Positions 1 to 64,000 of a stretch of 64,000 nt of DNA are shown here, in pieces. The notes under the pieces were generated by a model. The model did no database searches. It worked only from the letters and a program-made list of their open reading frames with translations, and was not told where the DNA came from. Each line of letters begins with the position of its first letter. Position 1 is the stretch's first letter. Source of the stretch: Candidatus Vesicomyosocius sp. SY067_SCS001. GTDB lineage: Bacteria > Pseudomonadota > Gammaproteobacteria > PS1 > Pseudothioglobaceae. The DNA lies in NCBI RefSeq assembly GCF_014706615.1, contig NZ_CP054877.1, positions 558,001 through 622,000 of the forward strand, given 5' to 3'. The translations under genes were made by a program, and so were the position numbers.

Positions 1-1243
1 TAGGAATTGTAGTATTTCTATGAATTATTTTTTCCACTAATCCACCCATTGTTTCAAGTCCAAGTGACAATGGTAAAACATCTAATAACAATATGTCATT
101 TTGTGATTTATTACCAGCTAGAATATTAGCCTGTATTGCTGCGCCTTTAGCAACAACTTCATCAGGATTAATAGAACATAAAACTGGTTTATTAAATAAA
201 TCACTTACCATAGAACAAACTAATGGTATACGTGTAGAACCACCTACCATAATAACATCTTTAATGTTTTCAACATCAACTTGTGCATCTCTAATAGCTT
301 GTTTAGTTAACAATAAAGTGCGTTTAATAAGTACTTTAGCTAGAGTTTCAAATTTTTTCTTAGTAATACAATAAGGTTTTTTAATACAGTCAAATTCTGA
401 AAATTCATAATTACTCAAAGTTTCTTTAGCAGTACGTGAAAATTGTTTAATTTCTTGCATTTGAGAAGGTGTAAGTTCATTAATACCTAACTTCTCAATA
501 CAATCATTAACAATTAGTTCATCAAAATCATCTCCGCCTAAGGTAGTATCACCACCTATTGCTAACACTTTGAACACACCTTTGCTAAAATTTAAAATTG
601 AAATATCAAACGTACCACCACCTAAATCATAAATAGCATGTACACCATCTTCACCTGATTCTAAGCCGTAAGCAACTGCTGCTGCTGTTGGTTCATTAAT
701 CAAGCGTAAAATTTTAAGTCCAGCTAAAGTTGCTGCATCTTTAGTTGCTTGACGTTGTGCATCATTGAAATAAGCTGGTACAGTAATTACTGCACCAGAT
801 AACATGCCACCCAGTGAATCTTCAGCTCTTTGTTTAAGTGAAGATAAAATACTAGCAGAAATTTCAACTGCAGATATTTTTCCCATAGAGGTATGAAATA
901 ATACATTATTTCCATTTTCAAATAATTGATAAGGGCAATTTTTAAACGTACTCACTTCTTCATAGCTCATACCTATAAAACGTTTGATTGAAATAAAAGT
1001 ATTAGTTGGGTCAGTTTTTGCATAAGGATAGGCATTACAACCAACCGTTAATTTGTTATCCTTACCACAATGCACAACTGAAGGTAAAATAACCTCGTTA
1101 TTTTCATCCATGATAACTTTACTTTGACCACTTATAACGGATGCAACTAATGAATTTGTCGTACCTAAATCAATACCAATCACCAATTTATGCTGATGTG
1201 GTTCTGATACTTGACCGGGTTCTGATATTTGTAATAAAGACAT
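1..1243 (-). CDS. hscA: HscA, Fe-S assembly Hsp70 chaperone (3' end outside the window)
   Basis: This is a specialised Hsp70 that works with the J-protein HscB to release Fe-S clusters from the scaffold IscU. It opens at the ATG ending at 1243 and reads without a stop to the left edge, giving about 414 residues. Visible are the Hsp70 signature DLGTTNS (residues 25-31), [12 protein letters not shown], the phosphate-binding [18 protein letters not shown], and LGLETMGG at the start of the substrate domain. The roughly 20-residue extension before the signature is typical of HscA rather than DnaK. The missing part is the rest of the substrate-binding domain. It is the last visible gene of the isc operon, directly after hscB. 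Identification is secure. Confidence 0.95.
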
Positions 1244-1258
1244 TATTAATATTAATTA

Positions 1259-1774
1259 CTATAGCCACTCACTCATTAATTGGTTTGCATGAGTATTTAA
1301 ATGTTCATAGAATTTTAATTCTCTAACTAAATTTTTAATTTTATTAAATGTTTTTGTGTTGGTAAATAAGAGTCTAATATTATCTACATTATGTTTAATA
1401 TTTAAATCATTTTTTTCAATAAAATCATATAGCTTAACCTCATCTTTACTGATTTTAATTAATTCTAAATTCTCTCTTAATTCAATTTGATTCATTAAAA
1501 ACTTAACATCCATTTGAGTGTATTTCTCATCAAATGCATCAATACCATTTAATTCTAATAAATAATTAGCGCGATTAAGTGGAGATTTTAAAGTATCAAA
1601 TGCTGTGTTAATTAATGAGGTATTTTGCAATGCTAAAGCTCTTTCTTTGGCACTACTAGTGACAAATCTATCAGGATGAAATTTTGCGACTTGTTGTTGA
1701 TATTCAGCGTTAAGATTAATAATATTTATATTAAAATCAGGCTCTATTGAAAATAATTCAAAATAGTTTTCCAT
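1259..1774 (-). CDS. hscB: HscB, J-domain co-chaperone of Fe-S assembly
   Basis: HscB delivers IscU to HscA and stimulates the HscA ATPase. The protein has an N-terminal J domain with the HPD tripeptide near residue 33 (KFHPDRF) and a helical C-terminal domain that in the family binds IscU. I start at the ATG at 1774 (MENYFELFS), which aligns with the usual family N-terminus. An upstream in-frame TTG at 1786 would add four residues and abut the iscA stop. It lies between iscA and hscA in the standard isc order. About 171 residues is normal for the family. Confidence 0.93.
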   Translation of the reverse strand: MENYFELFSIEPDFNINIINLNAEYQQQVAKFHPDRFVTSSAKERALALQNTSLINTAFDTLKSPLNRANYLLELNGIDAFDEKYTQMDVKFLMNQIELRENLELIKISKDEVKLYDFIEKNDLNIKHNVDNIRLLFTNTKTFNKIKNLVRELKFYEHLNTHANQLMSEWL

Positions 1775-1786
1775 TTTTTTAAACAA

Positions 1787-2110
1787 CTAAACCGTAAAAG
1801 ATTCACCACAGCCACATTCAGCTTTAGCATTTGGATTGTTAAATTCAAAGCCTTCATTTAAACCCTTCTTAACGTAATCAACTTGTGTTCCATCTAAATA
1901 AATTAAACTCTTTGTATCAACAATAATTTTAACACCATTATCTTCAAATACAGTGTCATCATCAAAAGTACCATCAACAAACTCCATGTTATAACCAAGA
2001 CCAGAACAGCCTGTAGTTTGTACTCTAAGGCGAATACCTATGCCAGAACCACGATTGGTTAAAAACTCAACAATTCGTTCTACCGCACTCTCAGTTAAAG
2101 TAACTGCCAT
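1787..2110 (-). CDS. iscA: IscA, A-type Fe-S carrier
   Basis: This A-type carrier accepts Fe-S clusters or iron and passes them to apo-proteins. It has 107 residues, the usual size. The three conserved cysteines are present: C35 in TTGCSGLGY, and C99 and C101 in the C-terminal CGCGESF. The gene lies six bases downstream of iscU and directly before hscB, the classical iscU-iscA-hscB order, so it is probably expressed from the iscR promoter. The alternative ErpA assignment is less likely because of this operon position. Confidence 0.95.
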
Positions 2111-2116
2111 TATTAA

Positions 2117-2494
2117 TTAAATTTTGCTTTTAATGTCATTAATAGCTGCTTTGATAGCATCTTCAGCTAAAACTGAACAATGTATCTTAACAGGCGGTAG
2201 GGATAACTCTTCTGCAATGTCAGAATTTTTAATTTTTGTTGCTTCATCTAATGTTTTTCCCTTAACCCATTGTGTTAATAATGAACTTGATGCAATAGCA
2301 GAACCACAACCATAGGTTTTAAATTTAGCATCTTCAATCACACCGTTATCATCAATCTTAATTTGCAAACGCATCACATCACCACATGCAGGCGCACCTA
2401 CCATACCAGTACCCACGTTCTTAGCATCTTTATCTAAAACTCCTACATTTCGTGGATTTTCATAATGATCCATCACTTTTTTACCATATGCCAT
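2117..2494 (-). CDS. iscU: IscU, Fe-S cluster scaffold
   Basis: IscU is the scaffold on which IscS sulfur and iron are assembled into [2Fe-2S] clusters. The 125 residues include all three ligand cysteines (C37 in GAPACGDV, C63 in TYGCGSA, C106 in KIHCSV) and the LPPVK motif (residues 99-103) recognised by HscA. The conserved aspartate beside C37 is also present. It sits between iscS and iscA in the isc operon. Nothing suggests decay. Confidence 0.96.
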   Translation of the reverse strand: MAYGKKVMDHYENPRNVGVLDKDAKNVGTGMVGAPACGDVMRLQIKIDDNGVIEDAKFKTYGCGSAIASSSLLTQWVKGKTLDEATKIKNSDIAEELSLPPVKIHCSVLAEDAIKAAINDIKSKI

Positions 2495-2572
2495 CTCTTT
2501 TCCCCTTTTAGTGCTTATTGTTAATATAATCTTGTTGTAAATCTTTAATCTAAATATTATATTACACTTATT

Positions 2573-3787
2573 TTAATGTGCCGACCATTCAACCTTACTA
2601 ATATCAACACCATCTTTGAACATATCCCAAAGTGGTGATAAATCACGTAATTTATCAACTTTAGCTCGTACTAAATCTATAGCTTTGTCAACTTGTACTT
2701 CAGTAGTATAACGTCCAATAGTAAATCTAATTGATGAGTGGGCTAATTCATCGTTTAAACCCAGAGCACGTAGAACGTACGAAGGTTCAAGACTTGAACT
2801 AGTACAAGCTGAACCTGAAGATACAGCAATATCATTAATAGCCATCATTAGTGATTCTCCTTCAACATAATTAAAACTAATGTTTAGATTACCGGGAATA
2901 CGATTTTCCATATCACCATTTACCACAACCTCTTCCATATCAATAAAACCTACTAATAAACGATCACGCAATTGTCTAATTTTTGTATTTTCTTCTCTCA
3001 TTTCAACTTGTGCTATCGCAAAGGCCTCGCCCATGCCAACAATCTGATGTGTGGCTAGAGTTCCTGAACGCATACCTCTTTCATGTCCACCGCCATGCAT
3101 TTGCGCCTCAATTCGTACACGTGGCTTACGACGTACATAAAGCGCACCCATACCTTTAGGTCCATAAATTTTATGGGCTGAAAAACTCATTAAATCAACG
3201 GATAATTCTGATAAATTAATCGCTACTTTTCCTGCTGATTGTGCCGCATCAACATGAAAAAAAATATTATTATCATGGCAAAGATTACCAATAGCTTCAA
3301 TATCTTGAATCACACCAATTTCATTATTAACATGCATGATTGATACCAATATAGTATCTTCACACATAGCATCTCTTAAGATATTTAGGTCTAATAAACC
3401 ATTTGACATGGGATCTAAATACGTCACCTTAAAATCTTCACGTTCTAATTGTCGACAAGTATCTAACACAGATTTATGTTCAGTTTTTAAAGTGATAATA
3501 TGCTTGCCTTTTTTATGATAAAAGTGTGCAATACCTTTAATGGCCAGGTTATTAGACTCAGTCGCACCAGAAGTCCAAACAATTTCTTTTGGATCAGCCA
3601 TAATCAAATTAGCCACCTGTTCTCTGGCTTTTTTAACAGCTTCATCGGCTTGCCAGCCATAATAATGAGAATTTGATGCAGAATTACCAAACTTACCATC
3701 CTTTGTCAAATATTGTATCATTTTTTGAGCAACACGTTCATCAACAGGGGTTGTTGCTGAATAATCCATATAAGTAGGTATTGACAT
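2573..3787 (-). CDS. iscS: IscS, cysteine desulfurase
   Basis: IscS is a PLP enzyme that takes sulfur from L-cysteine and supplies Fe-S assembly and tRNA thiolation. The PLP lysine lies in [12 protein letters not shown] and the mobile persulfide loop is [20 protein letters not shown], which contains the catalytic cysteine. I place the start at 3787 (MSIPTYMDY) rather than the longer frame to 3820: an AAAGGAGT ribosome-binding site lies just before it, the protein becomes 404 residues as in other IscS, and the overlap with iscR disappears. IscS sulfur could also serve the TtcA encoded at 5891-6640. Confidence 0.96.
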
Positions 3788-3788
3788 T

Positions 3789-4208
3789 TTATACTCCTTT
3801 GTTTGAATTATGATCGTCAATTACCATTTGCAAGGTCTTGCCGTTCAAAAATGTTCTAATTTGTTCACTAACCTCGCACCACAATTGATGAGAAATACAT
3901 TGACGTCCATTGTTACATACTTTAATGCCTTTACAACGACGTAAATCAATATTTTCATCTACTGCCTCAATAATTTGGGTTAAATTAATATCACAAGCTT
4001 TAGCATCAAGTAAATAACCACCACCTGGTCCACGTACACTTTTAACCAATTCAGCACGACGTAATTTGGCAAATAACTGTTCCAAGTAAGACAATGAAAT
4101 ATTTTGTCTTTGTGAAATAATGTCTAGAGTAATGGGTTTTCCAGTGTCATTAGATGCCAAATCTAATATTGCAGTTACTGCATAACGACCTTTGGTTGTT
4201 AATTGCAT
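3789..4208 (-). CDS. iscR: IscR, Rrf2-family [2Fe-2S] regulator
   Basis: IscR senses Fe-S status and, in its cluster-bound form, represses the isc operon. The 139 residues have an N-terminal winged helix ([10 protein letters not shown] at the start) and the cluster ligands C92, C98, C104 and H107, at the same positions as in the E. coli protein. It is the first gene of iscR-iscS-iscU-iscA-hscB-hscA, and a promoter with an overlapping palindrome lies just upstream, consistent with autoregulation. Retention of a regulator is notable in a reduced genome. Confidence 0.95.
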
Positions 4209-4236
4209 ATCGGTCCTAATTCTAATAATAACAATA

Positions 4237-4268
4237 ATTATACACTTAACCTAGTTATTTAGTCAAGT
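4237..4268 (-). promoter_or_regulatory. isc operon promoter with overlapping IscR-like palindrome
   Basis: Read on the minus strand there is TTGACT (4266-4261), an 18-base spacer and a perfect TATAAT (4242-4237), 28 bases before the iscR ATG. A dyad with ACTT...AAGT ends (4244-4268) covers the -35 box and spacer, placed as in known type-1 IscR operators. The sequence elements are seen; binding by IscR is inferred. Confidence 0.6.
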
Positions 4269-4290
4269 AAAGAACCTTAACACCAAATAG

Positions 4291-4989
4291 TTATTTACTT
4301 TCAATCTCCAAATCATTCATAGAAGCTCCTTGCTGGTCTTTAATATTCAATTTCTTTGAAATCTTATGCAATTGTAAATCCACATCGTGCAAATGTAGCA
4401 AAATAAAATTAATAGCCTTAACAGTAGGATCATCAACATTATTACCCACAGCATAAGAGTCAAAATGGCTTGATTGAATTTTATTATTTTTCAAAACACG
4501 ACCAGGAACACCAACAACTGTCTGAGATTCATCAATAGATTTAACTACCACAGAATTTGAACCTACTCTAACATTATCAGCAAGTACAATTGGACCTAGT
4601 ATCTTTGCGCCAGCGCCAATCACTACATTATTACCTAAGACAGGATGGCGTTTACCTTTTTGCCAAGTTGTTCCACCAAGTGTAACTCCATGGTACAAAG
4701 TACAATCATCACCAATTTCAGCAGTTTCACCAATAACTACACCCATACCATGATCAATAAAAAAACGCCGACCAATAACAGCACCGGGATGAATTTCAAT
4801 ACCTGTAAACCATCTTGCTAGTGATGATACAAATCTTGCTAGCCATTTAAATTTAAACCTCCACAGTCGATGACTCAAACGATAAAATAACATAGCTTGC
4901 ACACCTGAATAACAAGTTATAATCTCAAAGACATTTCTAGCAGCAGGATCACGATCAAAAATACTTTGAATATCTTCAATAAATTTCAT
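4291..4989 (-). CDS. cysE: CysE, serine O-acetyltransferase
   Basis: CysE makes O-acetylserine from serine and acetyl-CoA, the committed step of cysteine synthesis. It is the shorter bacterial form (about 232 residues). Visible are the family motifs DRDPAARN near the N-terminus, [19 protein letters not shown] with the catalytic-region histidine, and the left-handed beta-helix hexapeptide repeats ending in VVGVPGRV. The C-terminal tail after about residue 170 is unusual in sequence. I prefer the ATG at 4989 because it aligns with the family. An in-frame ATG at 5016 has a GAGG upstream and would add nine residues. It follows the isc operon on the same strand, so cysteine supply sits beside cysteine desulfuration. 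Confidence 0.9.
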
Positions 4990-5058
4990 AGGTAAAATTA
5001 TATCATATAAGCCCATAATGCCTCAAATTTCGTTTATATATAAACCAATTCTATTGTA

Positions 5059-5898
5059 TTAATACTTAATAACTGATTTAAAACGCTTATAATTCCATAA
5101 ATATTGCTCTGGTTGAGTTGTAACTAAATCTTCAATAACTTTATTCATTAATGATACATCATCTCCAAGTATATTAGTATCAGACAGTATTTGTACTGGT
5201 TTAAGATTAAGTTCATAGCCCTTGGCGTTTGGTAGACGTTTTGTCCACGCCATGATTACTTTAGCATTATTCTTTCTAGTAAGTCTTACTAGTAAAGTCA
5301 TGGTACGTGTATTTTGTGAAAAAAATGGTGCTAAAATACTACCAATTTCACCAGGATCTTGGTCAGGTAAAATAGCAATAAGTTGTTTTTTATTAATTGC
5401 TCTTTGTAATTTAATAACACCTTCTTTATTAGCTGGTACCATTAATAAGTTCCCCTGCTCTCGTTTTGAAAGTAATAACCTGTTTTGTTGTTTATTTTTT
5501 AAAATTTTATACATAAATGTGACTGGCTTAATTAGTGATATCATTCTAGCTACCAACTCCCAACAGCCAAAATGTGGTACTAATAAGATAATAGCTTTAT
5601 TACTTCTAAGATGATGAATACCCAAGGTTTTTGTAACGTATTTGACATTATCATCAAAATTCTTAAACCAAATAAATCCAGATTCACTTAAACCTTTACC
5701 TAACTCTACTAGAGATTTTCTAATTAGAGTCTGTTGTTGTTTTGAGTTTAATCCTGGAAAACAAAGTTGAATATTTTTACTTACTATAGCTCTAGAGTTA
5801 GACTTTGTTAAATACAAATATTGGCCAATAACCATACCAATAAAATGATTTAATTTCAGCGGTATAATTGAAAAAATCCAAAGAATAAACCTAATCAT
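5059..5898 (-). CDS. LpxL/LpxM-family lipid A late acyltransferase
   Basis: This is a membrane-bound acyltransferase of the HtrB/LpxL/LpxM family, which adds secondary acyl chains to lipid A. The HX4E catalytic motif is visible (HFGCWE), followed by PDQDPG and the APFF region typical of the family, with an N-terminal membrane anchor. The ATG at 5898 is preferred, giving about 279 residues. The longer frame to 5919 runs further into ttcA. The gene overlaps the ttcA end by eight bases, so the two are probably co-transcribed. Which family member it represents cannot be decided from sequence alone. Confidence 0.85.
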   Translation of the reverse strand: MIRFILWIFSIIPLKLNHFIGMVIGQYLYLTKSNSRAIVSKNIQLCFPGLNSKQQQTLIRKSLVELGKGLSESGFIWFKNFDDNVKYVTKTLGIHHLRSNKAIILLVPHFGCWELVARMISLIKPVTFMYKILKNKQQNRLLLSKREQGNLLMVPANKEGVIKLQRAINKKQLIAILPDQDPGEIGSILAPFFSQNTRTMTLLVRLTRKNNAKVIMAWTKRLPNAKGYELNLKPVQILSDTNILGDDVSLMNKVIEDLVTTQPEQYLWNYKRFKSVIKY

Positions 5899-6640
5899 TA
5901 TAATCTTTCTTGGTTTCATCCAACATAGGTTTCATGGCGCTTAGTAAATTTTTGTATAAATTAGGTGTGCGTTTTTCTTCAGTTAATAACCACTTCTTAA
6001 AATGTGCCCGCTCAGTAGGTATTTGGTAACAAGCTGGACAAGAATCTTTAATCACAGGTAAATGTGTTATTTTGGCAAAATCAGCCAATTGTCTTTCTCG
6101 AACGTATGTTAGTGGGCGAATAATTCGTAAATCCTTTGCATCATTAATATAATGGGCCTTCATAGTTTGAATTTTGCCATTATGACACATTGACATCATT
6201 AATGATTCAGCCAAATCATCCAAATGATGTCCTAATGCTAAAACATTATAACCTTCACGTCGCGCAACTTGATACATTAGTCCTCGTTTAATACGAGCGC
6301 AAAAAGAGCAATACGAATTTCCTTTCATGCTTTTCTCAGCTTGCTTCATAATCGAAAAAGTTTCGAAGAAATACGGCGTATCAAATTTTCTAAAAAAATA
6401 CTCCAAAGCTTGTGGCTCAAAACCATCTATTTTAGGGTCAATAGTAACCACTCCAAATTCAAAATAAATTGGAGCAGAAACTAAAAAATGTCGAAAAATA
6501 TGGAACAAACTCAACGAGTCTTTACCGCCAGATACTGCCAGAAGTACTTTATCATTTTTCTTAATCATTTTAAAATCATTAATAGCACGACCCACTGATT
6601 TAACTAATAATTTTGGCATAACTATTCTAGACTTAACCAT
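5891..6640 (-). CDS. ttcA: TtcA, tRNA 2-thiocytidine synthase
   Basis: TtcA thiolates cytidine 32 of certain tRNAs using an ATP PP-loop and a [4Fe-4S] cluster. The PP-loop is AVSGGKDSLSL and the cluster cysteines are in CSFCARIKRG, with a third in SCPACYQ; the sequence GHHLDDLAES is also typical. At 249 residues it is shorter than the E. coli protein (about 311), mostly by a short C-terminal end. Sulfur from IscS (2573-3787) is the expected donor. The stop overlaps the start of the acyltransferase gene. Confidence 0.92.
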   Translation of the reverse strand: MVKSRIVMPKLLVKSVGRAINDFKMIKKNDKVLLAVSGGKDSLSLFHIFRHFLVSAPIYFEFGVVTIDPKIDGFEPQALEYFFRKFDTPYFFETFSIMKQAEKSMKGNSYCSFCARIKRGLMYQVARREGYNVLALGHHLDDLAESLMMSMCHNGKIQTMKAHYINDAKDLRIIRPLTYVRERQLADFAKITHLPVIKDSCPACYQIPTERAHFKKWLLTEEKRTPNLYKNLLSAMKPMLDETKKDYND

Positions 6641-7181
6641 ATATCTTTTCTTATAAGGATTTATTTTATTTGTGAAAACCGTTTTATTTATCTTTTTAGA
6701 ATTACTGTATTCAAATTATTTTTAATACCTGCTATACATAAAAAGTCTTCTCGCTATTAGTTATGTTAATGGATATTTCAGATAATAATCTTTTTTTTAC
6801 AACTCCTACTTAGATCACCTTTATTAATAGTATGAGACACTAATCAAATGAAATAGTGCCATAATAGAAAACTAAAATAGTAAATACATTGTAGTTGCTA
6901 ACTCTTTTATTAAATAACCGATATTTGTGTTATTCTTTCTAAGAATTGTAACTTTATATTTAATACTTTTTACATAAAACTATAATTGGATAAAAACTGT
7001 TTTTTTAAAAGGAATAAAAAATCAAATCTTGATAGTTATGAAAGGTAAAATTCATGTTATCTAATTCGGTCAAACCATTTAGTAACATACGAATAATTTC
7101 ATTATATTTTGAATTTAATTGACAGATTTTATGTTTAATTAAAACGAATCTTACTCAGGTTATACGATTATATATCATAAT
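6641..7181. other. Intergenic region without a recognised gene
   Basis: About 540 bases of very AT-rich sequence. No tRNA, terminator-like hairpin or intact reading frame was seen. On the minus strand around 7030-7130 one frame reads for about 35 codons without a stop and looks coding-like, so this may be an eroded gene, but I do not recognise a family. Confidence 0.4.
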
Positions 7182-8552
7182 TTATAATGGTGATAATTGA
7201 TCAATGATTTCTTTAAAATTAAGCACTGATTCTTGATAATTTTTAAATACTTGGATATAATTAAGATTTGCACTTTGTTCATTATTTTGCGCTGCAATAA
7301 CAAAACTTACCTGAGAGTTAGCATTATTATATCTTCGTCTTTCTTCAACAGTTCGAGCTTTGGCAGTTTTTATTTGTGCTTTGCTTAATTCAAGCATTTC
7401 TACTAAATATTTGATCTTTTGTTCTAATACATATGCTTTAGCATAAATACTTAGTAATTGTTCTTGCTTTTTTTCTTTAGCTTTAGCAAGCATTATTTGT
7501 GTTTTTGTAATGTTTGATTTAGCTTGAATATTACCGATAGGATAGCTAAAATCTAAGCCAATATTCCATGATGAACTTGGATTAGAAATAGAGTTTGTAT
7601 AATAGCTACTTTTACTCTCATTCGTAATACCAAGTTTTAAGTCAAATTGTGCTTTTGAATTACTCTTATCATTCTTTAATTGAAGTTCTAACAAATCTTG
7701 ATTTAAATCAGCTATTTTTAATATTCTAGAATTATCTAATAAGTACTGTTTAAGATCATCTTTATTAATTATGTAGGGCTTATATAAATCAAATTCAGCT
7801 TTAACGCTATAAAGATTAATATCTAACATAATAGATAGTTCATAACGTAAAATATTCAAATATTGTTGAGTTTGAAGTTGCCTCTGTTTAGCACTATGAT
7901 AAGCATCTTCTTGTAGTAACACATCAACTTTGTCAATAACTGCCATATTAAATTTTTGTTTAACTAAAGTTAATTCTTGAGTTGCTAAATCTAGACGTTG
8001 ATTATCAATTATTAAACGCTCTTGTATGTAAGCTAAATCAATAAATTTCTTTAATTGGATAAGAATAAAAGCTTCTTTTTGTTCAGCAATATTAAGTTTA
8101 GATATTTGTATGTTAATACTAGATAAACCCGTATTTAGTTGATCATTTATACCACTTGCATTCTTTAATAATGGATGCACATAATCAATAGATAATTTAC
8201 TATTATTAGTATCTAGATTAATATTTGTATTCTTATTTTGTTGTCCCCAGCTATGTTTAAAAGTAATATTAGCACCTGAACTTACTATTTTTTTAGTTGC
8301 TAAAAAATCAACTGAAATGGTATTTAAATTATTATCTATATCTGCATTATTAAAATTAGTTTTTACTCCAACAAGCCAATCTTGATTAGCTGTAGTTACT
8401 TGTTGATCAATTTTCTTAATTTGTAAAGATAAATCAAGCTTTGTAAAAAAAGGATGTATCTCTTCTAAACGTTCAATAAATTTATTTTGTGTCATTGCTT
8501 TAGCATTAAAACAAAAAATAAAAATAAAAATAAAAATAAAATGTTTTTTCAT
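7182..8552 (-). CDS. TolC-family outer-membrane efflux protein
   Basis: A 456-residue protein of the outer-membrane factor (TolC) type, expected to form the outer-membrane channel of a tripartite export system. It has a signal peptide (MKKHFIFIFIFIFCFNAKA), long helical repeats rich in LN, Q and K, and the QEQLLSIYAKAYVLEQKI and NSQVSFVIAAQNN regions characteristic of the duplicated OEP helices. The alternating F/I signal sequence is written by near-perfect AAAAAT-type hexamer repeats at about 8513-8542. The start overlaps the aroK stop by four bases. The inner-membrane and periplasmic partners are not in this window. Confidence 0.85.
   Translation of the reverse strand: MKKHFIFIFIFIFCFNAKAMTQNKFIERLEEIHPFFTKLDLSLQIKKIDQQVTTANQDWLVGVKTNFNNADIDNNLNTISVDFLATKKIVSSGANITFKHSWGQQNKNTNINLDTNNSKLSIDYVHPLLKNASGINDQLNTGLSSINIQISKLNIAEQKEAFILIQLKKFIDLAYIQERLIIDNQRLDLATQELTLVKQKFNMAVIDKVDVLLQEDAYHSAKQRQLQTQQYLNILRYELSIMLDINLYSVKAEFDLYKPYIINKDDLKQYLLDNSRILKIADLNQDLLELQLKNDKSNSKAQFDLKLGITNESKSSYYTNSISNPSSSWNIGLDFSYPIGNIQAKSNITKTQIMLAKAKEKKQEQLLSIYAKAYVLEQKIKYLVEMLELSKAQIKTAKARTVEERRRYNNANSQVSFVIAAQNNEQSANLNYIQVFKNYQESVLNFKEIIDQLSPL
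8513..8542. repeat. Short AAAAAT-type tandem repeat inside the tolC-like signal peptide
   Basis: About five near-identical six-base units (AAAAAT on the plus strand) encode repeating Phe-Ile pairs in the signal peptide. Because six is a multiple of three, unit gain or loss would lengthen or shorten the hydrophobic core without shifting the frame. Confidence 0.7.
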
Positions 8553-9073
8553 ATCGGAATGACTTTTATAATTTCACTAACAATAGCGTATAATTTTTTA
8601 TCTGTAGTATCAATTACTACATCTGCCACTGTCTGATATAAAAACTCCCGTTTTAATAATAAATTATTAATAGTTCTTCCTCTGTCATATGATTGTTCAA
8701 GTAGAGGCCTAGATTTAGAATTCATGGTATACTTAAGTAATTGTTCAACTGTTGATGATAGATATATTACAAAATTACCCTGTTTAAGGATTTTTCGATT
8801 TTGAGGATTAACAACAATGCCACCACCAGTGGCAATAACAATATGCTTAATTTCACATAAATCAGATAATATTTGTATTTCACGTTTGCGAAAGCCTTTC
8901 TCTCCCTCTACATCAAAAATATGATTAATAGAAACACCTGTTCGTGCTACTATCTCAAAATCTGAATCAAAAAAATCACGATTAAGAATGCAGGCTAAAC
9001 GACGACCGACTGATGTTTTACCAGAGCCCATAGGCCCGACTAAAATAATATTTCTTGATGAATTGCTACTCAC
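8549..9073 (-). CDS. aroK: AroK, shikimate kinase
   Basis: Shikimate kinase phosphorylates shikimate in the chorismate pathway. The 174 residues carry the P-loop GPMGSGKT (13-20), the shikimate-binding SDFEIVARTG, FRKREIQIL and ATGGGIV, and a lid arginine region near NSKSRPLL. It overlaps the tolC-like gene at its 3' end. The downstream enzymes AroA, PheA and TyrA are at 45-50 kb in this window. The usual neighbour aroB was not found here. Confidence 0.94.
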   Translation of the reverse strand: MSSNSSRNIILVGPMGSGKTSVGRRLACILNRDFFDSDFEIVARTGVSINHIFDVEGEKGFRKREIQILSDLCEIKHIVIATGGGIVVNPQNRKILKQGNFVIYLSSTVEQLLKYTMNSKSRPLLEQSYDRGRTINNLLLKREFLYQTVADVVIDTTDKKLYAIVSEIIKVIPI

Positions 9074-9271
9074 GAAAGGTTATACTGATTCGTAACTGAA
9101 ATAACCATACGAATACGATATCTTATCATTTTTGTTAAATTGAAAAAATACCATAAGTTTCATATTCTATTTTTATTCCTTTGGTTTTGAGTAATAAAAT
9201 AATAATTTTTTTGCTTTTACAATACTAAAATAACATGTTTTTTTGAAAATCGTTCACATAATATAAATTCA

Positions 9272-10201
9272 TTAACAGAATCCCTTAACAATCCAATATT
9301 GATATTGCTCATTTCTACCATAAACACAATTAAAATATAAAGTTTGCAATTGTTCGGTTATTGGACCACGTGTACCTAAACCAATTATACGATTATCCAG
9401 CTCACGAATAGGAGTTATTTCTGCTGCAGTACCTGTAAAAAATGCTTCATCTGAAATATATACCTCATCACGAGTAATATGTTTTTCAATCACTTTATAA
9501 CCTAAATCAGTTGCTAATTTAAATACTGTATCACGGGTAATTCCTGCTAGAGCTGAAGTTAAACTAGGTGTGTAAATAACACTATCTTGCACAATAAAAA
9601 TATTTTCGCCACTACCTTCAGCCACGAAACCATCAACATCTAACAACAATGCTTCATCATAACCATCAATTAATGCTTCCTGTAAAGCAAGCATTGAATT
9701 AATATAGTTACCATTAGCTTTAGCTTTAGTCATAGTAATGTTAACATGATGACGCGTATAACTTGAAGTCCGAACACGAATACCATTTTTCATACTATCC
9801 TCACCTAAATACGACCCCCACTCCCAAGCAGCAATAATAGTGTGTACCTTAAGCCCATCAGCACGTAATCCCATACCTTCTGAACCATAAAAACACATAG
9901 GGCGAATATAAGCACTATCAAGATTATTTTTAACAACTGCATCTTTTGCGACTTGATTCAGTTTGTCTTTGGAAAAACCAATATCCATATTCATAATCTT
10001 AGCAGAATTAAACAACCTATTAACATGCTCTTCAAGGCGAAAAATTGCTGCTCCTTTTTGGGTTTCATATGCACGAATACCTTCAAACACACCCATACCA
10101 TAATGCAGAGTATGAGTCAATACATGAACTTTAGCTTCACGCCAATCTACCCAATCACCATCAAACCAAATTAAGCCATCTCTGTCATCAAACGTATGCA
10201 T
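9272..10201 (-). CDS. ilvE: IlvE, branched-chain amino-acid aminotransferase
   Basis: A fold-type IV PLP aminotransferase interconverting Leu, Ile and Val with their 2-oxo acids. Visible are the start region GLIWFDGDWVDWREAKVHVL, the conserved HYGMGVFEGIRAY, the PLP-lysine region MTKAKANGNYINS, and EGSGENIF and FFTGTAAEITPI near the C-terminus. Its 309 residues match the family. It is two bases downstream of lysC on the same strand, an unusual partner but both act in amino-acid synthesis. Confidence 0.95.
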   Translation of the reverse strand: MHTFDDRDGLIWFDGDWVDWREAKVHVLTHTLHYGMGVFEGIRAYETQKGAAIFRLEEHVNRLFNSAKIMNMDIGFSKDKLNQVAKDAVVKNNLDSAYIRPMCFYGSEGMGLRADGLKVHTIIAAWEWGSYLGEDSMKNGIRVRTSSYTRHHVNITMTKAKANGNYINSMLALQEALIDGYDEALLLDVDGFVAEGSGENIFIVQDSVIYTPSLTSALAGITRDTVFKLATDLGYKVIEKHITRDEVYISDEAFFTGTAAEITPIRELDNRIIGLGTRGPITEQLQTLYFNCVYGRNEQYQYWIVKGFC

Positions 10202-10203
10202 TT

Positions 10204-11427
10204 TTATTCCTTATCCAATTCAAATACAGCGTGTAATGAACGCACTGCCAACTCTAAATATTTTTCATCAATCACTACTGAAATCTTAATTTCACTAGTG
10301 GAAATCATCTGTATATTAATACCCTCATTGTATAATACTTCAAACATTTGAGTAGCAATTCCAGCATGAGAACGTATGCCAATACCAACTAATGATACCT
10401 TAACTACTTTATCATCACTTTGAACAGCTATTGCACCTATTTCTTTACATACATTATTTAATATTTTACTAGCAGTCTTGAAGTTATTTCTATGTACAGT
10501 AAAAGCAAAATTAGTTAAACCTTCACGTGCAGATACGCTTTGTACAATCATATCAACTTCAATATTAGCACTACTAATTGGATTTAAAATTTTAAATGCA
10601 ATACCAGGATCATCTAGTACGCCGATTAAACTTAATTTTGCCTCATCTTTATTATGAGCAATACCTGAAATAACTACCTGTTCCACAATATTCTCCTCTC
10701 TCGTAATTAGTGTACCTAAAGGATTATCAATCAAAGATGATAACACTCTTAATGGTACTTTATATTTTGATGCAAACTCTACTGAACGAATTTGCAAAAC
10801 TTTTGAGCCAAGTGATGCCATTTCCAACATCTCTTCATAACTAACAACATTTATTCTTCTAGCATTTGTCTCAATACGTGGATCAGTTGTAAAAACACCA
10901 TCTACATCAGTATAAATTTGGCATTCATCAGCCTTAAGCGCAGCAACAAGTGCCACAGCAGTGGTATCAGAACCACCACGACCCAATGTAGTAATGTGCC
11001 CATTTTTATCTACCCCTTGAAATCCTGCAACGACAACAACCTTACCTTGATCTAAACTTTGTAAAATACGATGATTATCAATTGACTTAATACGCGCTTT
11101 ACCATGCTCAGAGTCAGTCATAATACATACTTGCGGGGCTGTGTAAGAAACTGCATCACAACCTAATTGTTGCAATGCCATAGTAAGCAGAGCAATTGTC
11201 ACTTGTTCTCCAGTCGTTAATAGAACATCCATTTCTCTTAAAGAGGGTATATCTTGAATGGTTTGTGCAAGCGCAGTCATTCTACTAGTTTCACCGCTCA
11301 TGGCAGATACACTAACCACTAATTGATGGCCTTTCTCTTTAAATACTTTAATTTTTTGTGCAACTGCCTGAATACGCTCAACCGAAGCGACTGAAGTACC
11401 GCCATATTTTTGTACAATTAACGCCAT
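10204..11427 (-). CDS. lysC: Aspartate kinase
   Basis: The first enzyme of the aspartate family pathway (Lys, Thr, Met, diaminopimelate). The 407-residue protein has the kinase signature VQKYGGTSVAS at the N-terminus, GRGGSDTTAVALAAAL-like substrate-binding sequence near residue 150, and two C-terminal ACT domains that in the family give feedback control by lysine or threonine. It is the monofunctional form, with no homoserine dehydrogenase fusion. It precedes ilvE by two bases and is probably co-transcribed. Confidence 0.94.
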   Translation of the reverse strand: MALIVQKYGGTSVASVERIQAVAQKIKVFKEKGHQLVVSVSAMSGETSRMTALAQTIQDIPSLREMDVLLTTGEQVTIALLTMALQQLGCDAVSYTAPQVCIMTDSEHGKARIKSIDNHRILQSLDQGKVVVVAGFQGVDKNGHITTLGRGGSDTTAVALVAALKADECQIYTDVDGVFTTDPRIETNARRINVVSYEEMLEMASLGSKVLQIRSVEFASKYKVPLRVLSSLIDNPLGTLITREENIVEQVVISGIAHNKDEAKLSLIGVLDDPGIAFKILNPISSANIEVDMIVQSVSAREGLTNFAFTVHRNNFKTASKILNNVCKEIGAIAVQSDDKVVKVSLVGIGIRSHAGIATQMFEVLYNEGINIQMISTSEIKISVVIDEKYLELAVRSLHAVFELDKE

Positions 11428-11539
11428 TAATTATATTCAATTAACCAAAAAAATCCTACTAAAACAATCTTTTTAAAAAGTATTTAATACTTAATCACTG
11501 TTTAATTATTAAAGATATATTTTGTCTTGAAAGCATAAA

Positions 11540-11683
11540 TCAGAAAATCAGCGCAATCAATACATAAATAATTAATGCCTCGGAAATAAATACAGCTAAT
11601 GCCTAAACACCTATTAATTGTACCATTAATAGCGGTATAAAATTTTTTATAATAATACTAAAATTAAAAAAATATTGTAACAT
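11540..11683 (-). pseudogene. Decayed short hydrophobic ORF with an internal TAG
   Basis: Read on the minus strand, an ATG at 11683 preceded by AAGGGA opens a 48-codon frame, fully hydrophobic, interrupted once by TAG at 11605-11603 and ended by TGA. The second half contains FISEALIIYVLIALIF, which resembles the carboxylate-bearing second helix of ATP-synthase c-type proteolipids, but the first half lacks the glycine-rich helix, so the identity is open. The rest of 11428-11856 shows nothing recognisable. Confidence 0.3.
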
Positions 11684-11856
11684 TTTTTCCCTTGCTTAAT
11701 GATAGGATAATTATTTAGAACCAAAAAAAATAGTTAAAGTTTGATTAAGTCCTATCTTAGTTTAAAAATCTTTTAAACGTTATAATAATACTCCCTATTG
11801 TTTATCAATCCCTATTTATTCTAGGTAAAATAACAATTTTCGTTTTTCTAAAAAAC

Positions 11857-13104
11857 ATGACATCTAATTTATTTACTTTAATATTTCTAATAGCTATTTT
11901 TATCTATATTACTATATTGTTGTGGCTGAACATCAGACAAAATAAAACTATTATTCAATCATTTGACAAGGTACCTAGTGAATTTAGAAAAGAAATTACA
12001 CTAAAAGACCACCAAAAAGCAATTGAATATACACAAGCTAAACTTAAATTAAATCATTTTGAAGTTATATTTTCAACCACTATTTTACTACTATGGACAA
12101 TTGGTGGAGGGTTAGATTATTTGGATAACATTTGGCAAGAACAAACTAACAATATCTCATATGCAGGTGTGGGATTTATTATAAGCTTGATAATACTAGG
12201 AAGTCTAATAGATTTACCATTTAGAGTATATCAGACTTTTGTATTAGAACAAAAATTTGGGTTTAACCAAACAAATATGAAAACTTTTATTACGGATTTA
12301 CTTAAAAGCGCATTACTTATTTTAGCTATTGGTTTGCCACTAATTTATGCTATTCTTTATTTAATGGGTATTATGGGTGAATATTGGTGGATTTATGTTT
12401 GGTTAGTTCTCATTATATTTTCTCTATTGATATTTTGGCTTTATCCAGCTTATATTGCGCCGATTTTTAATCAATTCAAACCCTTAGATAATATTGAGTT
12501 AAGAACTAAAATTAATAATTTACTTGGACGTACAGGATTTAAAAGTGATGGTATATTTGTGATGGATGGTTCTAAAAGATCATCACATGCCAACGCCTAC
12601 TTTACAGGTATTGGTCAAAATAAGCGTATTGTATTTTTTGACACACTTATTAAAGGTATGAGTGATAATGAAATTCAAGCAATTCTTGCTCATGAACTAG
12701 GACATTGTCACTACCAACATGTCATTAAGCGCATGATTAGTTCGTTTATCACATCCTTACTAGGTTTAGCATTACTTGGTTATTTAATTAATCAAAATTG
12801 GTTTTTTCACGGGCTCGGTATTAGTCATCCATCAAATCATAGCGCGCTGATTTTATTTACACTAACCATACCAGTGTTTAGTTTTTTTATTGCTCCTATT
12901 AATAATTATCTATCACGAAAACATGAGTTTGAAGCTGACGTCTTTGCTGCTAAACATACCAATGCAAATGATTTAGTATCTTCACTGGTAAAATTGTATC
13001 GAGATAATGCCACAATTCTCGCACCAGATTATCTGTATTCTTATTTTCACGACTCTCATCCAAGCGCGTCTATTCGCATTAATCAGATTAAGACTTATAA
13101 GTAA
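11857..13104 (+). CDS. M48-family (Ste24-like) membrane metalloprotease
   Basis: A 415-residue zinc metallopeptidase of the Ste24/CAAX-prenyl-protease type embedded in the inner membrane. It has several N-terminal membrane segments (residues about 5-25, 65-85, 100-120, 145-200), the zinc site HELGH (residues 279-283) and the third-ligand motif EFEAD (357-361), followed by DSHPSASIRI, all typical of the family. Bacterial members probably act in membrane protein quality control; substrates here are unknown. It is followed by a small cytochrome c gene and rsgA on the same strand. Confidence 0.9.
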   Translation: MTSNLFTLIFLIAIFIYITILLWLNIRQNKTIIQSFDKVPSEFRKEITLKDHQKAIEYTQAKLKLNHFEVIFSTTILLLWTIGGGLDYLDNIWQEQTNNISYAGVGFIISLIILGSLIDLPFRVYQTFVLEQKFGFNQTNMKTFITDLLKSALLILAIGLPLIYAILYLMGIMGEYWWIYVWLVLIIFSLLIFWLYPAYIAPIFNQFKPLDNIELRTKINNLLGRTGFKSDGIFVMDGSKRSSHANAYFTGIGQNKRIVFFDTLIKGMSDNEIQAILAHELGHCHYQHVIKRMISSFITSLLGLALLGYLINQNWFFHGLGISHPSNHSALILFTLTIPVFSFFIAPINNYLSRKHEFEADVFAAKHTNANDLVSSLVKLYRDNATILAPDYLYSYFHDSHPSASIRINQIKTYK

Positions 13105-13137
13105 CAAGTTACTTAAAATTAACTAAAGGAGAAAATT

Positions 13138-13410
13138 ATCAATCAGTTACTATTAGCTATAATGTTGGTTACATCAAGTGACACATTTTCCAATGAAAAA
13201 GGTAAAGCTTTACACAAAGAATCTTGTATCAATTGCCACATTATTGAACACAATAATACTTTTTATACAAGAAATAATTCGCGCTTACACAATCATTTTG
13301 ATTTGCGTAAGCAAGTGAGTAATTGTGTTAATGCACTTAACATTAACTGGTTTCCTGATAAAGAAAAATCAGTTGTAAATTACTTAAATGATGAATATTA
13401 TAATTTTTAA
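13138..13410 (+). CDS. Small c-type cytochrome with non-canonical start
   Basis: A small exported mono-heme protein with one haem attachment site (ESCINCH) and the C-terminal region NWFPDKE...YLNDEYYNF, which I recognise as resembling a family of short proteobacterial cytochromes. Apart from the N-terminal stretch there is no methionine, so the sixth haem ligand is probably not Met. The first ATG (13162) lies inside the hydrophobic signal peptide. An AAAGGAG ribosome-binding site at 13125-13131 points instead to ATT (13135) or ATC (13138) as start, giving a proper signal sequence NQLLLLAIMLVTSS. Maturation would need the Ccm system, of which ccmH is in this window. Confidence 0.75.
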   Translation: MNQLLLAIMLVTSSDTFSNEKGKALHKESCINCHIIEHNNTFYTRNNSRLHNHFDLRKQVSNCVNALNINWFPDKEKSVVNYLNDEYYNF

Positions 13411-13494
13411 AAAAAGCGACTTAAAAAAATTCAAACGCAACACAACACTAAAATAAATAGATCCTCAGATACATTTAACAAAGTACACACAGGC

Positions 13495-14334
13495 TTGGTT
13501 ATTACTCGTTACAGAGAACGATTATTAGTTAAAATAAAATCAGGTGAGTTGTACCAATGTGTTACCAAAAACAATATTGATTTATCCGTTGCTGGTGATA
13601 GGGTTATCTTTCAGATAACGCAGTCTAATCAAGGTATAGTCACTGCCCTACTTGAACGTCATAATCAACTTTATCGTACACATAAACTCATTGCTACTAA
13701 TATAGACCAGCTATGGTTAGTGGTTGCTATAGAACCACATTATCAATTTGAATTGATCGATCGTTATTTAATAGTGGCTGAGAATGCAAAATTACCTATT
13801 AATATAGTGGTTAATAAAGTTGAGTTAACAAATAATATTAAAAAGGTTAAATATGATTTTTCTATGTATGAAAATATTGGTTATTCAATCAATTTTTTAA
13901 GTGTCAAAAAACAAATAAATATCGATAAATTAAAACTTAAACTAGACAATAAGACTCATATCTTTTTGGGTCAATCCGGCGTAGGAAAATCTTCACTAAT
14001 TAATAAACTAATTCCAGAACTAAAATTACGGGTCAATGAAATATCCAAAAAAAGCAAACTTGGTAAGCATACAACAACGAATACTACGCTTTACCAGATT
14101 CCTTCAGGTGGGTATTTAATTGATTCACCAGGTATTCGTAAATTCCAATTAGATAAACTCAGTAATCAAGAAATTTTAAATGGGTTTAAAGAATTTAATC
14201 CATTTACTAATGCTTGTAAATTTAGGAATTGTGCTCATATCTTTGAACCAAAATGTGCAATTAAATCAGCAGTTAAATTAGGCAATATTCACAAGAAACG
14301 TTATCAATCTTATATAACACTAATTTCATTATAA
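13495..14334 (+). CDS. rsgA: RsgA, ribosome small-subunit biogenesis GTPase
   Basis: A circularly permuted GTPase that assists late 30S maturation. It has an N-terminal OB domain, then the permuted GTPase with NKVE (G4) before GQSGVGKSSL (G1) and DSPGIRKF (G3), and a C-terminal zinc finger (CKFRNCAH...EPKC). The only usable canonical codon in frame is TTG at 13495, which truncates the N-terminus. Conserved-looking basic sequence (KKRLKKIQTQHN) continues upstream in the same frame as far as the cytochrome stop at 13408-13410, without any ATG, GTG or TTG. The real start may therefore be non-canonical or reached by slippage. Confidence 0.9.
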   Translation: MVITRYRERLLVKIKSGELYQCVTKNNIDLSVAGDRVIFQITQSNQGIVTALLERHNQLYRTHKLIATNIDQLWLVVAIEPHYQFELIDRYLIVAENAKLPINIVVNKVELTNNIKKVKYDFSMYENIGYSINFLSVKKQINIDKLKLKLDNKTHIFLGQSGVGKSSLINKLIPELKLRVNEISKKSKLGKHTTTNTTLYQIPSGGYLIDSPGIRKFQLDKLSNQEILNGFKEFNPFTNACKFRNCAHIFEPKCAIKSAVKLGNIHKKRYQSYITLISL

Positions 14335-14729
14335 AACAAGATTATTTATTAAAAATTCCATTTACTGAAAAATACATTCATAAATTTTAATTAGGTCTCT
14401 ATATAATATATCATCTATTTCATAATCATCAAAATAGGATAGACACTTCTATTTATATAAAAAATAACTATAGCGTATTGAGTTGTATGTGTGTTAAATT
14501 TAAAGCCATCAATCTATAATTATAGATGTTAGTTATTATGGAATATACATTCATTAAGAATAACTCTTAACATTAGTACAGCCTATATTTTATAAGTTCT
14601 TTTAAGTTAATAAAAAACATAAGTTTTTCAACAGTAAACAATAAATAGCGCGTCTTTAAATTTGACATAATCATCCACTGAAATCAATGGTAAGATTCAC
14701 ACTTTGTGTTCTATCAAAATAGATAAATA
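14335..14729. other. Intergenic region, no gene recognised
   Basis: About 395 AT-rich bases between convergent rsgA and the DUF423 gene. The only structure noted is a short palindrome ATCTATAATTATAGAT near 14513-14528. No conserved reading frame was recognised on either strand. Confidence 0.5.
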
Positions 14730-15107
14730 TTATTTTATTTTGGAGAAATTAAAAGCAAATCTTGCTACACTTAACCAGCCAAGAACCAATAACATACCAC
14801 CTACCGGCGTAATAAAAACCAAACTATACAATTTAGTCAAAGTGTATAAATACAAACTCCCTGAAAACAGAACAATACCTGCTATAAAAAGCCAAATACT
14901 TTGATTAATAGACTTAGATAAAATACATTGTGATTGTATAGCTAATATTGCAATCATAAAAGTATGATGCATTTGATAAGTTATTGCTGTTTGTATACGC
15001 ATAATATCCTCTATCGGTAGGATATGCTTAAAAATATGTACTAACATCACATCCATCACTACTGCTAGTGTACCACTTAATGCTATAAATATCCAAAAAA
15101 AATTCAT
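14730..15107 (-). CDS. DUF423-family inner-membrane protein
   Basis: A 125-residue membrane protein of the YgdD/DUF423 family, of unknown function. Four hydrophobic segments are visible (about residues 4-22, 45-65, 72-90, 97-117). The family signature FSGSLYLYTLTK followed by ITPVGGMLLVLGWLSV is clear. In most members the first loop reads as a glycine-rich GAFGAHGL; here it is altered (VMDVMLVHIF), so the protein is diverging. It lies alone, convergent to rsgA. Confidence 0.85.
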   Translation of the reverse strand: MNFFWIFIALSGTLAVVMDVMLVHIFKHILPIEDIMRIQTAITYQMHHTFMIAILAIQSQCILSKSINQSIWLFIAGIVLFSGSLYLYTLTKLYSLVFITPVGGMLLVLGWLSVARFAFNFSKIK

Positions 15108-15453
15108 CTATTACTTTCCTTATTATACAAAGTCTTACAATCATACACTTAAATAGTGTAATCTCAATTCGGAAACATAACAGATAATGTAGAATCTGGG
15201 TTAAACTAAAATTAAACCTAAAAACATTTCACAAAGAAAGGAAATTATGTTTTGATACTAGATTGAAACTTTTGATAAAAATTGATAATGATGTATATAA
15301 GAGTTAATTTTAATATAAGATTAATAAGATTACTATTTTCCTTAATTGGTATTAACCCCGTCTAATACAAAACAAACAATAAATACATTTCTCTGCTCAT
15401 ATTTATGGCTACAATCATACCTATTTGCTAATTATAAATCAATTCTTTATATA
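15108..15453. other. Intergenic region, no gene recognised
   Basis: About 345 AT-rich bases between the DUF423 gene start and tRNA-Lys. A promoter for the DUF423 gene may lie at the left end, but no convincing -35/-10 pair was picked out. No relic was recognised. Confidence 0.4.
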
Positions 15454-15529
15454 TGGTGGGGCGTGAACGATTTGAACGCTCGACCAGCGGATTAAAAGTC
15501 CGATGCTCTACCAACTGAGCTAACGCCCC
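15454..15529 (-). tRNA. tRNA-Lys (anticodon UUU)
   Basis: Read on the minus strand, the seven-base acceptor GGGGCGT pairs with ACGCCCC, the D arm is TAGCTCAGTTGGTAGAGC, the anticodon loop CTTTTAA gives UUU, and the T arm contains GTTCAAATC. The 3' CCA is encoded (15456-15454). The 5' end is at 15529. The sequence closely resembles gammaproteobacterial tRNA-Lys. Confidence 0.97.
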
Positions 15530-15540
15530 TATTTATTTAA

Positions 15541-15558
15541 CATTCTAAATTTTAGAAT
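15541..15558. terminator. Palindrome between ihfB and tRNA-Lys, possible terminator
   Basis: ATTCTAAATTTTAGAAT is a near-perfect inverted repeat between the ihfB stop and the tRNA. Its core matches the longer palindrome downstream of thyA at 39623-39648. There is no clear U-run, so a terminator role is a guess. Confidence 0.3.
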
Positions 15559-15622
15559 ACTTCACGTACAGATATAGAAGAATGAAATTATACATTAATC
15601 GTACTTTATAAATTAATCAAAA

Positions 15623-15901
15623 CTAAATCTTATTAATGATTTCTTTAAGAAATTTACCTGGTTTAAAAAATGGTACAAACTTCTCACTTACCTCTGTCCT
15701 TTCGCTAGTTTTAGGATTAATACCTTGTCGAGCTTTACGATATTTCTTATAAAAACCACCAAAACCTCTTATCTCAACACCTTTACCAGAAACAATACCT
15801 TGTGTTAATTCTTCCAAGATTACTTTAACTGCTATCTTGGCATCAGTTTTAGATAAATTAGAACTATTTGATAAATTTAAAATAAGATCAGGCTTTTTCA
15901 T
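15623..15901 (-). CDS. ihfB: IHF beta subunit
   Basis: A DNA-bending histone-like protein; the beta partner of the IhfA encoded at 58346-58663. The 92 residues contain the HU/IHF signature EIRGFGGFYKKYRKARQGINP, with the intercalating proline in the beta arm, and FKPGK near the C-terminus. It lies 31 bases downstream of rpsA, the standard gammaproteobacterial order. The first half differs more from the E. coli protein than the DNA-contacting half. Confidence 0.93.
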   Translation of the reverse strand: MKKPDLILNLSNSSNLSKTDAKIAVKVILEELTQGIVSGKGVEIRGFGGFYKKYRKARQGINPKTSERTEVSEKFVPFFKPGKFLKEIINKI

Positions 15902-15932
15902 AATAGGTAAAAAGAATCACACTTCACTATTG

Positions 15933-17612
15933 TTATTTATTATCTTTTGCTTCTTTTAACAAATCACCTAATGTAGAACCAGATATTATATCAGAAGACT
16001 GCTTATTATAATCTTCCATTGCCGCTCTTTCTTCCACTGAGTTTTTTGCTTTAATACTGACTAAAATGTTACGAGTTCTTCTGTCAATATTCATAATTGC
16101 AACTTCTATTTCTTCGCCAGTTTTTAATATTAAAGTCGCATCTTCAACACGATCTTCTGAAATTTCCCCTACTTTTAAATAGCCTGTAATATCTTCATTC
16201 AAACGGATAACTGCGCCACGTGAATCAACTTCCATAACCATACCTTTAACAATTGATCCTTTTTTATTAGCAGATACATATCGCATAAATTCATCTTCTA
16301 AAAGCTGTTTAATACCTAAAGAAATACGCTCTTTTTCAGCATCAATATTCAAAATAATCACCTCTAACTCTTGCCCTTTAGAATAACTAGATACCAATTG
16401 ATCTGAAGATTGTTTCTCCCATGAAATATCAGCTAAATGAATTAAGCCATCAATACCACCTAAAAGGCCAACAAATAAACCAAAGTCAGTAATTGATTTA
16501 ACCCTAACAGGAATTTTATCACCCTTATTATGTGTTGCTTCAAATGATTCCCAAGGGTTTTCTTGAGCTTGTTTCATAGATAATGAAATACGATGCTTAG
16601 ACTCTTGAACATCTAATACAACCACTTCAACTTCTTGACCTAATTTAACAATTTTAGAAGGACGAGCATTAGCATTTGTCCAATCCATCTCACTTACATG
16701 AACCAAACCTTCAACACCCTCTTCGATACTCAAAAATGCACCATAATCTGTTAAATTAGAAACCGTACCTTGTACTTTCTTACCGATAGGTAGCCGATCT
16801 GAAATACTATCCCAAGGGCTAACAGTTAGTTGTTTAAGACCTAATGATACACGCATTTTCTCTTTATCATAATTAAGTACCTTAACAGTAATTTTATCGC
16901 CAATAGTTAATTTTTCAGATGGATGGTTAACACGTTGCCAAGAAATATCTGTAATATGTAACAAGCCATCAACACCTCCAAGATCAACAAATGCACCATA
17001 ATCTGCAAGGTTTTTAACAATACCTTCAATTTCTTTACCTTCTTCAAGCTCTTCAAGTAGCGCCTCTCTATCTGCAGAATTAGCTTCTTGCAATACAGCT
17101 TTTCTAGAAATCACAATATTATTTCTAACTTCATCCATCTTAATAACAATAGCTTCAATTTCTTGACCCGTTAGATATGAGAAATCTTTTACTGGACGTA
17201 CATCAACTAACGATCCAGGTAAAAATGCTTTAACTACGCCAATATCCACCGTTAATCCCCCTTTAACAGCACCAGTTACAACTCCAGTTACAACTTCTTT
17301 AGAATTCATTGCTAATTCAAGCGCATGCCAAAGCTTAATACGCTTAGCATCAGCATGTGATAATAAAGTATTACCCAAGCCATCATCAATTGATTTAAGT
17401 GCAACTTCGACAATGTCACCCTCTTCAACCTTCAATTCTCCTTGTTGATTTTTAAATTCATCTAGTGGAATAAAACCCTCTGATTTGAGTCCAACATTAA
17501 CAATCGCTTTTTCACGATTGATACTAACAACGGTCCCCACTAAAAGTGCACCAACTTTTACGTTTTGTTGTTCAGCACTATTTTCAAACAGTTCGGCAAA
17601 TGATTCTGACAT
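15933..17612 (-). CDS. rpsA: Ribosomal protein S1
   Basis: S1 binds mRNA and helps the 30S subunit load messages with weak ribosome-binding sites. The 559 residues (E. coli has 557) hold six S1/OB repeats. Repeats 3-6 are easily seen from their DYGAFVDLGGVDGLLHITDISW-type sequences. The N-terminal MSESFAELFENS matches the segment that in the family anchors S1 to protein S2. Order cmk-rpsA-ihfB is canonical. Confidence 0.97.
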   Translation of the reverse strand: MSESFAELFENSAEQQNVKVGALLVGTVVSINREKAIVNVGLKSEGFIPLDEFKNQQGELKVEEGDIVEVALKSIDDGLGNTLLSHADAKRIKLWHALELAMNSKEVVTGVVTGAVKGGLTVDIGVVKAFLPGSLVDVRPVKDFSYLTGQEIEAIVIKMDEVRNNIVISRKAVLQEANSADREALLEELEEGKEIEGIVKNLADYGAFVDLGGVDGLLHITDISWQRVNHPSEKLTIGDKITVKVLNYDKEKMRVSLGLKQLTVSPWDSISDRLPIGKKVQGTVSNLTDYGAFLSIEEGVEGLVHVSEMDWTNANARPSKIVKLGQEVEVVVLDVQESKHRISLSMKQAQENPWESFEATHNKGDKIPVRVKSITDFGLFVGLLGGIDGLIHLADISWEKQSSDQLVSSYSKGQELEVIILNIDAEKERISLGIKQLLEDEFMRYVSANKKGSIVKGMVMEVDSRGAVIRLNEDITGYLKVGEISEDRVEDATLILKTGEEIEVAIMNIDRRTRNILVSIKAKNSVEERAAMEDYNKQSSDIISGSTLGDLLKEAKDNK

Positions 17613-17711
17613 ATTATTATTTTGATATTGACCGGTAATTCTTAAGCTATTTGCGGTATAGTATGTGCTTAATATATTATCGGGTTAATTTATTTTAAGA
17701 GGTTTAACCGC

Positions 17712-18389
17712 TTAAGCCTCAACTAATTCTATCACTTGAATGATAACCTCATCAATAGACAACTTAGTGCTATCAATAATGAGTGCATCTTTGGCAGGTT
17801 TAAGTGGTGAGTATTTACGAGTATAATCACGTTTATCCCTATCCACGACATCTGATAAGATTTTCAAAATTATACCATTACTACCTTGTGCTTGCAATTG
17901 TTTTAAACGTCTATTAGCTCGCTCATCAACACTTGCAGTTAAATACACTTTAAATAATGCATCAGGAAAAACAGTTGTTCCCATATCCCTACCATCTGCC
18001 ACCAGCCCTGGTGTTTTATAAAAATCCTTTTGGCATTTTAAAAGCATAGCACGAACAATCTCAATAGAGGCAATTTTCGAAGCTATCTTACCTATTTTCT
18101 CTGTACGTAAAATCTTGGATACGTCTTTACCATCAAGATAGATATTCACAAGTTTTTTGCCAGACTTAGTTTTAAATTTTACATCAAGAGTTTCTGCAAT
18201 CTTTCTCAAAGCCTTTTCATCAGCAATATTAATTTCTCTAGTATCAATTGTTAAAGCAAAAGCGCGATAAATTGCACCAGAATCTAACAAATGCCAGTTT
18301 TTTTTTTGTGCCATAATTTTTGCTATAGTGCCTTTTCCAACCCCACTTGGACCATCAATGGTTAAAACTGGTATTATATTTTTACTCAT
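17712..18389 (-). CDS. cmk: Cytidylate kinase
   Basis: Cmk phosphorylates CMP and dCMP for nucleic-acid and lipid precursor supply. The 225 residues have the P-loop GPSGVGKGT (14-22), the family region DGRDMGTTVFPDA and a C-terminal DRDKRDYTRKYSPLKPA. It sits upstream of rpsA, as usual. In Pseudomonas-type genomes the aroA gene precedes cmk; here aroA is 28 kb away, so the ancestral serC-to-ihfB cluster has been split. Confidence 0.95.
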   Translation of the reverse strand: MSKNIIPVLTIDGPSGVGKGTIAKIMAQKKNWHLLDSGAIYRAFALTIDTREINIADEKALRKIAETLDVKFKTKSGKKLVNIYLDGKDVSKILRTEKIGKIASKIASIEIVRAMLLKCQKDFYKTPGLVADGRDMGTTVFPDALFKVYLTASVDERANRRLKQLQAQGSNGIILKILSDVVDRDKRDYTRKYSPLKPAKDALIIDSTKLSIDEVIIQVIELVEA

Positions 18390-18660
18390 TTAATTATAAC
18401 CTATAAATTTAAACCTCTTAATTTTGTCATTAACCACATTTGACTAACGTTTACTAAGTTTTTCCTTATAACCATGCACAGGTGAATATTTAACCCAACT
18501 CTTATTTATCATAAATATAATATAATAAGTTAAACTCTTACCACCATAATTTTTAAAATCATATTTTCGTGACATGATTGCATAATTTCTATCATGGCAA
18601 CACATACAAACCTTAACCTATTTTACTATACACTAAGGAATATGAATAGTTGACATCTTC

Positions 18661-20151
18661 TTACTTTACCTCAGCACGCATATGAGGAAACAAAATAACA
18701 TCACGAATTGACGGTGAATCGGTAAATAACATTACCAATCTATCAATACCAATGCCTTCTCCTGCCGTAGGTGGCATACCATACTCTAAAGCACGAATAT
18801 AATCAGCATCATAATACATAGCCTCATCATTGCCTGAATCTTTCTCTTCAACTTGTTTTCTAAAGCGATTAGCTTGATCTTCTGCATCATTAAGTTCAGA
18901 AAAGCCGTTAGCAATTTCACAACCGCTAATGAACAATTCAAACCGATCAGTAATAAACGGATTATTGTCATTTCGACGTGCTAATGGCGATACTTCAGTT
19001 GGATACTCAGTGATAAAAGTAGGCTGTAATAATTTCTCTTCAACAGTAGTTTCAAAGATTTCAATTTGAATCTTCCCTAAACCCCAATTTTCTTTAATTT
19101 GAATACCTAATGCTTCTGCAGTTTGTTTAACATTTTCCTGATTTAAATCAGTTGCTATCAAACTTGGATTATATTGTAAAATTGAATTAATCATAGTAAT
19201 GCGTTTAAATGACTTAGAAAAATCAAGATCGTTACCTTGATAATAGACATTAGTGCTGCTACATATATCAAGTGCTATACTACGAAATAATTTTTCTGTA
19301 AAATCCATTAAATCATGATATGTTCCATAAGCTTGGTAAAATTCAATCATCGTAAATTCTGGATTATGTCTAGTGGAAAGTCCTTCATTTCTAAAATTAC
19401 GATTAATCTCAAATACTTTATTCATACCGCCAATAATTAAACGTTTTAAGTAAAGCTCGGGTGAAACGCGAAAATACATAGGCATGTCTAATGCATTATG
19501 ATGAGTTTCAAATGGTTTGGCTGTTGCGCCACCTGGAATAGTTTGTAACATAGGTGTTTCTACCTCAATAAAATCATGATGATTAAAAAAATTGCGGATA
19601 TAGTTAATAATTTGACTACGACGTTTAAACGTATTTCGTGATGTCTTATTCATAATCAAATCAACATAACGCTGACGATAACGAATTTCTTGATCAGACA
19701 AGCCATGAAACTTTCCAGGTAACGGGCGTAGTGACTTGGTTAACAACTTAATATCGTCAATACGAATTGACAATTCACCCATATTAGTTTTGAATAAAGC
19801 ACCTGTAGCGCCAATAATATCACCAATATCCCATTTTTTAAACTGTTCATTATAAAAACTCTTAGGTAGCTTATCACAAGTAACAAAAAGCTGAATTTTC
19901 CCACTGGAATCTTGTACATGTACAAAACTAACCTTACCCATAACACGCTTAAGCATCATCCGTCCTGCTACTGATACTTGTATATTTTTTTTCTCCAGCT
20001 CTTCTTTAGAAAGACCTTTAAATTCTTGAACAATATTCTGTGCTAAATTTTCAGGCTTAAAATTATTAATAAATGGATTTCCAACTTCTCTTAATAAAGC
20101 CAATTTTGCTTTTCTTTTAAGAATTAATTTATTATTATCTTCGTCTCTCAC
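18661..20151 (-). CDS. lysS: Lysyl-tRNA synthetase, class II
   Basis: The enzyme charges tRNA-Lys (the tRNA gene at 15454-15529 is a substrate). The 496-residue class II protein has an N-terminal OB anticodon domain ([20 protein letters not shown]), motif 2 ([20 protein letters not shown]), the insertion with [19 protein letters not shown], and motif 3 ([10 protein letters not shown]) near the C-terminus. Spacing to cmk is 271 bases with no gene in between. In many relatives prfB lies upstream; it is not found here. Confidence 0.97.
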
Positions 20152-21081
20152 TGGACTCCTTAATATGTTTTGTATTCTAACTCTGATTTATACCAATATC
20201 TTTTCTTTAACTAAATTTTATTTAAATGGCTCCAAACGTTATAATTGAACTAATAAAATATCACGATTATAATAGCCTTGATACGAAACTAGTATCCAAT
20301 TACATACCAAAGTTAAATCTTTTAAAAAATTAATATTGATTGATTTTCATACAAATACTAACAAATCATAAATAGTGGAAATACATTAACTGTAAATAAT
20401 GATAACTTTTATATAAGTGTTATTATGTCCTTAGTTGTTTGATTATAAATATCACTGTCAATATTATTTAACGTCATAGTCTGTTCAAAATATTGATTCT
20501 ATAGTATAAAAAATAGATAATACAACCTTTAAATTATTTATAACAGCATTTAATATATTTCCTATCGACAAATCATTACTGCCTTGTAATTGATATAAAT
20601 CAACTAAATTTAATGTATATTTACTTTAAAATATTTTTTATCAGCTAAATTCTTAAGTATTAATTATTAAACCGTTTGATTAAATCTTACTACTTACCTA
20701 TAGCGTCATAATCAATTTTCTTATATTTACACCAGTTATATGTTTATATAAGAACAGCCTTTAAAAACAACTAAAATCTAATTTATTATCAATAATTAGA
20801 TTTTAGATTTACTAGTCAAAATTATTTAGATATATTAGAATTAACTGTGTTATTATGCCAATAAACAAAATTTACATCTGTCACCATATTCTTACAAAGA
20901 ACTTTCTTTCTCTTATATATTTATATCTTTACCCCCAATTATCATAGATAATTCTAATGTATTAGCAATAAACACATGATATAACTAAACTGATTGACTT
21001 TGTTCAAAAACAATATAATTAATTTTTTGTGTAATCTCAATAACACCACTTTGGTGAGTTGAATTAATAATTACTATTGAT
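20152..21081 (-). other. 930-base gap with a possible TPR-protein relic
   Basis: No intact gene. On the minus strand at about 20520-20625 one frame reads YTLNLVDLYQLQG...NDLSIGNILNAVINN without a stop, which resembles a tetratricopeptide helix pair, with stop codons on both sides. Since the gene upstream on this strand is ccmH, a decayed ccmI (TPR-containing cytochrome c maturation factor) is a reasonable guess, not a firm call. The remainder is AT-rich without recognisable content. Confidence 0.3.
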
Positions 21082-21516
21082 TTATTTTAATAAATCTTTA
21101 GCCTTAGTTGTATCTATATTACTTTTAATACTAGATTCTTGAATCAATAAAGAACGTACTAAAAAAAACAATCCTAAAACTAAAAATATAAAAGGCGTAA
21201 ACCATAATAAATAAGTATTTTTATTAACTGGGGGTTTAAATACGATAAAATTCCCATATCTATCAGTCATAAATTGACGAATATTGTCATCGGTATTTTC
21301 TTCTAATATTAACTCTTTGACTTTTTCACGTAGATCTTTAGCCAATCCTGCATTTGAACCACCAATACTTTGGCCTTGGCAAACTGGGCAGCGGATTTCG
21401 TTAATTAACGCTTGATAACGTTGCTGTTGATTATTAACATAACTTTTAGCTTCAACACTCTCAACATGAGTATAACTAACAAATCCTAATAGGGATAAAA
21501 TCGAATAAAATAGCAC
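21082..21516 (-). CDS. ccmH: CcmH, cytochrome c maturation haem-lyase subunit
   Basis: CcmH is a periplasm-facing thiol protein that reduces apocytochrome c before haem ligation. The 144 residues have an N-terminal signal/anchor, the redox motif RCPVCQGQSIGGSNAGLA (residues about 42-59), DRYGNFIVFKPP, and one membrane segment (about 98-120). It stands apart from the rest of a ccm operon; the other ccm genes are not in this window. It starts 38 bases from the divergent uup gene. Confidence 0.92.
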   Translation of the reverse strand: MLFYSILSLLGFVSYTHVESVEAKSYVNNQQQRYQALINEIRCPVCQGQSIGGSNAGLAKDLREKVKELILEENTDDNIRQFMTDRYGNFIVFKPPVNKNTYLLWFTPFIFLVLGLFFLVRSLLIQESSIKSNIDTTKAKDLLK

Positions 21517-21554
21517 TAAATATAAATTTTATTAAAAAAAAATAATTTTAACCT

Positions 21555-23126
21555 ATGCCATTGATTACACTTGACAATATTTCTCTTAGTTTTTCTGACA
21601 AACAAATCTTAAATAAAATAAATTTAACCATATATAAAGGCGACAAAATTGCACTTATTGGTAGAAATGGTGAAGGAAAGTCTACTTTTATGCGTATTCT
21701 TGCTGGTTTGACTGAGTCAGATAATGGTAAACTAAATATTAAAAATGGCAGTAAAATTAGTTATTTAGAACAAACACTACCACAAAATAATGATAAAAAT
21801 CTATTTGATATTGTGGCAGAAGGTCTAGGAGAAATTGGCATTATTCTCACACAGTACCAGCATTTAATTAATGATGGAAAATTAGAACAGGCTAGCAAAG
21901 TACAAGAAAAAATTGATCAGTCAAATGGTTGGCAATATTTGTATAAAATACAAACGATTCTCAATCGTTTTACACTCAATGCTAATACAATTTTATCCAC
22001 GCTTTCTAGCGGTTGGAAAAGACGTGTAATGCTAGCTAGAGCATTAATTCAAAATCCAGATATATTATTGCTTGATGAACCAACTAACCACATGGATATT
22101 ACCACTATCCTTAATCTTGAGCATATACTAAAAAATTATAATGGCACTTTGATACTAATTAGTCATGATCGTTCATTTATTAAAGGCATTGTTAATCGCA
22201 TATTTGATCTTGATCGTGGTAATCTAGCAGTATTTAATTGTAGCTATGTTAATTATGTCAAACGCAAAAATATACAACTTCATACTGAAAAAATCGCCAA
22301 CGCACGATTTGATAAAAAACTTGCACAAGAAGAAAATTGGATTAGACAAGGTATCAAAGCTAGACGAACTCGCAATAAAGGACGTCTTCGCGCTTTACAA
22401 TCTATGCGTAAATCATTCACAAATCGTCGTGTAAAAAAAAGCAATGCCAACATCCATATCTTAGATGATGAAAACCACATTTCCAAATTGATTTTCGAAA
22501 TTAAAAAGATTAATTACCAAATTGCTGGCATTAAGCTAATTGAAAATTTCTCTATGCTAATTTTGAAAGGTGAAAAAATCGGTATTACCGGTGATAATGG
22601 CGCAGGAAAATCTACTTTCATCGAACTACTACTTGATAAGTTACAACCTGATAGTGGTTCCATTCTTAGGTCAAAAACCATTAAACTAGCCTACTTTGAC
22701 CAAACGCAGTATCTTGACCCTAATATGAAAGCCATGGATTTCGCTTCTGAAGGCCGTGAACATATTGATATTGGTGGAAAAAGTAAGCATATTATTGGCT
22801 ATCTACGTCAATTCTTATTTACTGAAAAACAAGCTATAGCACCGATTAGAATGCTTTCTGGAGGCGAAAAAAATCGCCTTATGTTGGCTAAAATTTTATC
22901 TCAACCTGCCAATTTATTAGTACTTGATGAACCAACTAATGACCTTGATATTGAAACACTTGAATTATTAGAGGAAATGTTAGTAAATTATAATGGCACT
23001 TTGCTTTTAGTTTCACACGATAGAACTTTTTTAAATAATGTTGTTAGTTCTACAATTGTTATGAACAATAATGGTATCATCAACCAATATGCTGGTGGTT
23101 ATGATGATTGTCTGGTTAGAAAATAA
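21555..23126 (+). CDS. uup: Uup-type ABC-F ATPase
   Basis: A soluble protein with two ABC ATPase domains and no membrane part, of the ABC-F class that acts on ribosomes or nucleic acids. Domain 1 has GRNGEGKST and LLLDEPTNHMD; its signature is SSGWKRR, with SSGW instead of SGGE. Domain 2 has GDNGAGKST, LSGGEKNR and VLDEPTNDLD. The linker with RRTRNKGRLRALQSMR is typical of Uup. At 523 residues it lacks the C-terminal coiled-coil DNA-binding extension of E. coli Uup (about 635). Another ABC-F subtype cannot be excluded. Confidence 0.87.
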   Translation: MPLITLDNISLSFSDKQILNKINLTIYKGDKIALIGRNGEGKSTFMRILAGLTESDNGKLNIKNGSKISYLEQTLPQNNDKNLFDIVAEGLGEIGIILTQYQHLINDGKLEQASKVQEKIDQSNGWQYLYKIQTILNRFTLNANTILSTLSSGWKRRVMLARALIQNPDILLLDEPTNHMDITTILNLEHILKNYNGTLILISHDRSFIKGIVNRIFDLDRGNLAVFNCSYVNYVKRKNIQLHTEKIANARFDKKLAQEENWIRQGIKARRTRNKGRLRALQSMRKSFTNRRVKKSNANIHILDDENHISKLIFEIKKINYQIAGIKLIENFSMLILKGEKIGITGDNGAGKSTFIELLLDKLQPDSGSILRSKTIKLAYFDQTQYLDPNMKAMDFASEGREHIDIGGKSKHIIGYLRQFLFTEKQAIAPIRMLSGGEKNRLMLAKILSQPANLLVLDEPTNDLDIETLELLEEMLVNYNGTLLLVSHDRTFLNNVVSSTIVMNNNGIINQYAGGYDDCLVRK

Positions 23127-23248
23127 GATAAATTAAACAAACCCAAAGTTAAAACAACTAAAAAATTTAAATAAAAATTGATTAAATTCAATTACATATT
23201 ATGGGTTTTACAACAGGAAAGATATTATAAAGATTGGAAAACATTTAA

Positions 23249-23869
23249 ATGACACCATTAATTGTCGACTTGGACCATACATTAATTAATACAGATTTAT
23301 TGTATGAGTCTTCAATTGGTACATTAAAAAAAAATCCACTACTTATTTTTATTTATCCTTTTTGGTTTTTTCGTGGAAAGGGCTATTTAAAAGAACAATT
23401 GGCTAAACGATTTTCTATTGATATTAAAGTTTTAACTTACAATCAAGACGTAATTAATTATATCAAAAAACGTAAAAAACAAGGGGATAAAATCATCCTT
23501 GCTACTGCCTCACATAGATTATATGCTTCTGCAGTTAATAATCATCTTAAAACTGAAAAAACTCAGATAAAAAACAAACAGAAAAATTTTGATCTTTTTA
23601 TCCATAACCATCAACAAACAACCGTTAATAAGATTAATTTATTTGATGATATTATGGCAAGTAACAAAAACTTTAATCTGTCTTCACACAATAAAGCAAA
23701 ACGATTAATTGAGCGATTTGGCAATAAAGGCTTTGACTATATAGGTGATCATATGCGTGATTTACCAGTTTGGGAAGCGTCCAATCTGTCAATTTTAGTC
23801 AATGTACCAAATAAAATTATTAATAAAACCAAACATCTTAATACATTAGTATTATCAAAAAAGAATTAA
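23249..23869 (+). CDS. HAD-superfamily protein, probable lone HAD half of a HAD-UbiA fusion
   Basis: A 206-residue phosphatase-like domain. HAD motif I is VDLDHTLINTD, motif II is in LATASH, the lysine motif lies in HNKAKRLIERFG, and motif III is GDHMRDLPVW. The opening LYESSIGTLKKNPLLIFIYPFWFFRGKGYLK region matches proteins in which this domain is fused to a UbiA-type prenyltransferase. Here the protein stops just after the HAD domain and no UbiA remnant was seen in the 140 bases that follow. Either the membrane half was deleted or a stand-alone relative is present. Substrate unknown. Confidence 0.8.
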   Translation: MTPLIVDLDHTLINTDLLYESSIGTLKKNPLLIFIYPFWFFRGKGYLKEQLAKRFSIDIKVLTYNQDVINYIKKRKKQGDKIILATASHRLYASAVNNHLKTEKTQIKNKQKNFDLFIHNHQQTTVNKINLFDDIMASNKNFNLSSHNKAKRLIERFGNKGFDYIGDHMRDLPVWEASNLSILVNVPNKIINKTKHLNTLVLSKKN

Positions 23870-24009
23870 GAGATAAAGCATACTGAATATTTTTATTACG
23901 ACAGCCAAAAAAGATAGAGTATTAACTAATAGAAATAAATTATATAGTTAGCTTTAGTATTCTTTATTTTTAATAAAAGCTCAAATTATTTGAAATAATT
24001 ATTATATCG

Positions 24010-24186
24010 TCAAATCCCTTCAATTAAATATGATAGAATACCAAAGAGTAAATATGTAATGCTAATTACACTAAGTGTAAGAGTAATTACTCTAGCTATT
24101 TGTAAATTCTTACCTAAAATCCAATTGTTAATCCACCACACAATATAGCTAATAACAAAAGCAATCACAAGTATCCTAATAAACAT
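24010..24186 (-). CDS. 58-residue membrane protein downstream of the uvrC relic
   Basis: An intact small gene, ATG at 24186 to TGA at 24010. It encodes MFIRILVIAFVISYIVWWIN and a second hydrophobic helix ending in LLFGILSYLIEGI, so two membrane segments with a short basic loop (GKNLQIAR) between. It starts one base after the uvrC-relic stop, so it was probably translationally coupled to uvrC. It has no stop or frameshift although the upstream gene is in ruins, which suggests it is under selection. No family is recognised. Confidence 0.65.
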   Translation of the reverse strand: MFIRILVIAFVISYIVWWINNWILGKNLQIARVITLTLSVISITYLLFGILSYLIEGI

Positions 24187-24187
24187 A

Positions 24188-25361
24188 TTAATCTTTTAGT
24201 TTTTCAACTATTTTAGTCGCTAATATTAAATTAATACAACTAACTTTTTGAATCGATGCTTTCTTTACTTCTTGTAAACCAGAAAAATAATTAAGTAGAA
24301 CTATTCTACGTAACTTTCCTACTACTATAATAAATTATAATATTAAAGTTGTATATCTTAAAAACAAGTTTTTAGATAATTATTCATTACAAAACGGTAT
24401 GATGTATCACGCTATAATCATCACTAGTAGCAATATTTTTAATATCTAATTGAAGATATTAGCTAACTTTTTTGAACTTCTTTTAAAAATACCATACATA
24501 AATCAACATTTATTTCACCCATTATTTTACTAAAATCAATATATTCAATATAGTTAAAAACACTTGTTTAATTCTAAAATAACTTGTAAGTGTATAAGTA
24601 TTGATTTTTTTAAATCTTTATTTAGTATGTAAATACTATGCGTATTTAAACCTGAGGAAATTATATGTTTATCATTTCAATTTATGACTAATTAATATTT
24701 GTTTGTGGTGTTTTTATCTAAATAATATAAAGGCAAAAAAGCAAATAAAATTTGTTTAATATTTAGATTATTTCAGTTTTTTGGTAAAGCATAATACCTA
24801 TACAATTTGTTTACCATAATATCCTCAATATCACTTACTCTTCATTGTTAATCAATACTAACCACATCTAAGTTACTACTGAAACTTGAGATATGTTGCT
24901 CTTGAATGACGTATAAATCAATTAATTAGTAGTTTAATCACGCCGCTAATTCAAACTCTAAATTTTGAAAAGCGAGTTGCATTTTTTTGACACCTTTTAT
25001 AGAGTTTTATTGTCTTCGACAGATAAAAATAAAGACATCATTGGTATATCTGATTGATAGTGTTTCATATGGCTAATTTTTACCACATAAGGTGAACTAC
25101 ATAGCCATATTTGATATTCTAAACAAGGTCTAAACAAGATTCAATAAGTTCTATTAGAATATTCTATAATTTTAAAAATTTTAATATTTACCACTAGAAC
25201 TCTAGTTTTATTCTGTTTATGTGTTCTAACAAAATAGCTTGACACTCTATTTTTTAAGTTTTTAGCTTTACCTACATAGATTATTTAACCCTGTTTATCA
25301 AATATTTGATAAACGTCAGAGTTTTGTAGTTAGGTTATTTAATCTTTTCTTTAATTGACAT
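24188..25361 (-). pseudogene. uvrC: uvrC pseudogene (excinuclease ABC subunit C)
   Basis: On the minus strand, pieces of UvrC follow each other in correct order with stops and frameshifts between. They are the GIY-YIG nuclease start (VYQIFDKQG, stop, [18 protein letters not shown]), PYVVKISHMKHYQSD, LAFQNLEFELAA (UVR region), ILISHKLK, SGLNTHSIYIL and the C-terminal helix-hairpin-helix (LLNYFSGLQEVKKASIQKV) ending with a TAA at 24188. The ancestral ATG is probably at 25361. About 1.17 kb remains of the usual 1.8 kb, and the RNase-H-like nuclease domain is mostly deleted. Nucleotide excision repair through UvrC would be lost unless another copy exists. Confidence 0.92.
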
Positions 25362-25425
25362 CTATACAAAGACATTTACAAAGGTAAAATTAAAATTAGG
25401 TTAATTTTTATTAAAATTTGTATTT

Positions 25426-26076
25426 GTGATTAAAACATTACTCATTGTATTGTCTATTTTGCCTATAAATTCTACTTTAGCGATAGACAAAGTTCTAAAT
25501 ACAACTCATCAAGCAATCGTAGATATGATTGACCCGCCTAGTTCAGCCGCACTTAATATTATGGTTAGTGCTCTAACTTCTTTAAAAGAATTAAAAAAAC
25601 AAAAAAGAGCTACTAAAAAAAATATTGAAGCTTTAACTAGATTAAAAATTTTACCTAATATTGCTATAAATGTATCCACTAAAATTGCATTAAACAAATA
25701 TTGGGATAACTTAAATATCCAACAAAAACAGTTTTTTAAATACTATATTTCAGAATCTTTAATCCAAGATTATGTAGGAATCTTATCCAGTTATGACAAA
25801 CTTAATAGCGTCCACATTTCAGTAGATCCTAATGTTAAACGTAAAAATGATAAAGCTATTGTAAGGTTAATTATTAATATTAACAACGATCCTAAACCTA
25901 GTATCATTTCTCTAAAAATGATACGATTTAATACTTGGCGTGTATATGATATCGTATTTTCTGGCATAAGTATTGTTAAAAATTATCGCGAACAATTTAA
26001 TTCATATATTAAACGTAAGAGTATTGACGACTTAATTAGAAAATCTAAACAGAAGCTTAAAAAAATAGCTAAATAA
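25426..26076 (+). CDS. mlaC: MlaC-family periplasmic phospholipid carrier
   Basis: MlaC (Ttg2D) shuttles phospholipids between outer and inner membrane. The 216-residue protein starts with GTG and a signal peptide (MIKTLLIVLSILPINSTLA). The C-terminal half shows the family pattern TWRVYDIVFSGISIVKNYR followed by a basic tail. It overlaps the murA start by one base (TAATG), the remnant of the Pseudomonas-type order mla-(bolA)-murA-hisG-hisD. The mlaD, mlaE and mlaF genes expected upstream are not here; the uvrC relic takes their place. A second MlaC-like protein is at 41683-42264. Confidence 0.85.
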   Translation: MIKTLLIVLSILPINSTLAIDKVLNTTHQAIVDMIDPPSSAALNIMVSALTSLKELKKQKRATKKNIEALTRLKILPNIAINVSTKIALNKYWDNLNIQQKQFFKYYISESLIQDYVGILSSYDKLNSVHISVDPNVKRKNDKAIVRLIININNDPKPSIISLKMIRFNTWRVYDIVFSGISIVKNYREQFNSYIKRKSIDDLIRKSKQKLKKIAK

Positions 26077-27335
26077 TGTACAAACTTATTATTCATGGCG
26101 GTATCTCGTTAAATGGTAGTGTTATAACTGCAGGATCAAAAAATTCATCTCTACCCATTTTATTTGCCTCAATATTAGCTAATGGTCCTATCACTTTAAC
26201 TAATACACCTCATTTAAGTGATGTTTCAACCACGCTTAGATTGTTAATGGATATGGGTGCAGAATTTATACTAGAATCAGACAATTCTTTATTTATAGAT
26301 GGTTCTAAATTAACAAACTTAGTCGCTCAATACAATTTGGTTAAAACTATGCGTGCTTCAATTTTAGCACTAGGACCAATGCTTACTAAATATGGAAAGG
26401 CAAAAATATCTCTGCCTGGTGGCTGTGCAATTGGCTCACGTCCTGTTAATTTACACTTAGAAGCATTAGAAAATTTAGGAGCAACAATTAAAGTCAAAAA
26501 TGGCTATATTTATGCCACAGCGAAAGAACTTATTGGTACTAAGATTAATTTTAAACAAATTTCAGTAACTGCTACTGAAAATATCATTATGGCAGCAACT
26601 TTAGCAACAGGTATAACTACAATCCATAATGCTGCACAAGAACCTGAAATTGTAGATTTAGTTAATTGTTTAATCAAGATGGGGGCTATTATTTCCGGTG
26701 CTGGTACTTCAATTGTTATTATTCAAGGAGTTGATGAATTATCAGGCGTAACTTATTCTGTTTGTCCTGATCGAATTGAAGCAGGTACTTATCTTGTTGC
26801 TACAGCCATCACAGGTGGTAAAATTACGATTAAAAATGTGCATTATCAATCAATGCATGCCATTCTCGAAAAACTACTTGAAACTGGTGCAGACATTAAA
26901 ATCAATGAAAATTCAATTATCCTTGATATGAAGGGAAGGCGCCCCAGATCTGTTAATATCAGAACTAGTACTTATCCAAATTTTCCCACAGATATGCAGG
27001 CACAATTTACAGCGCTTAACGCTATTGCTGATGGGCGTAGTACTATTACTGAAACCATCTTTGAAAATAGATTTATGCACATTCCTGAATTATCACGTAT
27101 GGGTGCAAACCTTGTTTTAAAAGGTAACACCGTTGTTTGCAAAGGGGTAAAATATCTTAAAGGAATGCCTTTAATAGCAACTGACTTAAGGGCTTCAGCA
27201 TCTTTAGTGTTAGCGGGGTTAGTAGCGACAGGTACCACAACGATTGAACGTGTTTATCATCTAGATCGTGGTTATGAAACAATCGAAGAAAAATTAAAAC
27301 TATTAGGTGCTCAAATTGAGCGTGTACAGGATTAA
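26076..27335 (+). CDS. murA: MurA, UDP-N-acetylglucosamine enolpyruvyl transferase
   Basis: MurA catalyses the first committed step of peptidoglycan synthesis. The 419 residues start MYKLIIHGG and include the PEP-binding AGSKNSSLPI (about 20-29), the active-site loop LPGGCAIGSRPVNLH with C117 (the fosfomycin target in the family) and the C-terminal DLRASASLVLAGLVA. Retention of MurA argues for a cell wall in this organism. It overlaps mlaC by one base and hisG follows after six bases. Confidence 0.96.
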   Translation: MYKLIIHGGISLNGSVITAGSKNSSLPILFASILANGPITLTNTPHLSDVSTTLRLLMDMGAEFILESDNSLFIDGSKLTNLVAQYNLVKTMRASILALGPMLTKYGKAKISLPGGCAIGSRPVNLHLEALENLGATIKVKNGYIYATAKELIGTKINFKQISVTATENIIMAATLATGITTIHNAAQEPEIVDLVNCLIKMGAIISGAGTSIVIIQGVDELSGVTYSVCPDRIEAGTYLVATAITGGKITIKNVHYQSMHAILEKLLETGADIKINENSIILDMKGRRPRSVNIRTSTYPNFPTDMQAQFTALNAIADGRSTITETIFENRFMHIPELSRMGANLVLKGNTVVCKGVKYLKGMPLIATDLRASASLVLAGLVATGTTTIERVYHLDRGYETIEEKLKLLGAQIERVQD

Positions 27336-27341
27336 AAATTT

Positions 27342-27959
27342 ATGCTAACTATCACATTATCCAAAGGTAGAATTTTAAAACAAACATTACCTTTACTTGA
27401 ACAAGCAGGTTTAATTATTGCTAAAAAAGAGTTAAACTCACGTAAATTAATTCTTGATACCAATCTCGCTGACGTTAAAGTTATTATTGTTCGTTCAACT
27501 GATGTACCTGTATTTGTACAGCATGGTGCTACTGATATGGGCATTGCTGGTAAAGATGTTTTACTTGAGCATGGTGCTAATAACCTATTCGAAGTGCTAG
27601 ATCTAGGTATTGCCAAATGTAAACTAATGGTAGCTGCTGAGTCAAAAAATAGGCTTAAGCAAAATACACTTAAAGTAGCAACTAAATATGTCAATTCAAC
27701 CAAACGTTATTTTCAAAATAAAGGTCAATCTTGTGAAATCATAAAACTTTACGGTGCAATGGAATTAGCGCCGAAAGTCGGTCTAGCTCATTGTATTGTT
27801 GATTTAGTTGATACTGGAAATACCTTAAAAGCCAATGGTCTTATTCCATTTGAGTATATTGAAAGGATTAGCTCTCGTTTAGTGGTAAATGTCGCCTCAT
27901 TTAGAACCAAAAATGCACAAATTAAGTCTTGGATTCAAAATATTGAGAACAGTTTATGA
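27342..27959 (+). CDS. hisG: HisG, short-form ATP phosphoribosyltransferase
   Basis: HisG condenses ATP with PRPP, the first step of histidine synthesis. The 205-residue short form lacks the C-terminal regulatory domain and in other bacteria needs HisZ, which must be elsewhere. Visible are ITLSKGRI at the start, [17 protein letters not shown] and the PRPP-binding [17 protein letters not shown]. It overlaps hisD by four bases, as in Pseudomonas-type clusters. Confidence 0.95.
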
Positions 27960-29251
27960 TCTCTAAATTGGTATCTACACAATTTAACTTTCAAAAAAAG
28001 CTCTCATCATTACTTGAATGGGAAAATGTTTCTAACCTTAATGTTACTAAAATAGTTAGCGATATTATTACTAATATTCGCAGTAATGGTGATAATGCTT
28101 TAATTGATTACACGAATAAATTTGATAATGTTAACGCCTCTAATATGAAAGATTTAACTATTGAATTACCTAGACTCAAACAAGCGTTTGACACACTCAA
28201 TAAAGAACAAAAATCTGCACTAAGCACAGCGGCAAACCGCATACGTCTTTACCATGAAAAACAAAAACAAAGCACTTGGTCATATACAGAAGATGATGGT
28301 ACAATACTAGGACAAAAAATTACATCACTAGATTGTGTTGGTTTATACGTTCCTGGCGGGAAGGCTGTCTACCCTTCCTCTGTGTTAATGAATGCTATCC
28401 CAGCCAAAGTTGCTGGCGTAAAAAAGCTAATTATGGTTGTACCAACACCCAACGCAATAAGTAATTCATTGATATTAGCAGCAGCACATATCTCAGATAT
28501 TACTCAGGTATTTACAATAGGAGGCGCGCAAGCAATCGCAGCGCTTGCTTATGGTACACAAACGATACCTAAGGTAGATAAGATTGTAGGGCCTGGTAAC
28601 ATTTATGTCGCAACGGCTAAACGCGCAGTATTTGGTCAAGTCGGTATTGATATGATTGCCGGTCCTAGTGAGATCCTCATTATTTGTGATGGGAAAACCG
28701 ATCCAGACTGGATTGCAATGGATTTATTTTCTCAAGCAGAGCATGATGAAAACACACAATCAATTTTATTATCTCCTGACTCTAACTTTATTAATCAAGT
28801 TGAGTTAAGTATTAAAAAACTATTGCCTTCTATGAGTAGAAAAAATATTATTAAAACTGCACTTAAAAACCGTGGTGCACTCATTCATACTAAAGATATG
28901 AGTGAGGCAATCTCTTTATCTAACCAAATTGCACCTGAACATCTAGAATTATCTGTTGAATACCCTAAAGCTATATTAGATAATATTAAACACGCAGGCG
29001 CAATTTTTATGGGTCGCCATACTTGTGAATCCTTAGGAGATTATTGTGCAGGACCAAATCATGTACTACCTACTTCAGGTACAGCACGTTTTTCATCCCC
29101 TTTAGGGGTGTATGATTTTCAAAAAAAATCAAGTTTGATTATGGTTTCTAACCAAGGTGCAAATACATTGGGAGAAATAGCTGTCACACTAGCTAATGGC
29201 GAAGGACTACAAGCTCATGCTCAATCAGCACGCTATCGTATAACAAAATAG
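27956..29251 (+). CDS. hisD: HisD, histidinol dehydrogenase
   Basis: HisD carries out the last two oxidations of histidine synthesis with NAD and zinc. In 431 residues it shows [58 protein letters not shown] and the metal/catalytic SQAEHDE and APEHLEL motifs. No hisC follows it, although hisC often does in related orders; the next gene, ffh, is on the other strand. Confidence 0.97.
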
Positions 29252-29380
29252 TTAAAGAAAACAAATAATATATATTTTTATTTGTTAAAAATCACTGGAT
29301 TGCTAAATCAAAAAAAATATATTCCTTCAAATGTGTTGTTGTTACACTATTTTGATAACTAAAAAGGGAACTTATTACTA

Positions 29381-30760
29381 CTAATATTTAGATTTTTTTA
29401 TTTTAGAAAAATCAGGTATGCCATCTCTATCTACCATTTTAGCCATCATTTTTTGCATCTTTCCACCGCCCACCTTTTTCATTTGTTTTTGCATTTTTTC
29501 AAACTGTTTAATTAGTTTGTTGACTGCTTGAATATTCGTACCAGAACCATTAGCAATACGTGTCTTACGTGAACCTTTAATTAAACTAATATAACTACGC
29601 TCTTTAGGTGTCATAGAATTAATGATAGCAACCATTTTCTTGATTTCGGTCCCAGTCACTATTTGATTTTTAACATTTTGGGGAATTTTACCTAAACCTG
29701 GAAGTTTATCCATAATGGCCTCTATACCACCCATTTTTTCCGTTTGCAAAAGTTGATAACGCATATCAGATAAATCAAATTGACCTTTGGTCATTTTCTG
29801 GAAAGACTTTTGCACCTTTTTATGATTAACTTTAAGTGAAATCTCTTCTACTAACGACAACACATCCCCCATACCAAGTAAACGAGAAACTACGCGCTCT
29901 GGATGGAATAGCTCTAGTGCATCAATTTTTTCACCAACACCTAAAAATTTTATTGGTTTACCAATAATATGACGTACAGATAATGCCGCCCCTCCCCTAG
30001 CATCTCCATCAGTTTTAGTAAGAATCACACCTGTCAATGGTAATGCATCAGAAAACACTTTAGCAGCATGTACAGCGTCCTGACCCATCATAGAATCGAC
30101 TACAAATAAAGTTTCAATTGGATCTACTTTTCTCTGCAAAATTTTAATTTCATTCATCATTTGTTCATCTATATGCAAACGACCTGCAGTATCAATTAAT
30201 AAAACATCAAAAAACTGTTTTTGTGCATATTTTTTAGCATTAGCCACAATATCCGAAGGTTTATCATTAATTGTTGATGTGAAAAAATCTACCTCGATTT
30301 GTTTAGATAATACTTCTAACTGCTCAATAGCAGCAGGACGATAAACATCAGCGCTAACTACTAATACTTTTTTGTTTTCACGTTGTTTTAAATAAAATGC
30401 AATCTTAGCGACTGAAGTAGTTTTACCCGCACCTTGTAATCCTGCTACCATGATAATGGCTGGTGGCTGAGTTTTTAAATCAAGCGATTCTACTTTACCT
30501 CCAATAATCTTAGTTAATTCAGTTTCAACTAACTTAATAAATGTTTGTGATGGTGTTAGTCCTTGTCCAACCTTTACTCCTAATGCCTTAATTTGAACTT
30601 TGTCTAAAAATACCTTGATTACTTCAAGTGCAACATCTGCCTCAAGCAGTGCATGACGTACCTTACGAATCGCCTCTTTAACATTAGATTCAGATAGTTT
30701 ATTCTTTCCTTGTAAAACTCTAAAACTATTTTGTAGAAGATCGGTTAAATTATCAAACAT
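29381..30760 (-). CDS. ffh: Ffh, signal recognition particle GTPase
   Basis: Ffh with 4.5S RNA targets inner-membrane proteins co-translationally. The 459 residues comprise the N domain, the G domain (GLQGAGKTTSVAK, DTAGRLHIDE, TKTDGDARGGAA) and the methionine-rich M domain (for example GGKMQKMMAKM at the C-terminus). It is divergent from the CcsA-like gene at 30824, with 63 bases between. No 4.5S RNA gene was identified nearby. Confidence 0.97.
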   Translation of the reverse strand: MFDNLTDLLQNSFRVLQGKNKLSESNVKEAIRKVRHALLEADVALEVIKVFLDKVQIKALGVKVGQGLTPSQTFIKLVETELTKIIGGKVESLDLKTQPPAIIMVAGLQGAGKTTSVAKIAFYLKQRENKKVLVVSADVYRPAAIEQLEVLSKQIEVDFFTSTINDKPSDIVANAKKYAQKQFFDVLLIDTAGRLHIDEQMMNEIKILQRKVDPIETLFVVDSMMGQDAVHAAKVFSDALPLTGVILTKTDGDARGGAALSVRHIIGKPIKFLGVGEKIDALELFHPERVVSRLLGMGDVLSLVEEISLKVNHKKVQKSFQKMTKGQFDLSDMRYQLLQTEKMGGIEAIMDKLPGLGKIPQNVKNQIVTGTEIKKMVAIINSMTPKERSYISLIKGSRKTRIANGSGTNIQAVNKLIKQFEKMQKQMKKVGGGKMQKMMAKMVDRDGIPDFSKIKKSKY

Positions 30761-30823
30761 TTTTTAAATAAATATAACTAAAGTATCGTATTATAGTACT
30801 TTATATTAATTCAAAAGTTAATT

Positions 30824-31603
30824 ATGCTTTTATCTTGCTTGGCAATAGCTTTGTATTTCGCTGCAACCTTTTTACTAATACGTTATTTTGTAATAAATGA
30901 ACCACAACATCAACAAACTATTTTCTTATTGGTCAGTTTTGCCATAATTGTACAAGCGCTCACCTTTAGCCATTTTTGGAGTGATAAAGGCATTATTTTT
31001 GGATTAGCAAATAGCGCCTCATTTGTTACTTGGTTAATTTCTGTTTTATTATTTTTATCTTCCTTGTCTAAGCCTATACACGTATTAGGAATATTGATTT
31101 ATCCATTAGCAGCATTCACGTTAGCCTTTAGCATCACCTTTCCAGATACAATAAACAAAGTTATCCCGATAAATATTGCTTTACACGTATTATTATCAAT
31201 AACTGCTTATGCTTTATTAGCTCTAGCAGTATGCCAATCTGTATTGTTAAATATCCAAGAAAAGCATTTACATGCAAGAAAAATTAATAATTTTATTAAT
31301 AAACTTCCAGCACTACAAACTATTGAAGCACTACTATTTCAAATCCTTAGAATTGGCTTTTATTTATTAACCTTGTCACTCCTTTCTGGTTTTATTTTTA
31401 TACAAGATATATTTTCTCAACACTTAATACATAAAACTACTCTTTCAATTATTGCATGGATTATTTTTGCCATACTCGTTTTTGGCAGAAAAGTTTTCGG
31501 TTGGCGTGGAAAACAAGCCATTACTAGCACACAATTTGGTTTTGGTATTTTAGTTATTGCTTATTTTGGTTCCAAATTTGTTTTAGAAAGACTTTTGACC
31601 TAG
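30824..31603 (+). CDS. CcsA/YpjD-like cytochrome c assembly-family membrane protein
   Basis: A 259-residue integral membrane protein with about eight hydrophobic segments. It belongs to the CcsA/CcmC/HemX-type family, in gammaproteobacteria usually annotated YpjD and placed beside ffh, as here. Histidines in INIALHVLLSITAY and FGRKVFGWRGKQA are in positions used for haem handling in relatives. A role in haem or cytochrome processes is inferred from family only; this subgroup is poorly characterised. Confidence 0.82.
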   Translation: MLLSCLAIALYFAATFLLIRYFVINEPQHQQTIFLLVSFAIIVQALTFSHFWSDKGIIFGLANSASFVTWLISVLLFLSSLSKPIHVLGILIYPLAAFTLAFSITFPDTINKVIPINIALHVLLSITAYALLALAVCQSVLLNIQEKHLHARKINNFINKLPALQTIEALLFQILRIGFYLLTLSLLSGFIFIQDIFSQHLIHKTTLSIIAWIIFAILVFGRKVFGWRGKQAITSTQFGFGILVIAYFGSKFVLERLLT

Positions 31604-31860
31604 AGTAGGTTACTGTAACTAACAAATTTAAGTTCAATAGAAATAAATAATAAATTAAACTTGATATAATTTTCAAAAAAGATCGATATAAAAATTTTTT
31701 GAGACAGTAGTATTTTTTTATTCTTACTATAATTTTTATTGCTTTTTAGAAAATTAAATTACCTTGACAATAGATTTTAAATCAAAGCATTGATAACTTT
31801 CTAAGTTTTTTAAATTGAATTTAAAAAAACTAATATAAATAAAAAACTAACATAAAACAT
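31604..31860. other. Intergenic AT-rich sequence, nothing recognised
   Basis: Non-coding stretch between the CcsA-like gene and the rplQ-like relic. Several stops occur in all frames and no conserved element was noted. Confidence 0.4.
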
Positions 31861-32100
31861 TATATTTTAACAACTAGTTTATTACATGACGATTTAACTC
31901 TACTAACTTTTAATTTTATAATTCTTGTGTAGCCTCCATAGTTTCTATGTTTGAGCTATTTAGCGAATAATTTTAATGGAATTAAACTAGAATTAACATT
32001 TGCTATGACAATTAGCTTAATAGCTTGAAGAGAATTAAGATAATTTATTATATCATTATCAATTCTTACAAAATGAGTAAAGTTATTATTATAATACATA
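31861..32100 (-). pseudogene. rplQ-like relic (ribosomal protein L17 fragment)
   Basis: Reading the minus strand in one frame gives THFVRIDNDIINYLNSLQ, then AIKLIVIANVNSSLIPLKLF with a stop shortly after, then HRNYGGYTRIIKLKVSR. These match, in order, the L17 segments for TSLVxHExIKTTLxKAKELR, the PLITLAK..SVANRRLxFAK region and the GGYTRIIK signature. The start, part of the middle and the end are missing. A functional rplQ is expected elsewhere beside rpoA, so this would be a decayed extra copy. The resemblance is by eye and should be tested. Confidence 0.5.
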
Positions 32101-32107
32101 TTTGTTA

Positions 32108-33895
32108 TCAATTAATATGTAAAATAGCTAAGAATACTTCCTTAGGAATATCCACCCTACCAACACTACGCATACGTTTTTTACCTTTATTTTGCTTATC
32201 AAGTAACTTTTTCTTGCGTGAAACATCACCACCATAACATTTAGCAGTTACATTCTTTCTAAGTGCTTTCACGTTTGAACGTGCAATAATTTTAGAGCCA
32301 ATACAAGCTTGAATAGTAACATCAAACATTTGTCTTGGAATAAGCTCTTTCATTCTTTCAACCAACTCTTTTCCTTTACGCACAGAATCGTATCGATGCA
32401 TAATAAGTGCTAACGCATCTACTGGTTTTTGATTGATCATAACATCCAAACAAATCAAATCAGATTCTTGATAACGTTCAAATTGATAATCCATGGAAGC
32501 AAAACCTCTTGATACTGATTTTAATCTGTCAAAAAAATCAAGAACCACTTCATTTAATGGTAATTCGTAGATAAGAGATACTTGCCTACTCATATAGATG
32601 ATATTTTTTTGTATGCCACGCTTTTCAATACACAAATTCATTACCGCCCCCACATATTGACTAATCACTAAAATTTTTGCTGTAATAATCGGCTCTCTAA
32701 ATTTAGAAATACTTTGATTAGTTGGCATTTTTGATAGGCTATCTACTTTATGGACAATGCCCTTAGTATCAAGAATTTCATAAATAACAGTCGGTGCAGT
32801 GATAATTAAATCAAGATCGTACTCACGCTCTAGACGCTCTTGAACAATATCCATATGTAATAAGCCTAAAAATCCGATACGAAAGCCAAAACCTAATACA
32901 TCTGAACTTTCAGGTTCGTATTGTAAAGCCGCATCATTTAGACGAAGTTTTGCCAAAGCATCACGAAATTTCTCATAATCTTTACCAGAAATTGGAAAAA
33001 TACCTGCAAATACACAAGGTTGCACTGGTCTAAACCCATCTAAAGACTCTGATATAGGATTTTTAGCACTAGTAATCGTATCTCCTACTGGAGCACCATC
33101 AATATTTTTAATATTAGCAATTAAAAATCCAACTTCTCCTGCTTTTAAACTATCTATTTTTTTACGTTTTGGAGTAAACACTCCCACTTCATCAACAATG
33201 TATTCCCTTCCATTTGAGAAAATTTTTATTTTAGTTTTAGTTCTAATCTCACCATCAATCATACGAATTAAAGATACTACGCCTAAATAACTATCAAACC
33301 AGGAATCAATAATCAAAGCCTTAATTGGTGCGTTAATATTACCTTTTGGAGTGGGAATTCTTTCTACAATTTGTTCTAAAATATCTTCAATACCAATACC
33401 TAATTTAGCACTAGCATGAACCACATCATGTACTTCAACACCGATAACATCTTCAATTTCATCCATTACACGTTTAGGATCTGCTGCTGGAAGGTCAATC
33501 TTATTAAGTACAGACACAACTTGTAAACCTTGTTCTAATGCAGTATAACAATTTGCAACTGTTTGGGCTTCCACTCCTTGTGATGCATCAACAATCAATA
33601 AAGCTCCTTCACAAGCAGAAAGTGAACGAGATACTTCATAAGAAAAATCCACATGACCAGGCGTGTCAATAAAATTTAATTGATAAGTTTCGCCATTTTT
33701 AGCATGGTAATCAAGCGTAACACTTTGCGATTTAATAGTAATACCTCGTTCTTTTTCAATATCCATAGAATCTAACACTTGAGATGACATTTCTCGATCA
33801 CTCAAACCACCACAAAACTTAATAAAACAGTCAGCAATGGTTGATTTTCCATGGTCAATATGAGCAATAATTGAAAAATTACGAATGTTTTTCAT
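32108..33895 (-). CDS. lepA: LepA (elongation factor 4)
   Basis: A translational GTPase that acts in ribosome assembly or back-translocation. The 595 residues show G1 [10 protein letters not shown]2 with [10 protein letters not shown]3 DTPGHVDF and G4 NKIDLP, the EF-G-like domains, and the LepA-specific C-terminal domain ([19 protein letters not shown]-type sequence). In E. coli lepA is next to lepB; here lepB is at 44149-45033, so the order is broken. It is divergent from bcp. Confidence 0.97.
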
Positions 33896-33935
33896 ATGAT
33901 AAAATAGATCTTTTTAAGTATATTATTATACAGTC

Positions 33936-34385
33936 ATGAATAAAGTTCAACCAATTACCTGTACCGCTACAAGCAATTTAAAAATAAGTATTCCTGATGC
34001 TAAAGGACGTAATATTGTATTGTATTTTTATCCTAAAGACTCTACTCCAGGATGTACTACTGAAGGGCAAAATTTTAGAGATAAACATCAAGCATTTTTA
34101 GATGCTAATACAATAATTTACGGTGTATCAAAAGATGATTTAACTAAACATGAAAAATTTAAAGCCAAACAAAATTTTCCTTTTGAGTTAATCGATGATA
34201 TTAGTGGCAATTTATGCGAATTATTTAACGTTTGGCAACTTAAAAAGTTTATAGGTCGTAAATATATGGGTATCGTTCGATCTACTTTCTTAATTGATGC
34301 TAATGGTAATATCCTTAAACATTGGGATAAAGTTAAAGTTAATGGTCATGTCGAAGAAGTTTTAATTTTTACCCAGACATTATGA
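33936..34385 (+). CDS. bcp: Bcp/PrxQ-type peroxiredoxin
   Basis: A thiol peroxidase that removes peroxides. The peroxidatic cysteine is C40 in PKDSTPGCTTEG. The E. coli-type resolving cysteine five residues later is absent here, as in one-cysteine members. Also visible is YGVSKDDLTKHEKF and the C-terminal RSTFLIDANGNI. The 149-residue length is normal. It overlaps ubiG by four bases. Confidence 0.93.
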   Translation: MNKVQPITCTATSNLKISIPDAKGRNIVLYFYPKDSTPGCTTEGQNFRDKHQAFLDANTIIYGVSKDDLTKHEKFKAKQNFPFELIDDISGNLCELFNVWQLKKFIGRKYMGIVRSTFLIDANGNILKHWDKVKVNGHVEEVLIFTQTL

Positions 34386-35095
34386 GCAACATAGATTTTA
34401 AAGAAGTTAATAAATTCGCTACTCTCGCATCACATTGGTGGGATAAAAACTCTAAATTTAAAACCCTACATGATATTAATCCACTCAGACTAAATTACAT
34501 CAAACAACAATATAATTATCCACTCAAGGATAAACAAATCCTTGATATTGGCTGTGGAGGTGGTATATTAACAGAATCTTTTGCTTTAGAGGGAGCAGTT
34601 GTAACAGGCATTGATATGGCAGAAGAAAGCTTAGAAGTTGCCAAATTGCATTTACTTGAATCAGGTTTAGAAGTAGATTATCAAAAAAATTATGTAGAAA
34701 AATTTGCTAGACAAAACACTAAAAAATTTGATATTATTACCTGCTTAGAAATGCTAGAACATGTACCAGATCCAGGTTCAATTATTAAAGCTTGTGGTGA
34801 ATTAGTTAAACCTGGCGGACAAGTATTCTTTTCGACCATTAACCGCAATGCTAAATCCTATTTATTTGCAATTATCGGTGCAGAATATATCCTAAAACTC
34901 TTACCTCAAGGTACACATGACTGGAATAGATTTATTCAACCTAGCGAGATAGACAAATGGGCAAGAGCATCGTCCCTATCTCTTAAAGGAATGACTGGTA
35001 TAGTCTACAACCTCCTTACAAAAACATACAAACTTAAAGACGATGTGAGTGTAAATTATTTATCTTATTATCAAAAATCGATAAATAAACCATAA
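34382..35095 (+). CDS. ubiG: UbiG, ubiquinone biosynthesis O-methyltransferase
   Basis: UbiG performs both O-methylations in ubiquinone synthesis with S-adenosylmethionine. The 237 residues have the SAM-binding DIGCGGGILTESFA, the family opening FATLASHWWDKNSKFKTLH, EMLEHVPDPGSII and HDWNRFIQPSE. It is translationally coupled to bcp. Presence of UbiG fits a respiring bacterium using ubiquinone. Confidence 0.96.
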   Translation: MSNIDFKEVNKFATLASHWWDKNSKFKTLHDINPLRLNYIKQQYNYPLKDKQILDIGCGGGILTESFALEGAVVTGIDMAEESLEVAKLHLLESGLEVDYQKNYVEKFARQNTKKFDIITCLEMLEHVPDPGSIIKACGELVKPGGQVFFSTINRNAKSYLFAIIGAEYILKLLPQGTHDWNRFIQPSEIDKWARASSLSLKGMTGIVYNLLTKTYKLKDDVSVNYLSYYQKSINKP

Positions 35096-35118
35096 AAACT
35101 TATATAGGTAGCTAAAAA

Positions 35119-35424
35119 ATGAAAATAATACTCACTCTTCTATTTCTTACTAGCAATTTTAGTGCATTATCCCTATCACCTAACGAAATGCTAGTAATTG
35201 TTGGCGCAGTTAAATACTACAATGAAAACTGTTCAGGATTGAATTCAGCAGGATTTCAACGAATGAACAAAGGATTAAAACGCTTTAAAATGAACAAAAT
35301 CCCTATTCCTATACTGGAACAACAGCTACTAGCGATATCTAGTTATCAAACAGCAGAAAAATTTGGTTGCATTGAAACTAAGAATGAAGCCTATAAAGCG
35401 GGTTTTGGTCAATATATAAATTAA
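35119..35424 (+). CDS. Small secreted protein, function unknown
   Basis: A 101-residue protein with a signal peptide (MKIILTLLFLTSNFSALSLS) and a mature part of about 80 residues with two cysteines (ENCSGLN and KFGCIET) that could form a disulfide in the periplasm. It follows ubiG by 23 bases and is convergent with acpS, only two bases apart. Intact frame and tight spacing suggest a real gene. I do not recognise a family. Confidence 0.65.
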   Translation: MKIILTLLFLTSNFSALSLSPNEMLVIVGAVKYYNENCSGLNSAGFQRMNKGLKRFKMNKIPIPILEQQLLAISSYQTAEKFGCIETKNEAYKAGFGQYIN

Positions 35425-35426
35425 TT

Positions 35427-35804
35427 CTATGTTTCTAAAATTACAAATGCCATAGCGTTAAATTTTTCATCTGATAAACTAAGATGTGCCTTTTTAATAT
35501 TTTTATCCACCAAATACAAACACAACTTTTCACTGAAAATAAAATAGGGATTACCTTGTTTATTATTGCGAATAGTCAAATCTTGAAAACTGACAATCTT
35601 ACCAATACCTATACCCAAAGCTTTTGCAAAAGCCTCTTTAGCGGAAAAACGCTTAGCACAATAAGTACTACTATCGCCTTTTTTAACAAACAAAACTTGT
35701 TCATATTCAGATAGTACACGTTTAACAAAACCTTCTTTATTTTTACTTAATATACGTTCAACACGTTCAATATTGACAATATCAACCCCCACACCATAAA
35801 TCAT
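35427..35804 (-). CDS. acpS: AcpS, holo-acyl-carrier-protein synthase
   Basis: AcpS transfers 4'-phosphopantetheine from CoA to acyl carrier protein. The 125 residues include the metal-binding [11 protein letters not shown] near the N-terminus and [16 protein letters not shown]. The start overlaps pdxJ by four bases, the usual pdxJ-acpS coupling. Confidence 0.95.
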
Positions 35805-36526
35805 TGTCTTGCATCAATCATTAAATTTTTCATCTCTTGGATTGCAGTTCCAAGACCCACAAATACTGCTCTGGAAATAATTGAGTGGCCAATATTAAGT
35901 TCGACAATTTCAGGTAATTTAGCAATATTAGTTGTATTTCCTAAGGTTAATCCATGTCCTGCATTTACTTGTAACCCAATAGAACGTGCATAGGTTGCCA
36001 TAATTTTAATTCTTTCAAGTTCCATTAATTGCGCCTCATTAGTTGCATTAGCATAATGACCAGTATGGAGTTCAACTACAGCTGCACCACACTGTTTAGC
36101 TGCATCAATTTGATCTTTTTGTGCATCAATAAATAAAGAAACAATAATATTTGACATTTTAAGTTGAATACAAATATCACGTATTTTAGAAATTTGAGAT
36201 GTTACGTTTAGTCCGCCTTCAGTAGTCAATTCCTCGCGTTTTTCTGGCACCAAGCAACAATCTTGAGGTTTAATTTTACTAGCAATGGCAATCATTTCAT
36301 CCGTTGCTGCTATTTCCAAGTTCATTTTTGTAGTTAACTTATCACGCAAAATTTCAACATCGGCATCTTGGATATGACGTCTATCCTCTCGTAAATGTAA
36401 AGTAATACTATCTGCACCTGATTTTTCACATAATAAAGCCCCCTCTACCAGAGAGGGATAGTTCGTTCCTCTAACTTGCCTAATGGTAGCAATATGATCA
36501 ATGTTAATACCTAAATAAATACCCAT
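35801..36526 (-). CDS. pdxJ: PdxJ, pyridoxine 5'-phosphate synthase
   Basis: PdxJ closes the pyridine ring of vitamin B6 from deoxyxylulose 5-phosphate and the PdxA product. In 241 residues it shows [41 protein letters not shown] and [10 protein letters not shown]6 supply fits the many PLP enzymes nearby (IscS, IlvE, SerC, GlyA). It is downstream of the recO-like relic in the rnc-era-recO-pdxJ-acpS order. Confidence 0.97.
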
Positions 36527-36929
36527 TGTTTGTTATGGTTTAATAAAAAATAAAGACCTACTTTTAAGGATTTATCACCTAAAAGTGAATGTAATAGTTG
36601 TTCATTGAAACCATGATAAATTTTTTTTGCAAGTGGTAAATCAATTACTCAATATTTTACCAAAAAAATTAGGTATAAATCCTACTTTAAGTTAATATTA
36701 ATCATAATTATTTAAATTAATTCTGTTACAGTTTAATATCAATTAACTAATGTATTATCACTTTTAACTCACTATTTTCTACAAATAGAATACTTAAATA
36801 TTAAAACATTTGAATATGGATTTTTAACCCTATTAGCCCATCTGTCAACTAAGTGAAAAATTTACCAAAATTACAGACAAAAATCAAGTAGTAATTATAA
36901 ATCAGAAAAACAGCAGTGCTAATTCAACT
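36527..36929 (-). pseudogene. recO-like relic between era and pdxJ
   Basis: The 403 bases occupy the place of recO in the conserved rnc-era-recO-pdxJ-acpS operon. On the minus strand at about 36560-36645 an open stretch reads LPLAKKIYHGFNEQLLHSLLG and then DKSLKVGLYFLL, which resembles the C-terminal LGxKPLKSRxLF motif of RecO. Upstream, all frames are broken by stops. The position is strong evidence and the sequence resemblance moderate. RecO normally loads RecA on gaps, so recombination repair would be affected. Confidence 0.55.
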
Positions 36930-37844
36930 TTAATCATACCCTAATGAAACTAGTGCACGTTTATCATCAGACCATCCTTGTTTAACTTTAACCCTAAGTT
37001 TGAGGAATACTTTTCTATCTAAAAACCCCTCAATACTTTTTCGTGCTTCAGTACCAATTAATTTTAGCATTGCACCTTTATTACCAATAACAATATTTTT
37101 TTGTGAAGCTTTATCAACAAAAATATGGGAAGCAATTAGTTGTAAATTTCTATCTTGTTCAAACTGTTCAATTTCAACGGTTAAATCATAAGGTAACTCG
37201 TCTTTTAAATAGCGCATAAGTTTTTCTCGAATAAATTCAGCAACAATAAATTTTTCACTTCTGTCGGTTATATAATCAGCATCAAAAAAAAGAGTTTGTT
37301 TTGGTAAATATTGCAAAACTAATTCACGTAATACACAAATATCATTTTTTTTAAATGCTGATAATGGAAATAAATCTGTTGGTTGATATTTTTGAAAAAT
37401 TTTATTCAAAAATGGTAACATCTCTTGCTTGGATTTAAGTTTGTCAATTTTGTTAATACATAAAATAACTGGCACATCTATCTGGGTAATATGTTCTAAA
37501 ACTCTCAAGTCCTCTTTGGTCCATTTACCTACTTCTATTAACCATAAAATAACATCAACATCCATTATAGCTAAACTGGCCACTCTATTCATATAAGAAT
37601 TAATAGCTTTATAGTTCCCCATATGAATACCTGGTGTATCGACAAATACCATTTGATAATCATCAGTTGTATCAATAGCATGAATTCGGTGTCGTGTGGT
37701 TTGTGGACGGTGTGAAGTGATAGATAATTTACGTCCAATTAATTCATTAATAAGTGTAGATTTACCAACATTAGGTCTCCCAACAACTCCAATAAAACCT
37801 GACTTAAAGTTTAATTTAGCATTTTTTTTGTTTATTTTAATCAT
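36930..37844 (-). CDS. era: Era GTPase
   Basis: Era binds the 3' end of 16S rRNA and is required for 30S maturation. The 304 residues contain G1 GRPNVGKSTLI, G3 DTPGIH, G4 NKIDKL and a C-terminal KH domain (NIVIGNKGAMLKLIGTEAR). It overlaps rnc by eight bases. Confidence 0.97.
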   Translation of the reverse strand: MIKINKKNAKLNFKSGFIGVVGRPNVGKSTLINELIGRKLSITSHRPQTTRHRIHAIDTTDDYQMVFVDTPGIHMGNYKAINSYMNRVASLAIMDVDVILWLIEVGKWTKEDLRVLEHITQIDVPVILCINKIDKLKSKQEMLPFLNKIFQKYQPTDLFPLSAFKKNDICVLRELVLQYLPKQTLFFDADYITDRSEKFIVAEFIREKLMRYLKDELPYDLTVEIEQFEQDRNLQLIASHIFVDKASQKNIVIGNKGAMLKLIGTEARKSIEGFLDRKVFLKLRVKVKQGWSDDKRALVSLGYD

Positions 37845-38505
37845 GATTTTTTAATTTATTTAATAAAATTTGTGCACAAAATTGTTCTGCTTTTTTAATA
37901 CTTGTAGCAGATTGCTTAACTTGTAGGCTTCGGTCTTCTAAAAAACAATTTACCATAAATATTGCATTATGATCTTTTCCTGTTGTATCAATTAGTTCGT
38001 ATTTTGGTAAAATATTACCACGCTTTTGTAGATATTCTTGTAATTGTGTCTTTGAGTCTTTTAACGAATCATATGGACTAATATTATCTAGTAATACTTT
38101 AAAAAGACTTAAGATAACCATATTAGTAGTTTCAAAATTTGAATCCAATAACACTGCACCAAATATTGCTTCCACAGTATCTGCTTGAATAGATTCACGC
38201 CTATAACCACCACTTTTTAACTCGCCATAACCTAAAATCAAATTCTTTGATAATTCTAATGAAATACCTAATTGCACCAAGGTTTTACCTCTAATTAAGT
38301 GTGACCTTAATCGGGAAAGCTTTCCTTCGTCAACACAAGGAAAACGCTGATAAAGTTCTTTTGAGATTGCTACGCCTAAAATACTATCACCTAAAAATTC
38401 TAAACGTTCATTATTGTTTCTTCCCCTAGAACGGTGAGTTAATGCAAGTTTTAATAAAGATAAGTCTTTAAATTGATAATTAATTTTTTTTTGTAATTTT
38501 TTCAT
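37837..38505 (-). CDS. rnc: RNase III
   Basis: A double-strand-specific endoribonuclease for rRNA and mRNA processing. The catalytic signature NERLEFLGDSILGVAIS lies near residue 35 and a second acidic residue set in ADTVEAIFGAVLLDS; the C-terminal double-stranded RNA-binding domain covers about residues 150-220. In E. coli lepB precedes rnc; here it does not. The gene is divergent from the Cas6-like gene with about 70 bases between. Confidence 0.96.
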   Translation of the reverse strand: MKKLQKKINYQFKDLSLLKLALTHRSRGRNNNERLEFLGDSILGVAISKELYQRFPCVDEGKLSRLRSHLIRGKTLVQLGISLELSKNLILGYGELKSGGYRRESIQADTVEAIFGAVLLDSNFETTNMVILSLFKVLLDNISPYDSLKDSKTQLQEYLQKRGNILPKYELIDTTGKDHNAIFMVNCFLEDRSLQVKQSATSIKKAEQFCAQILLNKLKNHD

Positions 38506-38575
38506 TACTTTGTATTAGGTTTTATAAACAAGTAATGTGTTTATAATACATTCTGATTATAACTTAAGATTTTTT

Positions 38576-39238
38576 ATGTTTTGGCAAGAAGAAGCTAAAA
38601 AAGAATATTTTACGCTGCCTGAAACCATACAAGATGTAGTGTTTAATATCTTCTCTAATATTTTACCTATTGATCATAGTTTTTTACTAGAACAAGCGCT
38701 ACTTAAATACTTACCATGGCTTAATGAGGTAGATGCTGGTATCTTTAATATTAGTGTAGCTGATGGTAATGGCTGGGTACAGAATCATAAAAATGGATTC
38801 TATTACCCTTCCAAACGCTCAAAACTAATTATTAGATTGCCAAAAGATAAACTTAATGAAACAAAACAGATACTTGGTAAAACACTATATTTAGATAAAT
38901 ATAAAATAAAAATTATCAAATTTTTAAAACCTAGATTACTCAGTGATATGCCTATACTATTCGCAAAAAAAATTGTCTGTAATGAAACAATGAGTGAAAA
39001 TGATTTCTTACAAGATTCTTTTGAACAATTAAAAATACTTGATATTTCTGTTAAGAAAATGATAGCTGGTCTTAAAAGTCACATTAAAACTGATACTCAG
39101 ATTATTCATACCCGTTCTCTAATGCTGGCTGATCTAAAAAAATATGAATCAATAACACTACAAAAAAAAGGCCTTGGTAATTATCGATTATTAGGCTGTG
39201 GCTTGTTTATTCCCCACAAAGATATCACAAGTATCTAA
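38576..39238 (+). CDS. Stand-alone Cas6/Cmx6-like protein
   Basis: A 220-residue protein that I recognise by pattern as resembling the MYXAN-type Cas6 (Cmx6) family of CRISPR RNA endonucleases. Points of resemblance are PIDHSFLLEQALLKYLPWLN near the N-terminus, a KRSKLIIRLPKDKLNET strand-helix of a ferredoxin-like fold, and the glycine-rich C-terminal loop GLGNYRLLGCGLFIPHKD. I prefer the ATG at 38576; a GTG at 38537 would add 13 residues. No CRISPR repeats or other cas genes occur anywhere in the window. It is divergent from rnc (RNase III). Function without a CRISPR system is unknown. Confidence 0.7.
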   Translation: MFWQEEAKKEYFTLPETIQDVVFNIFSNILPIDHSFLLEQALLKYLPWLNEVDAGIFNISVADGNGWVQNHKNGFYYPSKRSKLIIRLPKDKLNETKQILGKTLYLDKYKIKIIKFLKPRLLSDMPILFAKKIVCNETMSENDFLQDSFEQLKILDISVKKMIAGLKSHIKTDTQIIHTRSLMLADLKKYESITLQKKGLGNYRLLGCGLFIPHKDITSI

Positions 39239-39540
39239 CTTTTACTAAAAGTATTTTAGTACTGATAATTAAACCTTTAAAAGCAAAATAATTTTCTAGA
39301 CTTCAAAATGGTTAATAAAGTGCCTATTTGGTTTAAAGTTTATTTTATAAATTCTTTGAAGATTGAAGATTTAAAAAGGAAGATAAAGAATAATAATTAT
39401 GTAATAATTTACTTTCATAAAAATGGTTATTATTATTGTGATAAATTAATTAAAAATAACTTTCGTTATATAACTTTTAGCTACTAAACTATAAAAAATT
39501 TAACGTCATTAGAAATAAATATGTGAAATAAAATAGATTT

Positions 39541-39580
39541 AACTGATTAGCAATACAGATAACTGATTAGCAATACAGAA
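39541..39580. repeat. 20-base tandem duplication
   Basis: AACTGATTAGCAATACAGA plus T or A occurs twice head to tail (39541-39560 and 39561-39580), with one difference at the last base. It lies in non-coding sequence and looks like a recent replication slippage. Confidence 0.9.
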
Positions 39581-39622
39581 GAAGAATTCTCTACTCTAAT
39601 AAAAGTATCATTCATCATCCCT

Positions 39623-39648
39623 TTTATATTCTAAATTTAGAATATAAA
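39623..39648. terminator. Perfect 26-base palindrome downstream of thyA
   Basis: TTTATATTCTAAA is followed directly by its reverse complement TTTAGAATATAAA. It is 28 bases beyond the thyA stop and faces the end of the Cas6-like gene, so a two-way terminator or mRNA-end hairpin is possible. A protein-binding site is an alternative. Confidence 0.4.
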
Positions 39649-39675
39649 GTATTACAATATATATTTATGAATGAT

Positions 39676-40470
39676 TTAGATTGCAACTGGTGCTTTAATA
39701 GGTGCATCAAATATATAATTTATAAACTCAAAGTCCTCAAAACTATAATCAAAAATACTCTCAGGTTTATACTTAATTTTAAGTTTTGCTAGTGCTTTTG
39801 GAGTACGAGATAATTGTATTTCTACTTGTTTATAATGATTGGAATAAATATGGCAATCACCACCACTCCAGATAAAATCACCTACTTCTAGATCACACTG
39901 CTGCGCCATCATATGAGTTAACAATGAATATGAAGCAATATTGAATGGTACACCAAGAAAAATATCTGCACTTCTTTGGTACAACTGACAAGATAGCTTT
40001 CCATCAGCTATATAAAACTGAAAAAATACATGGCAAGGCGGTAATGCCATATTTTCTAACTCACCAACATTCCAAGCTGAAACAATAATTCTACGAGAAT
40101 TTGGTGCATTTTTAATTTGCTCTACCGCTTTCGAAATCTGGTCAATACTTTTGTCTTTAGTATTTTTCCAATGACGCCACTGTGTACCATAAACTGGGCC
40201 TAAATCTCCATTTTCATCTGCCCATTCATTCCAAATTCTAACTCCATTATCTTGTAAATATTTAATGTTAGTATCGCCATTAAGAAACCACAATAACTCG
40301 TATATAACTGAAGGCAAGTGTACGTATTTAGTTGTAACAAGTGGAAAGCCATTGGATAAATCAAAACGCATTTGATATCCAAATATACTAGTTGTTCCTG
40401 TATTAGTTCTATCGGTCTTATATACTCCAATATTTTTAACTAGCTTTAGAAAATCTAAGTACTGTTTCAC
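39676..40470 (-). CDS. thyA: Thymidylate synthase
   Basis: ThyA makes dTMP from dUMP with methylene-tetrahydrofolate. At 264 residues it has the E. coli length and shows [18 protein letters not shown], the active-site cysteine in [32 protein letters not shown] and [12 protein letters not shown]. It overlaps lgt by four bases, the usual lgt-thyA pair. Confidence 0.98.
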
Positions 40471-41252
40471 ATTATTTCCTTTTTAGTATATGCTTTTCGC
40501 AATAGAGAAATACCAACTACTATCATTGGTAAACTTAATAATTGTCCCATGGTAAACCAACCAAAAGCCAAATAACCTAACTGCACATCTGGCAAGCGAA
40601 TAAACTCAATTATAAATCTAAATAAACCATAAAAAATCAAAAATAATGCTGAAATTGACATCGACGGGCGTAATTTATTACTAAATACCCAAAGAATAAC
40701 AAATAAAATTAATCCTTCTAAAAACGCTTCAACCAATTGTGATGGATATCGACTTACACTTTCTTGTTCAATATACATACCAAATTGGCTGGTAGTTATT
40801 TGACCCCATAGTTCACTATTAATAAAATTACCTATTCTACCAAAGCCTAATCCTAAAGGCACAAGTGGTGCTACAAAATCCATTGTAGTAAAAAAAGTTT
40901 TATTATATTTTCTATTAAATAAAACCATTGCCAACAACACACCCAAAAAACCACCGTGAAATGACATTCCGCCATCTTGAATGGCGAAAATTAACATAGG
41001 ATCCGATAAAAAATTTAAAAAATTATAAAACAGCATATATCCCAAACGACCGCCGCTAACCACACCAATTGCACCATAAAAAATTAAATCTTCAATTTGT
41101 TGAGTATTCCAATTGTTAAGTTGCTTTTGCTTAACACGATAATTAGCCAATAAATAGGCCACTAAAAAAGCTATTAAATACATCACTCCATACCAATAGA
41201 TTTGTATAAAACCCAAATCTATTGCAATTGGATTAATAATTGGATAGGTCAT
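40467..41252 (-). CDS. lgt: Lgt, prolipoprotein diacylglyceryl transferase
   Basis: Lgt attaches diacylglycerol to the lipobox cysteine of lipoproteins. The protein has seven hydrophobic segments and the family signature [13 protein letters not shown], plus [12 protein letters not shown] start at the ATG at 41252 ([14 protein letters not shown]), giving 261 residues, because the longer frame to 41300 would run through the tRNA-Arg gene. Confidence 0.96.
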
Positions 41253-41267
41253 ATTTAGTATCCATAA

Positions 41268-41344
41268 TGGTACGCTCGAGGTGATTCGAACACCCGACAT
41301 TTAGCTTCGGAGGCTAATACTCTATCCATCTGAGCTACGAGCGT
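41268..41344 (-). tRNA. tRNA-Arg (anticodon CCG)
   Basis: On the minus strand ACGCTCG pairs with CGAGCGT, the anticodon loop CTCCGAA gives CCG (reads CGG) and the T arm holds GTTCGAATC. CCA is encoded at 41270-41268. It sits 15 bases upstream of the lgt start. Confidence 0.96.
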
Positions 41345-41364
41345 ATAGATAAAAATTGTTAAAA

Positions 41365-41676
41365 TTAAACCCCTTCAGAACAGAAGACTGCTTGTATATT
41401 AGACACTAATTTTAGGACCTTTGTATCTTTAACTTTGCATAAAATTCTATTACCATCACGCCGAGATTCGACAATATTTTTAGTTCTAAGAATATCAATA
41501 TGTTGTGAAATGTTAGACTGTGAAGAACCAACTTTGTTTACAATCTCCAATACAGGTAATTCATCATTCTTCAATGCACATAAAATCTTTAAACGTAATG
41601 GATGTGCCATTGCTTTTAAAGCTCTTGTTGCTTTTTCAATATCTTCTTCTTTTTCTAATAATGCTATTTCACCCAT
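41365..41676 (-). CDS. ArsR-family winged-helix regulator
   Basis: A 103-residue DNA-binding protein of the ArsR/SmtB type. The helix-turn-helix reads AMAHPLRLKILCAL...VLEIVNKVGSSQSNISQHIDIL, followed by the wing ESRRDGNRILCKV. Cysteines at LKILCAL, RILCKV and VFCSEG do not form the standard metal-binding ELCVC motif, so the signal cannot be named; redox or sulfur sensing is possible. It lies six bases downstream of the MlaC-like gene on the same strand. Confidence 0.85.
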   Translation of the reverse strand: MGEIALLEKEEDIEKATRALKAMAHPLRLKILCALKNDELPVLEIVNKVGSSQSNISQHIDILRTKNIVESRRDGNRILCKVKDTKVLKLVSNIQAVFCSEGV

Positions 41677-41682
41677 AATTAA

Positions 41683-42264
41683 TTAAAGTCTACCCAACAT
41701 ACCATAAATACCATATCGTCTAACTTTGATTAGTATCATCTTTTGATAAAAGTTGATTAAGCTATCGTTATTAAACACAATATCAAAGATTTGCCATTGT
41801 TTATCTTTATTTTGATGAAATAGTAAGTCAAGATAAATACCTCCATACGAAGTATGTCTTTTAACTTTAAGTCGTACTGCAATTGCATCACTCATCACTG
41901 GTCTAGCAGATATAAATTGAAACAAAGTAGAATTAACTTGGGATAATCTAGCTAATAAAGTTGTCATCATGTTATCTTTTAGCCTATTAACAAAAAACTT
42001 AGTTTCTTCTTCACCTAAGCGATTATTAGTCACCAGAAAAGCTTCATTAGCAATGTGGTTAAAATCAAACAGTGGTGCAACCTCTTTTTCGACAAAAAAA
42101 TTAAGCATTTTTGGCGAATATGCCATTGATATTAACTGATTAAGTTTTATAATTGCCGTTTGTATCGCCTGAACTGGACTACTATCTTGTACTACTTTTT
42201 CTGCAGAGGCTCCTAATGAAATAAACATCATAAAAGCTAACAAAATTATATTTAATCTTCTCAT
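41683..42264 (-). CDS. Second MlaC/Ttg2D-like exported protein
   Basis: A 193-residue protein with a signal peptide (MRRLNIILLAFMMFISLGAS) and the MlaC-type PLFDFNHIANEAF motif. The C-terminal WQIFDIVFNNDSLINFYQKM replaces the usual GVSLVxNYR. The ATG at 42264 is chosen because GGAG lies five bases before it; a longer frame begins at 42294. It pairs with a downstream ArsR gene rather than with Mla transport genes. Its divergence from the copy at 25426-26076 suggests a different cargo or partner. Confidence 0.75.
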   Translation of the reverse strand: MRRLNIILLAFMMFISLGASAEKVVQDSSPVQAIQTAIIKLNQLISMAYSPKMLNFFVEKEVAPLFDFNHIANEAFLVTNNRLGEEETKFFVNRLKDNMMTTLLARLSQVNSTLFQFISARPVMSDAIAVRLKVKRHTSYGGIYLDLLFHQNKDKQWQIFDIVFNNDSLINFYQKMILIKVRRYGIYGMLGRL

Positions 42265-42364
42265 TTTTTCTCCATTTTTTAAAAACAAAACCAAGTAAAA
42301 TTAAAAAAATAGTATTGGTTTCACAGTATTATATTTAAACTTTTTATAAGTAAACGATTATATT

Positions 42365-43681
42365 ATGACTTTCTTAAACTTTCTTAAATATTCACTATTT
42401 TTAACACTTTTTTATACAACTTTGGGTATTTATACACCAGCATTAGCTAAAAATGATACTGAAAAACAAAAAATAGAAGATTTTTTCAAAGACTTAGAAA
42501 TATTCACAACTGTTTTTAGTAATATTAAGAAACTATATGTTGATGATGTTGATAATAAAAAACTATTTAACTATGCTATTAAAGGTATGGTGAGCGGGTT
42601 AGATCCACATTCAGCCTACCTCGAACTCAAAGAGCAAAAGAGCTTACTTGAAAGTGCTTCAGGTAAATTTGGAGGCCTTGGTATTATTATTGGTATGAAA
42701 GATGAAGCTATTCAAGTTATCTCTCCTATTGATGATACACCTGCCTTTAAAGCTGGTATTCAAGCGGGTGATTTAATTGTGAAAATTAACAATAAAGTAG
42801 TACGGGGTATGACTTTAGAAGATAGTGTTGAATTGATGCGTGGCAAAGCAGGTACCAATATTCAAATTACCATTGTGCGTAAAAATAAAAAGCCATTTGT
42901 TGTTGATATTATTAGAGAAATAATTACTATTATTTCGGTTAAAGGATATTTATTGGAAAAGAATATTGGATACATACGTATCTCTAGATTCCAAAACCCA
43001 ACAGCACAATTACTCAAACAGATTTTTAATGACTTAGTTAAAGAAAATAACACCCAACTCAGTTCATTAATTATTGATTTAAGAAATAATCCTGGTGGTG
43101 TTCTTAATAGTGCAGTTGATGTGTCAAATTTATTTCTTGATAAAAAAGGTATAGTAGTTTATACCAAAGGTAGAATTCCAATTTCAAACCTTAAATTTAA
43201 AATTAAATCAGGTGATATTATGCAAGGATTACCTATCGTTGTACTAATTAATGAAGGTTCGGCCTCTGCATCAGAAATTGTTGCAGGTGCATTACAAGAC
43301 CATAAAAGAGCTATTATTATGGGCACTACTTCGTTTGGAAAAGGCTCAGTTCAAACAATTCTTGAATCTCAAGAAGGTTACGGACTTAAACTTACAACTG
43401 CCAGATATTACACCCCAAATGGGCGTTCTATTCAAGCCAAAGGTATTGTTCCTGATATTGAACTAAAAAATATTAATCTTCAAAATGAAGTAGAAAAATC
43501 AATAATGGAAACTAAAGAAAAAGACCTTGATGGTCATTTAGAAGTTGAGAATTATTCTAAAGAAATATTAAGTACCCAAAAACAAAACAAAACAATCATT
43601 AAGAAATTAGAAAAAGATTATTTTATACACGAAGCTAAGAATTTATTAAAAGCTTTAACAATTATAAATAACCAAAAATAA
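42365..43681 (+). CDS. S41-family carboxy-terminal processing protease (CtpA type)
   Basis: A periplasmic serine protease that trims C-termini of envelope proteins. The 438-residue protein has a signal peptide, a PDZ domain (about residues 85-165; GGLGIIIGMKDEAIQVISPI, AGIQAGDLIVKINN) and the catalytic Ser-Lys pair in NEGSASASEIVAGALQDH and TSFGKGSVQT. The C-terminal 50 residues are Lys/Glu-rich. No murein-hydrolase partner such as EnvC was seen beside it. Confidence 0.92.
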   Translation: MTFLNFLKYSLFLTLFYTTLGIYTPALAKNDTEKQKIEDFFKDLEIFTTVFSNIKKLYVDDVDNKKLFNYAIKGMVSGLDPHSAYLELKEQKSLLESASGKFGGLGIIIGMKDEAIQVISPIDDTPAFKAGIQAGDLIVKINNKVVRGMTLEDSVELMRGKAGTNIQITIVRKNKKPFVVDIIREIITIISVKGYLLEKNIGYIRISRFQNPTAQLLKQIFNDLVKENNTQLSSLIIDLRNNPGGVLNSAVDVSNLFLDKKGIVVYTKGRIPISNLKFKIKSGDIMQGLPIVVLINEGSASASEIVAGALQDHKRAIIMGTTSFGKGSVQTILESQEGYGLKLTTARYYTPNGRSIQAKGIVPDIELKNINLQNEVEKSIMETKEKDLDGHLEVENYSKEILSTQKQNKTIIKKLEKDYFIHEAKNLLKALTIINNQK

Positions 43682-44148
43682 AAATTACATTTCCTATTGC
43701 AAACTAAAAAAATTAATGATGAGTAAAATCATCATAGCTATTAAATTCAATATGACACTAATTACTCTAAATATGAATACCATGTATTATTTTAATATTT
43801 TTTACACAAGGTGTAATGTTTAAACAATTATAGTTATAAATGTAAAATTAGTAGAATAGAAAAGTTTTAAATAAGATGTAATTTACTATGCAAAATTGAT
43901 GATTTATTATATATACTTAAACTAGTGAAGATTAAGAAACACGTTAATTAATATAACTAAAAATTAAAAACTAGTTTGTGAATTGAATGGATTAGCTAGA
44001 AAACCACTTCTACAAAAACAGTCTAGACTCTGAAAAAACATTACAACAACACTATTAAACAAAACAAATCATGTATTTTAAAATAATACAAGCTTTAAGT
44101 AAAAAAATCTCAAAAACTGAAATTAAATAATATTATCAATCAGATTAA
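43682..44148. other. Intergenic region, no gene recognised
   Basis: About 470 AT-rich bases between convergent ctpA-like and lepB genes. No relic, RNA gene or clear hairpin was recognised. Confidence 0.45.
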
Positions 44149-45033
44149 TTAATCAAAACTACCGATTCTATCAAGTTTTAAAGATTTATCCCAATGCATC
44201 CAAATAGCAAATGCTTTGCCAATAATATACGATTCTGGTACAAAACCCCAAAAACGGGAATCACTACTACGAGCACGATTATCACCCATCACAAAATAAT
44301 GTTCTTCTGGTACAGTTAGTTTTATACCTTTAGAAGAATGTTTTGGATCTAGCAAAATATTATGAGGATTATTATTTAATAATTCACGCTTATTCTTAAA
44401 TCCTGTCATGGCTGAACCAGACTCAATACCTTGATATATGCCAATATTTTCACTACTAATTTTTACACCATTAACATACAAATTATCTAAATAATAAACT
44501 ATCTTATCGCCAGGAACGCCAATAACGCGCTTAATAAAATCAGCACCCTTGTATCTTAAATTATTTTCATAATTAGGGTATCTAAATACAACAACATCAC
44601 CCCTTTCAGGCTTTGAAAATTCAATGACTTTTTTATTTAATATTGGAATACTCACACCATAATTAAACTTCGACACCAAAATAAAGTCACCTGTTAATAA
44701 GGTTGGCATCATTGAATTGGAAGGAATTCTAAAAGGTTCAATAACAAAACCTCGAAGTACAAATACCAATAATAATACTGGAAAAAATTCAGCTGACCAC
44801 TGAACTATTTTAGGACGATTTAAATATTTTTCAGATTTTTTAAAACGTAAAAACAAGAAAAAATAAATAAATCCCCCTAAAGTTAGTCTATTCCTTTTAC
44901 TTGTAATTGATGTTGTTGTATGATTAAAAAATAATTGATCAATAATCACGATAATAAAAGCTAACACCAAAAACAAAACCAAAAATGAAGAAACATCCCA
45001 TGCAAAAAAAGAATCAGCGTTTTCAATTGTCAT
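44149..45033 (-). CDS. lepB: LepB, signal peptidase I
   Basis: LepB removes signal peptides from exported proteins. The 294 residues have two N-terminal membrane segments, the catalytic serine in RIPSNSMMPTL, the lysine base in GADFIKRVIGVPGD and box E MGDNRARSSDSR. It stands apart from lepA and rnc, its usual neighbours, and is divergent from the DsrC-family gene. Confidence 0.95.
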   Translation of the reverse strand: MTIENADSFFAWDVSSFLVLFLVLAFIIVIIDQLFFNHTTTSITSKRNRLTLGGFIYFFLFLRFKKSEKYLNRPKIVQWSAEFFPVLLLVFVLRGFVIEPFRIPSNSMMPTLLTGDFILVSKFNYGVSIPILNKKVIEFSKPERGDVVVFRYPNYENNLRYKGADFIKRVIGVPGDKIVYYLDNLYVNGVKISSENIGIYQGIESGSAMTGFKNKRELLNNNPHNILLDPKHSSKGIKLTVPEEHYFVMGDNRARSSDSRFWGFVPESYIIGKAFAIWMHWDKSLKLDRIGSFD

Positions 45034-45103
45034 AATAAAAATAAGAGAATTAACAAAAAGTATTATTATATAATGATTACATTTTTAATTGTATGGAGAA
45101 GAA

Positions 45104-45430
45104 ATGACATTAGCTGATTTAGAAAGAGATAATAATGGTTATCTAAAAGATCTTAACGAATGGAATGAGGATATTGCAGTAGAATTTTCAAAAGAAGAAG
45201 GAATTACCTTAACAGATGATAGCTTCAAATTAATTAATTTTTTACGCAATGAGTATATCAACAACAACGCTAACCAACCTAATGAACGTAATATGGTTAA
45301 AGGTTTAAAAGATGATTGGAATGGTAAGTTAAGCACTAAAGAATTATATATATTATTTCCAAAAGGTCCCGCTAAGCAAGCAGGAAAAATTGCAGGACTA
45401 CCTGAAACTAAACGAAAAGGTGGTTATTAA
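45104..45430 (+). CDS. DsrC/TusE-family protein lacking both conserved cysteines
   Basis: A 108-residue protein of the DsrC/TusE fold: DLNEWNEDIAVEFSKEEGI, NFLRNEYINNN and the C-terminal arm LFPKGPAKQAGKIAGLP. In DsrC the arm reads KQACKIAGLP and ends in a second cysteine, and both carry the trisulfide chemistry. Here the first is glycine (G94) and the tail KRKGGY has none, so there is no cysteine at all. The start is the ATG at 45104 behind GGAG. It resembles regulatory DsrC-like paralogs rather than a sulfur carrier. Confidence 0.88.
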   Translation: MTLADLERDNNGYLKDLNEWNEDIAVEFSKEEGITLTDDSFKLINFLRNEYINNNANQPNERNMVKGLKDDWNGKLSTKELYILFPKGPAKQAGKIAGLPETKRKGGY

Positions 45431-45924
45431 TCCATCTTCTATCAAAAATAAAAAATCTGATATTGGTTAATGATTTTTTCATTTGATTTGTTAATTAGTA
45501 ACAGTACCAAAAACTAGACCCATACAAAACCTATTAATAATATTTTTGGTAATAATTAAGTTAATCTACTATGATTTTAAAATTTATATCTGATTAACAT
45601 TTTGTTAAGTATCTTATCAAACTTTTCAAAAAATTGAAAGACTATATTTAAATCAATTTAAATATAAACCCGTCTTATAAATTAAAAACAACTGTATCCC
45701 ACAATCAATACTTAAAATTTTATTAATCAAAATCTATAATATTTTACTTATTTTTAAAATGATAACTATTTCAGTTGAAAATCCATATTCATTAATTAAA
45801 TATGAATAATTGATAAAATCAAGATAACATAGCTTGAAATCAATCATAATATAGCTGAATAATAAAAATAAAAGAAGAAGTTATCTAAATTATTTCCAAA
45901 GTTGTTGTATTAAAATGTCACACT
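45431..45924. other. Intergenic region, no gene recognised
   Basis: About 490 AT-rich bases between the convergent DsrC-family and aroA genes. All frames are frequently interrupted, and no RNA gene or relic was recognised. Confidence 0.45.
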
Positions 45925-47232
45925 TTATGCACTAACTAAATTAATATTCATTCCTATTTGATTTGCAAGTTCAACAAAATTTGGGAATGAGGTTTGAACA
46001 TTATCTACATCTTCAATTTCAATAGCATAATGACATCTTAAAGAAGCAACAGCAAATGACATAGAGATACGGTGATCATGATGAGATTTAATCGTAGAAC
46101 TAGGTTTTGAAAAAACCCCACCTTGGATCTTAATACCATCTTCAAATATTTCATTTTCAATACCAAGAATATTTAAACCATCTGCCATCACTTGAATACG
46201 ATCAGATTCTTTAACTCTTAATTCTTTAGCATTAGTTAGTATAGTTTCACCCTTAGCGCAGCTAGCTGCAATAAAAATAACAGGAAATTCATCAATAGCT
46301 AATGACACTAAATACTTAGGGATACGAATACCTTTTAATTGTGCTGATTGAATACGAATATTGGCTAATAATTCTCCACCAATTACACATTTATTTGATA
46401 AACTTAGATTAGCGCCCATTAACTTTAAAATATCAATAATACCTGTTCGTGTTGGGTTAACATTAACACCAATCAGAGTTATATCTGATTGCGGTGCAAT
46501 TGATGCTGCTACTATAAAAAATGCAGCTGAAGATATATCACTTGGCACTTGTATTTTAGTTGCATTTAACCGAGCACCGCCTATCAAGCATATTTTGTTT
46601 TTATTAGTATCTATTCTATAGCCTAATCCTTTTAACATGCGTTCAGTGTGATCTCGTGTAAGGATAGACTCTTTAATACAAGTTTCGCCTTGTGCATACA
46701 AACCTGCTAACAATATACAAGATTTCACTTGTGCTGAAGCTACTGGCAATTCATAATGAATACCTTGTAATTTTTGTCCGCCTTTAATTTTAAGTGGTAA
46801 TTTTCCATCATTACTTTCAATTAAAGCACCCATTTGAATTAAAGGATTAATAACCCTATCCATTGGCCTCTTTGAAAGCGACTCATCACCATATAATTCA
46901 CTATCAAATGTTTGCGCTGCTAATATACCAGATATTAAACGAATAGATGTGCCAGAGTTTCCAAAATTAAGTGGCACTAAAGATTTTTTAAGTCCATTAA
47001 GACCAACACCATAAATAATAACACTGTCACCATTACGTTCAATCTTAACCCCCATATTTTGGAAACCTTGTAACGTTGATAATACATCTTTTCCCTCTAA
47101 AAGACCACTAATTTTAGTAACGCCATTGGCCAATGATCCAAGCATAATGCTTCTATGGGAAATAGACTTATCACCAGGAACTTTTAAATTACCATACATA
47201 GAATTAGATGGCTTTGCAATAAATTTACTCAT
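45925..47232 (-). CDS. aroA: AroA, EPSP synthase
   Basis: AroA joins shikimate 3-phosphate and PEP in chorismate synthesis. The protein (435 residues from the ATG at 47232) shows KVPGDKSISHRSIMLGSLA, NFGNSGTSIRL with the substrate-binding SGT, and ELRVKESDRI. The longer frame to 47292 is rejected because it overlaps tyrA. Four bases separate it from the tyrA stop; in many relatives tyrA and aroA are fused, here they are separate. Confidence 0.96.
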   Translation of the reverse strand: MSKFIAKPSNSMYGNLKVPGDKSISHRSIMLGSLANGVTKISGLLEGKDVLSTLQGFQNMGVKIERNGDSVIIYGVGLNGLKKSLVPLNFGNSGTSIRLISGILAAQTFDSELYGDESLSKRPMDRVINPLIQMGALIESNDGKLPLKIKGGQKLQGIHYELPVASAQVKSCILLAGLYAQGETCIKESILTRDHTERMLKGLGYRIDTNKNKICLIGGARLNATKIQVPSDISSAAFFIVAASIAPQSDITLIGVNVNPTRTGIIDILKLMGANLSLSNKCVIGGELLANIRIQSAQLKGIRIPKYLVSLAIDEFPVIFIAASCAKGETILTNAKELRVKESDRIQVMADGLNILGIENEIFEDGIKIQGGVFSKPSSTIKSHHDHRISMSFAVASLRCHYAIEIEDVDNVQTSFPNFVELANQIGMNINLVSA

Positions 47233-47236
47233 ATTT

Positions 47237-48091
47237 TTAACTACTAAACCAAGTATCTCGTGCAGACTTAGCCTCTTGAAAAAGTTTTTCAAGAGCTTCC
47301 GCTTTATTATTTTTAATTAGGTTTGATATCTTTTCTAATGTTTTCTGATAACCCTCAATATGCTTAACAATTTCTTTAGGGTTATTAATACAAATATCAC
47401 GCCACATTAATGCGTCTGATGAGGCAATACGTGAAAAATCCTTAAACCCCCCTGCTACATAACGACAAGCATATGGATTATTACTGATTAAATAATCCAT
47501 CAATCCATATGCTAACATATGTGGCAAATGAGATGTCATAGCTAATAAATCATCATGTTTCTTATCAGTCATAATTTCTACTTTAGCACCAAGTTCTTTC
47601 CACAAACCACTCAATATAGCTATTGTCTGAATATCTGCACTTTCTGTTGGCGTTAAAACAACGCGTTTATGATTAAACAATCGAGCATCAACTGCTTCAA
47701 TACCACTTTTTTCTTTGCCAGCAATTGGATGAGCCGGAATAAATTTTGCTGGCATTTGACCAAATACCAATTTTGCAATTTGTATCACACTACCCTTGGT
47801 ACTACCAACATCAGAAATAATAACCGATTCATCAATATGAGGTTTAATCATCTCTAAAATAGCTTGAAAACTATTTACTGGCGTTGCAATAATAACCATT
47901 TGTACCTGTTTGAGAACTTGTGATATATCTAAACTATACTCATCAATAATACCCATTTCTTGTGCTTTTATAAGATGTGACTCTTGTCTAGAAAAACCAA
48001 TAACAGTTTTAACCTGATTAGTCTGTTTTAGTCCGGCAACAAAAGATCCACCAATCAACCCAACACCAATAATACAAATTCTATCTATCAT
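47237..48091 (-). CDS. tyrA: TyrA, prephenate dehydrogenase
   Basis: TyrA oxidises prephenate (or arogenate) on the way to tyrosine. The NAD-binding GVGLIGGSFVAGLK is at the N-terminus, followed by SDVGSTKGSVIQ and HPIAGKEKSGIEA with the catalytic histidine, and LPHMLAYGLMDYL. Its 284 residues lack a chorismate mutase or ACT domain. The start overlaps the hisC relic by four bases. Confidence 0.93.
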   Translation of the reverse strand: MIDRICIIGVGLIGGSFVAGLKQTNQVKTVIGFSRQESHLIKAQEMGIIDEYSLDISQVLKQVQMVIIATPVNSFQAILEMIKPHIDESVIISDVGSTKGSVIQIAKLVFGQMPAKFIPAHPIAGKEKSGIEAVDARLFNHKRVVLTPTESADIQTIAILSGLWKELGAKVEIMTDKKHDDLLAMTSHLPHMLAYGLMDYLISNNPYACRYVAGGFKDFSRIASSDALMWRDICINNPKEIVKHIEGYQKTLEKISNLIKNNKAEALEKLFQEAKSARDTWFSS

Positions 48092-48378
48092 AAGACTAAT
48101 TTTAACGCTTCTAAAAAATCATTTGAACTATTCAATGTAATTGAATCAGTGTTAAAGTTTAAATGTTTGATAAGTGATTGCTTTAACTTAAAGCCATTAC
48201 CATGAGGATAACTGTAAATCTCAAATATAACTTTCTGTATTATAAGTATAACATCTAAAAAATTTTCTTTACTAACAATCCTAGTGATATATTTTAGTCT
48301 TAGTTCAATACACAATATAGCAATAGATTTAGTACTTTGGTAAGGTTTTAGAAACTTACCTATTGAACAAATATTCAT
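48088..48378 (-). pseudogene. hisC-type aminotransferase relic with most of the middle deleted
   Basis: A 96-codon frame that matches only the two ends of a HisC-type aminotransferase. The first part contains KFLKPYQ, FEIYSYPHGNGFKLKQSL and HLNFNTDSITL, then SSND corresponding to the GSND motif. It runs straight into FLEALKLVL and a stop, which looks like the normal C-terminus. About 260 residues with the PLP lysine are missing, so it cannot be an active enzyme. It sits between pheA and tyrA, where Pseudomonas-type genomes have hisC2. The frame is still open and overlaps tyrA, perhaps kept for translational coupling. Confidence 0.8.
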
Positions 48379-48480
48379 AGCGAAAATCTTTCAAATAAGA
48401 AAGAGTTATGTAAATACGAAAAAGAAAAAACAACCCTATTAAAAATTAATATTTTCATAACCATTAATATGATAATTACC

Positions 48481-49581
48481 TTATAAAACAGCAACAGGAT
48501 AAGAACCAAGCACATTAACTTTAAGCACCCTACTAGCTACTTCTGCTAATGCTAGTTTTACTTTTTTATTATCTTTGTGCCCTTCAATATCAATTAAAAA
48601 CAGATACTCCCACTTAACGCCAGGAATTGGATGCTTTTCCAATTGTATCATATTGATACCTTGTTGTTTAAATGGTTCCAATAAATCACAAAGTGTACCA
48701 GACTCATGCTTAATCACAACTAAAAGTGAAGTTTTACCTTCAAAAGAAGTAGAAATATTTTCAAAAGAAGTAGAAATATTTTCTTTACCAAGAATTAAAA
48801 AACGAGTAACATTTCCGGCTTTATCTTCAATATTTTTAGCAATTCTTTCTAGACCATACAAGTCTAATGCCACCTCTGAAGCAATTGCAGCAGCACCCGC
48901 CTCATCTTTAACAATACAAGCAGCCAATGCATTTGATGCAACTGATTTTAACTCAGTATTTGGATAATTATTATTTAGCCAACGTTGACATTGATTCAAT
49001 GCTTGAGAATGGGCATAAATAACTGTAATTCCTTGCGACTGATTTGCACTCATTAATTGATGCTGAATTGCAATTTCCACCTCACCACAAATTTTCAAAT
49101 TCTGAGAATATAACATATCAACCGTTGCACCAATCATGCCATTAGATGAATTCTCAATAGGTACAACACCATAATGCGCATTACCCTTCTCAACTTGATG
49201 AAAAATTTCATCAATACTAACACAATCAAGTGTAGATACACTATGTCCAAAATGCTTAAGCGCTGCCTCTTGTGTAAAAGTGCCCTCAGGACCTAAATAA
49301 GCAATATTTAAAGGTTGTTCTAATGCAAGACAGGCTGACATAATTTGGCGAAAAATATATGCCATGTCCTTATCTTTTAATAAACTGTTATTTCTTTTAA
49401 TAATTGAACGTAATACCTGTGCCTCACGTTCAGGTCGGTAAAAAACACTACTATCATCTGATGCTTTTTTCACTTGTGCAACTTTAGCGACTAATTGCGC
49501 ACGATTACCAATTAGTAATTGGATTTTTTTATCTAATACATCAATTTCATCACGTAGCTCTGACAATGTTCTTTTACCCAT
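48481..49581 (-). CDS. pheA: PheA, chorismate mutase / prephenate dehydratase
   Basis: A bifunctional enzyme from chorismate to phenylpyruvate. Residues 1-90 form the mutase (LRDEIDVLDKKIQLLIGNRAQL), followed by the dehydratase (YLGPEGTFTQEAA, VPIENSSNGMIG, GNVTRFLILG) and a C-terminal ACT domain with the phenylalanine-site GTLCDLL and the ESGT loop. A perfect 21-base duplication adds ENISTSF twice at the dehydratase-ACT junction. Its length is 366 residues. serA and serC lie upstream, the hisC relic and tyrA downstream. Confidence 0.95.
   Translation of the reverse strand: MGKRTLSELRDEIDVLDKKIQLLIGNRAQLVAKVAQVKKASDDSSVFYRPEREAQVLRSIIKRNNSLLKDKDMAYIFRQIMSACLALEQPLNIAYLGPEGTFTQEAALKHFGHSVSTLDCVSIDEIFHQVEKGNAHYGVVPIENSSNGMIGATVDMLYSQNLKICGEVEIAIQHQLMSANQSQGITVIYAHSQALNQCQRWLNNNYPNTELKSVASNALAACIVKDEAGAAAIASEVALDLYGLERIAKNIEDKAGNVTRFLILGKENISTSFENISTSFEGKTSLLVVIKHESGTLCDLLEPFKQQGINMIQLEKHPIPGVKWEYLFLIDIEGHKDNKKVKLALAEVASRVLKVNVLGSYPVAVL
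48740..48781. repeat. Perfect 21-base tandem duplication inside pheA
   Basis: TCAAAAGAAGTAGAAATATTT occurs twice without a mismatch (48740-48760 and 48761-48781). The frame is kept and seven residues are repeated in a linker. The perfect identity suggests a recent event. Confidence 0.95.
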
Positions 49582-49591
49582 ACTGTGTCTC

Positions 49592-50749
49592 TTAAAGGCC
49601 TCTAACAGTTAATATGCCTTTTACTTGTTTTAAATTATCAACAATTGAAACCGGAATTTCATGTTCTAAATCAACCAAAGTATAAGCAATATTATCTTTT
49701 GATTTGTTAAGCATATCAATAATATTAGCGCTAGTATCTGCAATGGTTGTTGAAATTTGACCAACCATATTGGGAATATTTTTATGGGTAATAGCTAATC
49801 TATTTTTACCTGCTCTTGGCATTAATACTTCTGGAAAATTTACCGAATTAGTAATATTACCATTTTCTAAATAATCTCTTATTTGATTTACTACCATAAT
49901 CGCACAGTTATCTTCAGCCTCTACCGTTGATGCACCTAAATGTGGAAGAGCAATTACTCTATCGTGATCTTTTTTATCATCAATTGGAAAATCAGTTACG
50001 TAATACTTAACTTTACCATTATTAAGCGCAACCATTAAAGCCTCTTCATTAACAATACCATCTCTAGCAAAATTAAGAATAGTTGCATCTTCTGGTAATA
50101 AGTCGATACGTTCTTTATTTAATAAATTTTTAGTATTTTCAACTAATGGCACATGAAATGAAACAAAATTACTACGTGAAAATAGCTCATCAATACTTAA
50201 TACCTGTTCTACACCTGATGATAATTTCCATGCACTTTTAATAGTTATCAAAGGATCAAAACCAATAACATTCATTCCCAAAGCATGTGCTGCATTAGCA
50301 ATTTTTACCCCAATTGCACCTAAACCAACAATTCCTAATGTTTTACCTGGTAGCTCAGAACCAGCATATTTTTTTTTACCTTCTTCAATGGCAGTTTTTA
50401 AATTATCAAGTGACAAACAATTAACATAATACCAAGCTTGGCAAATATTACGACTTGCAAGTAACATTGAACTAATAACCAATTCTTTCACTGCATTTGC
50501 ATTTGCACCTGGTGCATTAAACACAACTACACCCTTATTACTCATTTTATCCAAGGGAATATTATTAACACCTGCACCAGCACGGCCAACAACTTTTAGT
50601 TTATCATTAATTTCCATATCATACATTTTTGCACTGCGTACTAAAACTACATCAGGATTACTCATTTTCGAAGAAATTTTATAATTATCTATTGGTAATT
50701 TATTTAACCCAATCGAAGAAATATTATTAAGCGTGAGAACTTTAATCAT
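49592..50749 (-). CDS. serA: D-3-phosphoglycerate dehydrogenase
   Basis: The first step of serine synthesis. The 385-residue protein has the substrate half (VVGRAGAGVNNIPLDKM), the NAD-binding GIVGLGAIGVKIANAA, the catalytic ARDGIVNEEAL and LPHLGASTVEAE with the active-site histidine, and a C-terminal ACT-like domain. It overlaps serC by one base. Serine made here can feed CysE, GlyA and IscS. Confidence 0.94.
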   Translation of the reverse strand: MIKVLTLNNISSIGLNKLPIDNYKISSKMSNPDVVLVRSAKMYDMEINDKLKVVGRAGAGVNNIPLDKMSNKGVVVFNAPGANANAVKELVISSMLLASRNICQAWYYVNCLSLDNLKTAIEEGKKKYAGSELPGKTLGIVGLGAIGVKIANAAHALGMNVIGFDPLITIKSAWKLSSGVEQVLSIDELFSRSNFVSFHVPLVENTKNLLNKERIDLLPEDATILNFARDGIVNEEALMVALNNGKVKYYVTDFPIDDKKDHDRVIALPHLGASTVEAEDNCAIMVVNQIRDYLENGNITNSVNFPEVLMPRAGKNRLAITHKNIPNMVGQISTTIADTSANIIDMLNKSKDNIAYTLVDLEHEIPVSIVDNLKQVKGILTVRGL

Positions 50750-51828
50750 TATGAGTTTTCCTTCTCAAATACTTTCATAAAATTTATTAATTTATTAATT
50801 CCCTTTTGGGGCATAGCATTATAAATACTAGCACGCATGCCACCCACACTACGATGACCTTTTAAAGTAATTAAATTATTAATAGCTGCTTTTTCCAAAA
50901 ATAAACTATTTAGATTTTCATCAGCCAATAAAAATGGAACGTTCATACAAGAACGATATCTTAAGGCTACTGGATTTGAATAAAAATTAGAATCATCAAT
51001 AACGTCATAGAGTGTTTTTGCTTTAGCTTGGTTAATCTTAGCCATAACGCTCAGTCCACCTTGTTGTTTAAGCCATTCAAACACACGAGATGCCACATAC
51101 CAAGAATATGTTGATGGCGTGTTATACATTGAATCGTTTTTTGCTTGTGTTGTATAATCAAATAAAATAGGCTGGTTAGCAACTACATTACCAATTAAAT
51201 CTTCTCTTACAATCACAACTGTCAGTCCTGCAATACCAATATTTTTTTGCGCTCCTGCATAAATCACACCATATTTTGACACATCAACTTCTCGTGATAA
51301 AATACTTGATGACATATCAGCAACCAATGGTATATCTACTTCTGGCACATAATCAAATTCTAGACCAGCAATGGTTTCATTAGGAGTATAATGCAAATAA
51401 GCACCATCAGAATCAATATTCCAATTTTCAAACACATCAATATCAGTATATTTATTATCTGAACTATTCGTACAAATATTTACATCACAATAACGACTAC
51501 CTTCAGCAATTGCTTTTTTAGACCAATGACCTGTATATGCATAGTTAGCCTTAGTTTTTCCATGAAGTAAGTTAATCGGTACCATTGAAAATTGAGCCGA
51601 TGCCCCACCCTGTAAAAATAAAACTTTATAGTGATTAGGAATATTCATCAAATCTCTTAAATCTTGTTCTGATTTTTGAGCCATTGCTATAAAATCTGTA
51701 CCGCGATGTGAAATTTCCATAATCGATGCTTTAACATCTTCATATTCTAGTAATTCGTCTTGCATTTGTCTTAACACTTGTATTGGTAACATAGCAGGGC
51801 CAGCACTAAAGTTATAAACTTGACTCAT
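50749..51828 (-). CDS. serC: SerC, phosphoserine aminotransferase
   Basis: A PLP aminotransferase of serine and pyridoxine synthesis. The 359 residues start VYNFSAGPAMLP and include ISHRGTDF, FLQGGASAQF, the PLP lysine in YAGAQKNIGIAG and the C-terminal HRSVGGMRASIYNA. It is the first gene of the run serC-serA-pheA-(hisC)-tyrA-aroA. Confidence 0.97.
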   Translation of the reverse strand: MSQVYNFSAGPAMLPIQVLRQMQDELLEYEDVKASIMEISHRGTDFIAMAQKSEQDLRDLMNIPNHYKVLFLQGGASAQFSMVPINLLHGKTKANYAYTGHWSKKAIAEGSRYCDVNICTNSSDNKYTDIDVFENWNIDSDGAYLHYTPNETIAGLEFDYVPEVDIPLVADMSSSILSREVDVSKYGVIYAGAQKNIGIAGLTVVIVREDLIGNVVANQPILFDYTTQAKNDSMYNTPSTYSWYVASRVFEWLKQQGGLSVMAKINQAKAKTLYDVIDDSNFYSNPVALRYRSCMNVPFLLADENLNSLFLEKAAINNLITLKGHRSVGGMRASIYNAMPQKGINKLINFMKVFEKENS

Positions 51829-51894
51829 TTCTTTACAAACTCCTTGTTAATAAAATTTAAAGTCAGATGATTTTATCAGAACCCAGATATTTAG

Positions 51895-52020
51895 GCTTAT
51901 CTAATGTTTACCCTATATTATAATTCGTACTTAATTTTGATTATAAAAGTAGGTGAAAATCTTACACTGTCTACGCAACTATATTTTTTACATAATAAAT
52001 TAGCCTAATACATAGTCTAA
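51895..52020 (+). promoter_or_regulatory. Decayed cobalamin riboswitch upstream of the btuB relic
   Basis: GGTGAAAATC (51952-51961) followed by ACTGTCTACGCAACTATA (about 51965-51982) matches the conserved core of the cobalamin riboswitch (GGTGAAAATCC..ACTGTCCCCGCAACTGTA). Several substitutions fall in normally invariant positions. A weak AGCCTAATAC...AGTC segment at 52001-52018 may be the B12-box remnant. It ends just before the ATG of the btuB relic. Core match seen; loss of function inferred. Confidence 0.7.
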
Positions 52021-52033
52021 AATTATTAACTAC

Positions 52034-53110
52034 ATGAAGGATGATATCATTCAAAAAATCTTATTTATATTAACACTTGTCACAAGTCTTAGTATAAATG
52101 CAGTTTTAGGACCTATTTCTATTTATCTTAATACTGAATATCGTACCAATAATCCGATTGTAAACTCTATTGTCTCAACATTTAGCTTTAATGAAAATGA
52201 TATTAATAAAAGATGGGCTAAAAGTTTTTTAGAATTTTTAGCACCTATACCTAATATTAATCTATTAATATACAAGAAATATTCCTGCCATTTTTATTCG
52301 CAGCAATAAAGCAAGACATACCTTGGTATTAGCAGATGGTGTTAATATTAATAACATATTCAGTACTGATGGCGCACCTCTAGATATGGTTTATCCACAA
52401 TATCAATCAATAACATTGAAAAAATTAAAATTATAAAAGACATTGAACTATCAGTTTCTTTAAACACCCAAGACTATCAAATCAATTTTGATCATACTTA
52501 CGTCAAAAGTGTAGTAAACAATAACAATACACAATAATTTAGAAGATCAAAAAATATAACTAATTTAACGATATAATAAGCAATACACTCAATTTGAGTT
52601 ATACCTACAAGTAATTAATAAGTCATCTAATTTAGGTATAAGTAAATTAAGGCTTAAAAAATATACGCTGGTTGACCTAATAACCAATTATCATTATAAT
52701 TAATAAATTAAAAATGTATTAAACAAAAATTGTACAGTTATAGTTATAAATGGTTTTAACCAACAACTAGATAGTACAATAAATTTGATATTAGCTATCG
52801 AATCCAATACGAACCTTCAAAGTAAAGACAGTTATTATATCCTGTATTTGCTTAAATAGAACCCAAATATTGATCTTGTTGGGATTCTTACCATAATCAA
52901 TCAGAGATTTAAATGTATAACAATACACAATAAAAAAATTTCTAATACTGTAATTAATATTAATATTGGTATTAGAGTCAAAATAACTTGTATTTATACT
53001 AAATAACTATCCAATAATCTTACAGAATATAATTTTATTAAAACACTATTAAATATATTACTAAATAAAACTGATTACTATGGAAAAAATAACAATCTCT
53101 ATACTTTTGT
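52034..53110 (+). pseudogene. btuB: btuB-type TonB-dependent receptor pseudogene
   Basis: A vitamin B12 outer-membrane receptor in ruins. The first 91 codons (ATG at 52034) hold the plug-domain start with ENDINKRWAKSFLEFL. After a frameshift comes NIPAIFIRSNKARHTLVLAD and GVNINNIFSTDGAPLD, then IEKIKIIK in another frame and one barrel-strand pair (DYQINFDHTYVKS). The long remainder to about 53110 has stops in all frames and no clear match, so the 3' boundary is approximate. The decayed cobalamin riboswitch upstream and the CobO gene downstream support the identity. Confidence 0.75.
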
Positions 53111-53228
53111 ACATGACTACACAAAAATTTAACCAACTAATTAACCTTAAAAAGGTGCAATCATAAAACACAATGATTTTATCTTTACCAATTTGCTATA
53201 ATAAAGTACATTCACAGGATATAAAAAT

Positions 53229-53798
53229 ATGATAAATAAAATCCACAAAACAAAGACTATCTTTGCTATTTTTATTATGGTTATTTTAATAATTATCACT
53301 CGTGGTAATACGAACTGGCAGTCATCAATTATTCACCTGCCAGATTTTACTATTCCTGCTTTATTTATTGCAGGTGTTTATTTACGTACATTTTGGACAG
53401 CAATAGTGATTATTATAAGCGCCATTGCTATTGATAATTATGCAATTATCCACAAAGGTGTCAGTGCAAATTGTATTACTCCTGCTTATAGTATTTTACT
53501 ACTTACTTATTATGGTATTTTTTGGGTAGGAAAATACCTAACAACACTTAAAATTGACCATAATATTATTAAGAACGCATTAATCATTATTATTGCTTCA
53601 ATTACTCAATGGTTTATTGCTACCGCTAGTTACTTTGCATTTACCACATCATTTTGGAGAGAATTTAGCTTATACATTGCTCATTGGTCAATTATTGAGA
53701 TTCCATTGATATTATATTGGATGATTGCTATTTATAGTATTTTTACACTCAATCATCGCTACTTAATAATACATTCTTTCTCAACACGGAAAGATTAA
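53229..53798 (+). CDS. Membrane protein linked to cobalamin genes
   Basis: A 189-residue integral membrane protein with about five or six hydrophobic segments (first at 10-25, then 38-53, 55-72, 85-103, 115-140, 150-172). It has an intact frame between the btuB relic and the CobO gene (six bases apart). Its compact all-helical form and location resemble small substrate-binding components of vitamin transporters, so a role in corrinoid uptake is possible, but no family motif is recognised. The dense Ile content reflects AT bias. Confidence 0.65.
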   Translation: MINKIHKTKTIFAIFIMVILIIITRGNTNWQSSIIHLPDFTIPALFIAGVYLRTFWTAIVIIISAIAIDNYAIIHKGVSANCITPAYSILLLTYYGIFWVGKYLTTLKIDHNIIKNALIIIIASITQWFIATASYFAFTTSFWREFSLYIAHWSIIEIPLILYWMIAIYSIFTLNHRYLIIHSFSTRKD

Positions 53799-53804
53799 AG
53801 GTTC

Positions 53805-54398
53805 GTGGTAGAAAATCAATATAAAGCTCGCATGAAACGTAAAAAATTTTATATTAATACTCGCATAAAACAAGCTAATATTGACAAAGGTATTATTATT
53901 ATTTTAACAGGTAACGGAAAAGGTAAATCATCATCCGCACTGGGAATGGTTTGTCGTGCATTAGGTTATAATATGAAAGTTGCCATTGCTAAATTTTTAA
54001 AAGGATCACAAATCACAGGTGAAGACATGTTCTTAGCCAAACAACCTAACGTACAAACCACACATATGAAAACAGGTTTTACTTGGGACACGCAAGACAA
54101 AGCATTTGATACAGATATGGCACAGGAAACTTGGAGCAAAGCCGAACAATATTTAAACGATGATTCAATTAATTTGGTTGTACTTGACGAACTTACTTAT
54201 ATGATTAGTTACCAATATCTTTATGAAGTACAAATTATCAACACTTTAAACAATCGCCCTAAACAACAACACGTAATAATTACTGGTAGAGTTGCCTCTC
54301 AAAAATTAATTGAACTTGCCGATACAGTAAGTGAAATTAAAGACATTAAACACGCTTTTAGAGCAAATATTAAAGCCCAAAAAGGCATAGAACTTTAA
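53805..54398 (+). CDS. cobO: Cob(I)alamin / cob(I)yrinic acid adenosyltransferase (CobO/BtuR)
   Basis: The enzyme adenosylates corrinoids with ATP. The 197 residues show a basic N-terminus, the P-loop TGNGKGKSSSALGM, KFLKGSQITGE and VVLDELTYMISYQ. It starts with GTG behind AAAGG. It is intact although the btuB receptor is not, so corrinoid is either still made or acquired by another route, or the gene is a survivor on its way out. Confidence 0.93.
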   Translation: MVENQYKARMKRKKFYINTRIKQANIDKGIIIILTGNGKGKSSSALGMVCRALGYNMKVAIAKFLKGSQITGEDMFLAKQPNVQTTHMKTGFTWDTQDKAFDTDMAQETWSKAEQYLNDDSINLVVLDELTYMISYQYLYEVQIINTLNNRPKQQHVIITGRVASQKLIELADTVSEIKDIKHAFRANIKAQKGIEL

Positions 54399-54419
54399 TA
54401 AAAACATATTAAATTAAAA

Positions 54420-55679
54420 TTAGCCATCTAAATAAACTGGATATTTAGCACAAAGACTAACGACTTTTCCTCTAACCTTATAAATCACTTCTTGATTCCC
54501 TAAATCATCACAAATATCGCACATCCAAGATGCTAAATCAGAACAATCAATTTTATTGAATCCACGTGTTGTCACCGATGGCGTACCTATACGAATACCA
54601 CTAGTTACAAAAGGAGGATTTGGGTCGTTTGGAACTGCATTCATATTAACCGTAATATACGCACTATGTAAAGCAGTACCCACTGCTTTACCTGTTAATC
54701 CTTGATCAATAAAACTTACTAGGAATAAATGATTATCCGTACCACCTGAAACTACATCGAATCCACGTTTAATAAATGTATTAGCCATCACTTGTGCATT
54801 AATCTTTACTTGTTTCTGATAAGTCTTGTATTCATCACTCATAGCTTCTTTAAAACTCACTGCTTTAGCAGCAATAACATGCATAAGTGGGCCACCCTGG
54901 ATACCAGGGAAAATAGCAGCATTAAGTTTCTTTTCCATTGTCTTGTTAGACTTGGCTAAAATTAACCCACCCCTGGGGCCACGAAGTGTTTTATGCGTAG
55001 TTGTAGTGGTTACATCAGCAATTGCAACTGGTGATGGATATTCACCAGTTGCAATCAAACCAGCAACATGCGCCATATCAACCATTAAATAAGCACAAAC
55101 ACTATCTGCAATTTGTCTAAAACGTTGCCAATCAACCATACGTGAATACGCTGAAAAACCAGCAATAATCATTTTAGGCTTATACCTTTTTGCTAAGATT
55201 TCAACTTGCTTATAATCAATCTTACCCGTTTTTTGATTCAAACCATATTGAATAGAATTAAAATTTTTACCAGAAAACGAAGGCGTAGCACCATGTGTTA
55301 AATGTCCACCATGTGCTAAACTCATGCCTAAAATTGTATCTCCAGGTACTAACAACGCTTGAAAAACCGCAGCATTCGCCTGAGAACCAGAATGCGGCTG
55401 GACATTCGCATAATCCGCACCAAATAATATTTTGGCACGATCAATCGCTATTTGTTCAATTATGTCAACATATTCACACCCATCATAATAACGTTTACAA
55501 GGGTATCCTTCAGCATACTTATTAGTCAGTTGTGAACCTTGCGCCTCCATCACTGCAGATGAAGTATAATTTTCACTGGCAATCAGCTCAATCTGTGTTT
55601 CTTGTCTAGCCTCTTCCAAAACAATCGCTTTATAGATTTCAGAATCTACTTTAGCTAATGTTTGAGATTTATCGAACAT
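54420..55679 (-). CDS. glyA: GlyA, serine hydroxymethyltransferase
   Basis: GlyA converts serine to glycine and charges tetrahydrofolate with a one-carbon unit (used by ThyA). From the ATG at 55679 (AAGGAAAATT upstream) it has 419 residues. Motifs are [61 protein letters not shown] and the PLP lysine in [15 protein letters not shown] longer frame to 55733 has no support. Confidence 0.98.
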
Positions 55680-55733
55680 AATTTTCCTTATAATATAATG
55701 TTTAGAACTGAAACAGTTTATTTTAATACACAA

Positions 55734-56188
55734 ACATAAATAAAGAATAAATAATTATTCTTAAATTCAGATTCTAAATGCAATTATTTATTAGTTAATA
55801 TCATATAAAACATATGATTTAGGGGTCAAAGAAAATACTAAGCACAATGTACTAATAACTAATTATTTAGTAGATATTTAACCAACATGGCAAACACTTT
55901 TTATCATTAATAATAAAATCAAAAAAGTAATATAGAAGGAAAGATATCAATTATTACCAATAAGGTATTATATTCTACTCATATTTTTTTTTGCAAACTT
56001 CATGCTAACAAACAACAGAACAAACTTAGTATACGAAATAGAATTTTGAAAACCAAAAATAATTAATTATTTAACATAAGTATCATCACTATATTAGACT
56101 ATATAAAGTTAATCGCTAATACGAGCACTTACATCTAAAATAAATAACCCACTAAGTCTATATTTATTCACACTATTTTTTGAATTTA
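55734..56188. other. Intergenic region, no gene recognised
   Basis: About 455 AT-rich bases between glyA and tRNA-Pro. Stops crowd all frames and no hairpin or relic was recognised; promoters for glyA probably lie at the left end. Confidence 0.45.
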
Positions 56189-56262
56189 TCGGGACGACAG
56201 GATTTGAACCTGTGACCACCACACCCCCAGTGTGGTACGCTACCATACTGCGCTACACCCCG
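56189..56262 (-). tRNA. tRNA-Pro (anticodon GGG), overlapping the end of the moeB-like gene
   Basis: On the minus strand CGGGGTG pairs with CGTCCCG with two G-U pairs, the anticodon stem CCACA/TGTGG encloses CTGGGGG (anticodon GGG, reads CCC) and the T arm holds GTTCAAATC. CCA is not encoded (TAA follows). The first ten bases are also the last codons and the TAG stop of the upstream gene. Confidence 0.95.
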
Positions 56263-56999
56263 TGAGAACAAATTTTACAAGATTCGTCTTTATTTATTTT
56301 AATTTTTTTAAAAGAAAGATCTAAGGTATCAATTAACATTAATTTTCCCACTAATTGTTCACCTAAATTTAACAAAACTTTAATAGCTTGCAAAGCTTGT
56401 AATGAGCCAATTATTCCTGTAACAGGTGATAATATGCCATTTCTGGTACAATTATCATCAGAATTTCCTTCAATTGAATATAAACACTGATAGCAAGGTT
56501 TTGTTTGGTTATAGCCTTGAAATACAGATAACTGTCCCTCAAAACGAATGACTGCTGCTGATACAAGTGGCGTTCTTTGCATTACGCAAGATTTGTTAAT
56601 TTTAAATCGAATATCAAAATTATCTGTGCCATCTAAAACTACATCAACTTTAGCTACCCAATAATTCAGATTATTTTGACTTAGTTTTCCAATCGTAGTA
56701 ACTTTTATATTAGGATTAATAGCAAGTATCTTATCTTTGGCAGAATTTACTTTTGTTCTACCAATATCATCTGTGAAATGAATAATTTGCCGTTGTAAGT
56801 TTGATAATTCAACTTTATCAGAATCAGCAATAATTAAATGTCCAATACCAGCAGAGGCTAAATATAATGCACTGGGCGAACCTAAACCACCCATACCAAT
56901 TAGTAATAACGTAGAATCTTTTAGAACTTGTTGCCCTTTAATGCTGATTTGAGGTAATAATATTTGGCGAGAATATCTAAGTAATTCTTGATCGTTCAT
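56253..56999 (-). CDS. MoeB/ThiF-family adenylyltransferase
   Basis: An E1-like enzyme that adenylates the C-terminal glycine of a sulfur-carrier protein for molybdopterin or thiamine synthesis. The 248 residues show GMGGLGSPSALYLASAGIG, DSDKVELSNLQRQI, DGTDNFDIR, zinc cysteines in CYQCL and CKIC, and the active-site region NCTRNGILSPV. MoeB and ThiF cannot be separated by eye. It overlaps msrA by four bases at its start and the tRNA-Pro gene by ten at its end. Confidence 0.9.
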   Translation of the reverse strand: MNDQELLRYSRQILLPQISIKGQQVLKDSTLLLIGMGGLGSPSALYLASAGIGHLIIADSDKVELSNLQRQIIHFTDDIGRTKVNSAKDKILAINPNIKVTTIGKLSQNNLNYWVAKVDVVLDGTDNFDIRFKINKSCVMQRTPLVSAAVIRFEGQLSVFQGYNQTKPCYQCLYSIEGNSDDNCTRNGILSPVTGIIGSLQALQAIKVLLNLGEQLVGKLMLIDTLDLSFKKIKINKDESCKICSHGV

Positions 57000-57487
57000 T
57001 GGCTAAAGTATTTATCTAATTTAGGTTTGATTAGCATTTGACAATAGGGTTTTGATAAGTTGTTATTAAAATAATTTTGATGATAATCTTCAGCTGGATA
57101 AAAACAGTCTAGTTTTGTAACCTGAGTTACAATATTATTACTCATAAGATTAATCATATTAATTGCTTGGAATTGTTGTTTATTATTGATATAAAAAATA
57201 GCAGAACGATATTGAGTACCACAGTCATTGCCTTGTTGGTTTAATGTGGTGGGATCATGAATTTCAAAGAAAACATCTAACAATGCTTTAAAAGATATTT
57301 TAAACTCGTCAAACTCTATTTTGACTACCTCAGCATGTCCAGTTACTCCTAAACAAATATCTTGATAAGTGGGATTACTCGTATTCCCATTACAATAACC
57401 AGAAGTGAGTTTAATAATCCCCTCAATGCGTTGAAAAATTGCTTCAACACACCAAAAACATCCACCAGAAAAGTAGGCAGTTTGCAT
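56996..57487 (-). CDS. msrA: MsrA, peptide methionine (S)-sulfoxide reductase
   Basis: MsrA repairs oxidised methionine. The active site is GGCFWCVEAIFQ (C10), with CNGNTSNPTYQDIC, GHAEVVKIEFD and NDCGTQYRSAIFY typical of the family, and a C-terminal AEDYHQNYF. Its 163 residues are near the short end of the family. It is coupled to the moeB-like gene. Confidence 0.95.
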   Translation of the reverse strand: MQTAYFSGGCFWCVEAIFQRIEGIIKLTSGYCNGNTSNPTYQDICLGVTGHAEVVKIEFDEFKISFKALLDVFFEIHDPTTLNQQGNDCGTQYRSAIFYINNKQQFQAINMINLMSNNIVTQVTKLDCFYPAEDYHQNYFNNNLSKPYCQMLIKPKLDKYFSQ

Positions 57488-57802
57488 GTATAATTTTCCA
57501 TTTTATGAATTAAAATAATTCGCAACTTAACAAAAGCAAAAAATAAAGTATATTCTTAGACATTATTATAAGACTTAATAATATTGGTAATTTTATTACT
57601 AAGCAATATATAAGTAATATTATAACTAAATACTATGTGTAGCATAAATTATACGAAATAATAAAAAATATAAGTGAAAAATAGATTTAACCACAAAAAA
57701 GTAATTCCTATAAATTTTAATAAAAACTAAAATAAATATGCTTGGCGAGAATGACTCATTATTTTTGATTATAATAATAAATTATAATCAAATATTAAAG
57801 AC
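57488..57802 (+). other. Intergenic region with a 12-base inverted repeat before a hypothetical gene
   Basis: AT-rich upstream region of msrA and of the divergent hypothetical gene. TTTGATTATAAT (57764-57775), five bases, then ATTATAATCAAA (57781-57792) form a perfect hairpin or operator eleven bases before the ATG at 57803. TATAAT sequences lie inside both arms, so a promoter with a symmetric operator is possible. Confidence 0.5.
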
Positions 57803-58270
57803 ATGCTTAAAAGACTTGTTAAATTTTTAAAAAACAACCATCCAGATGCTAATATTGAAGAATATTTAGATGCAAAATATATTCAACTTAATAACCTTCA
57901 GCTTAAACAAATTGCCAATGCGCTAAATAATGGCAAATTAAGTATAAAGCCTGCATCAAATTGCAATGCAAATCATTTTATTTTTCATATTGGCTCAACC
58001 TTTATTTTACTACAAAAAGATACAACAAATACAAGTAAAGCCTATCAAGTAGAACTTTCTTGGGAAACTGACTTTTTATCGATTAGATCTAGAGACAAAA
58101 CCAAAGGTTTTTATTTTATAAATTTTGAATTTGATAACAATTACAATACAACCCTACAAAAAACAAAAAAAACCATTAAAGGTCATATTAATAATACTGT
58201 TAAAAATCAAGAAATTATTGACAAAATAATGCCAATATTAAAAGGATTTATGTCGGCTATTACAGACTAG
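57803..58270 (+). CDS. Hypothetical cytoplasmic protein
   Basis: A 155-residue protein with no signal peptide or membrane segment. The N-terminal half is helical and polar (KRLVKFLKNNHPDANIEEYL, QLKQIANALNNGKL). A middle part looks like beta strands (NHFIFHIGSTFILLQ, YQVELSWETDFLSIRS, GFYFINFEFD), and the C-terminus is helical again. I do not recognise a family. It is alone on its strand between divergent msrA and convergent ihfA, behind a 12-base inverted repeat. The intact frame in a decaying genome argues that it is used. Confidence 0.6.
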   Translation: MLKRLVKFLKNNHPDANIEEYLDAKYIQLNNLQLKQIANALNNGKLSIKPASNCNANHFIFHIGSTFILLQKDTTNTSKAYQVELSWETDFLSIRSRDKTKGFYFINFEFDNNYNTTLQKTKKTIKGHINNTVKNQEIIDKIMPILKGFMSAITD

Positions 58271-58345
58271 TTAGTAATTCTAAATAGTCTGTAATAAAAT
58301 TGATGAATTCCTAATACCATAACTGACACTGTCAACTATTACAAA

Positions 58346-58662
58346 TTAATAACAAAGTATACTATAGTTTGAAGAGTATTCATCTTTTTGAGTAGCTAAT
58401 TTAAGCTTTGGTCCTGATTTAAACACTACTACTCTCCTAGCTGAAATTTCAACTATTTCACCAGTCTTAGGGTTTCTACCTACTCTAGAAGATTTCTCTC
58501 TTATGATAAAATTACCAAAACTAGATAGTTTTACTGACTCTCCAGAAGCTAATGTTTGTTTTATTTGATCAAAAAAATCATGCGTGATTGATAATGCTTG
58601 AACATGAGTTATGTTCAAGCTTTTTACTAATACGTTAGCAATATCTTTTTTGGTAACTGACA

Positions 58663-58663
<1 letters not shown>
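58346..58663 (-). CDS. ihfA: IHF alpha subunit
   Basis: Partner of IhfB (15623-15901) in the DNA-bending heterodimer. The 105 residues have SVTKKDIANVLVKSL at the start and the arm SSFGNFIIREKSSRVGRNP with the intercalating proline, followed by ISARRVVVFKSGPKLK. It follows pheT with a one-base overlap, the standard pheS-pheT-ihfA order. Both IHF subunits survive in this reduced genome. Confidence 0.94.
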
Positions 58664-62414
<3,751 letters not shown>

Positions 62415-62774
62415 TTATACAGATAAAGCAAGTTTTACTTGGTCTACAATTTTTGCAAATGCTACTTTATCAAAAATAGCAATATCTGATAAAACTTTAC
62501 GGTCAATTTTAATTCCTGCTTTACTCATACCATCAATCATTCTTGAATAACTTAAACCATTATTACGCGCTTCAGCATTAATACGCACAATCCAAAGTCT
62601 GCGAAATTGACGTCGTCTTTGACGACGATCCCGATATGCATATTGTCCTGCTTTAATAATAGCCTGTTTAGCAATACGATACACTTTTGAACGAGCGCCA
62701 TAATAACCCTTAGCTTTCTTTAAAATTTTTTTATGTTTAGCGTGCGCTTGCACACCTCTTGATACTCTTGCCAT
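62415..62774 (-). CDS. rplT: Ribosomal protein L20
   Basis: A basic, early-binding large-subunit protein needed for 50S assembly. The 119 residues include [37 protein letters not shown] and [20 protein letters not shown]. It follows rpmI by 12 bases. Confidence 0.98.
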
Positions 62775-62786
62775 TTTTTATACTCT

Positions 62787-62984
62787 TTAACTATACGGTA
62801 ACATTTTACGAACCATTGGAATATCTACTTTCTCAATAGAGTCTGGTGCGCGCAAACTACGTTTTCTAGAAGTACTCTTTTTAGTCAAAATATGACGTAA
62901 ATGAGAGTGTTTACATTTATAACCACCACTGGCAGTTTTTTTGAAGCGCTTTGCAGCGCCTTTATTAGTTTTTAATTTCGGCAT
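62787..62984 (-). CDS. rpmI: Ribosomal protein L35
   Basis: The 65-residue small, basic large-subunit protein shows [20 protein letters not shown] at its start and [15 protein letters not shown] in the middle. It lies between infC and rplT as usual. In E. coli IF3 and L20 regulate this operon at translation; no such element was recognised here. Confidence 0.97.
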
Positions 62985-63038
62985 TATTTACTCCTTTTTT
63001 AGCCCTATCAAGCTTTTGTATTGTAAGACTTTTTAGTC

Positions 63039-63569
63039 TTACTTTTTCTTTGATTTAGGTGCCAGCATCATGCCAAGCTGACGACCTTCCATTTTTGCCT
63101 TTTGTTCAACATTAGCAAAATCTTCTGTATCTTTCTCTATTCTATCTAGCATTTTCATGCCTAATTCCTTATGTTGCATCTCACGACCACGAAACCAAAT
63201 ACCAACTTTAACTTTATCCCCATTATCTAGGAACTTGACTACATTTCTAAATTTAATTTGATAATCACTCTCTTCGGTACCTGGACGATATTTAATAGTT
63301 TTAACTGTATTCCTCTTTTGTTTCTTTTTAGCTTCTTTCCTTTGTTGCTTTAATTCATAAAGAAACTTACCAAAATCCATAATTTTACAAACAGGCGGTT
63401 TGGCATTAGGAGAAACTTCTACTAAATCTAGATCAGACTGAATTGCTTCTTGCTTCGCAATATCAGTACTAACGATACCAATCTGCGAGCCTTTAGCGTC
63501 AATTAATCGAACTTTTGTTACCCTAATGGCGTCATTAATTCGAGTTTTTACTTTATTTGGTTTTTTAAT
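63039..63569 (-). CDS. infC: Translation initiation factor IF-3 with AUU start codon
   Basis: IF-3 checks start-codon pairing on the 30S subunit. The frame from the ATG at 63380 gives only the C-terminal domain. The full protein (about 176 residues) continues upstream with [20 protein letters not shown] and [20 protein letters not shown], typical of the N-terminal domain, up to ATT ATT behind AGGAG (63579-63575). The second ATT (63569) has five-base spacing; the first (63572) is only two bases away. An AUU start is the known self-regulatory feature of infC. The 5' end lies inside the thrS 3' end, another frame. Confidence 0.93.
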
Positions 63570-64000
63570 AATGTCTCCTGGTTTACTTTTTTTATAAACG
63601 TTCCAACGCTCATTGCACCTAAATCCTTTCCACCACGTTGTCGTACTGAAACTTGACCTTTCTCCATTTCACGATTACCAACCACTAAAATATAAGGATA
63701 ACGTTGTAGTGAATGCTCGCGTATTTTAAAGCTTACCTTCTCATTTCGCAAGTCTGAAATAACTCTAAGTCCTTGTTTTTTTAACTTTTTAACAATATCT
63801 ACAATAAAATTTGCTTGTTTTTCAGAAATATTGATAATAACCGCCTGAATAGGTGATAGCCAACAAGGGTACGCACCCTCATAATGTTCAATTAAAATAC
63901 CTAAAAATCGTTCTAATGAACCCATAATGGCACGATGCAATATAACTGGAGTTTGCTTTACACTATTTTCATCAACAAATTGTGCACCTAAACGTTTTGG
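63548..64000 (-). CDS. thrS: Threonyl-tRNA synthetase (5' part outside the window)
   Basis: The C-terminal part of ThrS: the last strands of the catalytic core ([22 protein letters not shown]), motif 3 ([20 protein letters not shown]) and the anticodon-binding domain ([13 protein letters not shown], ...[22 protein letters not shown]). The gene ends at 63548, overlapping infC by 22 bases. The frame continues past the right edge. Confidence 0.96.

Follow-up and report, generated by a model that had tools for sequence, protein, structure and literature searches.

The gene under study encodes a protein of 220 residues and occupies positions 38576 to 39238 on the forward strand of the window, by which we mean the whole 64-kb stretch of DNA analysed here. 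Its reading frame is intact, as the initial annotation had stated, and opens with an ATG at 38576; a longer, GTG-started form from 38537 was also listed, and the shorter form was preferred because relatives start with M[F/Y]W. On the other side of a divergent gap of 70 bp (38506-38575) lies rnc on the reverse strand (37837-38505), which serves as context here and is not part of the wider module described below. A gap of 437 bases separates the cas6-like gene from thyA, and in it we noted by eye a 20-base unit, TAACTGATTAGCAATACAGA, that occurs twice, head to tail, at 39540-39579. The thyA-like gene near cas6 is only ∼30% identical in some relatives (L018, L021, and L028; tblastn) and 79-89% identical in others, and a non-orthologous replacement of thymidylate synthase near cas6 is possible among these relatives. 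Some 5.9 kb downstream of cas6, also on the forward strand, is an rspA-like gene (45089-45430, with a likely start at ATG 45104), the product of which is a DsrC-family paralogue without cysteine that ends in RKGGY.

Both sequence and predicted structure place the first of these proteins in the Cas6 family. Pfam PF09559 (Cas6) matched residues 20-215 with 145.9 bits (E 1.9e-42; cut-off 26.7), and a PADLOC Cas6 model matched the same reading frame with E 2.9e-60. The NCBIfam model TIGR02807 (cas6_cmx6) matched as well, with 93.1 bits and E 2.1e-26, a score under the curated equivalog cut-off of 98.85. A profile (A1) was made from 37 relatives, which we call dsr-type for reasons given below. All 37 of its rows were matched by TIGR02807 at E 1e-3 or better, and a search of the PDB with A1 led to the Cas6 of a type I-B CRISPR-associated transposon (E 1.2e-24). 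The AlphaFold model of the protein (mean pLDDT 89.9, pTM 0.85) has an order of elements that fits two tandem ferredoxin-like halves, and the leading Foldseek matches in the PDB were Cas6 proteins, namely that same transposon Cas6 (8fcj chain B, TM 0.79-0.80), P. furiosus Cas6, and Cse3. In 8fcj, which is the closest solved structure, Cas6 is part of a guide complex with the transposon and has an Asn at the place of the dsr-type His34. The glycine-rich C-terminal loop that had been pointed out from the letters, GLGNYRLLGCGLFIPHKD, is present in the translation, and the protein has the conserved His34 and GxGxxRxxGCGxF loop. Since the sequence profiles are joined by a model that matched solved Cas6 structures, the original observation of Cas6-likeness holds; by its sequence and its fold we assign the protein to the Cas6 family, without calling it a CRISPR Cas6.

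The surroundings of the gene offer little that belongs to CRISPR. The source genome (one contig of 1,032,764 bases) has a single PF09559 match and none to Cas1; for Cas3 there are three weak matches, all below the cut-off (at best 42.4 bits against 102.45). No array-like family of direct repeats (at least 23 bases, within 150 bases) was found in the window. A PADLOC scan covered 64 window ORFs (80% of the window bases), and among the 25 of 50 matching PADLOC families listed the only cas-type ones were Cas6 models, all falling on the cas6-like gene, and a pair of models for the CRISPR regulator Csa3, both of which match one ORF (E 3.5e-17). The initial annotation had described an orphan gene with neither an array nor another cas gene nearby, and for the window, and for Cas1 and Cas3 in the genome, this description is borne out apart from the Csa3-type models among the families listed. 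The Csa3 match is likely just that of an ArsR-type regulator, and the other PADLOC matches in the window (DndA/SspA, E1-E2, mad2/mad3) look like housekeeping relatives. In a class sample of 276 Gammaproteobacteria (in the GTDB sense, completeness at least 90), Cas1 was found in 111 genomes; 42 had both Cas1 and Cas6, 50 Cas6 only, 69 Cas1 only, and 115 neither (Fisher p 0.20). With this lack of association, the presence of Cas6 is not tied to CRISPR. In the congener G040 a Cas1 match (G040:C1:859020-859609) is broken by stop codons and cas6 is intact; in this genome CRISPR decays and the dsr-type Cas6 stays.

The gene is under purifying selection, with dN/dS values against four relatives of 0.26, 0.17, 0.24, and 0.20; those of rnc were 0.26, 0.13, 0.12, and 0.14. 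For a tree we used 68 rows (60 main dsr-type, 3 distant dsr-linked, and 5 plasmid Cas6) with midpoint rooting, and the 63 dsr-type rows were split from the five plasmid Cas6 by a branch with 100/99 support. The Pfam family that the protein has in common with type I-MYXAN Cas6 would fit a remnant of a CRISPR-Cas system since lost, or a Cas6 that serves arrays elsewhere in trans. The separate clade, the selection on the gene, the findings on Cas1 and Cas3 in the source genome, the missing Cas1 link in the class, and the fate of the two genes in G040 all speak against this explanation, and we regard its probability as practically negligible. A Cas6-like protein for which no CRISPR partner was found, which is under purifying selection and is present in all 12 congeners, instead points to a role outside CRISPR.

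The initial annotation had looked for such a role in housekeeping, with particular attention to the divergent rnc. This neighbour is indeed constant among close relatives: it adjoins cas6 in all 30 loci read from the order of the source organism, in which 49 genomes carry cas6, and in the best 32 of 80 named loci, which are those closest to the window. It was not found beside cas6 in 30 class loci (L031-L060, with 1.5-kb flanks) or in the other 48 named loci. There the usual neighbour, as a survey of homologues beyond the closest relatives revealed, is the dsr operon, so that a shared function of cas6 and rnc is not needed. Of the 80 named loci, 40 contain dsrA and eight contain neither dsrA nor rnc, and in all 40 loci holding dsrA it is divergent from and upstream of cas6. 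Among the remaining eight, L144, L145, and L154 are short and L159 has dsrC and dsrE; L131, L153, L155, and L169 (Parabeggiatoa, Marithrix, Thiomargarita, Thiotrichaceae) are of full length, and cas6 is unlinked in them. The usual order is dsrC, E, B, A on one strand and a TauD-like gene, in some cases a gene for a helical-repeat protein, cas6, and rspA on the other.

The same tie was seen in gene content across the class, with dsrA (TIGR02064) as the marker of sulfur oxidation. Because the class limits were strict (E 1e-60 for dsrA and 1e-32 for rspA), fragments of genes at contig ends escape these counts. PF09559 was found in 92 of the 276 genomes, with one match each except in G314 (two pieces), and dsrA in 90. 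Both were present in 87 genomes, Cas6 only in 5, dsrA only in 3, and neither in 181 (p 2e-61 by a Fisher test, which, as for Cas1, ignores phylogeny). In 64 of the 87 genomes with both, dsrA lies within 6 kb of cas6 on the same contig, and in every one of these close cases it is divergent and upstream, which makes the reverse dissimilatory sulfite reductase (rDsr) cluster dsrABEFHCMKLJOPN the genomic partner of cas6; in the other 23, dsrA is far off on the same contig (2) or on another contig (21). To our knowledge, neither Cas6 nor the DsrC paralogue found with it has been counted among the parts of the rDsr cluster as described (Allochromatium type).

Among the genomes with Cas6 and no dsrA match, two contigs of G275 each carry part of dsrA; in G141, G162, and G191 the contig runs out close to cas6, on the side where dsrA would lie, and G343 stands as an exception. 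Among those with dsrA only, the contig of G187 breaks off within the repeat gene, after which cas6 would be expected, that of G175 starts just before dsrA, and G266 has rspA with no cas6 found. A draw of 239 genomes from the phylum contained, besides the source genome, at least 3 further ones with cas6 (1-3 contigs each), and in each of these the cas6-rspA pair diverges from dsrA; since the matches listed (24 of 239 rows) all belong to the same class, the draw carries little information on other classes. In viral contigs, none of 42 pattern matches was a relative. Mirror-tree correlations were 0.54 for cas6-dsrA, 0.81 for cas6-TauD, and 0.84 for dsrA-dsrB, values consistent with joint inheritance, as would be those of any vertically inherited genes. 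Outside the order of the window, linkage alone can produce such co-occurrence.

Within the order the linkage is broken and the genes are kept. In the source genome cas6 lies beside rnc, and dsrA (G000:C1:834380-835642), the helical-repeat gene (G000:C1:988280-988969), and the TauD-like gene (G000:C1:996038-996886), located by searches of this genome, are all outside the window. Nevertheless, cas6, rspA, dsrA, the repeat gene, and the TauD-like gene are present in all 12 genomes of the genus (g1), including those of 1.0 Mb; in the congener G041 the repeat gene is split into two parts, and it may be a broken copy. Across the 83 genomes of the order, PF09559 was found in 49, with one match in 48 and two in G070 (contigs C58 and C120), which may be a mixed bin since 4% contamination is given for it. 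These 49 genomes share 48 with rspA (49), 46 with the repeat gene (49), and 46 with dsrA (50), where dsrA pieces in G045, G055, and G080 were counted as present but a 35-position piece in G047 was not. The discordant genomes are G003, G048, G078, and G079, with dsrA and no cas6 (78-93% complete), and G047, G068, and G074, with cas6 and at most a small piece of dsrA (66-86% complete). The TauD-like match includes a stop codon in 14 of 52 genomes, perhaps at its end.

In the sister genus g5, cas6, rspA, dsrA, and the repeat gene were found in none of 29 genomes and the TauD-like gene in three; many g5 genomes are incomplete, and the loss is probably a single evolutionary event. The lone g2 genome is likewise without cas6, dsrA, the repeat gene, and the TauD-like gene. 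That the genes are scattered, still kept together with dsrA, and gone in g5 argues against hitch-hiking by linkage, and cas6 is almost certainly a member of an rDsr module. The same distribution bears on the suggestion that cas6 works with RNase III in RNA processing of a general housekeeping kind: the divergent rnc of the closest relatives would suit it, but cas6 is missing from 184 of the 276 class genomes, its presence follows dsrA (87 of 92 Cas6 genomes), and g5, which lacks dsrA, lacks cas6. A general role of this kind is therefore not supported, and we consider it very improbable.

The most regular companion of cas6 in this module is the DsrC-family gene, for which we use RspA as the name of the DsrC type without C-terminal cysteines. 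In the window, rspA (45089-45427) matched PF04358 (DsrC) with 100.8 bits (E 7.3e-29; cut-off 24.9), and our profile A2 matched with E 7.4e-43 at G000:C1:603116-603427, which is 45116-45427 of the window. The ORF has no cysteine at all and so is without the conserved C-terminal cysteine of the DsrC/TusE carriers; the protein ends in RKGGY in place of the cysteine-bearing arm. In most dsr-type loci the gene lies directly downstream of cas6. It was found there, with the RKGGY ending, in 28 of 30 class loci, and no such ORF was seen in the short flanks of the other two (L045 and L057). The ending is invariant in A2 by choice, because KGGY at the end of the protein was the criterion in the first selection of rspA; when picked by similarity, 37 of 39 matches in the named loci end in RKGGY, and of the other two one lies at the end of its locus (L128) and one stops early (L156). 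Counting only matches that reach profile position 112, which drops G137, G158, and G320, rspA is full in 83 of the 276 class genomes. Of the 92 cas6 genomes, 81 share it and 11 have no full match; it lies within 1.5 kb of cas6 in 71 of the 81, and downstream on the same strand in 68.

The 40 named loci holding dsrA contain rspA on the cas6 strand in 35 cases, the TauD-like gene in 37, and the helical-repeat gene in 19. The TauD-like protein belongs to the 2-oxoglutarate/Fe(II) oxygenase family. The repeat protein matches no Pfam family, and its AlphaFold model is all-alpha with a best PDB match of E 0.039. Downstream of rspA in the named loci L123-L167 there is often a gene for a PKHD-type hydroxylase, and in a subset there are genes for a rhodanese and MsrB. 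No function of the RspA type was found in the literature searched.

These partners open a reading in terms of tRNA, in which Cas6 would bind a tRNA arm and a TusE-like RspA would link cytoplasmic sulfur flux to tRNA thiolation or, with the TauD-like protein, hydroxylation. A member of the DsrC/TusE family and a protein of an oxygenase family in one module would fit this, as would the nearby rhodanese and MsrB genes, but RspA is without the sulfur-carrying C-terminal cysteine, and the distribution tracks that of dsrA, whereas thiolation of tRNA occurs far more widely. An action on tRNA is, in our view, decidedly unlikely.

Conservation of single residues bears on what the protein may do. His34, Arg87, and Gly-Cys-Gly 207-209 do not vary across the 68 rows of the tree. 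The main dsr clade in addition has Trp3 and Trp67 in 60 of 60 rows and Asn65 and Lys161 in 59 of 60, residues that are not found in the three distant rows. Cas6 proteins use an N-terminal histidine to cut the hairpin RNAs that they bind, and from its position and known Cas6 biochemistry we take His34 to be the catalytic residue; an invariant histidine of the active-site type is no proof of cutting. The Cas6 fold might accordingly have been kept as a non-cutting scaffold that binds RNA or protein, for example one that assembles or gates DsrAB-DsrC or DsrMKJOP with RspA. RspA resembles a DsrC lacking the cysteines at its C-terminus and could fit into the site of DsrC, and the residues particular to the main clade lie off the active site. 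A pure scaffold, however, would not need the histidine and glycine loop that are as invariant here as in plasmid Cas6, and we judge a scaffold unlikely.

Cas6 travels with the genes of sulfur oxidation in relatives and for that reason resembles a CRISPR enzyme that sulfur metabolism has taken over. It is probably a domesticated Cas6 of the rDsr system, outside CRISPR, that acts with RspA on an RNA, the likeliest being a dsr transcript. Its active site (His34) would bind, and probably cut, this RNA with RspA as partner, and the likeliest substrate would be the long dsr transcript. By cutting or capping a hairpin in it, the protein could adjust how much dsrC is made relative to the other dsr products, or tune dsr expression to the supply of sulfur. 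The choice of the dsr transcript as target is a guess and, taken by itself, less likely than not. A fuller version, in which Cas6-RspA reads the sulfur-loading state and cuts or protects dsr mRNA, and so couples flux to enzyme stoichiometry in most Gammaproteobacteria (GTDB sense) with rDsr, is tentative, and we hold it to be doubtful. DsrC itself carries two C-terminal cysteines according to passages of PMC3397948, and binding of Allochromatium DsrC to DNA upstream of the dsr cluster is reported in passages of PMC5944118.

Folding of dsr intergenic gaps against shuffled sequences drew attention to the region between dsrC and dsrM. Its 41 gaps had a mean z of -2.88, with 73% below -2, and 49 fixed windows on the same region had a mean z of -2.45, with 53% below -2. 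The dsrA-dsrB and dsrB-dsrE gaps were also more structured than shuffles, though more weakly so, and no excess structure was seen in the 5' regions of dsrA, the TauD-like gene, or cas6. In the dsr stretch of the source genome (L171) a dsrC-dsrM stem-loop lies at about 15650-15740, and most loci in L124-L190 have one too. Plausibly the transcript is processed at this hairpin, which could increase dsrC output; hairpins of this kind also serve other purposes, for example partial termination. By eye the dsrC-dsrM hairpins have no sequence in common, and L182 and L183 have cas6 and no such hairpin. Folding of the dsr intergenic gaps and 5' regions did not single out an RNA target, and the only Rfam matches in the window and in L171 were tRNAs.

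What we describe is probably a domesticated Cas6 in a module of energy metabolism, a link that we did not meet in the literature searched. A figure of dissimilatory sulfur genes in a 2023 paper shows cas6 in colour, in the part seen without remark (PMC10989796). No statement of a Cas6-dsr link was found in passages of open-licence PMC full text, a collection without preprints in which absence is weak evidence; the passages of PMC5944118, PMC3397948, PMC10952691, PMC5728499, PMC7540712, PMC8889020, and PMC3150331 do not state it, and the words Cas6 and CRISPR are absent from PMC11406059 and PMC10504309. If the reading is right, a CRISPR RNA processor has been recruited into a main energy pathway of sulfur oxidisers, including vent and seep symbionts, relatives of SUP05, and purple sulfur bacteria, and is kept even in symbiont genomes of 1 Mb. 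A set of poorly characterised genes would then gain a pathway, and control of the dsr operon could be tested from a new side. As TIGR02807 matches every dsr-type row tried, genes of this type are probably often annotated as CRISPR-associated, a label that is probably misleading in sulfur oxidisers; a lone cas6 does not mean CRISPR.

The nearest described relative, type I-MYXAN Cas6/Cmx6 (TIGR02807, PF09559), has the Pfam family, the active-site-type histidine, and the GxGxxRxxGCGxF loop in common with the dsr-type. The latter differs in its linkage to dsr, in having no CRISPR neighbours found, in its separate clade, in the additional Trp3, Asn65, Trp67, and Lys161, and, for the window protein, in a score under the TIGR02807 cut-off. 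Relatives on plasmids came from seven records, all cyanobacterial, and in four of the five plasmid loci fetched cas3 adjoins. The fifth (L215:3974-7237, Gloeobacter) holds a gene annotated as MYXAN Cas6 in a stretch in which other cas genes were not seen and which also holds genes of the PAPS-reductase and cupin families; this Gloeobacter gene is perhaps another non-CRISPR Cas6.
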